Shown here: in pieces, positions 1-64,000 of the stretch | Numbering within the stretch: the stretch's first letter is position 1 | Layout of the letters: each line of letters opens with the position of its first letter | Source of the DNA: Chitinophaga pinensis | GTDB lineage: Bacteria > Bacteroidota > Bacteroidia > Chitinophagales > Chitinophagaceae | Assembly (NCBI GenBank): GCA_945872815.1 | Contig: CAMCAY010000003.1 | Span: forward strand, 33,535 to 97,534 | Reading direction: 5' to 3' | DNA: 64,000 nt | Made by a program: the position numbers and the translations under genes | Notes under the pieces: generated by a model | Database searches by the model: none | What the model was told of the DNA's origin: nothing | What the model saw: only the letters and a program-made list of their open reading frames with translations

Positions 1-1
1 A

Positions 2-421
2 TTGCAAAGAGTGAAAATAAATGCAGATGAGATTCATAGTGATTTGGAGCAAGATAAAAGAGAAGAAGTGTTAAGTATGTTCAGAAGTGGCAGATTGGGG
101 GTATTGGTTGCTACAGATATTTTAAGTAGAGGAATAGATATAGACAATATTGATCTGGTTATTAATTTTGATGTCCCTCATGACGGCGAAGATTACGTTC
201 ATAGAATTGGAAGAACAGCTCGAGCAAAAGCTGATGGCACGGCTTATACTTTGATTAGCCCTAAGGAACAAAGTAAATTCAACGCAATAGAAAGGCTTAT
301 AGGAAATGAAGTGCCAAGAGGTTTGGTTCCCCAGGAATTGGGGCCTACACCGGAGTATAACCCTGCAATTAATTCAAAAAAAACTCCAAAAAAAAGACAC
401 GTCAAGAAAAATCATAGGTAA
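2..421 (+). CDS. DEAD/DEAH-box RNA helicase, C-terminal part (5' end outside window)
   Basis: Helicase motifs LVATDILSRGIDIDNIDLVINFDVPHDGEDYVHRIGRTARA; basic C-terminal tail. Confidence 0.93.
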   Translation: MQRVKINADEIHSDLEQDKREEVLSMFRSGRLGVLVATDILSRGIDIDNIDLVINFDVPHDGEDYVHRIGRTARAKADGTAYTLISPKEQSKFNAIERLIGNEVPRGLVPQELGPTPEYNPAINSKKTPKKRHVKKNHR

Positions 422-450
422 GATTGCTAAAAATATTTTTTTTCCTTAAA

Positions 451-458
451 TATCTTTG
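451..458 (+). promoter_or_regulatory. Bacteroidota -7 element TATCTTTG upstream of recG
   Basis: TAnnTTTG match. Confidence 0.5.
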
Positions 459-544
459 CAAAAATCGGAATTATTTCAGCATCTAATAATATACTATCTA
501 GCCCCATTGAATATTTAACAGGGGTAAGCGCAATAAGAGGTGAT

Positions 545-2584
545 TTGTTGCGAAAGGAAATAAATGTATTCACCTTCAAAGACTTGCTGGAATATTACCC
601 ATTAAGGCATATCGATAAAACAAAAATCGACCCAATTTCTTCACTTCATGCTGATACAGACTTTACGCAAGTTGCGGGTAAATTGATTGATATGCAACTA
701 ATTGGAGAAAAAAGAAGCAGGCGATTAATTGTGCATTTACAGGATAATACGGGAATAGTTGAATTGGTTTGGTTTCAGGGAATTAGTTGGATGGAAAAAA
801 TATTGGTTGTAGGTCATCACTATTTAGCTTATGGAAAACCAAGTTTCTTTATGGGGAAGCCTCAAATGGCTCATCCGGATATAGAAAATCACCACTCACA
901 AAATGCTACGGGTAAATCATATCTTGAACCTATATATCCATCAACAGAAAAATTAAAATCTAAAGGGTTAAATGGCAAGGCCTTTGGCAAATTAACACAG
1001 GAGCTTTTAAAAAAAATCACAGAAAAAGAGCTGCCTGAAAATCTGCCTGAATATATAATTGAGAAATACAAGCTAATCAACCGATATGATGCAATTAGGC
1101 AAATACATTTTCCCGCCTCATTGCAATATTATCAAATGGCTGTGAGAAGATTGAAATTTGAAGAGCTCTTTATGGCTCAATTGAGTATTCAATTGATAAA
1201 ACTAAATAGACAACATTCAAGTAAAGGTTTTGTGTTTGAAAAAGTCGGTACAGTATTTAATGATTTCTATAGTAAATACCTTCCTTTTGAATTGACAAAT
1301 GCGCAAAAAAATGTTCTGAAAGAAATAAGAAAAGATGTGGGAAGTGGTAAACAAATGAACAGACTTTTGCAGGGAGATGTGGGAAGCGGAAAAACAATGG
1401 TAGCGCTATTGAGCATGTTATTAGCAACAGATAACGGTTTTCAAAGCGTATTGATGGCACCAACAGAAATACTTGCTCAGCAACATTTTCAAACAATTGC
1501 TTCTTTAACAAAAGAATTGTCTATTCGGGTAGAAATTTTAACAGGGTCTACCAAATCAAAACAAAGAAAAGTAGTTTTGAAAGGCTGTGAGGAGGGAGAT
1601 GTTTCTATATTAATTGGAACTCATGCAGTTATAGAAGAAAATGTAGTATTTAAAAATTTGGGGTTTGCAGTGGTAGATGAACAACATAAATTTGGTGTTG
1701 CCCAAAGAGCAAAAATTTGGAAGAAAAGCGTATTTCCTCCTCATATTTTAGTAATGACAGCTACCCCCATTCCTCGAACGCTTGCATTAACGTTATACGG
1801 GGATTTGGACTATAGTGTTATAGATGAATTACCACCCGGCAGAAAACCCATTACTACTTTTCATAGAAATGAAAGTGCAAGACCCAAGGTGATGGATTTT
1901 ATCAAAGAAGAATTGTCATTGGGCAGACAGGCCTATGTAATCTATCCATTGATAGAGGAAAGCAGCAAGTTGGATTATGAAAACTTAATGAAAGGGTATG
2001 AAGAAGTGAAATCTTTTTTCCCTGAACCAAAATTTTGGATAAGCATGGTTCATGGAAAGCAGCCTGCAGATCAAAAAGAAACCAACATGCAAAGATTTAT
2101 AAAGCATGACACCCAGATTCTTGTTGGAACTACCGTAATTGAAGTAGGGGTAAATGTTCCCAATGCATCTGTTATGGTCATTGAAAGTGCAGAAAAATTC
2201 GGTCTTTCCCAGTTACATCAACTAAGGGGAAGGGTGGGTAGAGGTGCCGATAAAAGCTATTGTATCTTACTCACAGGACAAAAGTTATCTAAGGAAGCAA
2301 AAGAAAGAATGAATATAATGGTTGAAACAAATGATGGATTTAAAATAGCTGAAAAAGACCTTGAAATCAGGGGTCCAGGAGAAATGGAAGGCACAAGGCA
2401 AAGCGGAGCATTGCTTTTCAAATTGGCTAATATCGTTGAAGATAAAAATATTCTAGAAGCTGCAAGGGGCAGTGTTCTTGAAATTTTGCAAAATGATGTA
2501 GAATTATCATCTGAAAAAAATCTCCCATTAAAATTGTATTTGCAATCGCAGAAAGTTAAAACTCGATGGGGTAAAATCGCCTAA
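545..2584 (+). CDS. recG: ATP-dependent DNA helicase RecG
   Basis: RecG wedge and helicase motifs (GDVGSGKTMVALL, MTATPIPRTLAL, QLRGRVGRG). Frame stays open upstream to 431 and encodes SSPIEYLTGVSAIRGD, so the true start is probably upstream of 545. Confidence 0.95.
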   Translation: MLRKEINVFTFKDLLEYYPLRHIDKTKIDPISSLHADTDFTQVAGKLIDMQLIGEKRSRRLIVHLQDNTGIVELVWFQGISWMEKILVVGHHYLAYGKPSFFMGKPQMAHPDIENHHSQNATGKSYLEPIYPSTEKLKSKGLNGKAFGKLTQELLKKITEKELPENLPEYIIEKYKLINRYDAIRQIHFPASLQYYQMAVRRLKFEELFMAQLSIQLIKLNRQHSSKGFVFEKVGTVFNDFYSKYLPFELTNAQKNVLKEIRKDVGSGKQMNRLLQGDVGSGKTMVALLSMLLATDNGFQSVLMAPTEILAQQHFQTIASLTKELSIRVEILTGSTKSKQRKVVLKGCEEGDVSILIGTHAVIEENVVFKNLGFAVVDEQHKFGVAQRAKIWKKSVFPPHILVMTATPIPRTLALTLYGDLDYSVIDELPPGRKPITTFHRNESARPKVMDFIKEELSLGRQAYVIYPLIEESSKLDYENLMKGYEEVKSFFPEPKFWISMVHGKQPADQKETNMQRFIKHDTQILVGTTVIEVGVNVPNASVMVIESAEKFGLSQLHQLRGRVGRGADKSYCILLTGQKLSKEAKERMNIMVETNDGFKIAEKDLEIRGPGEMEGTRQSGALLFKLANIVEDKNILEAARGSVLEILQNDVELSSEKNLPLKLYLQSQKVKTRWGKIA

Positions 2585-2589
2585 TTTTG
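2582..2589 (+). promoter_or_regulatory. -7 element TAATTTTG overlapping the recG stop codon, upstream of the glcD-like gene
   Basis: TAnnTTTG match, ATG at 2595. Confidence 0.45.
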
Positions 2590-2594
2590 TAAAC

Positions 2595-4013
2595 ATGATT
2601 CAATCAATGTCATTGTCAATATCGAATTATTTTGAAAATATTCTTGACGAGCTTAAAAATATTTTGGGAAAAGAATTCGTTTTTGTTGATGAAGAGAACA
2701 GAAACAAATATGCTCATGATGAGACGGAAAATCTTCATTTTTTACCAGATATAGTGATAAAACCAATTTCATCGTTGGAGATTAGTGCTGTAATGAAATT
2801 ATGCAATCATTACAAGATACCGGTTACGCCAAGGGGAGCTGGTACTGGGCTATCTGGAGGTGCATTACCCTTGAAAGGAGGAGTATTGATCTCATTTGAG
2901 AGGATGAATAAAATAATAGAAATTGATGAAAGAAATCTTCAGGTAACTACCGAACCAGGAGTAATTACAGAAGTTCTTCAAAATGCTGTGAAAGAAAAAG
3001 GATTATTCTATCCGCCAGATCCCAGTAGCAAAGGGAGTTGTTTTATTGGAGGCAATATTGCTGAAAACAGTGGAGGTCCAAAAGCAGTGAAATATGGTGT
3101 TGTGAAAGATTATGTGCTGAATTTAGAAGTTGTTTTGCCTTCAGGAGAAATAATCTGGACGGGAGCCAATGTTTTGAAAAATGCAACAGGATATAATCTT
3201 ACGCAACTGATGGTAGGTAGCGAAGGCACACTCGGCCTTGTGACAAAAATTGTATTGAAGTTAATTCCCCATCCCAAACATGATTTGTTGATGCTTGTTC
3301 CTTTTAATGATTTGGAAAAAGCAGGAGAGGCTGTTAGTGCTATTTTTAGAGCAGGTTTTGTACCCAGCGCTTTAGAACTTATAGAAATTGACGCATTGAA
3401 AATTGTAAGTCGATATCTTGATAATACAATGATTCCGGTTACAGAAGAAATGGCCGCTCATTTAATCATAGAAGTTGATGGGAATCACTCTGAAACATTA
3501 TTCAATGAAATGGAGGCCATTGCAAATCTCCTTACTGAATATGATTGTGGTGAAGTTTTTTTTGCAGACGATGCTTTTCAAAAAGAAGCATTATGGAAGT
3601 TGAGAAGAAGAGCCGCTGAAGCCGTTAAAATAGATGGATACACCATTGAGGAAGATACCGTTGTTCCAAGAGCAGAACTCCCCAAATTGATCAGAGGGGT
3701 TAAGGAATTAGGAAAAAAGTACAATTTCAATGCAGTTTGTTATGGTCATGCAGGCGATGGCAATTTGCATATCAGAATAAAAAAACCCGGTAGTGTTTAC
3801 AGTCTTAACAATGAAGAAGTAATTCCTGCTTTGAAGGCACTTTTTGTTTTAGTAAAATCGCTCGGAGGAACTATCAGCGCCGAACACGGAATTGGTGTTA
3901 TACAAAAAGAGTTTATGGATATAGTATATACGCCTGTTGAGCTTGAATTGATGCGTGGAATCAAAAAGATTTTCGATCCTAACAATATTTTAAATCCTGG
4001 AAAAATATTTTAA
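2595..4013 (+). CDS. FAD-linked oxidase, glycolate oxidase GlcD-like
   Basis: FAD_binding_4 signature PVTPRGAGTGLSGGALP, C-terminal CYGHAGDGNLHIRI and SAEHGIG. Confidence 0.92.
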   Translation: MIQSMSLSISNYFENILDELKNILGKEFVFVDEENRNKYAHDETENLHFLPDIVIKPISSLEISAVMKLCNHYKIPVTPRGAGTGLSGGALPLKGGVLISFERMNKIIEIDERNLQVTTEPGVITEVLQNAVKEKGLFYPPDPSSKGSCFIGGNIAENSGGPKAVKYGVVKDYVLNLEVVLPSGEIIWTGANVLKNATGYNLTQLMVGSEGTLGLVTKIVLKLIPHPKHDLLMLVPFNDLEKAGEAVSAIFRAGFVPSALELIEIDALKIVSRYLDNTMIPVTEEMAAHLIIEVDGNHSETLFNEMEAIANLLTEYDCGEVFFADDAFQKEALWKLRRRAAEAVKIDGYTIEEDTVVPRAELPKLIRGVKELGKKYNFNAVCYGHAGDGNLHIRIKKPGSVYSLNNEEVIPALKALFVLVKSLGGTISAEHGIGVIQKEFMDIVYTPVELELMRGIKKIFDPNNILNPGKIF

Positions 4014-4015
4014 TT

Positions 4016-4621
4016 ATGAAGTATTTTCTTTTATTGAGTTTCATCTTATTAATTTGTTTGAATTCATTTTCACAAAATGAGGAGATTGGAGAATCATTCT
4101 TTAAAAAAGAAAATTGTTTTACCGGAGGTACCGGAAATTTTTCATTTGGAGATAATATAACTTCTGTAGGAGTTAGTCCTTATTTCGGCTATAGTTTTAA
4201 TAAATTTTTTGACTTGGCTTTTTCATTTGGCATAAATTATATTTCACAGAGAAATGTATACAGCGATGGAGATAAATTGCGTCAAACAGTGTATACTCCA
4301 GCAACATTTATCAGAGTTTTCCCGGCAAAATTTTTGTTTGGACAACTTCAGTATGAATACAATATGATAAAGAATCATTATTTGCCTGGCCTAGGGTCTT
4401 ATTATTCGTCTGAAAAACAATCTTACCAGTCAAAAAGTATTTTATTGGGAGCAGGCATTTCAAATGGAAAAGATTTTCCTGCTCAAAAATCTTACTATTA
4501 TTTTTCCATACTTTGGGATGTAGGAAAAGATGTTCATTCCCCTTATAAAGACAACCTGAACAGAGCCATACCTATTATCAGAGCAGGTTATAATATTGCA
4601 TTGTTTCAGGGCAAGAAATAA
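4016..4621 (+). CDS. Predicted outer-membrane beta-barrel protein
   Basis: Signal peptide, alternating amphipathic strands, aromatic-rich. Confidence 0.6.
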   Translation: MKYFLLLSFILLICLNSFSQNEEIGESFFKKENCFTGGTGNFSFGDNITSVGVSPYFGYSFNKFFDLAFSFGINYISQRNVYSDGDKLRQTVYTPATFIRVFPAKFLFGQLQYEYNMIKNHYLPGLGSYYSSEKQSYQSKSILLGAGISNGKDFPAQKSYYYFSILWDVGKDVHSPYKDNLNRAIPIIRAGYNIALFQGKK

Positions 4622-4699
4622 TTTTATATAATTTTCCCGGCTTTTTACATTTTGTTTCTATTTCCGTGTTAATATTGTTGAAATATTATCCAAACTATT

Positions 4700-6202
4700 A
4701 TGTCCCCCATTTTGCTTTTTTCATTTGTAATAGGTTATTTTATTTTATTGCTTTGCGTTGCTTGGTATACTTCTAGAGGGGCTGACAATGAGTCGTTTTT
4801 TATTGGTAATAAAAAAAGTAACTGGATGTTGGTTGCTTTTGGGATGATTGGAACATCTTTAAGCGGAGTGACTTTTGTAAGCGTACCTGGCGGAGTTGGC
4901 GGAAGTAATTTTTATTATTTTCAAATTGTATTGGGTTATTTGCTCGGCTATTTAGTAATAGCTTTTGTATTATTGCCTCTTTACTATAAGCTTCAATTAA
5001 CGAGTATTTACACCTATCTTGAACAAAGATTCGGAATAAGTGCTCATAAAATCGGAGCTGCATTTTTTATTTTATCAAGAGTAGTGGGAGCTACAGCAAG
5101 ACTTTATCTTGTTATCAATATTCTGCAGATTTTTATCCTTGATCAGTTGGGTGTTCCCTTTATAGTCACCTCATTTGTAATTTTATTGATGATTATGTTG
5201 TACACTTTTGAAGGAGGTGTAAAAACGATTATTTATACAGATACATTACAAACCACCGGCATGTTGTTGGGGTTAGTTGTTTGTATTGTTGCAATCATAA
5301 AAGGGCTTGGAACTGATTTCTCAGGGGCATTGACTATACTGAATGAAAAAGGATATACAAGAATTTTCAACACGGATGTAAAAACTGGTTCATTCTTTAT
5401 GAAACATATTATTGGAGGAATGTTCATTGCTATTGCAATGACCGGACTTGATCAGGAAATGATGCAAAAGAACATAAGTGTCGAAAAACTAAAAGATTCA
5501 CAAAAAAATATCCTTTCATTTTCTATTGTTTTAATGGTCGTTAATTTGATGTTTTTATTTTTAGGCGGCATTTTAAGTCTGTATGCTGCAAAGACAAATT
5601 TGAATGTAGCTCCCGATGACCTGTTTCCCACAATTGTATTGCAAGGGTCATTTCCTTCAGGTATTTCTATTTTATTTATAATTGCTTTGGTTTCGGCTTT
5701 GTTTCCAAGTGTAGATGGTGCAATTACTTCCCTTACTTCTTGTTTTTGTATAGATATCCTGGGAATCAGAAAAACAAGCAACTCTGAAGCTCAAAATAAA
5801 AAAACAAGACTAAAAGTTCATTTTAGTTTTGCTGTATTGTTTTTTTTAATGATTTTATTATTTAAAGCTATCAATGATAAACTGATTATTGATTTTATTT
5901 TAAAGTTTGCAGGAGTGACTTATGGTCCTTTATTGGGATTGTTCTCATTTGGAATATTGACAAAAAGAAGGCTTAATGAAAATTTGATTTCGTTAGTTTG
6001 TATACTTTCTCCTCTAATTACATTGGGTATTGATATTTTGAGTAGCCCTGAGTGGTATGAAAAGAAATTGCATATTCAATTGGGACTTACTGAAATATCA
6101 AAATCTCTTTTTGATGAATATGTCATAGGAAATGAGCTCATACTGATAAATGGCATTTTTACTTTTGTAGGATTGTTAATGATTTCAAAAAAATCTGTGT
6201 AA
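4700..6202 (+). CDS. Sodium:solute symporter family protein
   Basis: Multi-TM SSS-family pattern (TSLSGVTFVSVPGG; ALFPSVDGAITSLTSCFCIDI). Confidence 0.88.
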   Translation: MSPILLFSFVIGYFILLLCVAWYTSRGADNESFFIGNKKSNWMLVAFGMIGTSLSGVTFVSVPGGVGGSNFYYFQIVLGYLLGYLVIAFVLLPLYYKLQLTSIYTYLEQRFGISAHKIGAAFFILSRVVGATARLYLVINILQIFILDQLGVPFIVTSFVILLMIMLYTFEGGVKTIIYTDTLQTTGMLLGLVVCIVAIIKGLGTDFSGALTILNEKGYTRIFNTDVKTGSFFMKHIIGGMFIAIAMTGLDQEMMQKNISVEKLKDSQKNILSFSIVLMVVNLMFLFLGGILSLYAAKTNLNVAPDDLFPTIVLQGSFPSGISILFIIALVSALFPSVDGAITSLTSCFCIDILGIRKTSNSEAQNKKTRLKVHFSFAVLFFLMILLFKAINDKLIIDFILKFAGVTYGPLLGLFSFGILTKRRLNENLISLVCILSPLITLGIDILSSPEWYEKKLHIQLGLTEISKSLFDEYVIGNELILINGIFTFVGLLMISKKSV

Positions 6203-6208
6203 CATTTT

Positions 6209-6847
6209 ATGGATATTCTCAATCCTAATGCAGCATCCTATTCCCTGTTTCATTCTTCTGAAACAGACCATTTACTGCAGTTGATTGAAACTGAAACCTT
6301 GCAAAATCATGCTCATTCTCACATGCTTAGTGGCAGTGTCCAGGGGAAGTTTCTGGAAATGATTTGCAGAATGATCCATCCTTTCAATGTACTTGAAATA
6401 GGTACTTTTACAGGGTATAGCGCCATTTGTTTGTCAAAAGGTCTACAGGAAGGTGGCAAGGTTCACACTATCGAAATCAGAGAAGCTGATGCCCTGAAAG
6501 CTGTCTCCTATTATGAACAGGCTGGTTTGGAAAATAAAATTTGCCAGCATATTGGTTGTGCAAAGGATATTCTCACTAAACTTCAGGAAAAATGGGACCT
6601 TGTATTCATTGATGCAGACAAGGTTAGTTATATTGATTATTACGAGTTAACTTTGCCTAATATTAAAAGTGGTGGTTGGATGCTTGCAGACAATGTGTTG
6701 TTTCATGGGCAAGTTTTTGAAGAGCAAATCAAGGGTAAGAATGCCCTGGCGATGGAAGCTTTTAATAAGCATGTATTGGCCGACAATCGGGTAGAACAAG
6801 TTTTGCTGACAATCAGAGATGGAATAACTTTAATCAGAAAATTATAG
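6209..6847 (+). CDS. Class I SAM-dependent O-methyltransferase
   Basis: LEIGTFTGYSAICL, DLVFIDADKVSYIDYYE. Confidence 0.9.
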   Translation: MDILNPNAASYSLFHSSETDHLLQLIETETLQNHAHSHMLSGSVQGKFLEMICRMIHPFNVLEIGTFTGYSAICLSKGLQEGGKVHTIEIREADALKAVSYYEQAGLENKICQHIGCAKDILTKLQEKWDLVFIDADKVSYIDYYELTLPNIKSGGWMLADNVLFHGQVFEEQIKGKNALAMEAFNKHVLADNRVEQVLLTIRDGITLIRKL

Positions 6848-6867
6848 TTTGTCTCAAAAAATAAGTC

Positions 6868-7998
6868 ATGAATATGAACTGTATAAAATTATTATTCATT
6901 TTTTTATTTTCAACAGTAACTTCAATTGCACAGAAAATAACTGTTCAGCAATATTTAGACAAATACAGAGAAATTGCTGTAAGTGAAATGATAAGAAGCG
7001 GAGTTCCTGCTGATATCACATTGGCTCAGGGTGTTCTTGAAACTGAAAATGGAAACAGCGATCTTGTTAAAAGATCCAATAATCATTTTGGTATAAAATG
7101 CAAGGAAACATGGACGGGTGAAAGGGTTTATCATGATGATGATGAAAAAGGTGAGTGTTTCAGAAAATATGATAATGCAGAAGAAAGTTACAGAGATCAC
7201 AGTGATTTTTTAAAAAACAGACCCAATTACACAGCTCTGTTTAAATTAAATCCGACAGATTACAAAGCATGGGCTTATGGTCTTAAAAAAGCCGGTTATG
7301 CAACTAACCCAAATTACCCAAAAATTTTAATAAAAACCATTGAAGATTTTAATTTAAATCAACTTTCAATTGATGTTGTGAAGTCGGATAATTTATTTCA
7401 GGATACTGTTAATAATAAAAAACAAAATACTGCGTCCATAGTTGAAAAATCAATTCAAAAATTCAACGGGATATTTAAAAGTAAAAATCCTTCTCTATCG
7501 AAATTCAATGGGCTAAATGCATACTATGCAGAAGCAGGGGTGTCGATGTTGGCAATAGCATCCAACTTTGACATACCGCTCAGTGATTTATTGGAATTCA
7601 ATGATTTTCAAACAGATGGTTTATTGCAGGAAAAACAATGGATTTTTTTAGAAAAGAAACCAAAGGAATCAAAAAGAGATTATTATGTGACTACTGCTTA
7701 CGAAGGCATCCATGGTATTGCCCAGCTAAATGCTGTTCAGATGAATACTCTTATAGAGTTAAATGGCCTTAATCTGTTGTCTGTAGTAAAACCCAATACG
7801 TATATAAAACTAAAGACCAATGCAGAAATACCCCAAACCATTAACGGACAAAACTCTACAAAGCATCAAGTAAAATCCAAAGAAGGTCTTTATTCTATTT
7901 CTAAAAAATATAACGTAAGTGTTGAGCAGATAAAAAAATGGAATAATCTTCAATCAGAAGAATTAACAATAGGTCAAGAATTAATAATTTCCAAATAA
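6868..7998 (+). CDS. Secreted glucosaminidase with C-terminal LysM domain
   Basis: Signal peptide; GVPADITLAQGVLETENGNSDLVKRSNNHFGIKC glucosaminidase motif; C-terminal LysM-like HQVKSKEGLYSISKKYNVSVEQIKKWNNL. Confidence 0.88.
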   Translation: MNMNCIKLLFIFLFSTVTSIAQKITVQQYLDKYREIAVSEMIRSGVPADITLAQGVLETENGNSDLVKRSNNHFGIKCKETWTGERVYHDDDEKGECFRKYDNAEESYRDHSDFLKNRPNYTALFKLNPTDYKAWAYGLKKAGYATNPNYPKILIKTIEDFNLNQLSIDVVKSDNLFQDTVNNKKQNTASIVEKSIQKFNGIFKSKNPSLSKFNGLNAYYAEAGVSMLAIASNFDIPLSDLLEFNDFQTDGLLQEKQWIFLEKKPKESKRDYYVTTAYEGIHGIAQLNAVQMNTLIELNGLNLLSVVKPNTYIKLKTNAEIPQTINGQNSTKHQVKSKEGLYSISKKYNVSVEQIKKWNNLQSEELTIGQELIISK

Positions 7999-8006
7999 AA
8001 GTGCAT

Positions 8007-8543
8007 ATGTCTATTATTCAAGTTCGTGATAAAAAGTTTAAAATTTATATTCCAGAAAATGAAATTCAGGAACAAGTTAAACGTATTGGTAAGGAGATAA
8101 ACAGAGATTATGAAGGTAAATGTCCCCTTTTCATAGTTATTTTGAATGGCTCCTTTATGTTTGCAGCTGATTTGTTTAAAGAGTTTACAATAGACGCAGA
8201 GGTTTCTTTTGTTAAACTAGCATCTTATCAAGGAACAAAAAGTACAGGTCAGGTTGTTACCCTAATTGGTTTGGATCAGAATATCGCAGGAAGAGACGTT
8301 GTAATCATTGAAGATATTGTAGATACAGGAAAAACGATGCAGGAATTTTTACCTAGTTTAAATAATCTTTCACCCGCATCGGTTAAAATTGCAACACTGC
8401 TTCATAAGCCGGATGCTTTGGAATACCCAATTAAATTGGATTATATAGGATTCAATGTGCCAAATAAATTTTTATTGGGTTATGGCCTGGATTATGATGG
8501 AATAGCAAGAAATCTAAAAGAGATTTATCAGTTAACTGATTAA
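8007..8543 (+). CDS. hpt: Hypoxanthine phosphoribosyltransferase
   Basis: VVIIEDIVDTGKTM PRPP loop; ATG at 8007 preferred over GTG at 8001. Confidence 0.92.
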   Translation: MSIIQVRDKKFKIYIPENEIQEQVKRIGKEINRDYEGKCPLFIVILNGSFMFAADLFKEFTIDAEVSFVKLASYQGTKSTGQVVTLIGLDQNIAGRDVVIIEDIVDTGKTMQEFLPSLNNLSPASVKIATLLHKPDALEYPIKLDYIGFNVPNKFLLGYGLDYDGIARNLKEIYQLTD

Positions 8544-8592
8544 AATAACTAACGGTAATGGATATTCGTAAATTAATTACTTGGAATATCTG

Positions 8593-10419
8593 ATGCAACT
8601 GAAAAAAATATTACCATATCTGATTTCTATACTATTTGCTACTCCTGCTTATAGTCAATATTATATTAGAGGAGAAGTGGTAAATGAAAAGAATCAACCC
8701 CTTCCTTATGCCAAGATATTCCTACATTCATCTAGAACAGTTTACAATTCCGGTGCAGTTAACGGATCTTTTGGGTTTATCACCGGCAAATTGAATGATT
8801 CGCTTACTGTAACACTAGAAGACTATCAGCCTCTTACAATCGGAATTCAAGCAGATGAATGGCAGCATATAATTTTAAAACCATCTGCTCTCGCAACCAG
8901 TAAAAATCCATCCAGATTAAGTTCTTTATCAAATGTTTTTGGTCAAAATCAATCTGAAAAAACCATAACAGATGATGAGACATATTTTAAATTGGTAGAA
9001 AATGAATTTATTCAAACTGATCAAACTTCCGGAACAGGGTTTTCACTTAATGTAAACAAAGCTTCTTACGGTAATGTCAGACGATTTATAAATATGGGAA
9101 GTCCTGTTCCTCCTGATGCAGTAAGAGTAGAAGAGCTCTTGAATTATTTCAATCTGCTGTATACAAAACCAAAGGACAATAAAACATTTAATGTAGAAAC
9201 ACGCTTAACCTCTTGTCCGTGGAATGAAAATAATCAATTGTTTTTCCTCAATGTCAGTGCAAAAAAAATCAATCTAAATAATATCCCCCCAGGAAATTTT
9301 GTTTTTTTAATTGATGTGTCTGCAAGCATGGATTTGCCTAACAGACTATCACTGATTAAAGCCGCATTTCAGTTGTTTGTAAAAAATATAAGACCCATAG
9401 ATACGATTTCTATTGTTACTTATGGTGAAAAAGTTGAGGTTGCATTGTCTGCTGTTTCAGGATCAGAAAAAAATAAAATTTTACAAACCATTGATAAGTT
9501 GGAGGCATCCGGAGAAACACCCGGTGAATCAGGATTAAAACTTGCTTACCAAATTGCGCAACAAAGTTTTTGCTCTGAAAGCAATAACAGAATTATTCTG
9601 GCAACTGATGGCGATTTTAATGTTGGAGAAAAAACTGAAAAAGGACTGGAAGAAATTATCGCAAGAGAAGGTCAAAAGGGGATTTATCTTACTTGCCTGG
9701 GCGTTGGAACAGGAAATTTTAAAGATTCAAAACTACAGATATTGGCAAAAAAAGGAAATGGAAATTATACTTATCTGGATAACTTGGAAGAAGCGGAACG
9801 TGTATTTGTAAAAGAACTTACTCAAACACTTTATGCTGTGGCCGATAATGCTGTAATGAATATACAGTTCAATCCGTTTTATGTGAAAAAGTACAGACTA
9901 ATAGGATTTGACAACAACAAGGAGTTAATACAATCAGATGTGAAAATTTTAGAGGGAGGTGAAATTGGAAGCGGAAGTTCTGTTATCGCATTATTTGAAA
10001 TTGTTCCTACAGAGGAAAACATTTGCTTCGAAGAGGATAGGGATGGAGCAATGGATATAGCTAAAATGGGATTAACCTATAATCAATTAGCAGACAGCAA
10101 TACGGTTAAAAACAATTTTATTTCTTGTGTTAATTTTTCCAAATTGGATAGTCTGGAAAAAGAGTATCAATTTGCCGCTGCAATAAGTATGTTTGGGTTA
10201 AAAATAAGACAATCGAAATATTTCAAGAATGTAAATTGGGATATTATCAAAGCCTTAGCCAATAAATCAGCAAATAGGAACATCTACCTTCAAAATGAAT
10301 TTATAGGATTGATTGAAAAATCAAAGAAAATTTATCCGGATCCGGTAAAGAGGCAATTTAAAAAGAATCGGCTACGTGTTTATTTAACCAAACATTTCCC
10401 TTATTTTTTCAAAAAATGA
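8593..10419 (+). CDS. YfbK-like von Willebrand factor type A protein with N-terminal carboxypeptidase-regulatory-like domain
   Basis: [29 protein letters not shown] motif; [20 protein letters not shown]-terminal domain. Confidence 0.88.
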
Positions 10420-11550
10420 TTTTTCATTTTTTTCGGGCTTTGGAACAAAGTTTTCAGATGCTTTCATTTTTTCCAACATTGATTTTTCGTCCTCGTTTAT
10501 ATGTTGTGGTGTCCAGATGTTGACATGTATTAACTGATCTCCCTTTTCATAACTATTAACCTGAGGAAATCCTTTACCTTTTAAACGGAATATTTTTCCG
10601 CTTTGTGTACCAGTAGGTATTTTAATTTTAGCTTTTCCATCAATGGTTGGAACTTCGAGTTGTGTTCCGAAAACTGCATCAGGAAAAGAAATATGCAAAT
10701 CAAAAACAACGTTGTTGCCATCTCTTTGAAGTTGTGGATGTGGTTCTTCTTCAATCAGAACAATCAGGTCTCCAAAACTACCCCCTCTTTCTCCAATATT
10801 TCCTTTTCCACTTATGCTAAGTTGCATCCCTTCCTGCACGCCGGCAGGGATATCAATGGTCACCGTTTCATCTCCGTAAATTCGTCCTTCACCCTTGCAT
10901 CCTCCGCATTTTGCAGTGATGGTAGTTCCATCTCCATTACAAGTAGGGCATGTTGTTACGGTTTGCATTTGTCCTAAAAAAGTATTTTGTACTCTTCTTA
11001 CTTGTCCACTTCCACTACAGGTTCCGCAGGTTTGCACGCTGTTTTTATCCTTAGCACCGCTTCCACTACAAGTAGTACATTTTACATACTTTTTTATTTT
11101 AATCGTCTTTGGGGCGCCCTTCGCCAATTCTTCATAGTTCAATTTTATTTTAACCCGAAGATTACTTCCCCTTGCCCCACCTGACTGACCTGATCTTTTA
11201 CCACTCCTGTTTCCAAAAAAACTTCCAAAACTGTCATCGCCGAAAATATCACCGAATTGACTGAAAATATCGTCCATGTTCATTCCACCACCACTGAAAC
11301 CACCACCACCACCTCTTCCCTGAGAGAATGCATTATGCCCAAAACGATCGTATTGGGCTCTTTTATTGCTATCATTTAAAACTTCGTATGCCTCTGCCGC
11401 CTCTTTAAATTTATCTTCCGCAGTTTTATCTCCGGGATTTCTGTCAGGATGAAATTGCATGGCAACTTTTCTGTAGGCCTTTTTAATTTCCTCTTGTGAG
11501 GCTGATTTGCCGATACCTAGTATTTCGTAATAATCTCGTTTATTTGACAT
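10384..11550 (-). CDS. dnaJ: Chaperone protein DnaJ
   Basis: J-domain with HPD, G-rich region, four CxxCxGxG zinc motifs. Confidence 0.97.
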
Positions 11551-11580
11551 TTTTATTAGAATGCAGTTTTATAATGAATG

Positions 11581-12135
11581 TTATTTTCCAACAACAACTT
11601 TTGCGAAACGAATTATTTTTTCATTTAAATAATACCCCTTTTCCAATTCATCAATCACTTTGCCTTTTAATTCATCTGGTGATTCAATTTCAGTTATCGC
11701 TTCATGTTTTTCCACATCAAATTCCTGGTGAATACTGTCCATAGATTTTAATCCCTTTTGTTGTAAAATAGTTCTAAGTTTAGTAAAAACCAATAAAGTT
11801 CCTTCGTTGGCTTGGTTATGATCAGCGCTTGCTTTTATTTGTTTTTCAGCACGGTCGCAATCATCCAATACTTCAAGTAAGGAAGAAATAATTTCTCTTC
11901 CTGCAGTTTGAATCAATTCAATTCTTTCTTTTGAAGTTCTACGTTTGTAGTTGTCAAATTCTGCAAATAATCTGAGATATTTATCTTTTTGTTCCACTAC
12001 TTCTGATTTCAGTTTTTCCAAATCAGTACCTTCAGAAACTGTGAGGTTCTCTAACACTGAATTTTCAGTATTTTCAGATGTCTCTTGTACATTCTCATTT
12101 ACTTGATCCTCCATATTTGTATTATTTTCTTCCAT
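11581..12135 (-). CDS. grpE: Nucleotide exchange factor GrpE
   Basis: GrpE core LRLFAEFDNYKRRT...LLEVLDDCDRA; adjacent to dnaJ. Confidence 0.95.
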   Translation of the reverse strand: MEENNTNMEDQVNENVQETSENTENSVLENLTVSEGTDLEKLKSEVVEQKDKYLRLFAEFDNYKRRTSKERIELIQTAGREIISSLLEVLDDCDRAEKQIKASADHNQANEGTLLVFTKLRTILQQKGLKSMDSIHQEFDVEKHEAITEIESPDELKGKVIDELEKGYYLNEKIIRFAKVVVGK

Positions 12136-12242
12136 AATGAATTATTTTTCTAGGATAGTTTATATTCAAATATATTGCCAATCCCTTTGAGGCAGTCATT
12201 TTGACACAAAAATTGAATGAAAAATAAAAAGAAATGCTAAAA

Positions 12243-12581
12243 TTACCTTAGAACTTGGAATTTACCTGATTCAAGAACGAAGTTGTTCTTATCCCTTAGC
12301 TGATAGATATAAATACCGCGATAAAATTCCTCTAAATTGATATTTGTTTTGTAAGAAATATTCTTTAACTCGTAGACTTTTTTTCCCATGAAATTGAAAA
12401 TCAATAAAGAATATCTATTGTTGTAATTTTTCTGAAAATCAAAATTAATGGCTACTGATGCGGGGTTTGGGTAGTATCTAAGTATTTTACTTCCCCATTG
12501 ATCTCCTAAAGTTCTTATTTGAGAGAAACTGTTTGAATGGAAACCTGCGGTTAATATTAATATGTATAGTATTTTCCTCAC
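12243..12581 (-). CDS. Small protein consisting of signal peptide plus T9SS type A-like sorting domain
   Basis: Signal peptide (ILYILILTAGFHSNSFSQ) followed almost immediately by a T9SS_A-like region YPNPASVAINFDF...GIYIYQLRDKNNFVLESGKFQVLR. Confidence 0.72.
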   Translation of the reverse strand: MRKILYILILTAGFHSNSFSQIRTLGDQWGSKILRYYPNPASVAINFDFQKNYNNRYSLLIFNFMGKKVYELKNISYKTNINLEEFYRGIYIYQLRDKNNFVLESGKFQVLR

Positions 12582-12630
12582 TACTATGAAGTTAGTGTTA
12601 TTTGTTTGAAAATCAAAAAATCTTTAAAAA

Positions 12631-13107
12631 TTAATTCAACTGGGAAAGCATTTCATTGATTGCAGTAAAATTAGGTACATCTCCTGCACTTTCCAATACT
12701 TCAGCGTAACGGATGATACCTTCTTTGTCAATGATAAAGGCGGCTCTTTTGCTGACACCCTTCATGTTCATATCGGTAAAAGATTCATAAATGGCGTGGT
12801 AGGCAGCAGAAATTTCTTTATTAAAATCACTCAGTAAAGGAAAATTATACTGTTGCTCTTCTTTGAATTTGGCCAAAGTGAAAATTGAATCTACTGAAAC
12901 AGCTACAACTTGTGCAGCAGCATTGGAATATTTTGCGATGTCATCTCTTACCCCACATAATTCTTTTGTACAAACACCAGTAAATGCCTGAGGAAAAAAT
13001 AAAAGCAAAACATTTTTTGAATTTTTGAAATCACTCAAATTGACTTTTTCTTTTGAAGAGGAAAAAAGTGAAAATTCGGGAGCTTGTTGGCCTATTTGTA
13101 TTGACAT
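12631..13107 (-). CDS. Peroxiredoxin (AhpC/TSA, redoxin)
   Basis: FFPQAFTGVCTKELCGVRD active-site region. Confidence 0.92.
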   Translation of the reverse strand: MSIQIGQQAPEFSLFSSSKEKVNLSDFKNSKNVLLLFFPQAFTGVCTKELCGVRDDIAKYSNAAAQVVAVSVDSIFTLAKFKEEQQYNFPLLSDFNKEISAAYHAIYESFTDMNMKGVSKRAAFIIDKEGIIRYAEVLESAGDVPNFTAINEMLSQLN

Positions 13108-13252
13108 GGAAATTTATTTATGATTGAACTGCAAAGTTAGTAAAGAAATATCTATTTAAAAGTAAATTATTCATTAAATCTTACAATCTATTACGTTTCA
13201 ACCAACAAAAAACAACCACTCCAACTAATGTAATTTATACTTAAAAATGGGA

Positions 13253-14284
13253 TTAGAATGACGGACATCTAACAGCATCAAGGCTAGTATTATTTTTGTT
13301 AAATCCTATAAGTGACAATGATAGTTCAAAACCGCCCTGACCTTTTGTACTTTCTTTTAGTCCAGAAATATTTGCATCGTAACTACCGGAAATTGACAAA
13401 GATTTGAACTCTAATTTTGCAGTTGGTATAATAGCATCACCCCATCTGATATAGCTGCCTGCATGCAAGGTGCAATTTGATTCTTCTTCATTCTGTATTT
13501 TAATTGAATAGATTGCTCCAATCATACATTCACGGTTAGCTCCTTGAATAGAATAGTCTGATTGAATGGTTAAATATTCGTTTTCATTTCTGTTAAGTTT
13601 AACACCTGCGGAACCTACCCATTTAGGAGCCAATCCTAATTGAGAAGCATCATAAAATGATATTTTTTTAGGCTTGTTGAAATGATGGTAGGCAAGCCCG
13701 ATAAAGAAATTATCTTCCGGATTTTCGCTTATCTGGGTATTGATACTCATGCCCGCACTTCCATCAAAATAAGAGAAGCCAGTTCTTGAAAAGTTTTCTC
13801 CGTCATTTAGCGAACTGTTGTAAGATGTTCCATCATATTGATTATTCGTAGTTACTTTACTTCTATCGAATTTACGCTGAACGATTCCTCCCATTACACC
13901 TATAGACAAATAAGTATTTCTTTCTTCGCTGATAGATTTATGGTAATTGAAGGAAGGTAAAAATTTGGTGGTTGATAATGAAATGCTACCTGATTTATCA
14001 TGTACAATCTCGCCTCCAATTGTTACAAAATCATCTCCTTCACCGATTTTTCTTTTAAGTTCACCGCTGATATAGGTGGTTTTGTAAGGAACGGTTAGGC
14101 TGTTCCATTGTGATCTGTAAACACATTGAAACCTTGAGTCGCCACTGAAAAGTCCAGCTAATGAGGGGTTTCTCAACAATGGAGTTTCAAATATCTGGGA
14201 AAAGTGAATGTCTTGACCGCTTGCACTAATATTAAAAATAAATAATATAAAAATAGCGAAAAGGGTGTAGTTTGTTTTTTTCAT
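13253..14284 (-). CDS. PorP/SprF family type IX secretion membrane protein
   Basis: QDIHFSQIFETPLLRNPSLAGLFSGDSRFQCVYRSQWNSL family signature. Confidence 0.93.
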   Translation of the reverse strand: MKKTNYTLFAIFILFIFNISASGQDIHFSQIFETPLLRNPSLAGLFSGDSRFQCVYRSQWNSLTVPYKTTYISGELKRKIGEGDDFVTIGGEIVHDKSGSISLSTTKFLPSFNYHKSISEERNTYLSIGVMGGIVQRKFDRSKVTTNNQYDGTSYNSSLNDGENFSRTGFSYFDGSAGMSINTQISENPEDNFFIGLAYHHFNKPKKISFYDASQLGLAPKWVGSAGVKLNRNENEYLTIQSDYSIQGANRECMIGAIYSIKIQNEEESNCTLHAGSYIRWGDAIIPTAKLEFKSLSISGSYDANISGLKESTKGQGGFELSLSLIGFNKNNTSLDAVRCPSF

Positions 14285-14356
14285 ATGGGTGGATTTTAGG
14301 GGGCACTATTATATATAAAACGAACTTTTACAGATTTTATTATGTAAAAGGGAAAT

Positions 14357-14512
14357 TATTTTGAGGGAAAATATTTCCTTAAAAAAAGTAAGATTGGAAT
14401 TGAAATCTAATCGAACTTCTATAACATATACAAAAATACTATATGTTAATTATTGTATTATGACAGAACCTTTTCATGTATTATTAGACCTGAAAATATT
14501 TAAGAGTAGCCA
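14357..14512 (-). pseudogene. Decayed duplicate of the 3' end (gliding-type T9SS C-terminal domain) of the adjacent PKD gene
   Basis: Minus-strand reading gives GSVIIQ*LTYSIFVYVIEVRLDFNSNLTF, aligning with GTFRGQQLTSDVFVYVIEVQCDNNSTLTF of the neighbouring gene; identical 18-mer aacttctataacatatac; offset changes from 156 to 158 bp, implying a frameshift. Confidence 0.8.
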
Positions 14513-17500
14513 TTATTTTAGAAGGGAAATATCTCCTTTAAATGTTAGAGTGGAATTGTTGTCGCATTGAACTTCTATAACATATACGAAAACATCAGAT
14601 GTTAATTGTTGTCCTCTGAAAGTTCCATCCCATCCTTTATTTGCGTCATTCGCTTTGAAATTATTTCTTTCAAATAACTTCTCTCCCCAACGTGAAAAAA
14701 TCTTCATGTTTTTTATCATGAAAATACCTGTACCGCGAGGATAAAAAATATCATTCATTCCATCATTATTGGGCGAAAAGGTATTGGGTATAAATAGGTT
14801 AGCTCCATTGCACAAAACATTTACAGTAACTGCATCTTTGGTTTTACAACCACCACCATTACTAACCTCAATTTCATAAGTAGTTGTTTCATTTGGTTTT
14901 ACCGTAATTCTTCCGTCTGTATTTCTAAATTGATTTGATGTTGGATTCCATTTTATATCTATTATATCTGAGGAAAGAACAGGAACTAATTCAACTGATT
15001 GGCCTACATTGATTGTTTTATCTTCTCCTGCATCAACAGATGGGTAATTGTAAACATTTACAGGAACATACGCAGTATCAGTAAAACAATGTTTATTGTC
15101 TGTTCCAATAACTTGATAAATGGTATTTATGGAAGGGGAGGCATTTGGAGAAGACGAATGAATATTGTCCAAACCGATCGATGGTATCCAGGTATATGAT
15201 TCTGCACCGGAAGCACTAATTTTTTTTGAACTGCCACTGCAAATGGATTGTCTTTCACTTACATTTAAGTTGAAGGGGTATTTTACATCGACCCAAATAC
15301 TGTCTTTTTTAATACAACCATGAATTGATTTTCCAGTTACAGTATACATTACCGCGCTATCTGTATTGGTAATTGGATTCGAACAGTTGATACAACTCAA
15401 TCCTCTCGAAGGACTCCAAACGAATTCATCCGCACCATTAGCATGTAGGCTGATGCCTCTGCCTCTGCAAACAGTTGTGTCCGTTCCTGCATTGGTGGAT
15501 GGGTAAGGATATGCTTCAACGTTAGTATTAACAGTATCCCTGCAACCAAATGCATTTGTTAAAATAGCACTTACCGGGTAAAGTCTTGCTTGTGAATAAA
15601 CCTGTGGATTTGGATTAATTTCAGTAGATGTAATTCCATTCCCAAAATCCCATTGCCATGAAATTACAGATGTATCATTGTTTATAAGACTTCCATTAAA
15701 TTGAATCTGAACTCCTGCACAACCATTTGCTGTTTGAGCAATACTTCCTCGTGGAGAGGCTACAATTTGAATATCTACCGGACTTGTGGCAGTATCTTTA
15801 CATCCATGTTCTGTAATTACAATCAATGATGGAGTAAATATGCCGGTATCGGTATATTGATGCGATGGATTTTCCGAGTAATCATTGTTGTTATCCCCGA
15901 AAAGCCAATTATAGTGAGAAATATTGTCATTGGTATTGGTTGTATTATTGAATTGTACAACCCCTGCATCACACAAAAGATGTGCATCTGCTTGGAAGTC
16001 TGCAAGTAAACTATATATTTTAAGCGTATCAGGATTAGTCAGTGTTACCACACAACCTGCAGCATCTTTTAATAATAATTTTGGTATAAAGTTTCCACTT
16101 GAAACATAGGAGTGTGCTTGCACTGAATCAGTCGTTACGTTCGTATTCCCGTCACTAAAATCCCAAATAAAAAAACTTGTATTAATTGCATTTGCAGTAA
16201 AATAAATTTCAGTTGGTGAGCAACCAAATGTTTTATCGTAATTGAATTTTCCTCGCGGCCCCTGGACTGAAATTAATTTTGTGGCGGAATCTTTGCATCC
16301 GCCATTGGAAATTACAATCAGTTTTGCAGTAAAGTTTCCGGAAATTGAATAAAAGTGCGATGGGTTATCAAAAATAGTACTGGTATTGTCTCCAAATGAC
16401 CATACCATAGAGGCGAAGTTTTGTGAATGGTTGTTAAAATTAACAATCAATGGAGGGCAGTTGCTGAATGAATCGCTTACAGAAAAGCGAGCAATGGGTG
16501 TAGATACTCTAATGTAATTTATTTTTCTAATTGTATCCTTGCAACCTATATTGTTTGTTGAAATCAATGTTACACTATAAAGTCCATTTATATTATAACT
16601 ATGAGATGGATTGGTAAGTGTGGATGTGTTTCCATCACCAAAGTTCCATAAATAAGTGTTGCTGTTTCCTATAGATAAGTTTATTAAGTTAGCATTTACA
16701 TTCGGGCAAACACTTGTGTCTACAGTTTGAAAATCTGAATGCGGATTATTTATGGATATTAAATTGTTTTTTTGAATTTTACTTTTGCATCCTGCACTAT
16801 CCAATACTTCTAATGTAATAGTATAAGAACCTGTATTTGAATAAATATGATTCGATAGCCCAATATTTGTAGTATCAAAAATGCCATCTCCAAAACTCCA
16901 CATCCATTTTTTAATTTGGTTTCTGCCATCGGTTTGAGAATTATCAAAGAATCCAACAGTAGAATATTTGCATGTATTTGTTGCAGAGCTTGACAAATCA
17001 GCATTTGGGCCATTTACTTTAATGTATTTTCTTTTTGTTGTAGTGTCTTTACAACCATTGATATCTGTAGTGATGATAGAAACATCATACACGCCGGGTA
17101 CATAATAAGTATTGGAAATCGGAAATCCAAAACCGGTCATTCCATTGCCAAAATTCCAGCTAACAGAGTTTATATAATTACTGGTGTTTGTTAACAAATT
17201 AAAATTTGCAACACTCATTTTACATATTGAAGTATCAGATGAAACAAAATTCGTGGGTTCATTTATAACTGTTACATTTTTACTGGTTGTATCACTGCAG
17301 CCTGTTGCATTATTGAATACAATTAATTTTACAATGTAAAGTCCAGAGTTTGCATAGGTATGGACCGGATTTATTATATTCGATGTTGCACCGTCTCCAA
17401 AATTCCATAACCATGAATCCGCACCTTTTGATTTATCAAAAAAAGATCTTTTTAATTTTTGTCCGCAATTGTAAGTGAAAGAAAAGTTTGCAATTGGAGG

Positions 17501-19333
17501 ATATATGGTGATATAATTTTCGATTGTTAATGTATCCTTGCATCCGTTGTTTGTAACAATTAAGGTGACATCAAATGGATTGGAAGTGCCACTGGTGTCA
17601 CTGTAGTGATAGGAAGGATTTTGTAATGTTGATCTACCTCCATCTCCAAATAACCAAAGCCATTCCTTTACAGAATCTTCGACAGGAGTTAAATCTCTGA
17701 ATAGAACATTAGTGGAAGCACATACAGCTCTTGGGTCAGCTGAAAAAGAGGTATGAGGTCTGTTGCCTACCTTAACAGACTTGATATATTTTACCGTGTC
17801 GGTACATCCATTTGCTGTAATAATATTTAAAGTAACATCGTATTCTCCGGCTTGCTGATAAATATGATTTGGAAATTTATTGTTTGAAATAAAACCATCT
17901 CCAAAATTCCAAGTATAACTAACTACGCTGTCTGCGGTTGACACTTGAGGTTGAAGATAAGTTGGCAAAGGAGCACACCCAGGTTGAGGGAAATTTGAAA
18001 TGCTTGCAGTCGGTAGCTTTATTTTTATGTAATTGCTTTTTGTGATAGTATCCCTGCATCCAGCATTATTTATAGCTATTAAGGAAATAGAATAATCTGA
18101 TTCAATTGTATAAGTATGGATAGGATTGATGTTAAAAGAAACAGAGCTGTCACCGAAAGACCATTGATAAATGGTAGCATTATTGCTTGTATTTTGGAAA
18201 TTAACTTGTTGAGGAATATTACATGAACTTACCGGATTTGCAGTGAAATCAGCCTGTGGTTTTTCGTTTACAATTATTTTCTTGATGATTGAATCGACGC
18301 AAGTTTCTGATTGAACAATAAGTTTTACAAAAAAAGTATCACTGGTTGAAAATTGTTTTAAGGGATTGTATATAACCGAAGTTGTTCCATCCCCAAAATC
18401 CCATAATACATTTTGAGGAACAGGGGTAGAATTATTTTGAATTTGAATCGATGAATTTCTGCACACATAGTCAGGCATACTAAACATTGAATGTAAATTT
18501 GAAATATTTATCAGGTTGTATTTGATAATTGAATCTGTGCAGCCATTTCCGTCGGTTACTTTCAATGAAACTGAATATATTCCTAGATCATTGTAGGTAT
18601 GAGCAGGATTCATATCGTTGGCAAAATCGCCATCCCCGAAATGCCAATTAAAGCTCAGTGAGTTGTTTGAAGTCGAGGTGTTTAAAAACTCAACATTCAA
18701 TGGTACTATACAACTACTCAAAGGAGTATTCGAGAAATTAGCTGTTGGATTTTCGTAAATCTGTATGTAGTTAGTTCTAGTTAGGGATGTTACACAGCCA
18801 TAGCTGTTTGTTATTTGGAGAGATATATTGAAGTACCCATCTGAAGAATAACGGTGCACCGGATTAGGTAGATTGCTTGAAGTCCCATCGCCAAAATCCC
18901 ATAATCTGGAAAGAATGTTTCCGCTACCGGCTGAGCTGCTGTCTGAATAGCTAATGTCAGAGTTAATACAAGCATTTGCATCAGAAACATTGAAATGTAC
19001 AGTTGGTTTAGAATATACAGTAATGTACTGAATTCTGGATATTGAATCTATTCCTGCATTGTTTTGTACAATCAATTTTACATTGTATTGGCCTGGATTG
19101 GTATAAATTGCTGTTGGATTTTCTAAAGTTGAAATAGTACCATTTCCCAAAATCCATTTAAAGGAAGTTGGATTTCCGGTAGATTGATTGTTGAAGTTAA
19201 CAACAAGTGGGGCGCAGCCGTTTACCGGAGTTGCTGAAAAATTTGCAACAGGACGCTGAGCATAAGAATCAAATGCAAATAAAAAATTAATTCCTAATAA
19301 GAATATAGTTTTACAGAAAGAAGGAATTTTCAT
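14513..19333 (-). CDS. Giant multi-PKD-domain adhesin-like protein with gliding motility-associated (T9SS type B) C-terminal domain
   Basis: Many PKD repeats (WDFGDGxxS...P.H.Y...G.Y.V.L); C-terminus LFIPNTFSPNNDGMNDIFYPRGTGI...MKIFSRWGEKLFERNN...GWDGTFRGQ. Confidence 0.95.
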   Translation of the reverse strand: MKIPSFCKTIFLLGINFLFAFDSYAQRPVANFSATPVNGCAPLVVNFNNQSTGNPTSFKWILGNGTISTLENPTAIYTNPGQYNVKLIVQNNAGIDSISRIQYITVYSKPTVHFNVSDANACINSDISYSDSSSAGSGNILSRLWDFGDGTSSNLPNPVHRYSSDGYFNISLQITNSYGCVTSLTRTNYIQIYENPTANFSNTPLSSCIVPLNVEFLNTSTSNNSLSFNWHFGDGDFANDMNPAHTYNDLGIYSVSLKVTDGNGCTDSIIKYNLINISNLHSMFSMPDYVCRNSSIQIQNNSTPVPQNVLWDFGDGTTSVIYNPLKQFSTSDTFFVKLIVQSETCVDSIIKKIIVNEKPQADFTANPVSSCNIPQQVNFQNTSNNATIYQWSFGDSSVSFNINPIHTYTIESDYSISLIAINNAGCRDTITKSNYIKIKLPTASISNFPQPGCAPLPTYLQPQVSTADSVVSYTWNFGDGFISNNKFPNHIYQQAGEYDVTLNIITANGCTDTVKYIKSVKVGNRPHTSFSADPRAVCASTNVLFRDLTPVEDSVKEWLWLFGDGGRSTLQNPSYHYSDTSGTSNPFDVTLIVTNNGCKDTLTIENYITIYPPIANFSFTYNCGQKLKRSFFDKSKGADSWLWNFGDGATSNIINPVHTYANSGLYIVKLIVFNNATGCSDTTSKNVTVINEPTNFVSSDTSICKMSVANFNLLTNTSNYINSVSWNFGNGMTGFGFPISNTYYVPGVYDVSIITTDINGCKDTTTKRKYIKVNGPNADLSSSATNTCKYSTVGFFDNSQTDGRNQIKKWMWSFGDGIFDTTNIGLSNHIYSNTGSYTITLEVLDSAGCKSKIQKNNLISINNPHSDFQTVDTSVCPNVNANLINLSIGNSNTYLWNFGDGNTSTLTNPSHSYNINGLYSVTLISTNNIGCKDTIRKINYIRVSTPIARFSVSDSFSNCPPLIVNFNNHSQNFASMVWSFGDNTSTIFDNPSHFYSISGNFTAKLIVISNGGCKDSATKLISVQGPRGKFNYDKTFGCSPTEIYFTANAINTSFFIWDFSDGNTNVTTDSVQAHSYVSSGNFIPKLLLKDAAGCVVTLTNPDTLKIYSLLADFQADAHLLCDAGVVQFNNTTNTNDNISHYNWLFGDNNNDYSENPSHQYTDTGIFTPSLIVITEHGCKDTATSPVDIQIVASPRGSIAQTANGCAGVQIQFNGSLINNDTSVISWQWDFGNGITSTEINPNPQVYSQARLYPVSAILTNAFGCRDTVNTNVEAYPYPSTNAGTDTTVCRGRGISLHANGADEFVWSPSRGLSCINCSNPITNTDSAVMYTVTGKSIHGCIKKDSIWVDVKYPFNLNVSERQSICSGSSKKISASGAESYTWIPSIGLDNIHSSSPNASPSINTIYQVIGTDNKHCFTDTAYVPVNVYNYPSVDAGEDKTINVGQSVELVPVLSSDIIDIKWNPTSNQFRNTDGRITVKPNETTTYEIEVSNGGGCKTKDAVTVNVLCNGANLFIPNTFSPNNDGMNDIFYPRGTGIFMIKNMKIFSRWGEKLFERNNFKANDANKGWDGTFRGQQLTSDVFVYVIEVQCDNNSTLTFKGDISLLK

Positions 19334-19532
19334 AGGCTTGGTTTGTTGGGACTTTCTATTTGAATAGGAAATCCTATTCTATAGCAATAACTACTTTTTG
19401 ATGAAAATATTGTGCCAAAAACAAAAAAAAATGAAAAAGAAAAGTGAAATAAATACATTTAAAGGTATTTATATGTATATTATAATAATTCAATATAGTA
19501 TAGTTAATGAAAATAATCAATAATAAAATTAA

Positions 19533-21026
19533 TTATATACAATATATTTCACCATACTTGTGTTTTGCATAATTTATGAAATAAGCAGGATTCAAAGTTT
19601 CTCCGGTTGCCTTTTTGCATAATTCTTCAGAAGTAAAATATCGACCATGGGCATATATTTCATTTTGTAACCATCTAAAAATAGAATCGGTATTTCCAAA
19701 TGAAATTTCTGAATTTACTCGGCTGTTTGCTTTATGTATATTATTCCATAATTGAGCAGCATATAAACTTCCAATGCTGTAAGTGGCAAAGTAACCAAAA
19801 CTACCATGACTCCAGTGAACATCCTGTAAACAACCATTTTTGTCATCTGTTACTTTTACGCCCAGCAACTTTTCGTAGTATTCATTCCAAATGGCAGGGA
19901 TGTCGTTGGATTCAATAGTGCCCTCTATCAATTTTTTTTCTATTTCATATCTGATCATCACATGGAAGTGATAAGTCAATTCATCCGCTTCTGTTCTAAT
20001 TAGAGAGGGGATTACTTTATTGATTCCTTTGTAAAAATGTTCAACTGAAATATTTTCAAACTGTCTCGGGAATATTTTTTGCAACTTCGAATAGTGAAAC
20101 TTCCAAAACGGAAGACTTCTACCTATACAGTTTTCCCATAACCTGCTTTGGCTTTCGTGAATACTCAAACTGCAATACTCACCTAGAGGTAAACCATATT
20201 CGTTTATAGGAAGACCTTGCTCATACAATGCATGACCGCCTTCATGTAAGCAACTCCAGGTCATGTTTGCAAAATCCTTTTCATCTATTCTGGTAGTAAC
20301 TCTTACATCTTGGCTATTGAAGTTTATGGTGAAGGGGTGTTCGCTGATATCTTGCCTGCCTGCATCAAAATCGAAGTGAATTTGTTTTAGCAAATCAATC
20401 CCAAATCTCCATTGATCGTCCTTATCAAAATGTTGTTGTAAAAATTCGTTATTGATTTGTTTTTGTTGATTTATTTCATTCAGTAAAATGGAAAGCTGTG
20501 GAATCAGATCTGCAAACAGTTTATCAGTTGAGGCCACTGTCAATCCTTTGTCATATTCATTCATCAATGCATCATAAGGGTGTTTTTCATACCCTAGGTA
20601 TTCAGCTTCTTGTCTTTTCAGAATAATAATTTCCTGAAGGGGTTGTTGAAAAATTGTAAAATCATTTTCTTTTCTGGCTTGTACCCAGGCATGAAAACTT
20701 TTATTGACCGAATCACTCATTTTTCTTACGAAATCTGAAGGAAGTTTTTTGTTTTTTTCATAATCAAGATAACTTAATTCAACATTTTTTCTTTCACGAT
20801 GATTCAGTTTATTATTGTTAATGAGCTCTTCCAACAAATCGCCTGTTTTTGGATCGGTAAACATTCGATGGGCTATTTCGGTGACAGTAGCAATTTGTCT
20901 TCCCCTGATTTCATTGCCTTTTGGAGGAAGATAGGTCTCCTGATCCCATTGCATCAGAGCCGAGGCGTATTTAAGGTCAGCTATTTCCTGAAATAATTTT
21001 CTGTAAGCTTCATAACTTTTATTCAT
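19533..21026 (-). CDS. M32 family carboxypeptidase
   Basis: HEGGHALYEQG zinc motif, HESQSRLWEN; ORF opens at 21104 but MNKSYEAYRKLFQEIADLKYASALMQWDQ at 21026 is the likely start. Confidence 0.93.
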   Translation of the reverse strand: MNKSYEAYRKLFQEIADLKYASALMQWDQETYLPPKGNEIRGRQIATVTEIAHRMFTDPKTGDLLEELINNNKLNHRERKNVELSYLDYEKNKKLPSDFVRKMSDSVNKSFHAWVQARKENDFTIFQQPLQEIIILKRQEAEYLGYEKHPYDALMNEYDKGLTVASTDKLFADLIPQLSILLNEINQQKQINNEFLQQHFDKDDQWRFGIDLLKQIHFDFDAGRQDISEHPFTINFNSQDVRVTTRIDEKDFANMTWSCLHEGGHALYEQGLPINEYGLPLGEYCSLSIHESQSRLWENCIGRSLPFWKFHYSKLQKIFPRQFENISVEHFYKGINKVIPSLIRTEADELTYHFHVMIRYEIEKKLIEGTIESNDIPAIWNEYYEKLLGVKVTDDKNGCLQDVHWSHGSFGYFATYSIGSLYAAQLWNNIHKANSRVNSEISFGNTDSIFRWLQNEIYAHGRYFTSEELCKKATGETLNPAYFINYAKHKYGEIYCI

Positions 21027-21118
21027 TGGAAAAGAATTAAAATATTTTTTCTGCAATTTAATAGAGTGTGGTTCAGAAAAAAAATATCTATTTTTAATGT
21101 TCAATTTGAGTAATAATG

Positions 21119-21138
21119 CCCACGGTTTAAACCGTGGG
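21119..21138. repeat. 20-bp perfect palindrome CCCACGGTTTAAACCGTGGG in a divergent intergenic region
   Basis: Read directly; flanks AATAATG / GCAAATTATT extend it imperfectly. Confidence 0.8.
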
Positions 21139-21170
21139 ATGCAAATTATTGTAACAATTAAAAGAAATCA

Positions 21171-22271
21171 ATGAAATTATCATCCATCATCTCTGTCATG
21201 GAAAAATTGGCTCCTTTATCATTACAAGAGGACTATGATAATGCGGGTCTGATAACAGGAAATGCAGGTATGGAATGCACCGGTATAATACTTGCTATTG
21301 ATGCTACTGAACAGGTAATTGATGAGGCAATAGAAAAAAAATGCAACTTGATAATTGCACATCATCCTATCGTTTTTAAAGGGTTGAAAAAAATAAATGG
21401 CAATAATTATGTGGAAAGAGCTGTCCTCAAAGCAATTAAAAATGATATTGCGATTTATGCTTGTCATACCAACCTGGACAATATAATTAACGGAGTAAAC
21501 GGAAAAATCGCTGAAAAATTAGGATTGATCAACACCAAAATTCTTCAACCGAAAGCAAATCTATTGCAAAAGCTAAGTGTTTACGTTCCAGAAAATTCTC
21601 AAAATGATTTAGAAACTGCTTTGTTTGAGGCAGGCGCCGGGCATATTGGAAATTATAGTCAATGCAGTTTTGTGTCTGATGGAATTGGAAGTTTTTTACC
21701 CGAAGAAAATGCCAATCCTATTAGTGGTATCAAAGGAATCCGAAATTTTGTAAAAGAAAAAAAAGTAGAAGTTATTTTTCCTTCGTGGCTTCAAAAGAAT
21801 ATTGTTGAAGCAATGAAAAAAAGTCACCCTTATGAAGAGGTTGCTTTTGAAATTTTCAGCATGACAAATGTTTTTCAGAATGTTGGGTCCGGTATCATAG
21901 GAGAATTACCAGAAAGTATCAGTGAAACATCTTTACTAAATAAAATATCGACTATATTTAATATAAATTCAATAAGGCATACCTCTTTTTTAGGTAAAGA
22001 TGTCAAAAAAATAGCCTTATGTGGTGGTGCTGGCAGCTTTTTGATTGAGGCTGCAAAAGCCCAAAAAGCAGACTTTTATATCAGTTCAGATATCAAATAC
22101 CACGAGTTTTTTGATGCTGATGATCAAATTGTGGTGGCAGATATTGGCCATTTTGAAAGCGAACAGTACACAATTGAACTTTTTGATGATGTTTTAAGGC
22201 AAAATTTCCCTAACTTTGCAATCCTTAAAACAGGAGTCAATACCAATCCCGTTCGGTATTTTGTGTTGTGA
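21171..22271 (+). CDS. Nif3-like dinuclear metal center protein
   Basis: SLQEDYDNAGLITG, IAHHPIVFKGLKKI, ACHTNLDN, DIGHFESEQYTIE. Confidence 0.93.
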   Translation: MKLSSIISVMEKLAPLSLQEDYDNAGLITGNAGMECTGIILAIDATEQVIDEAIEKKCNLIIAHHPIVFKGLKKINGNNYVERAVLKAIKNDIAIYACHTNLDNIINGVNGKIAEKLGLINTKILQPKANLLQKLSVYVPENSQNDLETALFEAGAGHIGNYSQCSFVSDGIGSFLPEENANPISGIKGIRNFVKEKKVEVIFPSWLQKNIVEAMKKSHPYEEVAFEIFSMTNVFQNVGSGIIGELPESISETSLLNKISTIFNINSIRHTSFLGKDVKKIALCGGAGSFLIEAAKAQKADFYISSDIKYHEFFDADDQIVVADIGHFESEQYTIELFDDVLRQNFPNFAILKTGVNTNPVRYFVL

Positions 22272-22315
22272 TAAGCAGCTACAGGGTATAATTGAGTGAC
22301 GTTGGGGTTGATTAA

Positions 22316-22323
22316 TATGTTTG
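22316..22323 (+). promoter_or_regulatory. -7 element TATGTTTG
   Basis: TAnnTTTG, 22 nt before the ATG at 22346. Confidence 0.5.
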
Positions 22324-22345
22324 CAAACAAATCAAAAGAAATAAT

Positions 22346-23101
22346 ATGGCTGCAGTAAAAGAATTTTCGGTTGAAGAAAAATTGTCTTCACTTGTTCGTT
22401 TACAAAAAATTGATAGTAAGCTGGATGAAATTCAGATATTGAAAGGAGAGTTACCTATTGAAGTAAAAGATCTCGAAGATGAAATTGAGGGTCTTCATGC
22501 TCGTCAAACCCGAATTGAAGAAGAAATAAACGGAATTCAGGAATTTATTGCACAAAAACAAGAGGGTATCAAAGTAGCGCAAGCGTTGATTAAAAAATAT
22601 GAGAAGCAAAGTGACAATGTAAAGAACAACCGTGAGTTTGAAGCAATCAATAAGGAAATTGAAATGCAGCAATTGGAAGAAAAACTTTGTGAAAAACATA
22701 TCAAAGATGCAACGGAAGAAGTAGCTGATAAAGCTCGTCAATTGGACCTTGCAAAAAAAGCAGTTGCTGCAAAAGAAACAAACCTGAATGCTAAAAAAGC
22801 TGAACTTGAAAAAATTATAAAGGAAACAGAAAAAGAAGAAGCACAATATAATAAAGCTGCTTCAGAAGCTAGAAGCCACGCTGACGAAAGATTGTTGACT
22901 AGTTATGATCGTATACGCAAAAACTATCGCAATGGATTGGCTGTAGTTCCTGTAGAAAGAGACAGTTGCGGCGGCTGCTTTCATGCGATACCACCTCAAA
23001 AACAAAGTGAAATTAAACTACGTAAGAAAATAATGGTTTGCGAGAATTGTGGTCGTATTTTGGCAGATGCTGATTTGACAGATTCTGTTGTGGTAAAATA
23101 A
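22346..23101 (+). CDS. Coiled-coil protein with C-terminal C4 zinc ribbon
   Basis: Long coiled coil followed by CGGCFHAIPPQ...VCENCGRIL. Confidence 0.9.
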   Translation: MAAVKEFSVEEKLSSLVRLQKIDSKLDEIQILKGELPIEVKDLEDEIEGLHARQTRIEEEINGIQEFIAQKQEGIKVAQALIKKYEKQSDNVKNNREFEAINKEIEMQQLEEKLCEKHIKDATEEVADKARQLDLAKKAVAAKETNLNAKKAELEKIIKETEKEEAQYNKAASEARSHADERLLTSYDRIRKNYRNGLAVVPVERDSCGGCFHAIPPQKQSEIKLRKKIMVCENCGRILADADLTDSVVVK

Positions 23102-23123
23102 ATTTTTTCTTAACTGAATTATG

Positions 23124-23155
23124 AAAGTCTACTCAATTTTCGGGTAGACTTTTTT
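23124..23155 (+). terminator. Terminator after the zinc-ribbon protein gene
   Basis: AAAGTCTAC...GTAGACTTT followed by T-run. Confidence 0.85.
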
Positions 23156-23230
23156 GTGAAATTAACTTGCTGTTCGTGTTATATTCTTCTCTCCGACTAA
23201 GAACTTTTTATTAATTTGCTCTTTATAACA

Positions 23231-24886
23231 ATGTTGAAAAAGCTATACATACAAAATTATGCCATCATTGATGAGCTTGAATTGACATTTGATTCAGGAT
23301 TAAATGTAATAACCGGAGAAACGGGAGCCGGAAAGAGCATTTTAATGGGGGCATTAAATCTGATATTGGGACAAAGGGCTGATACCGCCGTTCTGCGAGA
23401 TGCAGAAAAAAAATGTATAGTCGAAGGTTGTTTTAGTATTGAGAGAAAAAACGAAATAACCGAATTCTTTAACTCTCACGAATTAGACTTTGAGGATGAA
23501 ATCGTCATTAGAAGAGAAATTTCATCTAACGGAAAATCTCGTTCGTTCATTAATGATACTCCTGTTACCCTTTTTCAGATTAAACAACTTTGTGTTTTTT
23601 TAATTGATCTTCACCAACAGTTTGATACGTTGGAAATCAATACCGAAAATTTTCAAAGAGCAGTTCTGGATGCGTTGGCAGACAATATGGCTAATTTATC
23701 AAAACTAAAATCTACGTTTGAATCGTATACAAAAATTCAAAAAGAGCTTAATAAATTAAAGTCGCTGCAGGATACTGCCATTAAAGAGTACGACTACAAT
23801 ACTTTTTTACTGGAGGAATTGGAAACCTTGTCATTGAAAGAAAATGAATTGGAGCAAGTAGAATCCGAATTGAAGATTCTCAACAATGCAGAGAACATAA
23901 AGCAGCAACTGATTTCTATTTATAACGAATTGTCCGAAAGCGATTCTCCCATTGCACAACAAGTAAAATCATTGCAGAATAAATTGGCGTCTTTGGATTC
24001 ACTTCACGATGGCATGTCCTTGCTTACCCAAAGGTTATTAAGCGCATCAATAGAGTTGCAGGATATTTCAGATGAATTACAAAGAATTGAATCAGGTGTT
24101 CATCATGATGCAGAAAAGATCATTCAACTAAATGAAAGACTTTCTGATGGGTATAAATTATTGAAAAAGCATTCAGTGAATACGACTGATGATTTACTGA
24201 AGATTCAGCAAGAATTGAAACAAAAGCTGGAGACATTTTCAGGTATAAATGCTGATATTGAAAAACTTGAAAAAGAAATGTCAGATTTATACGAGGCATC
24301 AATGCAAATTGCATACATCATTTCTAAAAATCGAAAATCTCAAATTAAAGGATTTGCAACTGAAGTGAATTCATTGCTGGTAAAAGTAGGGATGCCCAAT
24401 GCTATATTGAAAGTTGAAATGCAAAGCGAAGCTCTTTCTGTTAATGGAATTGACGCCATTCAATATTTATTTGATGCAAACAAAAGCAACAAGTTTGAAC
24501 AATTAGGAAAAGTGGCTAGCGGCGGTGAATTGAGCAGGTTGATGTTAAGCATAAAATCGCTGGTTGCAAAAAAGATTGATTTACCTACATTGATTTTTGA
24601 TGAAATAGATACAGGTATTGGCGGTGAAGCTGCGAAGCAGGTTGGAATTATCATGAAAAATTTATCATTTAGACATCAATTGATTGTTATTACACATCAG
24701 GCGCAAATTGCTGCAAAAGCCAATATGCATTTGTATGTTCACAAAAGCAATATTGATGGAAAAGTGAAAACTGCGGTTAAAGTGCTTAATAACGAAGAAA
24801 GGGTAAATGAAATCGCCCAAATGATGAGCGGGGCAAAACCAACTGAAGCCGCTCTTAAAAATGCTTTGGAGATGATGGATGAATAG
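23231..24886 (+). CDS. recN: DNA repair protein RecN
   Basis: GLNVITGETGAGKSILMGALNLILGQRAD, FDEIDTGIGGEAA; ATG at 23231. Confidence 0.95.
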   Translation: MLKKLYIQNYAIIDELELTFDSGLNVITGETGAGKSILMGALNLILGQRADTAVLRDAEKKCIVEGCFSIERKNEITEFFNSHELDFEDEIVIRREISSNGKSRSFINDTPVTLFQIKQLCVFLIDLHQQFDTLEINTENFQRAVLDALADNMANLSKLKSTFESYTKIQKELNKLKSLQDTAIKEYDYNTFLLEELETLSLKENELEQVESELKILNNAENIKQQLISIYNELSESDSPIAQQVKSLQNKLASLDSLHDGMSLLTQRLLSASIELQDISDELQRIESGVHHDAEKIIQLNERLSDGYKLLKKHSVNTTDDLLKIQQELKQKLETFSGINADIEKLEKEMSDLYEASMQIAYIISKNRKSQIKGFATEVNSLLVKVGMPNAILKVEMQSEALSVNGIDAIQYLFDANKSNKFEQLGKVASGGELSRLMLSIKSLVAKKIDLPTLIFDEIDTGIGGEAAKQVGIIMKNLSFRHQLIVITHQAQIAAKANMHLYVHKSNIDGKVKTAVKVLNNEERVNEIAQMMSGAKPTEAALKNALEMMDE

Positions 24887-24921
24887 TTGTTTAAGGATTA
24901 TTTTATTTGAATCATAACTAT

Positions 24922-24929
24922 TAATTTTG
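24922..24929 (+). promoter_or_regulatory. -7 element TAATTTTG upstream of fabI
   Basis: TAnnTTTG, ATG at 24964. Confidence 0.5.
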
Positions 24930-24963
24930 CTTATTATTTTTCATTACAAGTAACATTTAAACT

Positions 24964-25776
24964 ATGGCGTACAATTTATTGAAAGGAAAGAAAGGGATTA
25001 TATTCGGGGCTTTGGATGAAAAATCTATTGCTTGGATTACTGCTTTGAAATGTCATGAAGAAGGCGCTCAAATTGTATTGACCAACGCTCCGGTTGCAAT
25101 GCGCATGGGTGAAATCAATAAACTTGCCGAAAAAATAGGAGCACCTGTCATTGCCTGTGATGTTAGTAATGGCGAGGATGTAGAAAATTTGATCACCAAA
25201 ACAATGGAGCATTTTGGTGGTGGATTTGATTTTATTTTGCATTCTATCGGAATGAGTTTGAATGTTCGCAAAGGAAAACACTATACAGAAATAGACTACG
25301 CACATAATTTGAAAACCCTTGAAATATCTTCTATGAGCTTGCATAGGGTTTTGGCCGCTTGTATGAAAAAAGATGCTATCAATGAATGGGGAAGCGTAAT
25401 TGCGTTGAGTTATATTGCTGCTCAGCGTGTATTCCCTGATTATAATGAAATGGCTGATGCTAAATCATTGCTCGAAAGTGTAGCGCGCAGTTTTGGTTAT
25501 CATTACGGAGTGAAAAAACATGTAAGAATCAATACCATTTCTCAGTCACCTACCAGAACTACTGCCGGCAGCGGTGTAAAAGGTTTTGATGGATTTATTA
25601 ATTATGCCGAAAAAATGAGTCCTTTGGGTAATGCAAGTGCAGAAGATTGCGCCAACTATTGTGTCGTAATGTTCAGCGAGCATACCAAAATGGTCACCAT
25701 GCAGAATTTATTTCATGATGGAGGATTTTCATTTACAGGGGTTACCAATGCAGTCATTGAGCAGATGGAAAAGTAA
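24964..25776 (+). CDS. fabI: Enoyl-[acyl-carrier-protein] reductase
   Basis: FabI signature GALDEKSIAW, SYIAAQRVFPDYNEMADAKSLLE (Y-x6-K). Confidence 0.93.
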   Translation: MAYNLLKGKKGIIFGALDEKSIAWITALKCHEEGAQIVLTNAPVAMRMGEINKLAEKIGAPVIACDVSNGEDVENLITKTMEHFGGGFDFILHSIGMSLNVRKGKHYTEIDYAHNLKTLEISSMSLHRVLAACMKKDAINEWGSVIALSYIAAQRVFPDYNEMADAKSLLESVARSFGYHYGVKKHVRINTISQSPTRTTAGSGVKGFDGFINYAEKMSPLGNASAEDCANYCVVMFSEHTKMVTMQNLFHDGGFSFTGVTNAVIEQMEK

Positions 25777-25847
25777 TTAGGATTTAATTGAATTACTGTT
25801 TATTCGGTTTTTATAGATTAGTTTTTTACGATTTTCAATTTAATTAA

Positions 25848-26120
25848 ATGAATGTAACTGAGGTTTTTGGTCATGTAGCATCCGTATTAAGTAGTGTAGC
25901 ATTTGTTCCTCAGGTTTATTACACTTGGAAAACCAAAAGTGTAAAAGACTTGAATTTATCAATGATATTTATAGTGTTTATAAGTACGATAATTTGGCTT
26001 ATATACGGAATTTCAAATTCTTTATTGCCTGTTATTATTTGTAATGCTGTTATTTGTGCTCTATCCTTTACTTTGATTGTATTTAAAATCAAGTATAAAA
26101 ATATGGACTCAGTAAAATAA
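25848..26120 (+). CDS. SemiSWEET-type sugar transporter (PQ-loop)
   Basis: 90 aa, three TM helices, SVAFVPQVYYTWKTKSVKDLNLSM PQ-loop motif. Confidence 0.85.
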   Translation: MNVTEVFGHVASVLSSVAFVPQVYYTWKTKSVKDLNLSMIFIVFISTIIWLIYGISNSLLPVIICNAVICALSFTLIVFKIKYKNMDSVK

Positions 26121-26147
26121 TATTATCCTTATTCTGATAATACAAAA

Positions 26148-26172
26148 AAACCGCTTAATTAATAAGCGGTTT
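26148..26172. terminator. Bidirectional terminator between convergent genes
   Basis: AAACCGCTTA ATTAA TAAGCGGTTT with A-run left and T-rich right. Confidence 0.85.
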
Positions 26173-26202
26173 AAATGATTTGAAATTTCAGCGTATTGCG
26201 AA

Positions 26203-26424
26203 TTAATATTCGTCTTCGTTAAAAAAGAAATCTTCCTGACTTGGATAATCGGGCCAAATGTCTTCAAGCCCTTCATAGATTTCTCCTTCATCTTCCAATT
26301 CCTGCAGATTTTCAATTACTTCAATCGGAGCTCCGCTTCTGATGCTGTAATCAATTAATTCGTCTTTTGTAGCCGGCCAAGGTGCGTCTTCCAAGTGAGA
26401 GGCTAATTCTAGTGTCCAAAACAT
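26203..26424 (-). CDS. DUF2795 domain-containing small acidic protein
   Basis: MFWTLELASHLEDAPWPATKDELIDYSIRSGAPIEVIENLQELEDEGEIYEGLEDIWPDYP; the ORF opens further upstream but this ATG is the likely start. Confidence 0.8.
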   Translation of the reverse strand: MFWTLELASHLEDAPWPATKDELIDYSIRSGAPIEVIENLQELEDEGEIYEGLEDIWPDYPSQEDFFFNEDEY

Positions 26425-26547
26425 TTTCTTAAAGGGTTTAATTTTTGCAAATGTATATGTTAAAATGAAATAACCAAAAGTGTTTTTCCTATTCCTGATG
26501 ATTATTTTTTTAATAATGGATGTAAACATTTTATGTGCTAATTTTAT

Positions 26548-27207
26548 ATGATGTTAGCCGCGCAAAATATTTACAAAAAATATGGGAATTTGACTGTATT
26601 AAAAGGAGTCGATATTCATATTAAAAAAGGAGAATTGGTAAGTATCATCGGCCCATCAGGTGCCGGAAAGAGCACACTGCTTCATATTTTGGGAACATTA
26701 GACAAGCCCGATGAAGGCGCTATTTCTATTAACAATGAGAGAATAGACAAGTTAAACTCTCGCCATCTTTCAGCTTTTAGAAACAAACACATCGGTTTTA
26801 TATTTCAATTCCACCATCTGTTACCAGAATTTACTGCTTTGGAGAATGTTTGTATTCCTGGTTGGATTAGTAAGGAAAATCGGTCTTCAGTTAGTAAAAG
26901 AGCCAAAGATCTATTGGAACGTTTAGGTTTGCAAGATAGGTTGGAAAACAAACCGGGTCAGTTGTCAGGGGGTGAACAGCAAAGAGTGGCAGTTGCCAGA
27001 GCATTGATAAATAACCCTTCCATTATAATGGCAGATGAACCAACCGGAAATCTTGATTCTGCAAATGCAGATGATCTTCATCAGCTTTTTTTAAAACTTC
27101 GAGATGATTATCAACAAACCTTTTTAATAGTTACACACAACGAGGGTTTGGCTCAAATGAGCAATAGGGTATTGCAGATGAAAGATGGAAGAATGATTAG
27201 TGGATGA
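26548..27207 (+). CDS. Lipoprotein-releasing/LolD-type ABC transporter ATPase
   Basis: [34 protein letters not shown]. Confidence 0.92.
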   Translation: MMLAAQNIYKKYGNLTVLKGVDIHIKKGELVSIIGPSGAGKSTLLHILGTLDKPDEGAISINNERIDKLNSRHLSAFRNKHIGFIFQFHHLLPEFTALENVCIPGWISKENRSSVSKRAKDLLERLGLQDRLENKPGQLSGGEQQRVAVARALINNPSIIMADEPTGNLDSANADDLHQLFLKLRDDYQQTFLIVTHNEGLAQMSNRVLQMKDGRMISG

Positions 27208-29268
27208 TTATGAATTGAGTAAATCTCTCAATACAGTCTTTACTTTTTCTGCGTTTGGCAGCATGGCTTTTTCCAGTAATGTATTCATAGGTACTGCAGG
27301 AAGATTTAATGAGCCAAGCACTTCTACAGGAGCGTCCAGGTATTTGAAACATGCTTTCGAAATTCTTCCGGCCAAGGCCTCTGAAAAAGAATTATTTTGT
27401 TGTTCTTCGGTCAAAATCAAACATTTTCCATGTTTTTGTACCGTAGCAAATATCAATTCTTCGTCCAAGGGGAATAATGTTCTAAGGTCGATGATTTCTA
27501 TTTTTCCAGCAAAATCCTTTGCAGCAGTTTTTGCCCAATATACCCCCATTCCGTATGTGATGATGCAGCAGCTTTCACCGTTTGATATTTTATTTTCTTC
27601 TGCTTGCAAAATTACATTCCCTTTGCCCAATGGTAAGATGTAATCTCTGTCAGGTTCTGTCATTTTCGCTTCCTCAGTTTCTGGCACTTTGCTCCAATAC
27701 AGTCCTTTGTGCTCCAACATGATTACAGGATTTGGATCAAGAAAAGCCGATTTCATCAAACCTTTCATATCGGCAGCATTAGACGGATAAACAACTTTAA
27801 TTCCTTTTATTGTCAACAAAGTACTTTCTACACTTCCACTGTGATAAGGACCGCCACCGCCATAGGCGCCAATTGGAACCCTGATTAAAGTTTGCACAGG
27901 AAATTTTCCGCAACTTAAGTAACAGCTTTTAGAAATCTCCGTTACCAGCTGGTTGATACCGGGATATATGTAATCTGCAAATTGTACTTCTACAATGGGC
28001 TTTACCCCAACGGCACTCATACCAACTGTGGATCCAATAATGTATGCTTCTTGTATAGCTGTGTTGAATACGCGATGATCGCCAAATTGATCAGCCAAGG
28101 TAGCCGCTTCCCTGAATACGCCTCCCAATCGTTTGCCTACATCTTGCCCATACAAAATGGCCTCAGGATAATCTTCCATAATTTCTCTTATAGCAAATAA
28201 TGCTGCATCTACCATTAATACTTTTTCCTTGTTCTCTGGATTTCTGTTGCCTTTCTCAATAGCAACTGGCGTTTCAACGAAAACAAATGCTTCCACTTTT
28301 TCACAATCGGGCTCTGCTGCAGTTGCAGCTTTGTTGAAATCATCCAACACTAATTGCTTAGTTTCAGTTTCAATTAATATCAGCTCATCTTCAGTGAAAT
28401 CCTTTTTAAGTAAAACTTTTCTTAATAGAGGCAATGGGTCATACTTGAAAGAGGCATTCAATTCCGTTTCATCTCGATAAAAATCCTTTCTGACACCACT
28501 GGTATGGTGTCCCAGTAAAGGCACTTTCGCATGAACCAACCAGGGCCTTTTGTTTTTTCTTACGTCCTGTATCACATCTTGCATGGCATTATAAGATTCG
28601 CTAAAATCACTTCCGTTGATGCTGATGCGGTTGATTCCTTTAAAACCTTCTATGAATTCATAGGCATTGCAGGTTCGGGCTTCTGATGAAGTTACGCTGA
28701 TACCCCAATCGTTGTCCTGTACAAGATAAATGATAGGTAATTGATGCAATGCTGCAAATTGAAAGGCTTCGCTTACTTCTCCTTCTGTAACTGAAGCGTC
28801 TCCCAATGAACAAATTACAATTGGAGAATCAGATTTTGAATCTGATAACTTTCCAATTTTTTCCAGGTACTGCAAACCCTGTGCTACGCCCGTGGTAGGA
28901 ATAGCCTGCATCCCAGTTGCGCTACTTTGATGAATGATAGTCGGCTTGTCGCTTCCTCTGTAGTTGGGATGATTGTAATATTCTCTTCCACCTGTAAAAA
29001 TATCGCCTCCTTTTGCCAGCAACTGAAGCATCAATTGATAAGGAGAAAATCCCAATCCCAACATTATACTTTCATCACGATAGTAAGGACTGACATAATC
29101 GCAAGGAAGCAAATGGAAAGCGGTTGCCAGTTGAATGGCTTCATGACCTCGAGAGGTGCTGTGAACGTACTTGCAAACAGATCTGTTTGCTTCGTAGGTA
29201 TCAGCCATTGCTTTCGCAGTACACATCATGCGAAAGGCTTTTATTAATATATCTTTTGATATTGGCAT
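27208..29268 (-). CDS. Fused alpha-beta E1 component of a 2-oxoacid dehydrogenase
   Basis: TPP-binding GDASVTEGEVSEAFQFAA...QDNDWGIS followed by beta-subunit YGQDVGKRLGGVFREAATLADQFG and transketolase C-terminal domain. Confidence 0.93.
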   Translation of the reverse strand: MPISKDILIKAFRMMCTAKAMADTYEANRSVCKYVHSTSRGHEAIQLATAFHLLPCDYVSPYYRDESIMLGLGFSPYQLMLQLLAKGGDIFTGGREYYNHPNYRGSDKPTIIHQSSATGMQAIPTTGVAQGLQYLEKIGKLSDSKSDSPIVICSLGDASVTEGEVSEAFQFAALHQLPIIYLVQDNDWGISVTSSEARTCNAYEFIEGFKGINRISINGSDFSESYNAMQDVIQDVRKNKRPWLVHAKVPLLGHHTSGVRKDFYRDETELNASFKYDPLPLLRKVLLKKDFTEDELILIETETKQLVLDDFNKAATAAEPDCEKVEAFVFVETPVAIEKGNRNPENKEKVLMVDAALFAIREIMEDYPEAILYGQDVGKRLGGVFREAATLADQFGDHRVFNTAIQEAYIIGSTVGMSAVGVKPIVEVQFADYIYPGINQLVTEISKSCYLSCGKFPVQTLIRVPIGAYGGGGPYHSGSVESTLLTIKGIKVVYPSNAADMKGLMKSAFLDPNPVIMLEHKGLYWSKVPETEEAKMTEPDRDYILPLGKGNVILQAEENKISNGESCCIITYGMGVYWAKTAAKDFAGKIEIIDLRTLFPLDEELIFATVQKHGKCLILTEEQQNNSFSEALAGRISKACFKYLDAPVEVLGSLNLPAVPMNTLLEKAMLPNAEKVKTVLRDLLNS

Positions 29269-29365
29269 GGATAATGCATCAACATAACAAAAAGAGATGC
29301 TGCTGATGCTTTTTCAATTATAAACTCTTTATGATTGCAGCTTTTAAAAGTATTCTTGTAAAAGC

Positions 29366-30703
29366 TTATTTCATTTTAAATGATTCTAAAAATTTGGTTG
29401 TGAAATTACCCTTCCTAAAATCTTCATTTTGCATCAATTGTAAGTGAAACGGAATAGTTGTTTTTATTCCTTCAATAACATATTCACTTAATGCCCTGTG
29501 CATGGTATCAATGGCTTCTTCCCTTGTTTGAGCTACAGCAATTAATTTTGCTATCATGCTATCATAGTAGGGTGGTATTACGTAACCTGCATACACATGA
29601 CTGTCAATTCTTACTCCATGTCCACCGGGTGTATGCAATACCGTTATTTTTCCCGGACTAGGTCTAAAATCATTGTAAGGATCTTCAGCATTTATTCTGC
29701 ATTCAATGGCATGCATTTGAGGGTAATAAGATTTACCGCTTATTTTTTCACCCGCAGCAATTTTTATTTGTTCTTTAATCAAATCATAATTGATAACTTC
29801 CTCTGTAACGCAATGCTCAACCTGAATACGCGTATTCATTTCCATGAAATAAAAATTCCTATGCTTGTCAACCAGAAATTCTATGGTACCCACACTTTCG
29901 TAATTAATGGCTTTGGCAGCTTTGATAGCAGCGTTTCCCATTCTTTCCCTTAATTCATCAGTCATAAATGGAGAAGGCGATTCTTCTACTAATTTCTGAT
30001 GGCGACGTTGAATAGAGCAATCGCGCTCACTCAAATGGCAGACATTTCCATACTGGTCACCTGCAACTTGAATTTCAATATGTCTGGGTTCCTCCACAAA
30101 TTTCTCCATGTATATTCCATCATTCTTGAAAGAGGCAGCTGCTTCAGCTTTCGCTGTTTCAAAAGCTTTTTCAACGTCTTCTTCCTTCCAAACTACCCGC
30201 ATTCCTTTTCCGCCTCCACCTGCAGTAGCTTTTAATATAACAGGATATCCTACTTCTTTTGCAGATTTCTTTGCATGAGCCACGCTCTCCAAAAGTCCCT
30301 CTACTCCTGGAACAACCGGTACTCCCGCTTTGATCATTGTTTCTTTGGCAGTAATCTTATCGCCCATGGAATTGATCATTTCAGGTGTTGGCCCTATGAA
30401 CTTAATATTGTGATCTGCACAGATTTTAGCAAATTTGCTGTTTTCGGCAAGGAAACCATAACCAGGATGTATGGCATCTGCATTGGTAATTTCAGCGGCA
30501 GCAATAATATGAGGAATATTCAGGTAACTATCTGCACTGGCGGGTTTTCCAATACATACTGCTTCATCAGCAAATTTTACATGTAAACTATCTTTGTCAG
30601 CAGTTGAAAAAACAGCAACTGTTTTTATACCCATTTCCCTGCAGGTTCTAATTACGCGTAAAGCAATCTCTCCTCTGTTGGCAATTAATATTTTTTTAAA
30701 CAT
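29366..30703 (-). CDS. accC: Acetyl-CoA carboxylase biotin carboxylase subunit
   Basis: [44 protein letters not shown]. Confidence 0.96.
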
Positions 30704-30818
30704 TACGTTAGATTTATCACAAGAAATATTGTGTCAATTAGTGTATAAAAAACTTAAGAAATGACTGAAGCGAAAAAGCGCTGAAAATCAAATCTTCCTT
30801 TAAAGTTTGTTTATAAAA

Positions 30819-31295
30819 TTAGCTCGGGTCTACTAAAAATAGCGGTTGGTCATATTCAACTGGGCTTGCATCATCAACTAAAACCTTTACAATTTTTCCT
30901 TTTACTTCACTTTCAATTTCGTTGAATAGCTTCATTGCTTCAATGATACAAACAACTTTACCTGGCGTTACAACATCATCAACATTTGCGAATATAGGTT
31001 TGCCTGGACCGGCTTGACGATAAAAGGTTCCAATCATGGGACTTTTTATCGTTATGAAATTATTGTTACTGGATTCAGGCTTTGCAGGCACTGCAGGTGC
31101 AGATGATTGAGGAGCGGCCTGTGGAGCAGCTATATTTGCTGCGGGTGTAAAAGTTTGGGGTGCACTGATGATATTTTGTACGGGATCATTTTTTTGTTTG
31201 ATGGTGATCTTCTTTCCATCTTCTTCAATGCTGATTTCCCCAATAGAAGTCTTGTTAATTAATTTTACAAGCTCCTGAATTTGTTTGATGTCCAT
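30819..31295 (-). CDS. accB: Acetyl-CoA carboxylase biotin carboxyl carrier protein
   Basis: Biotinylation motif IEAMKLFNEIES; Pro/Ala linker. Confidence 0.96.
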   Translation of the reverse strand: MDIKQIQELVKLINKTSIGEISIEEDGKKITIKQKNDPVQNIISAPQTFTPAANIAAPQAAPQSSAPAVPAKPESSNNNFITIKSPMIGTFYRQAGPGKPIFANVDDVVTPGKVVCIIEAMKLFNEIESEVKGKIVKVLVDDASPVEYDQPLFLVDPS

Positions 31296-31450
31296 AATAT
31301 TAAATTAATTTTATGATTATAGCAATTTTAAAGATGCTAAGGTAGTGCTTTCTTACTAAACATCTCCCTTTAAAAAAATTGATTTTTTGATAAAAAAGCA
31401 TCAAAAATGCTCAATAATTGGCAAAAAATCTTCGAAATTGACAAAAATTA

Positions 31451-31496
31451 ACCAAAATGCAAAGAGGCTGAAAACTCAGCCTCTTTGCATTTTGGT
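31451..31496 (-). terminator. Very stable hairpin downstream of efp
   Basis: 21-bp perfect stem accaaaatgcaaagaggctga / tcagcctctttgcattttggt with AAAC loop. Confidence 0.8.
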
Positions 31497-31511
31497 AAAT
31501 ATGTTTCGCTA

Positions 31512-32075
31512 TTATTTTACTCTTTCAACGTATTCACCTGTTTTCGTGTTAACTCTGATTAATTCCCCTTCATTTACAAAAAGAGGAACATTCACAGTTG
31601 CACCTGTCTCTACTGTAGCAGGTTTCAATGTTCTGGTTGCTGTATCACCTTTCATACCTGGTTCGCTGTAAGTAACAAGCAATACAATTTTATCGGGTAA
31701 TTCAACTCCCATGGGTTGATCCGTTTCTCCATTGATCAATACAGAAACTTCCTGTCCGTCTTTTAAAAACCCTGGTGCATCTATCATTGTTTCCGCCACG
31801 GTAATTTGTTCAAATGTTTCAGTATCCATGAAACTATAACCGGTGTCGTCTTTGTATAAAAACTGATAAGGTTTCTTTTCAACTCTAACTGGAAAGATGG
31901 TTTCACCACTGTTCCACGTTACTTCAATGGTGCGTGCATTGTCCACCCCTTTTAGTTTAGCCCAAACTTTAGCAGCAGCACGTGCTGTTTTATTTTGACC
32001 AAATTCAATTACGGTGTAAAGACTGTTGTCGATTTTAATAATCAACCCTGAACGCATGTCCGCTGTTGTTGCCAT
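31512..32075 (-). CDS. efp: Elongation factor P
   Basis: MATTADMRSGLIIKIDNSLYTVIEFGQNKTARAAAKVWAKLK; EF-P C-terminal GEYVERVK. Confidence 0.95.
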   Translation of the reverse strand: MATTADMRSGLIIKIDNSLYTVIEFGQNKTARAAAKVWAKLKGVDNARTIEVTWNSGETIFPVRVEKKPYQFLYKDDTGYSFMDTETFEQITVAETMIDAPGFLKDGQEVSVLINGETDQPMGVELPDKIVLLVTYSEPGMKGDTATRTLKPATVETGATVNVPLFVNEGELIRVNTKTGEYVERVK

Positions 32076-32104
32076 AAAAATGATATTATTTAATTATTTT
32101 GCAG

Positions 32105-32112
32105 CAAAAGTA
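32105..32112 (-). promoter_or_regulatory. -7 element TACTTTTG upstream of efp
   Basis: TAnnTTTG on minus strand. Confidence 0.5.
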
Positions 32113-32221
32113 ACAATACTAATTAGAAAGTTAAAAAATATTCCCACACACTTTTTAATTTCTTTTAACAATAGTTATTTCTTTGAAATATGTAATTTCG
32201 CTTTACTAAAAATAAGAAAAA

Positions 32222-32716
32222 ATGAAAAATTTTTTAATTCTTCTACTAGTCAATGTTTTTGCTTTAAATGGCTTTTCTCAGGCAAAAGAGCCTCAGCCTC
32301 CATTCAAACTAAATGCACCTATGCCGAAGTTTAAAATCATGAACGTATTGGATAGTGTTGCGTTTACAAATGAAAGTTTGAAAAAAAATCAAAAAACCAT
32401 TTTTATTTATTTTGGTCCTGAATGCGGCCATTGCTCCTTTTTTGCAAAAAAACTGATTGACAGCGTCAGCTTACTTGAAAATACCCAAGTGGTTATGATG
32501 TCATCTTTCGAATTTTCAAAAATCAGAAAATTCTACGATGAAAATAGGATAGCTACATGTCCCATTATCACAATGGGATTTGACCCAAGTTACTTTTTTG
32601 TGACTTATTATGGAGTAACACAATTTCCTGCCGCATACATTTATAATTCAAAGGGAAAGTTTGTAAAAAGTTTTCAGGGAGAAATTGGAATAAAAGAAAT
32701 GGCTGATGTAAAATAA
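32222..32716 (+). CDS. Secreted thioredoxin-fold protein
   Basis: Signal peptide; IFIYFGPECGHCSFFAKKLID. Confidence 0.8.
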   Translation: MKNFLILLLVNVFALNGFSQAKEPQPPFKLNAPMPKFKIMNVLDSVAFTNESLKKNQKTIFIYFGPECGHCSFFAKKLIDSVSLLENTQVVMMSSFEFSKIRKFYDENRIATCPIITMGFDPSYFFVTYYGVTQFPAAYIYNSKGKFVKSFQGEIGIKEMADVK

Positions 32717-32764
32717 TCTATTGCTAACTTCTTTATTTTCTAAGTAAGTCACTCTCAATATATT

Positions 32765-32772
32765 TAACTTTG
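32765..32772 (+). promoter_or_regulatory. -7 element TAACTTTG upstream of mdh
   Basis: TAnnTTTG, ATG at 32808. Confidence 0.5.
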
Positions 32773-32807
32773 TGGTGCAAATAATTTTTTAATTACAAAA
32801 TATCATT

Positions 32808-33743
32808 ATGAAGATTACAGTAGTAGGCGCAGGAGCAGTTGGGGCAACTTGCGCTGACAATATCGCCCGCAAACAATTATGTGACGAATTGATTATTGTT
32901 GATATCAAAGAAGGAGTAGCAGAAGGCAAGGCAATGGATCTTATGCAAACTGCGGAAATAGAGGGATTTGATACCAAAATAACTGGAAGCACAAATGATT
33001 ATTCTAAAACTGCTGGCAGTACTGTAGCTGTAATCACTTCAGGAATTCCACGTAAACCCGGAATGACTCGAGAGGAACTGATAGGCATCAATGCCGGAAT
33101 TGTAAAATCAGTTACGGAAAATTTATTGAAGCATTCGCCAAATGCAATCATTGTTGTTATCAGTAATCCAATGGATACAATGACTTATCTCGCTTTAAAA
33201 TCAAGTGGGTTACCTAAAAACAGAATCATTGGTATGGGAGGAATGTTGGACAGTGCAAGATTTAGGTATTTCTTAAGTCAGGCAATGCATTGTTCTCCAA
33301 ATGATTTACAAGCTACTGTTATTGGAGGTCATGGAGATACTACGATGATTCCATTAACAAGATTGGCCACTTATTGCGGCACCCCTGTTGCTAATTATCT
33401 GGACGAAGCAACATTAAAAAAAGTAGCTGCAGATACCATGGTTGGAGGCGCTACACTTACAGGACTTCTAGGAACATCAGCATGGTATGCACCGGGTGCT
33501 GCAGGCGCCGCAGTAGTGGAAGCTATTGTAAGAGATGAGAAAAAAATGATGGCTTGTTGTGTTTCACTTGAAGGAGAATATGGCTTCAATGATATTTGTT
33601 TAGGTGTTCCTGTCATCATTGGAAAGAATGGTTGGGAAAAAATCATTGATTTTAAATTGAACGAGGAAGAAATGGAAGCGATGAAAAAAAGTGCTGAGGC
33701 TGTGCAAAATATGAATTCAGTTCTTGCAACGCTGGGCGTTTAA
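32808..33743 (+). CDS. mdh: Malate dehydrogenase
   Basis: KITVVGAGAVGATCADNIA, VISNPMDTMTYLA, GGHGDTTMIP. Confidence 0.95.
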   Translation: MKITVVGAGAVGATCADNIARKQLCDELIIVDIKEGVAEGKAMDLMQTAEIEGFDTKITGSTNDYSKTAGSTVAVITSGIPRKPGMTREELIGINAGIVKSVTENLLKHSPNAIIVVISNPMDTMTYLALKSSGLPKNRIIGMGGMLDSARFRYFLSQAMHCSPNDLQATVIGGHGDTTMIPLTRLATYCGTPVANYLDEATLKKVAADTMVGGATLTGLLGTSAWYAPGAAGAAVVEAIVRDEKKMMACCVSLEGEYGFNDICLGVPVIIGKNGWEKIIDFKLNEEEMEAMKKSAEAVQNMNSVLATLGV

Positions 33744-33765
33744 ATTTAATCATGTAAAATATGGT

Positions 33766-33792
33766 AAGCCGAACTTATGTTCGGCTTTTTTT
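33766..33792 (+). terminator. Rho-independent terminator after mdh
   Basis: AAGCCGAAC TTAT GTTCGGCTT followed by T-run. Confidence 0.9.
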
Positions 33793-34000
33793 ATGACTAG
33801 TATTTTTTGGTAAATATTTCTTATCAGTTTTTCCACTTTCTTTTTGATACATATTGCAATTGTAACCAACCCATTTGATTTATTGTAGTTCACATGGTAT
33901 AAAATTATGAAGAGGATGTATAATCATAATAGAGTTTGAAAGTCTATTTTGTATCATAACATTTAGTTGAAAATAAATTTCAAATCTTAAAAAATAAACG

Positions 34001-34432
34001 ATGAGCTTAAAAATATTTATTACAATTTTATTATTATTTCAAATTTCACATTCTTTCTCTCAGCGGCATGTTAATAGCAACGAGTTTTCAAAATTTCGAA
34101 TGGTGGAAAAAACATACAATTCCAAAAAGATAGCAAGAACATTATTGATTGGAGGGGCTTCTGCAACTTTATTGTCTTTATTATGGTTTTCTGGATCTGA
34201 AAATGACAATGAGATAATGAATGATAATATTGGTGGGCAAGGGGTATTATTTATTCTAGGTACGGCTTCTATGGTTGCCAGTGTTCCCTTTTTTATTGCA
34301 TCACACCTCAACAAAAGGAAGGGCATTTCAGCCAATTTCGAAATGCTTAAAAATAATTTAATCAATGATGCTGGCCAAAGCTATTATAAAATTCAACCAG
34401 CCTTGAATATTAGAATGTCACTCGGTAGGTGA
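34001..34432 (+). CDS. Hypothetical membrane/secreted protein
   Basis: Open frame with signal peptide and two hydrophobic segments. Confidence 0.6.
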   Translation: MSLKIFITILLLFQISHSFSQRHVNSNEFSKFRMVEKTYNSKKIARTLLIGGASATLLSLLWFSGSENDNEIMNDNIGGQGVLFILGTASMVASVPFFIASHLNKRKGISANFEMLKNNLINDAGQSYYKIQPALNIRMSLGR

Positions 34433-34448
34433 TTAATGACAATGCAAA

Positions 34449-35339
34449 TTAATTGATGCCATTCACATTCATTTCTTTGTTTACTTTTTGCACCAATCCC
34501 TGTAGTACTTTTCCGGGTCCGCATTCGGTAAATTCATTTGCACCATCTGAAATCATTGATTGAATGGATTGAGTCCATTTAACAGCTCCGGTTAATTGAA
34601 TAATCAGATTGTGTTTGATTTGAGCAGCATCAGTAATTGCAGAAGCAGTTACATTCTGATAAACTGGACATATTGGATGATTGAATGTGGTATTGTGTAT
34701 GGCTTTTTCTAATTCGTCTTTAGCCGAAATCATCAATGGAGAGTGGAATGCCCCCCCAACCGGTAAAATAAGTGCGCGCTTTGCACCTGCTGTTTTCATT
34801 TGTTCACAGGCCATTTCAATTCCTTTAATACTTCCGCTGATAACTAGTTGTCCCGGACAATTATAATTTGCTGCCACTACAATCTCACTAGTCTCTAAAG
34901 ATATTTTTTTACAAATCTCTTCGACTTTCTCATCCTCCAATGCCAATATTGCAGCCATCGTAGAGGGTTGTAATTCACAGGCATGTTGCATAGCTTTTGC
35001 ACGAATAGAGACCAATTTTAAAGCATCTTCAAAACTTAGTGTTTGATTGGCAACTAACGCCGAAAATTCTCCCAGTGAATGTCCTGCTACCATATCCGGT
35101 TTTGCATTTTCAATTGTTTTGAATGCTGCAACAGAATGAATGAAAACTGCAGGTTGAGTAATATTGGTTTGTTTTAAATCTTCTTCAGTTCCTGTAAACA
35201 TGACGTCAGAAATTCTAAATCCAAGAATATCATTCGCTTTCTCAAAAATATCTTTTGCGATAGTGTTGGATTCGTATAAGTTTTTTCCCATTCCACTGAA
35301 TTGGGATCCTTGTCCTGGAAATATGAAGGCATGTTTCAT
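34449..35339 (-). CDS. fabD: Malonyl CoA-acyl carrier protein transacylase
   Basis: FIFPGQGSQFSGMGKNLYE, VAGHSLGEFSAL. Confidence 0.95.
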   Translation of the reverse strand: MKHAFIFPGQGSQFSGMGKNLYESNTIAKDIFEKANDILGFRISDVMFTGTEEDLKQTNITQPAVFIHSVAAFKTIENAKPDMVAGHSLGEFSALVANQTLSFEDALKLVSIRAKAMQHACELQPSTMAAILALEDEKVEEICKKISLETSEIVVAANYNCPGQLVISGSIKGIEMACEQMKTAGAKRALILPVGGAFHSPLMISAKDELEKAIHNTTFNHPICPVYQNVTASAITDAAQIKHNLIIQLTGAVKWTQSIQSMISDGANEFTECGPGKVLQGLVQKVNKEMNVNGIN

Positions 35340-35377
35340 GGATGATGTTTTTTATTACGAATGCAAAGAAAATAAAA

Positions 35378-35398
35378 AATCCCTCAAAAAGAGGGATT
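35378..35398 (-). terminator. Terminator downstream of folE
   Basis: AATCCCTC AAAAA GAGGGATT; on the minus strand it is followed by a T-rich run. Confidence 0.8.
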
Positions 35399-35420
35399 CT
35401 GTTTAAGAAAAATAAATCAA

Positions 35421-36017
35421 TCAATGTAATCTATTGGTGATGAGTTTCAAAAACTCGCTTCTTGTCTCATTTTTTTCAAATTCACCAGAGAAAGCAGAAG
35501 TCGTTGTAACAGAATTTTGCTTGGAAACACCGCGCATCATCATACATAAATGCGAAGCTTCAATAACAACTGCAACCCCATGAGGGTTCAACGTGTCTTT
35601 GATGGCATGTAAAATTTGTTCGGTCAGTCTTTCTTGCACCTGAAGTCTTCTGCTGTATACGTCTACTACTCTTGCAATCTTACTCAAACCGGTAATGTAA
35701 CCATTGGGTATATAGGCTACATGGGCTTTTCCATAAAAAGGCAACATGTGATGTTCGCACATGCTGTATAACTCAATGTCTTTTACAATAACCATTTCAC
35801 TTACTTCTTCATGAAATTTGGCAGACTCTAAAATAGTTCTGGCATCCATTGAATATCCTTGTGTTAGATATTGCATTGCCTTTGAAATTCTTTCAGGTGT
35901 TTTAAGCAAACCTTCCCTGTTTGAATCTTCTCCCAGATTATCAATGATAGTTTTATAAGCATCAGCTAGGGAGTTGGTAGTGCTTTCGTCGTATTTTTCA
36001 ATTTTATGGTATGCCAT
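35421..36017 (-). CDS. folE: GTP cyclohydrolase I
   Basis: [43 protein letters not shown]. Confidence 0.96.
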
Positions 36018-36034
36018 GATGGGTATTTTAAATC

Positions 36035-36451
36035 TTAATTAGCTGGGTATTCAACAAAATTTCTTTCGGTTTCATATAAGCGAATTTGAAGGTCTAATTC
36101 TATACTTATTTTATCTCTTAAAATAGAGTATATAACCATTGCAATGTTTTCTGCTGTAGGATTCAGGTTTTTAAATTCTGCACAATCCTCGTTCAGATTT
36201 TTATGATCAAATTTATCAAGTATATTATTTTGAATGATATCGCTCAGGATTTTCAGATCAATTACATATCCTGTTTCTTTGTCAGGATAGCCGGTTAATT
36301 TCACAATCAACTCATAGTTATGACCGTGATAATGAGGGTTATTGCATTTTCCAAATACGGCAGCATTTTTATGTTCATCCCATGCAGGATTGTTAAGTCT
36401 ATGAGCTGCATTAAAATGCTCTTTCCTATAAACGGATACTTTCTGGTTCAT
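36035..36451 (-). CDS. 6-pyruvoyl-tetrahydropterin synthase family protein (copy 1)
   Basis: [47 protein letters not shown]. Confidence 0.92.
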
Positions 36452-36528
36452 TGAATATTATTAACACTAAAAGATTCAAATTGTTTTGAAAAGCATTAAA
36501 TCTAAAGGCAAATTTTTGGAATGTAAAT

Positions 36529-36939
36529 TTATTTCCCAAAATACTCTACATAAATTCTGGGAGTTTCATAAAGTTTTAAAGAAAATAGGGTTACTTCAGA
36601 AGGTAATTGGGGTGCTAATTGTTCCCAAATTCCAATGACGAGATTTTCGATAGAGCATATCTTGCCTTTCATGAATTCGACATCAAGATTGAGATTTTTA
36701 TGATCCAGCTTATCAATTACAAAATCTCGAATGATGATACTTAGTTTTTTAACGTCGTAAACAAACCCAGTATCATCACTGGGTTTTCCTGCGATGGTAA
36801 CATGCAATTCAAAATTATGTCCGTGCCAGTTCTCATTCGCACACTTTCCAAATACAGCTTCATTTTCCTCCTTTGACCAAGCAGGATTAAAAAGCTTATG
36901 GGCTGCATTGAAATGTTCTATTCGGGTAATATGAACCAT
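36529..36939 (-). CDS. 6-pyruvoyl-tetrahydropterin synthase family protein (copy 2)
   Basis: FNAAHKLFNP, FGKCANENWHGHNFEL, IDKLDHKNLN. Confidence 0.92.
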   Translation of the reverse strand: MVHITRIEHFNAAHKLFNPAWSKEENEAVFGKCANENWHGHNFELHVTIAGKPSDDTGFVYDVKKLSIIIRDFVIDKLDHKNLNLDVEFMKGKICSIENLVIGIWEQLAPQLPSEVTLFSLKLYETPRIYVEYFGK

Positions 36940-36958
36940 TAATGGTTTGAATTTTATG

Positions 36959-36966
36959 CAAAGTTA
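36959..36966 (-). promoter_or_regulatory. -7 element TAACTTTG upstream of the PTPS/folE genes
   Basis: TAnnTTTG on minus strand, 20 nt before the start at 36939. Confidence 0.55.
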
Positions 36967-37011
36967 GATACTATTCTGTAAAATATAAACGGTAATTCCG
37001 AAATTTGCGGA

Positions 37012-37656
37012 ATGTCAATTCTTGTTATTGCCGCAACAGATATGGAAATCGCGCTTCTTAGGGCAAATAACCCCAAAGAAAAATACCTGATAACAGGTGT
37101 TGGTTGCGCCACAACAGTTTATCATTTAACAAAAGCATTGCTGTTAGATAAATATTCATTGGTTATTCAAGTAGGTATTGCCGGTGCTTTTAATAAGAAT
37201 CAATTGTTGGGAGAAACAGTAATCGTTGAAAAAGATTGCTTTGCGGATATGGGCTTATTTGAAAAAAAAATAATCACAAACCTTTTTGAAATGGGATTTG
37301 CAGATGCAGACAGTTTTCCATTTAAAAAAGGATTTTTAGTTAACAGCTATATTGATCGATTGGGTTTAAAAGAACATAAAATTGTTAATGGGATTTCAGT
37401 CAATTTAATTTCAGATAATGAAAGTTATTTTCAACAACTACAAAGCAAATACAATGCCGATATAGAATCCATGGAGGGTGCGGCATTGCATTATGTATGT
37501 TTACATGAGCAAGTGCCATTTATTCAAATCAGAGGTATCAGTAATTATACAGGGGAAAGAGATAAATCCAAATGGAAAATAAAAGAAGCAGTGGAGTCTA
37601 GTAATTTTTTAGCGTCTGATATTATTCAGGCAGTTCAACAAAAAAAACAACAATGA
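37012..37656 (+). CDS. mqnB: Futalosine hydrolase
   Basis: Nucleosidase fold (VIQVGIAGAFNK, IESMEGAALHYVC, IRGISNY); followed by mqnD with 4-nt overlap. Confidence 0.88.
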   Translation: MSILVIAATDMEIALLRANNPKEKYLITGVGCATTVYHLTKALLLDKYSLVIQVGIAGAFNKNQLLGETVIVEKDCFADMGLFEKKIITNLFEMGFADADSFPFKKGFLVNSYIDRLGLKEHKIVNGISVNLISDNESYFQQLQSKYNADIESMEGAALHYVCLHEQVPFIQIRGISNYTGERDKSKWKIKEAVESSNFLASDIIQAVQQKKQQ

Positions 37657-38477
37657 ATATTTCCATAGGATTTTCACCATGCCCTAATGATACCTTCATA
37701 TTTGATGCTTTAATCAATAGAAAAATTGATACGGAAGGAATAACGTTTATTGAATCGTTGGAAGATGTTGAAACCTTGAATAGTCATGCGATTGAATCAA
37801 AATACGATGTTACTAAATTGAGCTATGGGGTTTATCCTGCAGTTAAAGAAAACTATGTCATTCTTAATAGTGGTAGCGCATTGGGAACAGGTGTAGGTCC
37901 TTTGTTAATTTCAAATACTACTGATCAGCAGATATCAGTAGAAGATCAAATGATAGCTATTCCAGGAATAAATACTACAGCCCATTTTCTATTTTCAATT
38001 GCCTATCCCAATGCTGTTAAAAAAGTTTTTTTACGCTACGATGAAATTGAATCTTTTGTTCTGGAAGGAAAGGGCTTAGGAGTCATTATACATGAAAACA
38101 GGTTTACTTACCTAGACAAGGGATTGAAGAAAATTATTGATCTGGGGGAATTTTGGGAAAATGAAAATCATGTTCCTATTCCGCTTGGAGGTATTGTTGT
38201 AAAGAGGAATCTCGATAAAAAAATTCAACAAAAAATAGATGGGTTGATAAAAAAAAGTATTGAATATGCTTTTTCAAATTATCCTGAGTTGAATGATTAT
38301 ATATGCAGCCATGCCCGTGAAATGAGCGAGGATGTAATGAGAAAGCATATTGACTTGTATGTAAACAATTATTCTTTATCATTGGGCGATGCAGGCAGAA
38401 ACGCCATCAGGAAAATGATGGAATTTTTCAACAAAAAAAACGAAAAGATTGTGTTGTCAGATTTGTTTGTTGGTTAA
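37653..38477 (+). CDS. mqnD: 1,4-dihydroxy-6-naphthoate synthase
   Basis: ISIGFSPCPNDTFIFDALINRKIDTEG...LSYGVYPAV. Confidence 0.92.
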   Translation: MNISIGFSPCPNDTFIFDALINRKIDTEGITFIESLEDVETLNSHAIESKYDVTKLSYGVYPAVKENYVILNSGSALGTGVGPLLISNTTDQQISVEDQMIAIPGINTTAHFLFSIAYPNAVKKVFLRYDEIESFVLEGKGLGVIIHENRFTYLDKGLKKIIDLGEFWENENHVPIPLGGIVVKRNLDKKIQQKIDGLIKKSIEYAFSNYPELNDYICSHAREMSEDVMRKHIDLYVNNYSLSLGDAGRNAIRKMMEFFNKKNEKIVLSDLFVG

Positions 38478-39790
38478 ATGTTATCTTTTTTCAATGATTT
38501 TCCATAGACTTCTAAACAGCGTTTTCTTGCAAATTCATGATCTACTATTGGTTTAGGATAAGTCAGTTCCTGAAATTCGGGTACCCATTTTTTAATGTAG
38601 TTGAAGTCAGGATCGAATTTTTTCGTTTGCAAATAAGGGTTGAAAACCCTGAAATAAGGAGCAGCATCACAACCGCTTCCTGCAGCCCACTGCCATCCGC
38701 CATTGTTTGATGCAAAATCAAAATCAAGCAGTTTATTTGCAAAGTAAGCTTCACCCCATCTCCAATCTATTAATAAATGTTTGCAAAGAAATGAGGCGGT
38801 TATCATCCGAACTCGGTTGTGCATAAAGCCAGTTTCATTCAATTCACGCATTCCTGCGTCTACAATTGGATAACCAGTTTGACCGATACACCATTTTTCA
38901 AATTCAATTTCATTGTTTCTCCATTCTATGTTATCATAAGCCGGCTTAAACGACTTGTAATGATTTATATAAGGAAAGTGCCACAATATCATTTGATAGA
39001 AGTCTCTCCATATTAATTCATTGATAAAAACATCAGATAAATTTTTCGTTTCATGAAAAACAGACCGAATACTAATAGTGCCAAAACGAAGATGGATGCC
39101 AATTTTGGACGTTCCTGATATTCCGGGAATATCCCTTTGCTGAGCATAGCTTTTTACAATGTTATTGTTTAGTTTTTTTTCAGGAAAGAGGAGTTGTGAA
39201 TGTTTAAAACCAATCTCATTTAGGGATGGAAAATGCTCATTCTTTGATTGTAGAAAATTATGCAATAATTTTTCAGATTGTAAAAGTTCAATGTCAGTGG
39301 AAATTAGTTTATTCTTCCATTTTCTGCTATAAGGAGTAAATATTGTGTATGGTTTACCATCATCTTTAATTACTTCATCTTTTTCAAAAATCACATGATC
39401 TTTGAAAGTGAAAAACTGTATATTCTTTTTTGCTAATTTTTCTTTTATAGAATTATCCCTATTTATTGCATATTGTTCATAATCATGGTTGGTAAAAACA
39501 GCATTAATGTTGTAACCCTCTATGAGTTGATTAAATGCATTCTCCGGGGTGTCAAAGAAAATCTTCATACAACTTCCCAAAGGTGCCAGTACTTTGTTTA
39601 AATCAGATAGGGTATTGTGTATAAATTCCACCCTTCGGTCAGAAGAATCTGATAGTTTTTCTATAATATTTTTATCGAAAATAAAAACAGGTAAAACAGG
39701 AAGATGGCTGTTGAGTGCATGAAATAGGCCTGTATTGTCTTCAAATCGTAGATCCCTTCTAAACCAGAAAATATTGATAGCTGCAGCCAT
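38474..39790 (-). CDS. Cryptochrome/deoxyribodipyrimidine photolyase family protein
   Basis: INIFWFRRDLRFEDNTGLFHAL, FINELIWRDFYQ, MHNRVRMITASFLCKHLLIDWRWGE, DFDFASNNGGWQWAAGSGCDAAPYFR. Confidence 0.95.
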   Translation of the reverse strand: MAAAINIFWFRRDLRFEDNTGLFHALNSHLPVLPVFIFDKNIIEKLSDSSDRRVEFIHNTLSDLNKVLAPLGSCMKIFFDTPENAFNQLIEGYNINAVFTNHDYEQYAINRDNSIKEKLAKKNIQFFTFKDHVIFEKDEVIKDDGKPYTIFTPYSRKWKNKLISTDIELLQSEKLLHNFLQSKNEHFPSLNEIGFKHSQLLFPEKKLNNNIVKSYAQQRDIPGISGTSKIGIHLRFGTISIRSVFHETKNLSDVFINELIWRDFYQMILWHFPYINHYKSFKPAYDNIEWRNNEIEFEKWCIGQTGYPIVDAGMRELNETGFMHNRVRMITASFLCKHLLIDWRWGEAYFANKLLDFDFASNNGGWQWAAGSGCDAAPYFRVFNPYLQTKKFDPDFNYIKKWVPEFQELTYPKPIVDHEFARKRCLEVYGKSLKKDNI

Positions 39791-39808
39791 ATTTTTAATT
39801 ATAATTCT

Positions 39809-40657
39809 TTAACAAAAAATCGGGCTGTTTGTTTTTACTAATTCCTGATAAATTGTTTGAATGATTCTGTTTTCGTATTTTTTTTCATTAATGGATTTTA
39901 CCCATTTGATATTGAAGATGGAGTTAGTCAAGAAAACTTCATCAGCATCCATCAATTCTGCTTCGTCAATGGTTTTTTCATTGACAGAATAATTCAATAA
40001 ATTCAATTCTTTGATGATTTGCTGCCTCATTATTCCGGCAATACAGCCTTCTTTTAATGAGGGGGTATAAATACTTTCGTTTTTTATTATAAAAATATTT
40101 GCAATACTGCTGTCGCAAATGTTTTTGTGTTGATTGAGAATGATGGCATCATTGCATTTTTCTTTTTTTGCATAAAGAGCTCCCATCATGTAGGGTAGGT
40201 AATTGTTGTGTTTGCAATTACTGAATGTATCAATGATTTTGAATGCGTCTCTGTATATACAACAATGAAGCCCGTTGATGTTCAATTGTCCGTTATTTTC
40301 AGGTAGATCTCCTGTTTCAATAATAAATTGTGGGTGGTGATGTAAGGGATCAAATAAACTTCCCGGCCCTCTATATACAGTCAATCTGATTCTGGCTAAT
40401 GTTAATTTGTTTTTTTGAATCAGTTGTAATATTTGTGATTCCAGGAAGTCGGGGTTGAAAAGTTTTGGAATTTGAAATTCAAACAAACGCATACCATTCC
40501 AGAGTCTGGCAAGGTGTTCATCTAATAAGATCAGCTGATTGTTCTTGAATTTAAAAGTTTCAAATAAACCGTCACCATATTTAAAACCTCTGTTTTGGGC
40601 ATCAATAATGGGTGTGGAATCCTCCACTATTTTACCATTGCAATTGATGAACGCCAT
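39809..40657 (-). CDS. Aminotransferase class IV
   Basis: GFKYGDGLFETFKF, EVFLTNSIFNIKWV. Confidence 0.9.
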   Translation of the reverse strand: MAFINCNGKIVEDSTPIIDAQNRGFKYGDGLFETFKFKNNQLILLDEHLARLWNGMRLFEFQIPKLFNPDFLESQILQLIQKNKLTLARIRLTVYRGPGSLFDPLHHHPQFIIETGDLPENNGQLNINGLHCCIYRDAFKIIDTFSNCKHNNYLPYMMGALYAKKEKCNDAIILNQHKNICDSSIANIFIIKNESIYTPSLKEGCIAGIMRQQIIKELNLLNYSVNEKTIDEAELMDADEVFLTNSIFNIKWVKSINEKKYENRIIQTIYQELVKTNSPIFC

Positions 40658-40675
40658 AAAAAAAGTATATAGGAA

Positions 40676-41353
40676 TTAAATTTCTTGTATGATTTTATGC
40701 TTAACGGCATACATAATAAGTCCAGTAGTAGTTTTGGAGCCGGTTTTAACTTTTAATCGATCACGAATGGCTTCAACTGTACGTGGGCTTAGATCTACTA
40801 GGTCGGCAATTTCTTTGGTACTTTTTTCTTCACACATCAATCTAAGGATAGTCGTTTCTTTGTCATTCAAATGGGCTTCCTGTGGAGTGATATGTTGTGG
40901 AGTAACCGGATTTTTTTGCTTTAAATTGCTAAGTAAAGCTTTATTGGTAAGAGAGTTGAAGTAATATTCCTGTTCGTAACAAGTTTTAATCGCTTCGTAA
41001 ATTATCTCACTGTCACTTGTTTTGGTGAGGTAGGAGTTAGCACCTAATTCCATTAGTTTAGTAATCATGCTGTTATCATCCACCATAGTTAGCATGATAA
41101 CTTTGGTATGGGGAGATATTTTTTTTATTTCTGGTAAAGTGGCAATGCCATCCATTATGGGCATTTGAATATCCAGTAAAATTACATCCACATCAATGTT
41201 CTTGAGGAGGTTCAATAGATGCATGCCATTGTCTGCTTCAGCGATTACTTTTATATCACTTTTTGTGCTGAGGGATGTCTTCACACCCGCTCTGTACAAT
41301 ACATGGTCATCTGCAATGATAACTTTGATGGGTTCTTTTTTTTCTTCGTTCAT
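40676..41353 (-). CDS. NarL/LuxR-type response regulator
   Basis: Receiver VIIADDHVLYRAG...DVILLDIQMPIMDG; HTH ILRLMCEEKSTKEIADLVDLSPRTVEAIRDRL. Confidence 0.95.
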   Translation of the reverse strand: MNEEKKEPIKVIIADDHVLYRAGVKTSLSTKSDIKVIAEADNGMHLLNLLKNIDVDVILLDIQMPIMDGIATLPEIKKISPHTKVIMLTMVDDNSMITKLMELGANSYLTKTSDSEIIYEAIKTCYEQEYYFNSLTNKALLSNLKQKNPVTPQHITPQEAHLNDKETTILRLMCEEKSTKEIADLVDLSPRTVEAIRDRLKVKTGSKTTTGLIMYAVKHKIIQEI

Positions 41354-41833
41354 GGTAGTTGATTCAGCATTTTAAGGAATAAATATTCGAAATTCCTGGT
41401 TATAAACGCACAAATGCAAGTTCTTATTATTTTTCGAATGAAATTAAAGTGAATCTACTCGTTCAATTACATAGTGAAATTACTATAATAAATTGATTTT
41501 GGGGTGCTGCTTTTACTATAAAACAAACAGGCAGATCTTAAACCTGCCTGTTGTTGATCTTTTTTATTGAGTGGCCTGATAAAAATCAGCTGCTGAATAA
41601 AAAAAATCATGCAATCGAACCTTAACCCAAATGCTATGATAAAAAATATGTAAATACTCAATTTTAAAGAAGCCAAGGTGGTTGCCCACCCTGACTCCTA
41701 GTTTTACAGGGTACATATAGAAACTCAACAACCCAAAAATCTATATATAGTTGAATCTTTAAAAGTGAAAAACAACATAAAATGGGTGTATTTTTCTCTT
41801 TATGATTAAAGATTTAGGGGTTATTATTGTGGG

Positions 41834-42493
41834 ATGACATATAAAATTTCTTTGTTAATTTTTAATGTTCAATGCTTAATCATTTTAGGGGCATTACTTA
41901 GCTCATTTAGAATGTATTACATGTGCAAACCTAATTATATGAAATTATTTATTTTATATAGCATAGTAGCTAATATAGTTATGGTTCCGTTATTTTTTGG
42001 GACTAATAAAATTTTTCACATAGGGTTTGCAAATGGATTAAATAATTTATCAATAGTTTTCAATTATACTTTTTTAGTCTTTTTTATACTCTTTTCTATG
42101 CCAGATAGAAAAGGAATTACATTAATGATTATTGGATATGCAATATCAACTTGTATGATTTTTTTTCTTTTAATAAATAAAAATTTAAAAATTCCAATTC
42201 AATCTGCATTTGCATTAAATCATTTTGGTTTGATTTGTTATGGGACAGTTTATTTAATTAAAATATTTTTTAAAATCCCAGAAAAATTAATAACTGAAAT
42301 ACCTTCTTTTTGGGTTGTTATGGGGGTTTTAATTTGTTCAACTCTTAGTTTTCCATTTGTTTCAATTTTAGATTTCTTAAGACAAAATGGAATTGTTTAC
42401 AATAATTTATTGATATTGAATTTACCTAATATCGGATATAGTATAATGTATTTATTTTTTATTAAAGCATTCAAATGTTCAACAAGGAAGTAA
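41834..42493 (+). CDS. Multi-TM membrane protein, putative sensor partner of the downstream kinase
   Basis: About 7 hydrophobic segments; overlaps the kinase ORF by 19 nt. Confidence 0.75.
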   Translation: MTYKISLLIFNVQCLIILGALLSSFRMYYMCKPNYMKLFILYSIVANIVMVPLFFGTNKIFHIGFANGLNNLSIVFNYTFLVFFILFSMPDRKGITLMIIGYAISTCMIFFLLINKNLKIPIQSAFALNHFGLICYGTVYLIKIFFKIPEKLITEIPSFWVVMGVLICSTLSFPFVSILDFLRQNGIVYNNLLILNLPNIGYSIMYLFFIKAFKCSTRK

Positions 42494-43230
42494 ATAATAT
42501 TATCTTATTTGTTATTGCTATATCAATATTGATGATGCAGTTTGCTATTATTATTGCAGTAATAATTTTTCGTCATCAAAAAAAGAAAATATTATTTGAT
42601 AGAGGAATAGAAGATTTAAAAACAAAACATGAAAACAATTTATTAAAGTCTCAATTGCAGGTTCAAGAGCAAACTTTTCAGAACATTAGTCGAGAAGTGC
42701 ATGATAACATCGGACAAAAGCTAACACTAGCTAAACTTCATCTCAATACACTTGACATATCTGATTACAATATTAAAAAGAGCGTAAATGATGTGGTGCA
42801 GATTATTACAGAATCGCTAACCGATTTAAGAGATATCAGTCGTAGTTTGAGCTCTGAGATCATTATTAATAATGGGTTGATAAAAGCTCTTGAAAATGAG
42901 ATAAACCAGTTAAACAAAACCTGTCAGTATAATATCAAGTTAACAATTACCGGGGAGGTATTTTTCATGGACGGAGAAAAGGAACTGGTGATATTTCGAA
43001 TGATTCAGGAATCCCTCAGTAACATTATGAAACATGCAGAAGCAACAAAGGTTGACATTGCATTATTTTTTTCTGAAAACAATCTAATCATTGAAGTGTT
43101 GGATAACGGAAAAGGTTTTGATGTTTCGGCTAGTAAAAATGGAAATGGTCTCAATAACATTCGAAATAGGGCGCAATTCCTGGGAGGCTTGGTGCTTTTT
43201 GAATCCGAAAAAATAAAGGTGCCAATGTAA
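42475..43230 (+). CDS. NarL-type (HisKA_3/HATPase) sensor histidine kinase, apparently frameshifted at the 3' end
   Basis: REVHDNIGQKLTLAKLHLN, FRMIQESLSNIMKHAEA, VLDNGKGFD; -1 frame restores NKGANVKIEIPDLDKKINSTL to 43277. Confidence 0.88.
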   Translation: MFNKEVNNIILFVIAISILMMQFAIIIAVIIFRHQKKKILFDRGIEDLKTKHENNLLKSQLQVQEQTFQNISREVHDNIGQKLTLAKLHLNTLDISDYNIKKSVNDVVQIITESLTDLRDISRSLSSEIIINNGLIKALENEINQLNKTCQYNIKLTITGEVFFMDGEKELVIFRMIQESLSNIMKHAEATKVDIALFFSENNLIIEVLDNGKGFDVSASKNGNGLNNIRNRAQFLGGLVLFESEKIKVPM

Positions 43231-43327
43231 AAATAGAAATACCCGATTTGGATAAAAAAATCAATAGCACTTTATAAAATAAGAGAAATTTCTCTGTACT
43301 AATATTATTAATGTAAACAAACGAACT

Positions 43328-43987
43328 ATGAAAAATAAAAAATGTAAAATTCTGCTGGCAGATGACCATGTATTACTTAGAGATGCACTTTCTTCTTTAA
43401 TCAATTCTTTTGAAGAATTTGTAGTGATTAAATCAGTTGGAAATGGAAAAGAATTGATGAGCGCAATAAGTGAGGGTCATTTACCCGACTTGATTGTGTT
43501 GGATTTGAATATGCCTTTGATGGATGGATTTGAAACTGCCAAATCGTTATCTCAACATCATCCGGATTTGAATATTCTAATATTGACTATGTACGATTCA
43601 GAAATTGCATTAATCAGGTTGCTTCAAACCGGAGTGAAAGGTTTTTTAAAAAAAGATACTCATCCATCAGAATTAAGGTATGCATTGAAATCGGTTGCTG
43701 ATGGAGGATTTTTCTATTCTCATAATACTACGGGAAAATTGGCTAGTTTATTTCAAAAGAATTCAGATAATCATTCTTTTATTGAAAAGTCGATTTTAAC
43801 AGATGTAGAGATTGAATTTCTTAAACTTGCCAGCACGGATTTAACGTACAAGGAAATTGCATCTCAAATGAAAATCACCCCAAGGGCTATTGACGGATAC
43901 CGGGATACATTATTCGAAAAACTGGATGTTAAAAGCAGGGTAGGGTTAGCTATTTATGCAGTGAAAAATGGCATTGTGACATTTTAA
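43328..43987 (+). CDS. NarL/LuxR-type response regulator
   Basis: LLADDHVLLRDAL...LIVLDLNMPLMDG; HTH LASTDLTYKEIASQMKITPRAIDGYRDTL. Confidence 0.95.
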   Translation: MKNKKCKILLADDHVLLRDALSSLINSFEEFVVIKSVGNGKELMSAISEGHLPDLIVLDLNMPLMDGFETAKSLSQHHPDLNILILTMYDSEIALIRLLQTGVKGFLKKDTHPSELRYALKSVADGGFFYSHNTTGKLASLFQKNSDNHSFIEKSILTDVEIEFLKLASTDLTYKEIASQMKITPRAIDGYRDTLFEKLDVKSRVGLAIYAVKNGIVTF

Positions 43988-43997
43988 GCAATTCTTA

Positions 43998-44663
43998 TTA
44001 CTCAATTAATTTATTTCTCATGCCATACATGATAAGTCCGGCAATCGTTTTGGCATTTACCTTGGCTTTCATGTTTTGACGGATTGTTTCAATTGTACGG
44101 GGACTCAAAAATATAATCTTGGAAATTTCTTCGGTTGTATTGTCTTCTGCCAATAACTGCAATATTTTCAATTCTTTTTCATTAAAGTTTACGGGAGTAC
44201 TTGTTCCGTAGTGTTGCCTCACATTTTTTTTCTGCATCAGTCTTCCCATCACTGCATGGTTAACCAATTCATTAAAATAAAAATCATCATTCATGCAGGT
44301 TAAAATGGCCTCATAAATTTCTTCTGGATCAGTGGTTTTGGTTAGATAAGCATTGGCACCCATTTCCATCATTTTGCTAATCATTTGCTGATCATCGTAC
44401 ATGGTAAGAACAATGATTTTGATTTCTTCATATTCTTTTCGAATAATTTGAATCGCATTGATTCCGTCTATTTCAGGCATCCTGATATCCATCAATAAAA
44501 CATCCGGTTTTTTAATGGATATTTTATGCATCATGTCCTTTCCATCCTCTGCCTCCCATAACATTTTAAGATTTAGCTTCCCCGACAAGGCCATTTTTAT
44601 TCCGTCTCTGAAAATTTTATGATCGTCTGCAATGGCAATTTTTATTTGATTTTCCGATGTCAT
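43998..44663 (-). CDS. NarL/LuxR-type response regulator
   Basis: AIADDHKIFRDG...DVLLMDIRMPEIDG; likely start MTSENQIKIAIADDHK at 44663 rather than the ORF start at 44705. Confidence 0.94.
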   Translation of the reverse strand: MTSENQIKIAIADDHKIFRDGIKMALSGKLNLKMLWEAEDGKDMMHKISIKKPDVLLMDIRMPEIDGINAIQIIRKEYEEIKIIVLTMYDDQQMISKMMEMGANAYLTKTTDPEEIYEAILTCMNDDFYFNELVNHAVMGRLMQKKNVRQHYGTSTPVNFNEKELKILQLLAEDNTTEEISKIIFLSPRTIETIRQNMKAKVNAKTIAGLIMYGMRNKLIE

Positions 44664-44882
44664 ATGAGCGAATTGTAAATAAATACTTATTTTTTTATTT
44701 TTCAATCATTTGATAGTCAATTTAATATAATAAAAACTATCAGTATCCAGCTGTTTTTTATTTGATTTCTCGAAGACTGTTTACGAATGCCAATTTCAGC
44801 TGTGCAGCAAAAATAAACACAAATAACAACATCCTATTCACTCGTTTTTTACACAGGATTATCAACATTCTTGGCCAGATTC

Positions 44883-44948
44883 GTAAAATTACCAAGTAAA
44901 GATACAATTTTTTATAGTAAAATTACTAATTTTGAAAAGTATAATTAC
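44883..44948. promoter_or_regulatory. Three near-identical GTAWAATTAC dyad motifs (candidate operator)
   Basis: gtaaaattac at 44883 and 44917, gtataattac at 44939. Confidence 0.4.
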
Positions 44949-45202
44949 CTGAAAATAAAGTGAAAAATACCTTTAAAAATCGGCTAAAAGCCTTTTTGGT
45001 ATTGAATTTCATCCATTTCGTAAATATACGTTTACCGCAACGGCTATTGTGCGGGTTTTAATAAAATTAGAAGTTTATGATGCAATTAATCTTAAACAAT
45101 TAAAAATATTAATCACATGCACGCATTCTTATTACAATTAATTAGCATTTTTTTCAAGTTGTAATCAAGTAAATTTTGAATTTGTCTCAATGTTAAGTAA
45201 TT

Positions 45203-45946
45203 TTGAGAAAATACTTAACTCTGGAAATTCTATTAAATATTACTCTGATTTCTGAAATTATTCCTTTAATCTTTTGCTTATTTATTTCCTATAAAATAAA
45301 AACAAAAGTTTTAAAGGTTTTTTTTATTTATACCGTTTTTCAAGCGTTATTTAGTTTGCTTTGTTTTTTATTTGTTAATGTTTCCAAATCCTATAATAAT
45401 TATATTTTTACTTTAAGGCTACATTTAATAGTTGAATTCTTAATTATTTCTTACTATCTATTAAATGTCATAGATAACCAATTATTCAAAAAGACATCAT
45501 TTTATTTCCTCATTCCTTTTTTTATTATTTATAATATTATTGACTTCTTAATAAATGGAAATACGAGTTTTGGAAATATTCCAACTTTAATAGAGTTCAT
45601 TTTTTTCATTCTTGTGATTATTTATTTCTTCTATGAAAAAATGAAGTCTTCTTCATTATTTCCAATATATAACAGCATACATTTTTGGATTTCTGTTGGG
45701 CTGTTTGTTTATTTTACAGGTAACTTTTTTTACATTTTATTGGTAGAATATTCTACGTTAGCCAGTCCTGAGGTAAAGAATCAATTAAAGGTGATATACA
45801 GTGCGGTTACTATTACGAAAAATTTATTGTTGGGTTTGGCATTTTTGAGCTCTGAAAAAACCGATCAGGAGCTAAATGAAAATTTTTTAAATAATTCAAA
45901 GGATTACGATTCAGACAGTTCGTTCTATCAAAATAACTTGCAATAA
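45203..45946 (+). CDS. Multi-TM membrane protein, putative sensor partner of the downstream kinase
   Basis: About 7 TM segments; 2-nt gap to the downstream kinase; start codon uncertain. Confidence 0.75.
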   Translation: MRKYLTLEILLNITLISEIIPLIFCLFISYKIKTKVLKVFFIYTVFQALFSLLCFLFVNVSKSYNNYIFTLRLHLIVEFLIISYYLLNVIDNQLFKKTSFYFLIPFFIIYNIIDFLINGNTSFGNIPTLIEFIFFILVIIYFFYEKMKSSSLFPIYNSIHFWISVGLFVYFTGNFFYILLVEYSTLASPEVKNQLKVIYSAVTITKNLLLGLAFLSSEKTDQELNENFLNNSKDYDSDSSFYQNNLQ

Positions 45947-45948
45947 TC

Positions 45949-46770
45949 ATGTACTTACTACAGGCAGATTCTTCCGGTATTTCAAAGTTGATGTTCATAG
46001 GGACATTTGGTATGCTGACACTTGCAGTAGGTATTATTGTATTTGTGATTTTTCATCAACGGAAAATCATTCGTTATCAAATGCAGATGAAGCGATTTGA
46101 AGCGGAGAAACAACAGATTTTATTAAACGCATCCATCCGTTTTCAGGAAGAAGAGCGCCAGCGTATTGCAGCTGATCTTCATGATGATGCCGGCCCATTG
46201 TTGGCCACAGCCAGGTTGTATTTGAATGAAAATCTGGTAAATCAAGAAAAGCACCAACAATTGCAAAGCATTATCAGCGCTAAACAAATTATCGACGATG
46301 CTATTCTACTAATCAGAAATATCAGCCATAGTTTAATGCCTCCAACATTAAAGAATTTTGGTTTGGAAAGCGCCTCAACTGACCTTTTTCAAAAAATCAG
46401 CGGTAGCGGTGTTATCAATGCAAGTGCAAGATTTCATGATTACAAAGAACGTTTAAAGGTTGAACAGGAATTACTTGTTTTCAGAATCATTCAGGAGTTG
46501 GTCAATAATATTTTAAAACACAGCAGTGCCGGATTTATCCATCTTACACAAAATATAACAGGTGATAATTTATACCTTAGAATTCACCATGATGGAAAAG
46601 GAATTACGCAAGCAGAATTTGACAGGTTAAATCAAGGATCCCAAGGACTTGGATTGAAAAATATTGCCAGCAGAATTAACTTGTTGAAAGGGAATATATT
46701 TTTTGAAATAGATCCAAGTCAAACCTATTATAAAATCACCATTGAAATTCCCAGAGTAAATAAATTCTGA
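45949..46770 (+). CDS. NarL-type sensor histidine kinase
   Basis: AADLHDDAGPLLATARLYLNE, FRIIQELVNNILKHSSA, HHDGKGI, GLGLKNIASRINLLKG. Confidence 0.94.
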   Translation: MYLLQADSSGISKLMFIGTFGMLTLAVGIIVFVIFHQRKIIRYQMQMKRFEAEKQQILLNASIRFQEEERQRIAADLHDDAGPLLATARLYLNENLVNQEKHQQLQSIISAKQIIDDAILLIRNISHSLMPPTLKNFGLESASTDLFQKISGSGVINASARFHDYKERLKVEQELLVFRIIQELVNNILKHSSAGFIHLTQNITGDNLYLRIHHDGKGITQAEFDRLNQGSQGLGLKNIASRINLLKGNIFFEIDPSQTYYKITIEIPRVNKF

Positions 46771-46834
46771 TTTTTCCTTAGTTCATACTTTTTTTTCTAT
46801 TATCTTTCAACGCTGCTATTTTTATAAGAAATGT

Positions 46835-47494
46835 ATGAGTGAATCAAATCAAATAAAAGTTGCCATTGCAGATGATCATAAACTCTTTAGAAAAGGAGTG
46901 ATTTTATCCATGCGGCAATACACCAACATCAAGTTTGTGATGGAAGCTGATGACGGAGAAGATCTTTTATCTAAGATTCCTGAATTTAAACCAGATATTG
47001 TGTTGTGTGATTTAAAAATGCCCAAAAAAGATGGGATTGATTCCACTAAACTTATTACAAAAAATTTTCCGGGTACAAGGGTTATTATTTTGACCATGTA
47101 TGAAGATGAACGATTTGTTGGTCACTTGATGGATTGCGGGGCAGCAGGTTACCTGTTGAAAAATACCGATCCCGCCGAAATAAAAAAGGCCATTAGCGAT
47201 GTCATGCGAACAGGATTTTATTTAAATCCTGTTGTAAATAAAGTATTGATTAAAAAAAATTACTCCAAACAAAAATTCAATCCCAGTCTGACTTCTGAAA
47301 TTGTGTTAAGTGATAGGGAAAAAGAAGTACTGACCCTTGTTTGCATGGAGTTTACAGCTGCTGAAATTTCGGGTAAAATGGGTATCAGTGCTCGAACTGT
47401 GGAAGCAATAAAGGATCGATTGATGGAAAGATTCGGTGTTAAAAACTCAGTTGGACTTGTGTTTTACGCTATGAAAAATCAGTTAATTGATTAA
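46835..47494 (+). CDS. NarL/LuxR-type response regulator
   Basis: AIADDHKLFRKG...DIVLCDLKMPKKDG; HTH LVCMEFTAAEISGKMGISARTVEAIKDRL. Confidence 0.95.
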   Translation: MSESNQIKVAIADDHKLFRKGVILSMRQYTNIKFVMEADDGEDLLSKIPEFKPDIVLCDLKMPKKDGIDSTKLITKNFPGTRVIILTMYEDERFVGHLMDCGAAGYLLKNTDPAEIKKAISDVMRTGFYLNPVVNKVLIKKNYSKQKFNPSLTSEIVLSDREKEVLTLVCMEFTAAEISGKMGISARTVEAIKDRLMERFGVKNSVGLVFYAMKNQLID

Positions 47495-47525
47495 GTTGAT
47501 TCTATGCAATTTTCGAAAAAAATGT

Positions 47526-48161
47526 TTAGAATAATCCAAAAAGTTTCGAATCAATTTTAGCGATGATCTCCCCGAGGTGTTCCTCATTTTCAGCAAACTT
47601 ATTTATGTCTGCATCAATAACTAGGAGTGCACCCTCTTTGTAATTATCTATCCAATTATTGTACAGATCATTCAGTTTTTTTAAATAATCCAATCGAATG
47701 TTTTCTTCATACTCTCTACCTCTTTTTTGAATTTGTCCTACAAGTGTTGGAACGGATGCTTTAAGATAAATCAATAAATCCGGTGGTTGAACCATTGATT
47801 TCAATGTTTCAAAAAATTTGTAGTAATTGTCAAAATCTCTTTTGCCCATCAGACCCATCTCATGAAGATTGGGTGCAAAAATATTGGCATCTTCAAATAT
47901 AGTTCTGTCCTGAATAACTGTTTCAGTACCACGCTGAATTTCCAATAGTTGATTTAATCGGCTGTTTAGAAAGAAAATCTGCAAATTAAAACTCCAGCGA
48001 GGCATGTCTTCATAAAAATCATTCAGGTAAGGATTATGATCTACATCTTCAAACTGAGGAATCCATTTGTAATGTTTGCTTAATAATTCAGTAAGTGTAG
48101 TTTTACCCGCCCCAATGTTTCCGGCAACGGCAATATGCTTAGGTTTTTTAGACTTGGCCAT
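47526..48161 (-). CDS. Deoxynucleoside kinase
   Basis: IAVAGNIGAGKTTLTELLSKHY, VIQDRTIFEDANIF. Confidence 0.93.
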   Translation of the reverse strand: MAKSKKPKHIAVAGNIGAGKTTLTELLSKHYKWIPQFEDVDHNPYLNDFYEDMPRWSFNLQIFFLNSRLNQLLEIQRGTETVIQDRTIFEDANIFAPNLHEMGLMGKRDFDNYYKFFETLKSMVQPPDLLIYLKASVPTLVGQIQKRGREYEENIRLDYLKKLNDLYNNWIDNYKEGALLVIDADINKFAENEEHLGEIIAKIDSKLFGLF

Positions 48162-48235
48162 GTTGTAATAATAGATTTATCCTATCTGCGAATGTATTGA
48201 ATAAATAGTCAAGATTTTTTAATTTTTCCGGAATC

Positions 48236-49270
48236 CTAAAAATAATTTAGTCCCATGGATTCCCTGACCAATTTCATGGTTTTTTCAGCGCTTATTCTAG
48301 CTTTTTGTGCCCCTTTTTCCATTACTTCAATTAGGTATTGGTTGTCTTCCAAAATATCCTGGGTTTTTTGGCGAATGGGAGCAATAAACTGAATCATATC
48401 CTCAGCCAGTTGCTTTTTCATGTCTCCGTAGCGAATATTGCAGTTGTTATAATCGTTGTTGTATTTTGTCAGAACCTCATCACTACTAACCAACTTCATT
48501 AAAGTAAAAATATTGTCAATGTAATCTGGTTTAGGTGAATTGGCTTCCGTTGGGCCGGCATCGGTCTTGGCTTTCATTACTTTTTTTCGGATAGTGTCAT
48601 CGTCATCTCCAAAATACAAAGTAGACATGCTGTTCTCACTTTTACTCATTTTGCCGGAGCCATCTAAGCCGGGTACTTTAATTAAATCTTCATTGTAATT
48701 GAATGCATGAGGCTCAGGAAATATTTCTCCATATCTGTGATTAAACCTTACAACAAAGTTTCTAGCCATTTCCAAATGCTGTTCCTGGTCTTTCCCAACC
48801 GGAACAAGACTTGCCCGATGCATGATAATATCGGCAGTTTGCAAAACGGGATATGTCAATAGCCCGGCATTTATATTTTCAGGATGCTGTCTTGCCTTGT
48901 CTTTGAAAGTAACCGTTTTTTCTAACTCTCCCTTATAGGCAAGCATATTCAGGTAAAGGTATAATTCACCCGTTTCGTATAAATGACTTTGACAATAAAA
49001 TGTAGCTTTTTCAGGGTTCAGACCACAGGCCATGTTTTCTGCTATAACCCTTTTTACGTTTGATTTTAGTGTACTTGTATCAGGATGGGTAGTTAATGAA
49101 TGTAAATCGGCAATCATGAAATAGCATTCATATTCATCTTGCATCCTTACATAATTTCTGATTGCCCCAAAATAATTACCTAAATGAACCATTCCCGTTG
49201 GTCTGATACCACTCATCACTATGCCGGAAGGCAAATCGGTGTGTTTAATTTTTTGTTTATCTCCGTCCAT
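48236..49270 (-). CDS. trpS: Tryptophan--tRNA ligase
   Basis: SGIRPTGMVHLGNYFGAI; GSGKMSKSENS (KMSKS). Confidence 0.96.
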   Translation of the reverse strand: MDGDKQKIKHTDLPSGIVMSGIRPTGMVHLGNYFGAIRNYVRMQDEYECYFMIADLHSLTTHPDTSTLKSNVKRVIAENMACGLNPEKATFYCQSHLYETGELYLYLNMLAYKGELEKTVTFKDKARQHPENINAGLLTYPVLQTADIIMHRASLVPVGKDQEQHLEMARNFVVRFNHRYGEIFPEPHAFNYNEDLIKVPGLDGSGKMSKSENSMSTLYFGDDDDTIRKKVMKAKTDAGPTEANSPKPDYIDNIFTLMKLVSSDEVLTKYNNDYNNCNIRYGDMKKQLAEDMIQFIAPIRQKTQDILEDNQYLIEVMEKGAQKARISAEKTMKLVRESMGLNYF

Positions 49271-49538
49271 TGAAGTAAATGTATTTCAAACAACGAAGAT
49301 AATAAAACTACGCTGAAGTAATATTGTCTTTAATTGCTAAATAGTTGCTATTAAACAGAGATCCGTTGAACTTCAGTTTAAAATGTGTCATTCCAATTGA
49401 TGATTTCTGTTTTATGTATTATTCAATCATTTAAAAGTCCATACTTTTGTCGGGTGTTTAATTTATTATTGATCCCTATTTGAGGTTGAATGATTTTTAA
49501 GACATTCAATTATTTTAAAACAAAATCAAAAATATCAG

Positions 49539-50249
49539 ATGCAGTCAATTATAGTTTTGGATCACATTCTTAAAAGCTATTTTTTGGGTAAACAAGAGTT
49601 GCCGGTTTTGAAAGGCATCACTATGGAAATCAATAAAAATGAGTATGTGGCTTTGATGGGCCCCAGCGGATCAGGAAAATCTACCTTAATGAACATCCTG
49701 GGTTGTTTGGACTCGCCCACAGGTGGGAAGTATATATTAAACGGAAAAGATGTAAGTGGAATGCATGATGATGAACTTGCTTCTGTAAGAAATAAGGAAA
49801 TAGGATTTGTATTTCAACAATTTAATTTATTGACAAGACTAACAGCCGCAGAAAATGTTGCACTTCCTTTGATTTACAGCGGAATTTCCAAAAAGGAAAG
49901 AATAGAAAGGGCTACGGCTGTTTTGGAAAAGGTGAAATTGGAAGACAGAATGCATCATAAGCCCAATGAATTAAGCGGCGGGCAATGCCAGCGTGTTGCA
50001 ATTGCAAGAGCACTTATCAATAATCCATCTATTATTTTGGCAGATGAACCCACCGGAAACCTCGATTCTAAAACATCACATGAAATTATGGAGATATTGG
50101 GTAAAATTCACAACGAAGGAAATACTGTAGTACTGGTGACTCATGAAGAAGACATTTCTGGATTTGCCCACAGAATCGTGAGATTAAGAGACGGATTGAT
50201 AGAGAGCGATCAAAAAAACAAACAACCTTCTTTTATTTTGAAGCAATGA
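49539..50249 (+). CDS. MacB-type ABC transporter ATPase
   Basis: [43 protein letters not shown]. Confidence 0.94.
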
Positions 50250-50302
50250 TGAACTATTCCCAAAAATTATTGTTTCGTAAATAAGCAAAACAATTAAATT
50301 CA

Positions 50303-50869
50303 ATGTCAATCAAGATTTACACAAAAACGGGAGATTCAGGAACAACAAGTTTAATAGGTGGTACTAAAGTTCCTAAAAGTCATCTGCGCATAGAAAGTTA
50401 TGGAACTGTTGATGAATTGAATTCATATATTGGATTTGCAAATGACCATATTCAAGATCCTACAAGTAGGGAAATGCTTAAAGAAATTCAGGACCGACTT
50501 TTTACCATAGGTTCTTCACTTGCATGTGACCCTGATAAAGAGCCGATGCTGAGGATACCCGATTTAAAAGAAGAAGATGTTCTTTTGCTCGAATCGGAAA
50601 TTGATAAAATGAACAATGAACTTCCTCCAATGAAGTCTTTCATACTTCCCGGAGGTCATCAAGCTGTTTCCTTACTTCATATATGTCGCTGCGTATGCAG
50701 AAGGGCAGAACGTTGCTGTGTATTGCTTTTGCAGGAAAATATTTTTGTAGATCCACTCGTAATAAAATACCTCAACCGACTAAGTGACTATTTATTCGTG
50801 TTGTCAAGGTACATAGGTCAATTGCTTCAAGTGGCCGAAATTCCTTGGAAACCGCGCTTATCATCTTGA
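50303..50869 (+). CDS. PduO-type cob(I)alamin adenosyltransferase
   Basis: KIYTKTGDSGTTSLIGGTKVPKSHLRIESYGTVDELNSYIG. Confidence 0.94.
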   Translation: MSIKIYTKTGDSGTTSLIGGTKVPKSHLRIESYGTVDELNSYIGFANDHIQDPTSREMLKEIQDRLFTIGSSLACDPDKEPMLRIPDLKEEDVLLLESEIDKMNNELPPMKSFILPGGHQAVSLLHICRCVCRRAERCCVLLLQENIFVDPLVIKYLNRLSDYLFVLSRYIGQLLQVAEIPWKPRLSS

Positions 50870-50974
50870 TTCATTCTTTTGCTTTTTTTCTCTTTATAGT
50901 TATGTTTAGTACAAACTACTTTCCGCTTGATTTTGCGTAGAAAGATTTATTTATGTAATACATGAAATAAATTA

Positions 50975-50982
50975 TACTTTTG
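50975..50982 (+). promoter_or_regulatory. Bacteroidota -7 element TACTTTTG
   Basis: Matches TAnnTTTG, 15 nt before the ATG at 50997. Confidence 0.6.
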
Positions 50983-50996
50983 CATAAATATATTTT

Positions 50997-51320
50997 ATGA
51001 GTAACAATTTCATCTCACTTAGTCAGGCACAAGAGTACACAAAAAAATATCGTGATAATCTTAGTGCAATGTTGACACAAGATTATCAAGGTGCTTTATC
51101 TTATTGTGAAACGTTTGATGCAGACGCTATCAGAACTTTGTTGAGTCAAGATGGTTGTGTAAGTTTCAGAGCCTATTACGGATTGAATGAAGACAATCAG
51201 GTATGTTCCATTTTTGTTGGTGTTGATGAAAACTTTGAAGACATTACTGATGGTGAAAAAAGCATAATATTAAATAATGGTAAAAAGTGCCCGAACTATT
51301 GTCCTAATAATTTGATGTAA
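50997..51320 (+). CDS. Small uncharacterised protein with Cys-Pro C-terminal tail (KKCPNYCPNN)
   Basis: Promoter just upstream; stop codon overlaps the start of the next gene (TAATG). Confidence 0.75.
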   Translation: MSNNFISLSQAQEYTKKYRDNLSAMLTQDYQGALSYCETFDADAIRTLLSQDGCVSFRAYYGLNEDNQVCSIFVGVDENFEDITDGEKSIILNNGKKCPNYCPNNLM

Positions 51321-51970
51321 TGAATTTATATGATATAGAAGACTTGTTTTCTATCTTTGAATTTATAATTGGGGTTCTATGTTATCATAGAATGCGAAGT
51401 GAGTACAAAATGCTATTTTTTAATACCATGGTATCGCTTTCTCACCTATTAATTTTTCGTTTCCTGTTGGAGTTTATGAATCCAGTCAGTATTAATCTTG
51501 AATGGTATTCAATTACTCTATTTTATGGAAGTTTTCAGCTGATGTTTTTATTGATTTCTAAAAATGCTAAAAATATTAATCGTAAAATTTCTTTTTTTAT
51601 AGGAGTATTAATTTTCGGGATAATAGTTGAGATAATTTGTGTTGGGATTGACAGCTATAGAATATCTTTAGTTGAAACATTTGTTGACTTCTATTTAATG
51701 ATTATTTCTATAAATGTGTTAGTTGAAAAAATGAAGAATATTCATTTAGAAAATAAAGTTATTCTATATCTCCTTCCTGCTCAAATTCAATTATTAATTA
51801 TCGTTATCATTTACAATATTACTTTGTTGTTTACTTTTCAACATAATTCTGACATTTGGGGAAACGTTTTGGGGTACACAATATTAATATCTTCTATTAT
51901 CAATTCAATATTCACATCCATTGCTTATTTATGGTTACACAAAAAGGAGAGATTTTTAGAGCTTTCATAG
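51320..51970 (+). CDS. Multi-TM membrane protein, putative sensor partner of the downstream kinase
   Basis: Several TM segments; overlaps the downstream kinase by 40 nt. Confidence 0.75.
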   Translation: MNLYDIEDLFSIFEFIIGVLCYHRMRSEYKMLFFNTMVSLSHLLIFRFLLEFMNPVSINLEWYSITLFYGSFQLMFLLISKNAKNINRKISFFIGVLIFGIIVEIICVGIDSYRISLVETFVDFYLMIISINVLVEKMKNIHLENKVILYLLPAQIQLLIIVIIYNITLLFTFQHNSDIWGNVLGYTILISSIINSIFTSIAYLWLHKKERFLELS

Positions 51971-52677
51971 GAATTTGTTTTTTTGTTTTGTCCATTACGA
52001 TTATTTTTTTTCGAATATTTTTATTGCAGCAGAAAAAATATCGGTTACTCCAACAAGAAAAACTACATGCAGAGATGAAGGCTTCTCAAATGGAAAGAGA
52101 TGAAATTGCATCTGAATTACACAATGATATTTTACCCAATCTTGCTACTATTCATTACTGGTTGTACCAAATTGAATTAACAGATAATAGGCTTTTGATG
52201 CAATCAATCAATCTAATCAATGAAACAATTGACAAATCCAGAGGTATTATTAAAAATGCTTCCCCTGTAAGTCTATATGGCTTGAGTTTTCAAACAGCTA
52301 TTATTCAATATATTCAATCAATCAAAGAAAAAAATGATTTAGCTATTTATTTTACTGAGTTAGAAGAGATTACCTGCTCTCCTGACCAGAACAATCATAC
52401 CTTTCGAATTCTTCAAGAAATAATTTTAAATACTGTTAAACATTCAAAAGCAAAAAAAATGGAAATTGAGATTTCGAAATCAAATGATCATTTACTTATA
52501 AGAACAGCAGATGATGGCGTTGGATTTGATATAACTTCTAAAAATAGCAGTGGTTTCGGATTATTAATTATTGAGAGTAAGGTAGATTACCTTAAAGGGG
52601 TATTAAAAATAAATGAAGAAAAAAATAATAATGGAACACAATTTAATATCAGAATTCCTTTGGATTCGTTTTGTTGA
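51931..52677 (+). CDS. NarL-type sensor histidine kinase
   Basis: ASELHNDILPNLATIHYWLYQ, FRILQEIILNTVKHSKA, TADDGVGFD; likely start MVTQKGEIFRAF at 51931. Confidence 0.9.
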   Translation: MVTQKGEIFRAFIGICFFVLSITIIFFRIFLLQQKKYRLLQQEKLHAEMKASQMERDEIASELHNDILPNLATIHYWLYQIELTDNRLLMQSINLINETIDKSRGIIKNASPVSLYGLSFQTAIIQYIQSIKEKNDLAIYFTELEEITCSPDQNNHTFRILQEIILNTVKHSKAKKMEIEISKSNDHLLIRTADDGVGFDITSKNSSGFGLLIIESKVDYLKGVLKINEEKNNNGTQFNIRIPLDSFC

Positions 52678-52737
52678 TTTTAATGGTTGAATTTCTGAAA
52701 TTTGCCCTTTCTAATTAATCCACAACTGTTACAATAA

Positions 52738-53025
52738 TTAATTTATTTTTTTGTTTAGTTTAAGTTCTGTTTTTTCTGCTTCTTGTCTTTTTGCTTCTTG
52801 ACTTGCTACTTTTTTTTGAGGTATTGATTTCTCTGCTTTTATAGACTTTAAGGAAGATTTTTTCTTTTCTTTTGAAGCGGGTGTTTCATTTTCTTTCTTA
52901 ATCATGTTTTCCAATGCTTCCTTTTTTGATGCCATTTTTTTCTGCATAATGGAAGAAGGAGTTTGCGAAGACGCACTTATGAATGAGCATATAAAAAGAC
53001 CGGCAGAAAATATCAGTTGTTTCAT
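52738..53025 (-). CDS. Small secreted Lys/Glu-rich hypothetical protein
   Basis: Signal peptide then highly charged low-complexity body. Confidence 0.6.
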   Translation of the reverse strand: MKQLIFSAGLFICSFISASSQTPSSIMQKKMASKKEALENMIKKENETPASKEKKKSSLKSIKAEKSIPQKKVASQEAKRQEAEKTELKLNKKIN

Positions 53026-53133
53026 TTTGAATTTTTTAATGATGGTTTTTGTTTCAATATCAATAAAGCAAAAGTAAACAAATTGTTAGTTTAAAATTTA
53101 TTATAGAATTCAAATCTAATTAGCTAAATATAA

Positions 53134-53161
53134 AAATGGGCTGCCGATCGGCAGCCCATTT
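53134..53161 (-). terminator. 28-bp perfect palindrome AAATGGGCTGCCGATCGGCAGCCCATTT downstream of the giant gene
   Basis: Read directly; followed on the minus strand by a short T/A-rich stretch. Confidence 0.8.
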
Positions 53162-53181
53162 AATAGTTAAATTAGTATTCT

Positions 53182-56100
53182 TTATTGAATCACTACTTTT
53201 CCTGACTTTAATCTAACTCCAGCAGCATCTGTCAATTCTACAAAATAAATACCCTTTCCAAATTTCGTCATGTCAATTTCTGCTTTGCCGAAAGGTTTAT
53301 TTATATTGAATGATTGATTGTAGACCCTTGATCCTTTAGAGTCATAAATGGTTACAGAACGTGGATTTGAAACTCCATTGTATTTATCGTTATACCTGAT
53401 TTGGAAAATTCCATTGTTAGGATTTGGATAAATAAACAGATTGTAATTCAAGGAGTCCTCAATAGTAACTACATTACTTACCGCACTTTTACATCCATGT
53501 CCATCAGTTACAGTTAATGTGTAATTTCCTAAACCATTAATGTCAACATTATGTGATGCTGATGATGCATTTGAAAGGATTGCGCCGTTATAATTCCATT
53601 GATAGGTTACTTCGGGTGTACTTGCATTTGTAACAGAAGAATTCAATGTAGTTTGCAAGCCCGGGTATAAACTCGTTAAGGGCGATGCTGCGATTGATAC
53701 AGACGGTGTCGAATAAACGGTAACAGGAACTGCAATTGGATCAGAACTGCAACCCGGTGTTTGAATTACCAAAGAATAATTGGTAGTTGCTGACGGAGAA
53801 GCATAGACGCTGTGTGTCAATGTTCCGTTATAACTGTTGCTAAGACTCGCATTATTATACAATCCTGTAGAAGGGCTCCAAATTCCTACACTTGCTGCCG
53901 ATGATGCATAAGTAATCTCAATGCTCCAATCGTCCAATGTATTGATTGGTTGTGTAGGAGAGCCGGCATCTGCCCAATAATCATATAATCCCAATGTCCA
54001 TGAGCCATTTGGCGTGCTGAATAAATCACTAAAGTTAGTTACATCAGGAATATATCCGTCAGGTCCTGTTTGAACGGGATCATTTGGTGTAGTTGGGAAA
54101 GAAGGATTGGTTGGGTCATTTGCAATTGCCATAGAAGGCAAGTAAGCATCAGCAGCATAAGTTGAAGAAAAAGGATCAGTTCCATTTCCAAATGAAGCTG
54201 TTGCATTAGAGGCGAAGATAGTATTGGTTAAACCTGTTGTAACGGCTGTACCGCCAGTTCCTGACAAAACATAAGCAAGGTTTAATACTTTCCCATTTGG
54301 AGCCTTTATTGTACCAATCAAATCTCCTACCCATGTATGGGTAGCATTAATCTTTACTTTAACCGAACTTATAACAGAACCGGCAGGAATTCCAGTAACA
54401 TTTATGCTATTATTTATTCCGGCTGTTGTTCCATCATCAGGAATTGTTGTGCCTAATGCACCTGATTCAAATGTAACAGTAGTAGGTAGTACAGGTACAT
54501 ACCCGCCTATTGATAACAATGCAACATTTCCTTTGCAAATTGCAGCGGAAGCAGGATCTGCAGAACCACTAATTTTTGAAACAGTTAATTCTACAGAGTC
54601 TGAGTAAACTGTGCTTGCACAATAGAAAATAGACACCCTGAATTGACTTCCATTCATAGCATCAGCTATTGGCTGAATCTTTAATGAATCAGTATTTGCA
54701 CCACTGATGGCACCACCATCAACCAGATCTGTCCAAGGCAAAGTTGAATTTGCTCTTGTTTGCCATTGATAAATAGGACTGAAACCCGTTGATTCAACAG
54801 TAAACATTGCATTGGAACCACACAAAGATGTAACGGCTAAAGGTTGTTGAGTGATTTGAGAAGGTACACAAGTCAATATTTCCACTTTATAATCTTCGGT
54901 TTCTCCATAAGTATAGCCTAAACAAGCGTCGTTGCCAGTTAATGCCAAATTAAATCTAACTCTTACCCTCATTCTTGTTTCACCTAATAAAGCATTAGCA
55001 GGCACATTAACAGCGCCATTGATAATTGCTCCATTTGCTGAACCAAGCGCTGTAAATTCAGAAGAATCAAATGATCCACTGTGATCATAATCTACCCATA
55101 CACCAACATATTCTGTACCACCAGGACCAACTTCTACTGACATTGGAATCCTACTTCCAATCGCCAATAAACCGGTACCAACAGTAGGGTCATTCACATA
55201 ATTTGAATAACCACCTGTTGTGCAATCCGTTGTATTATTCAATGAACTTCCCATTGTTACATTCAATATCACATCATCTACTCCGCAATTGGTTGTTGAT
55301 GGAGTACAATAACACACATTCCATGGGTTTGCGAAAACCTCCACCGGAACTGATGTAACACTATTACCAGAACATGTTACTATTAATTGATACCATGTTG
55401 TGTCTGATAAAATGGTATTTAGTCTTGAAGCATTTGCACCAGCAATGTCTGAATAGGTAATTCCATCAGATGATGACTGCCATTGGAAAGTAAGACCGGA
55501 ATACATATTTGTGTTGTTAGAAATGGACAAAGTAAACATTGTGCCAGGACAAACATTCGTATCAGATGAAACCGTATTTCCTGCATCAGGTGTGCCTGAA
55601 CATGGCGTAGGAGCCATTATCATAACATTATAATCTTCTGTTTCTCCAAAAGTGTATCCAATACAAGCGGATGTGCCTACTAATGGAGTTAGCCATCTTA
55701 ATCTTACCCTCATTCTTGTTAATCCAGTTTGAGCATCTGATGGAACATCAATGTTTCCATTTAACACAACACCATTTCCACTACCAAGAGATGTAAATTC
55801 TGTGCTGTCAAATAAACCGTTGTGGTTATAATCAATCCAAGCACCTACATATTCAGTACCACCTGTACCTACTGTTACGCTGATTGGGTTTGAACTGTTT
55901 GTATATAACATGGCAGTTGCTACCGAGTCATTAGTAGTATAATCTGTATACCCGTTTGTACCGCAGTCTGAGTTGTTGTTAATTGCATCAATCGCGACAT
56001 TTGTAATGATATCATCGTCAGTACAATTTGAACTGTCAGGAATACAATAACATAGATTCCAAGGATTTGCTGTAATCATTACAGGCGTTGATGTAGCACT

Positions 56101-57828
56101 GTTTCCTGAACAAGTTGCCACTAATTGATACCAGGAAGTTTCATTTAAAATTGCAGTAAGAGCATCACTGTTTGCATTTGCTATATCAGTATAATTAATA
56201 CCATCAGAAGATGACTGCCATTGATACGAGATTTCCGAAGCAGTACTGTTTAAATCGTTAGAAATAGATAAATTGAATTCTATGCCCGGACATACCGATG
56301 AAACCGATGAAACCGTATTTCCTGGATCGGGTGTTCCAGTGCATGGAGGAGGAATATTGATGTTTATTCTGTAATCTTCAGTTTCACCAAATGTATAGCC
56401 AATGCACGCAGCAGTATCTGTTAATGCAGTGCTATATCTCAATCTTACTCTCATTCGCGTAACACCGGCCAATGCATTTGTCGGGGTATTTATAAATCCT
56501 CTGATGGTATCGCCATTGGCATTTCCTAATGAAGTGAATTCATAAGAATCAAAAACTCCATTTTGATTATAGTCTATCCAAACTGAAACATGTTCAGTTC
56601 CACCTGCTCCTACTGCAACACTCATTGGCGTTCTGGCTCCGGCCGTTAATGTTGCAGTACCAACAGAAGTGTCGTTTGTGTAATCAGTGTAACCACTGCT
56701 TGAACAATCAGATGTATTATTGATTGTATCAATGGTAACATTTAAAATCACATCGTCCAAAGTACAATCTGTAGCCGGCGGTATACAATAACAGCTGGTC
56801 GGCTGGTTCATAGAAACTTCAGTGGCTGTTGATGTATCTGAAAGGGAGGAATTTGAACAAGTAGCGATTAATCGATACCAAGTGGCTGCTGATTGAATCG
56901 CTAAATAAGAGGCCCCATTAGCGCCGCTGATATTGGTATAAGTAACATTGTCAGATGAAGATTGCCATTGATAGCTAACACCAGAACCTGCAACTGAATT
57001 AGAAATAGACAAATCAAATCCAATGCCTTCACAAACACTCAATCCAGAAGAAATGGTATTTCCCAACTCTGGAATCCCTGAACATGGAGTAGTTGCATAA
57101 TTAATTACAAAAGAAAAATCCTGAGGATCTGTACTTGTAGCATCAACCACATCAGACCAGGTATTTGCAGTAAGATCATGTTGTTTTGCATTATTACCGG
57201 TTTGTGTTGTAGTGCCAACAACGGTACTTGGAGGTGTATAATTGCTTGTCAATGCAGATGTCACACCTGTTTGCCATTCCATCCAATAAGAACCTGGATT
57301 TAATGTTACAGGAACCAACGCCTCCAACTTCCATATTTTCCTTGTGTTTCCGGGCGTTGCATTAAAAATCCTATACATGCCCGCAGAAGAACTTGATGAA
57401 AGTCTGTTGGTAGTTAAATCTCCAAATATTGGAGTTGGTGTCCCAACAGAAGGATTAGTATTGAAAATTTGCAATCTTAATTCTTGAAATGGAGAAGTTG
57501 TGCCGGTATATCCTGTAGAATAGGCATAAACTGTTATTTTTGTAACAGACCATGGGGTACCTGCAGGCACAGTAAAATTGTCCGCAATTGAAAATCCCCC
57601 TGTTATACTAGAAGAAAATCCAGCATTGCCATTACCGACTTGCACCTCACTCCATGTAAAACCTGCAGGAGCTGCTGTACCATCGCTAGATGTGGCACCC
57701 GTGCTTAGATTTCCATTTAAATACTGTTGAGCACTAACATAAACAGAACACAAAGAACATAGCATAACAACAGCAAATGTCCTTAAAGTCATTCTCCTGA
57801 TTTCCGAAAGAGTAAATTTTGATTGCAT
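53182..57828 (-). CDS. Giant secreted protein with GEVED repeats, P/homoB-like domain and T9SS type A sorting domain
   Basis: Three GEVED modules (YVGVWVDYDHSGSFDSSEF...GETEDYKVEI); P-domain-like VISSVKVKINATHTWVGDLIGTIKAPNGK; C-terminus NLFIYPNPNNGIFQIRY...GKGIYFVELTDAAGVRLKSGKVVIQ. Confidence 0.93.
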   Translation of the reverse strand: MQSKFTLSEIRRMTLRTFAVVMLCSLCSVYVSAQQYLNGNLSTGATSSDGTAAPAGFTWSEVQVGNGNAGFSSSITGGFSIADNFTVPAGTPWSVTKITVYAYSTGYTGTTSPFQELRLQIFNTNPSVGTPTPIFGDLTTNRLSSSSSAGMYRIFNATPGNTRKIWKLEALVPVTLNPGSYWMEWQTGVTSALTSNYTPPSTVVGTTTQTGNNAKQHDLTANTWSDVVDATSTDPQDFSFVINYATTPCSGIPELGNTISSGLSVCEGIGFDLSISNSVAGSGVSYQWQSSSDNVTYTNISGANGASYLAIQSAATWYRLIATCSNSSLSDTSTATEVSMNQPTSCYCIPPATDCTLDDVILNVTIDTINNTSDCSSSGYTDYTNDTSVGTATLTAGARTPMSVAVGAGGTEHVSVWIDYNQNGVFDSYEFTSLGNANGDTIRGFINTPTNALAGVTRMRVRLRYSTALTDTAACIGYTFGETEDYRININIPPPCTGTPDPGNTVSSVSSVCPGIEFNLSISNDLNSTASEISYQWQSSSDGINYTDIANANSDALTAILNETSWYQLVATCSGNSATSTPVMITANPWNLCYCIPDSSNCTDDDIITNVAIDAINNNSDCGTNGYTDYTTNDSVATAMLYTNSSNPISVTVGTGGTEYVGAWIDYNHNGLFDSTEFTSLGSGNGVVLNGNIDVPSDAQTGLTRMRVRLRWLTPLVGTSACIGYTFGETEDYNVMIMAPTPCSGTPDAGNTVSSDTNVCPGTMFTLSISNNTNMYSGLTFQWQSSSDGITYSDIAGANASRLNTILSDTTWYQLIVTCSGNSVTSVPVEVFANPWNVCYCTPSTTNCGVDDVILNVTMGSSLNNTTDCTTGGYSNYVNDPTVGTGLLAIGSRIPMSVEVGPGGTEYVGVWVDYDHSGSFDSSEFTALGSANGAIINGAVNVPANALLGETRMRVRVRFNLALTGNDACLGYTYGETEDYKVEILTCVPSQITQQPLAVTSLCGSNAMFTVESTGFSPIYQWQTRANSTLPWTDLVDGGAISGANTDSLKIQPIADAMNGSQFRVSIFYCASTVYSDSVELTVSKISGSADPASAAICKGNVALLSIGGYVPVLPTTVTFESGALGTTIPDDGTTAGINNSINVTGIPAGSVISSVKVKINATHTWVGDLIGTIKAPNGKVLNLAYVLSGTGGTAVTTGLTNTIFASNATASFGNGTDPFSSTYAADAYLPSMAIANDPTNPSFPTTPNDPVQTGPDGYIPDVTNFSDLFSTPNGSWTLGLYDYWADAGSPTQPINTLDDWSIEITYASSAASVGIWSPSTGLYNNASLSNSYNGTLTHSVYASPSATTNYSLVIQTPGCSSDPIAVPVTVYSTPSVSIAASPLTSLYPGLQTTLNSSVTNASTPEVTYQWNYNGAILSNASSASHNVDINGLGNYTLTVTDGHGCKSAVSNVVTIEDSLNYNLFIYPNPNNGIFQIRYNDKYNGVSNPRSVTIYDSKGSRVYNQSFNINKPFGKAEIDMTKFGKGIYFVELTDAAGVRLKSGKVVIQ
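54880..57095 (-). repeat. Three tandem Ig-like + GEVED coding units, about 735-745 bp period
   Basis: PCSGIPELGNTISSG / PCTGTPDPGNTVSSV / PCSGTPDAGNTVSSD each followed by the same domain order; boundaries approximate. Confidence 0.85.
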
Positions 57829-58033
57829 AAATTTGGTTTAGTTTTACAAATCTTTTTCAGTACAAAACTTATGTTTAGCCTAAAAAAATCAATGTAATTT
57901 ACATTTTATTATATGTTTAACAAATTATTTTTCCGCAATAATTTATTTAAACAAAGCGCTCTTTTTTTTAATGATATTAATCATGATTCAGTTTATTTAC
58001 ATTTAATCTTATTCGTGTTGTAATTTTAAACTT

Positions 58034-58756
58034 ATGACCAATCGAAAAAGCAAAACATCTATAAAATCGTTGTTATTATCTGTTATTGGTATTGTGACCT
58101 ACCCTTTCATTAATATTTTTAATTCAATAAAAATTAATGATACCAATCATCTTGATAATTTACCTAATAGGAACGTTTTATTTGTAAGTAATCATCAAAC
58201 ATACTTTTGGGATGTCATCACTCTATATCATATTTTCAGTGCTCACTCATGGGGTAAAAAGAAAAAACTAGGGTTTCCTTATTATTTGATTAGGCCCTAT
58301 ACAGAAATAAATTATGTTGCTGCTAGTAAAACAATGAACAGTTCGTTTGTTGCAAAATTGTTTGCATTGGCTGGTGCAATAACAGTTAAGAGAACTTGGA
58401 ACAATTCATCCGGCGAAAGTCTTAGCGGACTTGATGTTGGAGATACCAGAAATATTTCCAGAGCCCTTGAAAACAATTGGATGATTACATTTCCTCAAGG
58501 TACCACTTCACCGTATGCTCCCGGAAGAAAAGGTACTGGTTTTATCATAAAACAAAATAAGCCTATTGTGATTCCGGTAGTAATTAAAGGGTTTTCAAAT
58601 ACTTTTTCTAAAAAGGGGATGGGTGTTAAGCGAATTAATTCAAAATTGGAAGTTACTTTTAAAGCCCCACTCAATATCGATTACAATTCTTCTTCAGATG
58701 AAATTTTACATCTTGTGATGGATGCAATTGAACAAAGTGAAAAATTCAATATTTGA
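58034..58756 (+). CDS. 1-acyl-sn-glycerol-3-phosphate acyltransferase family protein
   Basis: VSNHQTYFWD (NHxxxxD) and FPQGTTS. Confidence 0.88.
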   Translation: MTNRKSKTSIKSLLLSVIGIVTYPFINIFNSIKINDTNHLDNLPNRNVLFVSNHQTYFWDVITLYHIFSAHSWGKKKKLGFPYYLIRPYTEINYVAASKTMNSSFVAKLFALAGAITVKRTWNNSSGESLSGLDVGDTRNISRALENNWMITFPQGTTSPYAPGRKGTGFIIKQNKPIVIPVVIKGFSNTFSKKGMGVKRINSKLEVTFKAPLNIDYNSSSDEILHLVMDAIEQSEKFNI

Positions 58757-58790
58757 TTTCTGGCAATCGAATCGATTGTATGGCATATAC

Positions 58791-58798
58791 TATCTTTG
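58791..58798 (+). promoter_or_regulatory. Bacteroidota -7 element TATCTTTG
   Basis: TAnnTTTG, 12 nt before the ATG at 58811. Confidence 0.6.
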
Positions 58799-58810
58799 CA
58801 AAAAAAACTC

Positions 58811-59320
58811 ATGGAAAAAAAATCATCTGATTCATTGGTGATAATGACAGAATTGGTATTGCCAAATGATACAAACAATTTTGGAAACTTAATGGGTGGT
58901 CGTTTGATGTATTGGATGGATATTGCCGCCGCACTGGCAGCAATGAAACATTGTGCTTCACCTGTTGTAACCGCCTCAGTTGATAATATTTCATTTGAAA
59001 GCCCCATAAAAATTGGCAATGTGGTTCATATACAAGCAAAAGTTACCCGATCATTCAATAGCAGTATGGAGGTGCACATGAAAGTTTGGGGAGAAGATGC
59101 CATACAGCAATACAAATACAAAAGCAATGAAGCATATTATACTTTTGTTGCGTTAGATCCCAATGGAAAACCAAGAGCAGTGAATAAAGTGATTCCCGAA
59201 ACAGAAGAGGAGAAAAAATTGTTTGATGGAGCACTTAGAAGAAGACAACTTAGACTGATACTCGGCGGGAAGTTGAAGCCCGAAGATGCCCCTGAATTAA
59301 AGGCCTTGTTTGTGAATTAA
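58811..59320 (+). CDS. Acyl-CoA thioesterase (hotdog fold)
   Basis: LPNDTNNFGNLMGGRLMYWMDIAAALAAMKH; ATG at 58811 rather than the TTG at 58796, which lies inside the promoter motif. Confidence 0.92.
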   Translation: MEKKSSDSLVIMTELVLPNDTNNFGNLMGGRLMYWMDIAAALAAMKHCASPVVTASVDNISFESPIKIGNVVHIQAKVTRSFNSSMEVHMKVWGEDAIQQYKYKSNEAYYTFVALDPNGKPRAVNKVIPETEEEKKLFDGALRRRQLRLILGGKLKPEDAPELKALFVN

Positions 59321-59379
59321 TTTAAAATGTTCATTGTTTAAATTCAGGACTTTAATACAATAAAATCAATCTAAAATAG

Positions 59380-60618
59380 ATGAATAACCAACTTTTAATA
59401 TCGTTTGAAAACAGTGAATTTGCCTTTGCATATAAAACAAATAACGAACTGAAAAAAGCCCATTTTTTATTTTCTGTGATGGGTAAACCTTTTTTGGTAA
59501 AGCTTGGATTGGCTGTTATTCCAATCCTTATCAAATGGAGAATTCCATTCATTAAAACAATCATTAAAAGTACCATTTTTAATCAGTTTGTTGGAGGAGA
59601 ATCTCTTGAACAAACTACCCATGTAGTAAATAAACTAGAATCTCACAACGTAAATGTAATCCTAGATTATGGTGTGGAGGGGGTTGAAGGAGAGGGCTCA
59701 TTCGATGCAGCTACAGATGAATTTATTAAAGTAATCAATTTTGCATCAACGCAATCTAACATACCTTATATCAGTATAAAGGTTACCGGCATTTCAAGGT
59801 TTGGGCTTTTGGAAAAAATCAACTCCTTAATGTTGCAGCACGAAAATGAATCCATTTATGTAAGTTATGAGGTTGCCATTGATAAACTTTCTGATTTTGA
59901 AAAATCTGAATGGGAAAAAGTAAAAGGCCGTTTAAAGAAAATCTGTGAAAATGCAGAGCAAAAAAAAGTAGCCGTTTTGGTTGATGCAGAAGAATCCTGG
60001 ATCCAGGAACCTGTAGACGTACTTACGATGATGATGATGAAAGACTATAATAAAAATAACAAGATAGTCTACAATACTTTTCAATTATATAGGCACGATC
60101 GGTTGTCATTTCTGCATTACTCTTTTGAAATTGCGAAACAGAGCAACTTTATTCTAGGGGCAAAATTGGTTCGCGGAGCTTATATGGAAAAGGAAAGAAA
60201 CAGAGCACTTGAAATGGGTTATCTATCTCCCATACAACTAAGTAAAGAAAATACAGACAAGGATTATGACAGCGCTATTGAATTTTGTATTGCAAACCTT
60301 GATAAAATAGCTATAATCGTCGCATCTCATAATGGAAACAGCAACTTGCTTGCTGCAAATCTTTTGTTTCAAAAAGGACTTCCATTGAATCATCAAAACA
60401 TCCATTTTTCGCAATTATATGGAATGAGTGACGATATCACATTCAATCTTGCAAAGCATGGGTTCAGTGTAAGCAAGTATCTTCCATTCGGGCCAATAAA
60501 AGACGTAATTCCATATCTGATGAGAAGAGCCGAGGAGAACACTTCGGTTGCAGGACAAACCGGACGGGAGCTTGCGTTGTTAAAAAAAGAAATGAAAAGA
60601 AGAAAAGACAGAGGTTGA
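59380..60618 (+). CDS. Proline dehydrogenase family protein
   Basis: ILDYGVEG, VRGAYMEKERNRA, ASHNGNSN, YLPFGPIKDVIPYLMRRAEEN. Confidence 0.93.
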   Translation: MNNQLLISFENSEFAFAYKTNNELKKAHFLFSVMGKPFLVKLGLAVIPILIKWRIPFIKTIIKSTIFNQFVGGESLEQTTHVVNKLESHNVNVILDYGVEGVEGEGSFDAATDEFIKVINFASTQSNIPYISIKVTGISRFGLLEKINSLMLQHENESIYVSYEVAIDKLSDFEKSEWEKVKGRLKKICENAEQKKVAVLVDAEESWIQEPVDVLTMMMMKDYNKNNKIVYNTFQLYRHDRLSFLHYSFEIAKQSNFILGAKLVRGAYMEKERNRALEMGYLSPIQLSKENTDKDYDSAIEFCIANLDKIAIIVASHNGNSNLLAANLLFQKGLPLNHQNIHFSQLYGMSDDITFNLAKHGFSVSKYLPFGPIKDVIPYLMRRAEENTSVAGQTGRELALLKKEMKRRKDRG

Positions 60619-60624
60619 ATTTAT

Positions 60625-61140
60625 TTATCTAACACCCAACTCAATTACTTCACAATTTCTGATGTCATTCCCATCTATTACAAATCGTATGATTGTTCTA
60701 ACCTTTTGCCAGCCTTGTTTTCCGGCTGCACCCGGATTCATGTGAAGACATTGAATCGAATCATCGTACATAATTTTCAAAATATGTGAATGCCCGCTGA
60801 CAAACAGCTTTACTTTTTGGACAATCAACTCTGATCGAACCCCCGGAGAATACCTGCCCGGATAACCACCAATATGCTGCATCATGACTTTCACTTTTTC
60901 ACAATTAAAAACAATTCTTTCCGGAAATTCTTTTCTTATGCTGATGCTATCAACATTGCCATATACACCTCGGATAATTATTTTTTTGGAAGACTTTTCA
61001 AACTCGAATTTTAGTTTGTCTATTAGCTCAATTGATCCAAAATCACCGGCATGCCATATTTCGTCACAGTCTTTCAGGTAATCAAAAATCAAGTTATCCA
61101 AGTATCCGTGCGTATCTGATATCAATCCTATGGTAGTCAA
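60625..61140 (-). CDS. Metallophosphoesterase (YfcE/MJ0936-like)
   Basis: IGLISDTHGYLD, WHAGDFGS, GNVDS, VSGHSH. Confidence 0.92.
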   Translation of the reverse strand: MTTIGLISDTHGYLDNLIFDYLKDCDEIWHAGDFGSIELIDKLKFEFEKSSKKIIIRGVYGNVDSISIRKEFPERIVFNCEKVKVMMQHIGGYPGRYSPGVRSELIVQKVKLFVSGHSHILKIMYDDSIQCLHMNPGAAGKQGWQKVRTIIRFVIDGNDIRNCEVIELGVR

Positions 61141-61387
61141 ATTTTTTTAAGAATTTTAGATGCTGAGTGATAATTACCTTAATTTTGAATGAAAGATAAT
61201 TCGCTTTTCTCATTTAACGAAAAGATTTCAAATTGACTTTTTTTAGAAATTTCACATACCACATCGATAAACGCATCTGGAAATATTATTTTTTAGTGCT
61301 TGCATTGTGTAAAGGGTATTTTTTCAAAAATTAACTTCACTTTTTACAACTCACTTTTTATTTTTCATTTTTGAATTTTTAATTTTT

Positions 61388-62545
61388 ATGCCACATTATA
61401 AATCATTGGGCTCTATTCCCCATAAAAGACACACTCAATTTAAAAAACCTGACGGGGCTCTCTATTCAGAGCAATTGTTTTCTACCGAGGGATTTTCGAA
61501 CGATTATTCTTTATTGTACCATACTTATCCTCCAACATTAATTGTTAAATGCGATGACCCTGTGGATGTTTCTCCTGAAGTTGTCGAAGAGAAAATGCTC
61601 AAACACAGAAGTTTAGAGGGTTTTAATATTAAGCCGGAAGCAGATTTTCTTCAGAGCAGAAAAGCTGTATTGGTAAACAATGATTGTCACATTGTTCTTG
61701 CATCACCCCAAAAAAGTATGACAAACTATTTTTACAAAAATGCGGATGCTGATGAAATGATATTCGTACATGAAGGGAGCGGAGTTGTAATAACCTGTTA
61801 TGGTGAACTTACATTTGGATATGGCGATTATATTGTTATTCCCAGAGGAACAATATATCAGATTCATTTCAACGATGATAAAAACAGATTGTTTATTGTA
61901 GAATCATTTCATCCAATTCGCTATCCTAAAAGGTATATGAGCAAGTATGGCCAATTGATGGAGCATTCACCTTATTGCGAAAGAGATATCAGAGGACCAG
62001 AAAATCTAAAAACTTTTGATGAAAAGGGTGATTTTGTCATCAAAACAAAAAAGAAGGGATTGCTTTATGGCATTCACTATGGCACACATCCATTTGATGT
62101 AATTGGTTGGGACGGTTGTTGTTATCCTTATATTTTCAGCATTCATGATTTTGAGCCAATAACCGGAAGGGTACATCAGCCCCCACCTGTTCATCAGACA
62201 TTTGAAACAGATGCTTTTGTTGTTTGTTCTTTTGTTCCAAGATTATATGATTATCATCCATTATCAATTCCCGCACCTTACAATCACAGCAATATCGACA
62301 GTGATGAATTACTTTATTATGTAGATGGTGATTTTATGAGCAGAAAGCATGTAACAAGAGGTATGATGACATTGCATCCTGCAGGGATTCCTCATGGTCC
62401 GCATCCCGGAGCCTTGGAGAAAAGTATCGGTGCAAAGGAAACCAAGGAATTGGCAGTAATGATTGATACTTTCAGACCACTACAATTGACGAAGTTTGCT
62501 ATTGAAATAGAAAATGAAGGTTATGTTATGAGTTGGGCTGAATAA
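61388..62545 (+). CDS. Homogentisate 1,2-dioxygenase family protein
   Basis: HYKSLGSIPHKRHTQF, GDYIVIPRGTIYQIHF, TLHPAGIPHGPHPGA. Confidence 0.9.
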   Translation: MPHYKSLGSIPHKRHTQFKKPDGALYSEQLFSTEGFSNDYSLLYHTYPPTLIVKCDDPVDVSPEVVEEKMLKHRSLEGFNIKPEADFLQSRKAVLVNNDCHIVLASPQKSMTNYFYKNADADEMIFVHEGSGVVITCYGELTFGYGDYIVIPRGTIYQIHFNDDKNRLFIVESFHPIRYPKRYMSKYGQLMEHSPYCERDIRGPENLKTFDEKGDFVIKTKKKGLLYGIHYGTHPFDVIGWDGCCYPYIFSIHDFEPITGRVHQPPPVHQTFETDAFVVCSFVPRLYDYHPLSIPAPYNHSNIDSDELLYYVDGDFMSRKHVTRGMMTLHPAGIPHGPHPGALEKSIGAKETKELAVMIDTFRPLQLTKFAIEIENEGYVMSWAE

Positions 62546-62594
62546 AAAATAAGGCGTTTCCATTACTTTCAAATAGAATCACGTTACAAATATT

Positions 62595-62627
62595 CAAGGA
62601 AATGACAATTGTCATTTCCTTGTTTTT
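62595..62627 (+). terminator. Rho-independent terminator after the dioxygenase gene
   Basis: Perfect 28-bp palindrome CAAGGAAATGACAATTGTCATTTCCTTG followed by TTTTT. Confidence 0.9.
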
Positions 62628-62657
62628 ATACATGAGTTAGCATTGTATAAAAAACAA

Positions 62658-63062
62658 ATGCTGCGAATCAATGAAATTAAAAAAGGCAACTATTTTTTAG
62701 CAATGAATGATGGTGATGTCAAATTAGGAATTGTAACCGATGTAGACAGATTTAATCATCAAGTTTGTATCGATAATGCTATACAGGAATTTTGGTATGA
62801 TCTTTCACAGATTAAGCCATTGCCACTTAGTGAGAAGGCGCTGATGCAATTAAAGTTTTCAAAACAAAGCAACCAAGATGGCACAATCAAATATTCGAAA
62901 GGTGCTTTTAGGGTGTTGATACCAAAAGAAGGCGATTTCAGTAAAATGGAAATTTGGCACAGAGATGAACATCGCCATATTTACAATCCCATTTTTGTGC
63001 ATGAATTGCAAAATCATTTTTATTCTATGACCAAAGTTGAATTAAACAACGTTGCTTACTAA
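62658..63062 (+). CDS. Conserved hypothetical protein
   Basis: ORF with ATG at 62658 (MLRINEIKKGNYFLAMNDGDVKLGIVTDVDR). Confidence 0.7.
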   Translation: MLRINEIKKGNYFLAMNDGDVKLGIVTDVDRFNHQVCIDNAIQEFWYDLSQIKPLPLSEKALMQLKFSKQSNQDGTIKYSKGAFRVLIPKEGDFSKMEIWHRDEHRHIYNPIFVHELQNHFYSMTKVELNNVAY

Positions 63063-63471
63063 AATAGATTTGAAACGAGTATTTTTTTCTTGTGTGGCTT
63101 TTTTGAACAATAGGAATTATTTATCAGCTTTTCTCTTTATCAGGTAACGTTTTATTTAATGACGATTTCATTTTTAATTTGAGTGAATTAAACTTTTGTA
63201 TATTAAAATCTCTGCTGAGTCCTGATTAATTCTTTTTTCTTTGATTATTTTTATATTAATACTGTTTAATTTATGAAATGGTTTATTCAGAACTTTTAGG
63301 GTTAAACTTTGTTTTTTAGTGTACAATAGTCATGATTTTATGAGATTTTAATCATTAAAACAAGCTGAAATGACTAAAACTGAAAGAATACGTAAAAAAA
63401 CCTTGCTATTTATTTCTTTACGTTGATTAATTTTCTATTATTGCATCAAACATTGAAACAATTTAAGAATA

Positions 63472-63852
63472 ATGAGCAAGAAAGTTTTATATACCTTGGA
63501 ATATCCTATCAGATGCTCTCCTGGCATTCTGTTTGAATTTTTAGTAAATCCTGCTTCATTGCAGGAATGGTTTGCAGATAAAGTTGATGAAAAAGACGGA
63601 GAGTACAGCTTTTCATGGAATGGAACAGAAGAAAAAGCAACTTTATTGGAAAAGGAATTGGATAGTTATGTGCGCTATCGTTGGAGCTACATGGCAAAGG
63701 ATGAATATTTTGAATTCAGAATCGATCGATCAGAAGTAACGAACCAAACCATACTGATCATTAAAGACTTTGCGGATAAAAAAGAAATAAAAGATCAAAG
63801 TCAATTATGGGAATACCAAATCAAAGATCTTTTTCATCGTCTTGGAAGTTAA
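63472..63852 (+). CDS. START-like/SRPBCC domain protein
   Basis: YTLEYPIRCSPGILFEFLVNPASLQEWFADKVD. Confidence 0.85.
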   Translation: MSKKVLYTLEYPIRCSPGILFEFLVNPASLQEWFADKVDEKDGEYSFSWNGTEEKATLLEKELDSYVRYRWSYMAKDEYFEFRIDRSEVTNQTILIIKDFADKKEIKDQSQLWEYQIKDLFHRLGS

Positions 63853-63883
63853 AGGGACTATCTTATGAAGTGTGTAAGTTATT

Positions 63884-63911
63884 AATTGTTGGGGTTTAAA
63901 CCCCAACAATT
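63884..63911 (+). terminator. 28-bp perfect palindrome AATTGTTGGGGTTTAAACCCCAACAATT with T-run, inside the IS leader
   Basis: Read directly; followed by TTTTT. Confidence 0.85.
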
Positions 63912-63938
63912 TTTTTAACTTTAAACCAAACACACGTT

Positions 63939-64000
63939 ATGAAAAAGGAAGACCTACTATCAGACGAATTTTTAAAGCAGTTCAAGACAGGCGATGAGCT
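63939..64000 (+). CDS. IS256-family transposase, N-terminal fragment cut by window edge
   Basis: MKKEDLLSDEFLKQFKTGDE matches the recalled N-terminus of Bacteroidota IS256 transposases. Confidence 0.7.
   Translation, partial: MKKEDLLSDEFLKQFKTGDE

Follow-up and report, generated by a model that had tools for sequence, protein, structure and literature searches.

The window analysed here is a 64,000-nt stretch of a Chitinophaga pinensis contig (CAMCAY010000003.1). Three of its genes, coding for a small protein (P1), a membrane protein (P2) and a histidine kinase, lie head to tail on the plus strand (Table 1). The open reading frames given in the preliminary description are confirmed in their coordinates, as are the TAATG junction between P1 and P2 and the 40-nt overlap between P2 and the kinase gene. 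The gene downstream is convergent, and thus no response regulator follows the kinase of the window.

Table 1. Positions in the window of the P1-P2-kinase locus, its sequence features and the two orphan regulator genes.
Feature	Position	Strand	Remarks
P1, 107 aa	50997..51320	+	no signal peptide; core RAYYGL..D..VCSIFVGVDE, tail KKCPNYCPNN
CPxxC(P) tail of P1, constant or almost so (C98, P99, C102, P103)	51288..51305	+	alignment A3
TAATG junction	51318..51322	+	last A of the P1 TAA is the first base of the P2 ATG
P2, 216-aa membrane protein	51320..51970	+	predicted 7TM bundle, N-out/C-in; no family match
P2/kinase gene overlap, 40 nt	51931..51970	+	kinase ATG spans the Leu-Trp codons of P2 (TTA TGG)
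Histidine kinase, 248 aa	51931..52677	+	one N-terminal TM, no sensor domain; H-box ELHND (62), N-box NTVKH (167), G-boxes
Orphan NarL-type regulators	40676-41353 and 43998-44705	-	no kinase next to them; the genome has no other orphans of this type

The preliminary description gives P1 its own TACTTTTG promoter. The case for it is weak, and a dedicated promoter is rejected here. Across the window, TAnnTTTG shows no enrichment and is in fact rarer (78 copies) than expected from shuffles (103). The copy at 50975 has no TTTG partner at -33, and the motif is not conserved at this site in the sister genomes G047, G062 and G026. Upstream of P1 genes in general, TAnnTTTG is seen in 21%, versus 12% in shuffles.

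P1 is a constrained protein-coding gene. Its product shares 77% of amino acids with the closest relative (G047), at which distance synonymous sites are saturated, and dN/dS against G062 is 0.08. In the same comparison with G047, the identity of the fast-evolving P2 is 45%. P1 is the best-conserved member of the system among close relatives, which argues against a strain-specific pheromone. In the 34-row alignment A3, the residues I6, R58, Y60, Y61, G62, D82, C98, P99 and C102 are invariant. The protein of the window shows all the features by which the family is defined: the RxYxG...VGVD core, D82, the C-terminal CPxxC and P2 as the next gene. Alignment A1 was too divergent for the pattern scan of genome contigs, and its subset A2 was used. 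Two tandem P1 domains are seen within single ORFs in L119 (3581-4333) and L191 (3989-4720).

The AF2 model of P1, based on 34 sequences, is an ordered soluble alpha+beta mini-domain (pLDDT 88). No fold in the PDB matches this model, thioredoxin folds included. Pfam, NCBIfam, PHROGs, PADLOC and the sequences of solved structures contain no convincing match to the family. The earlier characterization of P1 as a soluble-looking small protein without assigned family agrees with both the model and the library searches.

Of 197 genomes searched as relatives with the single sequence, 28 contained P1. With a 29-sequence profile it was found in 41 of 393 Bacteroidota genomes, and with a broader 60-row profile in 114 of 396 genomes of the class, corresponding to 65 of 198 genera. 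Carriers include Terrimonas, Niabella, Lacibacter, Parafilimonas, Flaviaesturariibacter, Sediminibacterium and Chitinophaga. Searches of viral contigs and of plasmids found no P1. A typical Chitinophagaceae cassette is present in a record titled as a Williamsia sp. (Actinomycetota) MAG (L075), which is probably mislabelled or a mixed bin.

The neighbourhood of P1 is conserved. Among 112 distinct P1 genes, at least 106 have as their next gene one for a P2-like, hydrophobic protein of 170-300 aa. The order P1, P2, histidine kinase and NarL-type response regulator is seen in 83 of the 112; nine have P1-P2-kinase without a regulator, and six show tandem or P2-repeat forms. The remaining surroundings are mostly contig ends or variants. 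Most intact cases among 39 additional loci, taken from other families, show the same order, even with very divergent P1s. These tallies bear out two proposals of the preliminary description, namely a split receptor kinase at the locus, with the multi-TM gene separate from the kinase, and a small protein tied to such receptors and kinases in Bacteroidota. Both observations that would have refuted the preliminary description were looked for, namely a lack of conserved association with multi-TM proteins and variable tail cysteines; the association proved conserved, and the cysteines mostly so. The term three-gene operon needs modification: the three genes of the window are real, but most relatives add a NarL-type response regulator, making it a four-gene system. 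Searches of the open literature gave no description of a P1-P2-kinase operon.

Two observations concern the margins of the cassette. The P2 that follows P1 in L007 (1310-1525) and L149 (G103) seems truncated and no kinase is next to it; the cassette may be decaying, or the assembly may be in error. In many genomes of a Flavobacterium-like clade (L128, L132, L137, L139-L143), a gene for a 419-426-aa secreted protein follows the regulator; it could be a target, or its position simple synteny.

A NarL-type regulator beside the kinase is absent from the window and from the sister genomes G026, G062, G065, G068 and G072. Because all of them are without it, the lack of an adjacent regulator is a property of the lineage. 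The source genome contains seven NarL-type regulators, of which five adjoin kinases and two are orphans, both in the window. The two orphans were considered as the possible missing partner of the window kinase. The regulator tree does not tie them to the main cassette regulators; they group together and near the 46835-type regulator.

The window also contains two sets of a membrane protein, a short one-TM kinase and a NarL regulator, at 41834-43987 and 45203-47494, both without P1. Their membrane proteins align weakly with the P2 of the window (15-16% identity). No hidden P1-like ORF was found upstream of these two sets. At 53182-57828, the minus strand codes for a 1548-aa repetitive secreted protein whose C-terminal segment, judged by eye, is of the type IX sorting-domain kind.

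The AF2 model of P2 has seven TM helices (pLDDT 82), where helices 3 and 4 are fused into one long helix and are counted as two. Lys and Arg are frequent in loops 1-2, 3-4, 5-6 and the C-terminus and rare elsewhere, which points to an N-out/C-in topology. Almost all top hits in Foldseek are 7TM receptors or rhodopsins, with E-values from 0.05 upward, and this resemblance of the model is taken as one of shape, not homology. Like P1, P2 has no convincing match in protein-family libraries or among the sequences of solved structures, and the P2 set has no Pfam match. A retinal receptor is rejected, as TM7 of the P2 in the window contains no Lys and only 3 of 27 P2s have any Lys in TM7.

The kinase of the window is recognized by HATPase_c (E 1.4e-10) and has the boxes ELHND, NTVKH and DDGVGFD. 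HisKA_3 scores in a relative (L061), not in this kinase, and the nearest solved structures are VraS and DesK. Thus, among the features of HisKA_3/NarL two-component systems, the H-box His and HATPase_c are present in the window, and the adjacent cognate NarL-type regulator is not. The 40-nt overlap of P2 with the kinase gene is seen in 26 cassettes, and one of 43 nt in 11. In relatives, a Trp or Cys codon at the end of P2 is likewise used for the ATG of the kinase ('LW(I/M)P', 'LCIP'). To judge from its conservation, the overlap suggests coupled translation; it also explains part of the conserved C-terminus of P2.

P1 and P2 are seen together in front of different kinases. Tandem P1-P2 pairs precede a single kinase in L097 and L103. 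In L100 and L117, the kinases behind P1-P2 are of PAS-HisKA type instead of HisKA_3, and L100 contains P1 and three P2-like genes. In L113 (5068-7122), a hybrid kinase with PAS, HisKA, HATPase and receiver domains is behind the pair. The tandem arrangement and the variety of kinase types make P1 and P2 look like a portable input module.

Pairwise distances in 83 complete cassettes were compared. The correlations are 0.75 for kinase-regulator, 0.59 for P2-kinase, 0.53 for P1-P2, 0.29 for P1-kinase and 0.16 for P1-regulator. The P1-P2 correlation remains at 0.48 when both kinase and regulator are taken into account, and that of P1 and the kinase is about 0 given P2. Within 30 Chitinophagaceae cassettes, P1-P2 falls to r 0.12, a value reached by 28 of 200 permutations. 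The P1-P2 correlation is weak evidence, because it is lost within this family, and may reflect clade structure.

Because P1 is encoded directly before a 7TM protein, a sensor-less kinase and usually a response regulator across much of Bacteroidota, it is probably an input part of a widespread signalling system. P1, P2, a sensor-less membrane-anchored histidine kinase and a NarL-type regulator would be the four proteins of a conserved Bacteroidota system, and the window would contain a lineage-specific form. P1 would bind P2, and the two would constitute the input module. As a co-sensor or regulatory subunit, P1 would presumably set the state of the 7TM bundle, and P2 would pass this state to the kinase through helix contacts. 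The kinase would then phosphorylate a NarL-type regulator, its putative partner, encoded elsewhere in the genome. On balance, we consider it rather likely that the locus is such a lineage-specific four-component system, with P1 and P2 as the input module and the regulator not adjacent. The wider reading is more tentative and somewhat improbable in this full form: P1 and P2 may make up a receptor module of Bacteroidota that is portable and so far undescribed, whose 7TM receptor drives interchangeable histidine kinases and is gated by a dedicated protein subunit, contact or sensing being the task of the CPxxC tail.

The localisation of P1 varies. By a simple hydropathy rule applied to 155 P1s, 30 (about 19%) have an N-terminal signal or anchor. 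They are distributed over many families, and about ten have a clear lipobox, for example 'FLFLGCSKD' (L163), 'VLSGCKPD' (L111) and 'LLMACGQN' (L218). The tail is kept in 26 of the 30 P1s with an export signal; the P1 of the window is without a signal. In L137 (4622-5380) and L141 (2494-3243), a lipoprotein with two P1-like domains is encoded between P2 and the kinase. It coexists with a signal-less P1 before P2, whose tail (TRPSPPF) is without both cysteines. The export signal of Bacteroidetes lipoproteins is C-X-K-(D/E)2 (PMC5080379). Residues after the lipobox of some P1s (C-Q-K-E, C-S-K-D) are partly similar to it, with only one acidic residue.

Several points count against the input-module explanation, among them the loss of the P1-P2 correlation within Chitinophagaceae. 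The main difficulty is that P1s with and without an export signal cannot both touch P2 from one side of the membrane. Besides, P1 is much more conserved than P2, a pattern that would fit a P1 with additional partners better than a dedicated pair.

The strongest of the other explanations is that P1 responds to metal or redox state, its CPxxCP tail binding copper or another thiophilic metal, or switching between dithiol and disulfide, and the state being passed to P2 and the kinase. The proposed G-x-[RK]CPxxCP tail does recur in alignments of Bacteroidota proteins. C98, P99 and C102 do not vary across the 34 rows, and CPxxC is kept in 91 of 112 homologues and, as described above, in most exported ones. 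This conservation is not universal. About ten homologues, mostly of the Flavobacterium-like clade, retain only the first Cys (CPPxxDPxSPLN), nine have no Cys in the tail, and their operons are intact. Accordingly the family as a whole does not depend on the thiols; what seems to matter, by comparison of homologues, is the tail segment. A third conserved ligand is absent, since residue 70 can be C, H, R, V or T, and the fold search of the PDB gave no match, to thioredoxin folds or others. A metal- or redox-sensing tail, as put forward in the preliminary description, is unlikely to be the function of the family.

Less probable still is a cytosolic modulator that acts on the kinase or the regulator independently of P2, like the small inhibitors Sda and KipI. 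It would suit the P1 of the window and the roughly 80% of homologues without an export signal. Against it, about 20% are exported, several with lipoboxes, and their neighbours are unchanged; the kinase class varies behind P1-P2; and no correlation of P1 and kinase distances is left when P2 is taken into account.

The preliminary description also considered a dedicated signal or ligand for a split-receptor kinase. The neighbour tallies support the tie of P1 to P2 and the kinase, but not the ligand, as P1 is more conserved than the receptor and export signals occur in only around one-fifth. In a quorum-sensing reading, P1 would be processed into a secreted signal, either a peptide or a protein, with P2 as receptor as in agr or comQXPA. 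This would agree with the order of signal gene, receptor, kinase and NarL regulator, with the short conserved C-terminal tail and with the export signals. Yet it is the least probable of these explanations and is rejected as the main one: P1 is conserved more than any other component, with no hypervariable peptide seen, and P2 has no conserved Cys/His pair expected of a processing protease. Moreover, P1 is modelled as a folded conserved core, not a leader, and genes for an exporter or a protease are not a recurrent part of the operon. The role of P1 as an input subunit is favoured, with a ligand as one sub-case.

The input protein and the 7TM component are not recognized by the protein-family libraries searched, in a system present in more than a quarter of the sampled genomes of the class. 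Should P1 and P2 indeed form the input module, the known inputs of two-component systems would gain a split 7TM receptor whose co-sensor is a protein. The module would also offer a direct genetic handle on what many sensor-less kinases respond to.

Several known systems share parts with this one. P1 and the Sco copper chaperones have the letters CPxxCP in common, which we take to be those of the Sco copper-binding loop. P1 differs in having no Pfam hit or PDB fold match, and its motif is at the extreme C-terminus and is not universal; the thioredoxin fold with CxxxC and a distal His, the mark of Sco membership, was not found by the Pfam and PDB fold searches. In peptide-pheromone systems the pattern of conservation is reversed. 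The hypervariable signal peptide of agr and comQXPA that co-varies with its receptor has no counterpart, the P1 tail being conserved across families, and no processing protease or modifying enzyme recurs in the cassettes. Microbial rhodopsins and GPCRs are 7TM proteins with the N-out/C-in topology predicted for P2 (Foldseek TM-score 0.65 to an Exiguobacterium rhodopsin), but there is no significant E-value, sequence match or conserved TM7 lysine.

DesK-DesR and VraS, with HisKA_3-type kinases, have the catalytic core closest to that of the window kinase among solved structures, and the kinases of relatives have a NarL-type partner. In DesK, however, the membrane sensor is within the same chain, whereas the multi-TM part at this locus is a separate gene.

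Other analogies are with accessory-protein systems. In the UhpC-UhpB-UhpA system, which senses hexose phosphates in E. coli, UhpC is a 12-TM homologue of transporters, and UhpB has a large TM region of its own. A separate multi-TM sensor protein, a HisKA_3-type kinase and a NarL-type regulator are common to Uhp and the P1-P2 system. Uhp has no P1-like protein, and P2, with seven predicted TM helices, matches no transporter family in Pfam, in contrast to the MFS transporter-homologue sensor. In HptA-HptS-HptR of S. aureus, HptA is a substrate-binding lipoprotein encoded beside the kinase and the regulator. The binding lipoprotein is a third component, and exported P1 variants resemble this layout. 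Hpt has no 7TM protein, and P1 is a mini-domain of about 100 aa with no known fold match, mostly without an export signal. By analogy, the P1-P2 system appears to work like these accessory-protein two-component systems while being a member of neither.
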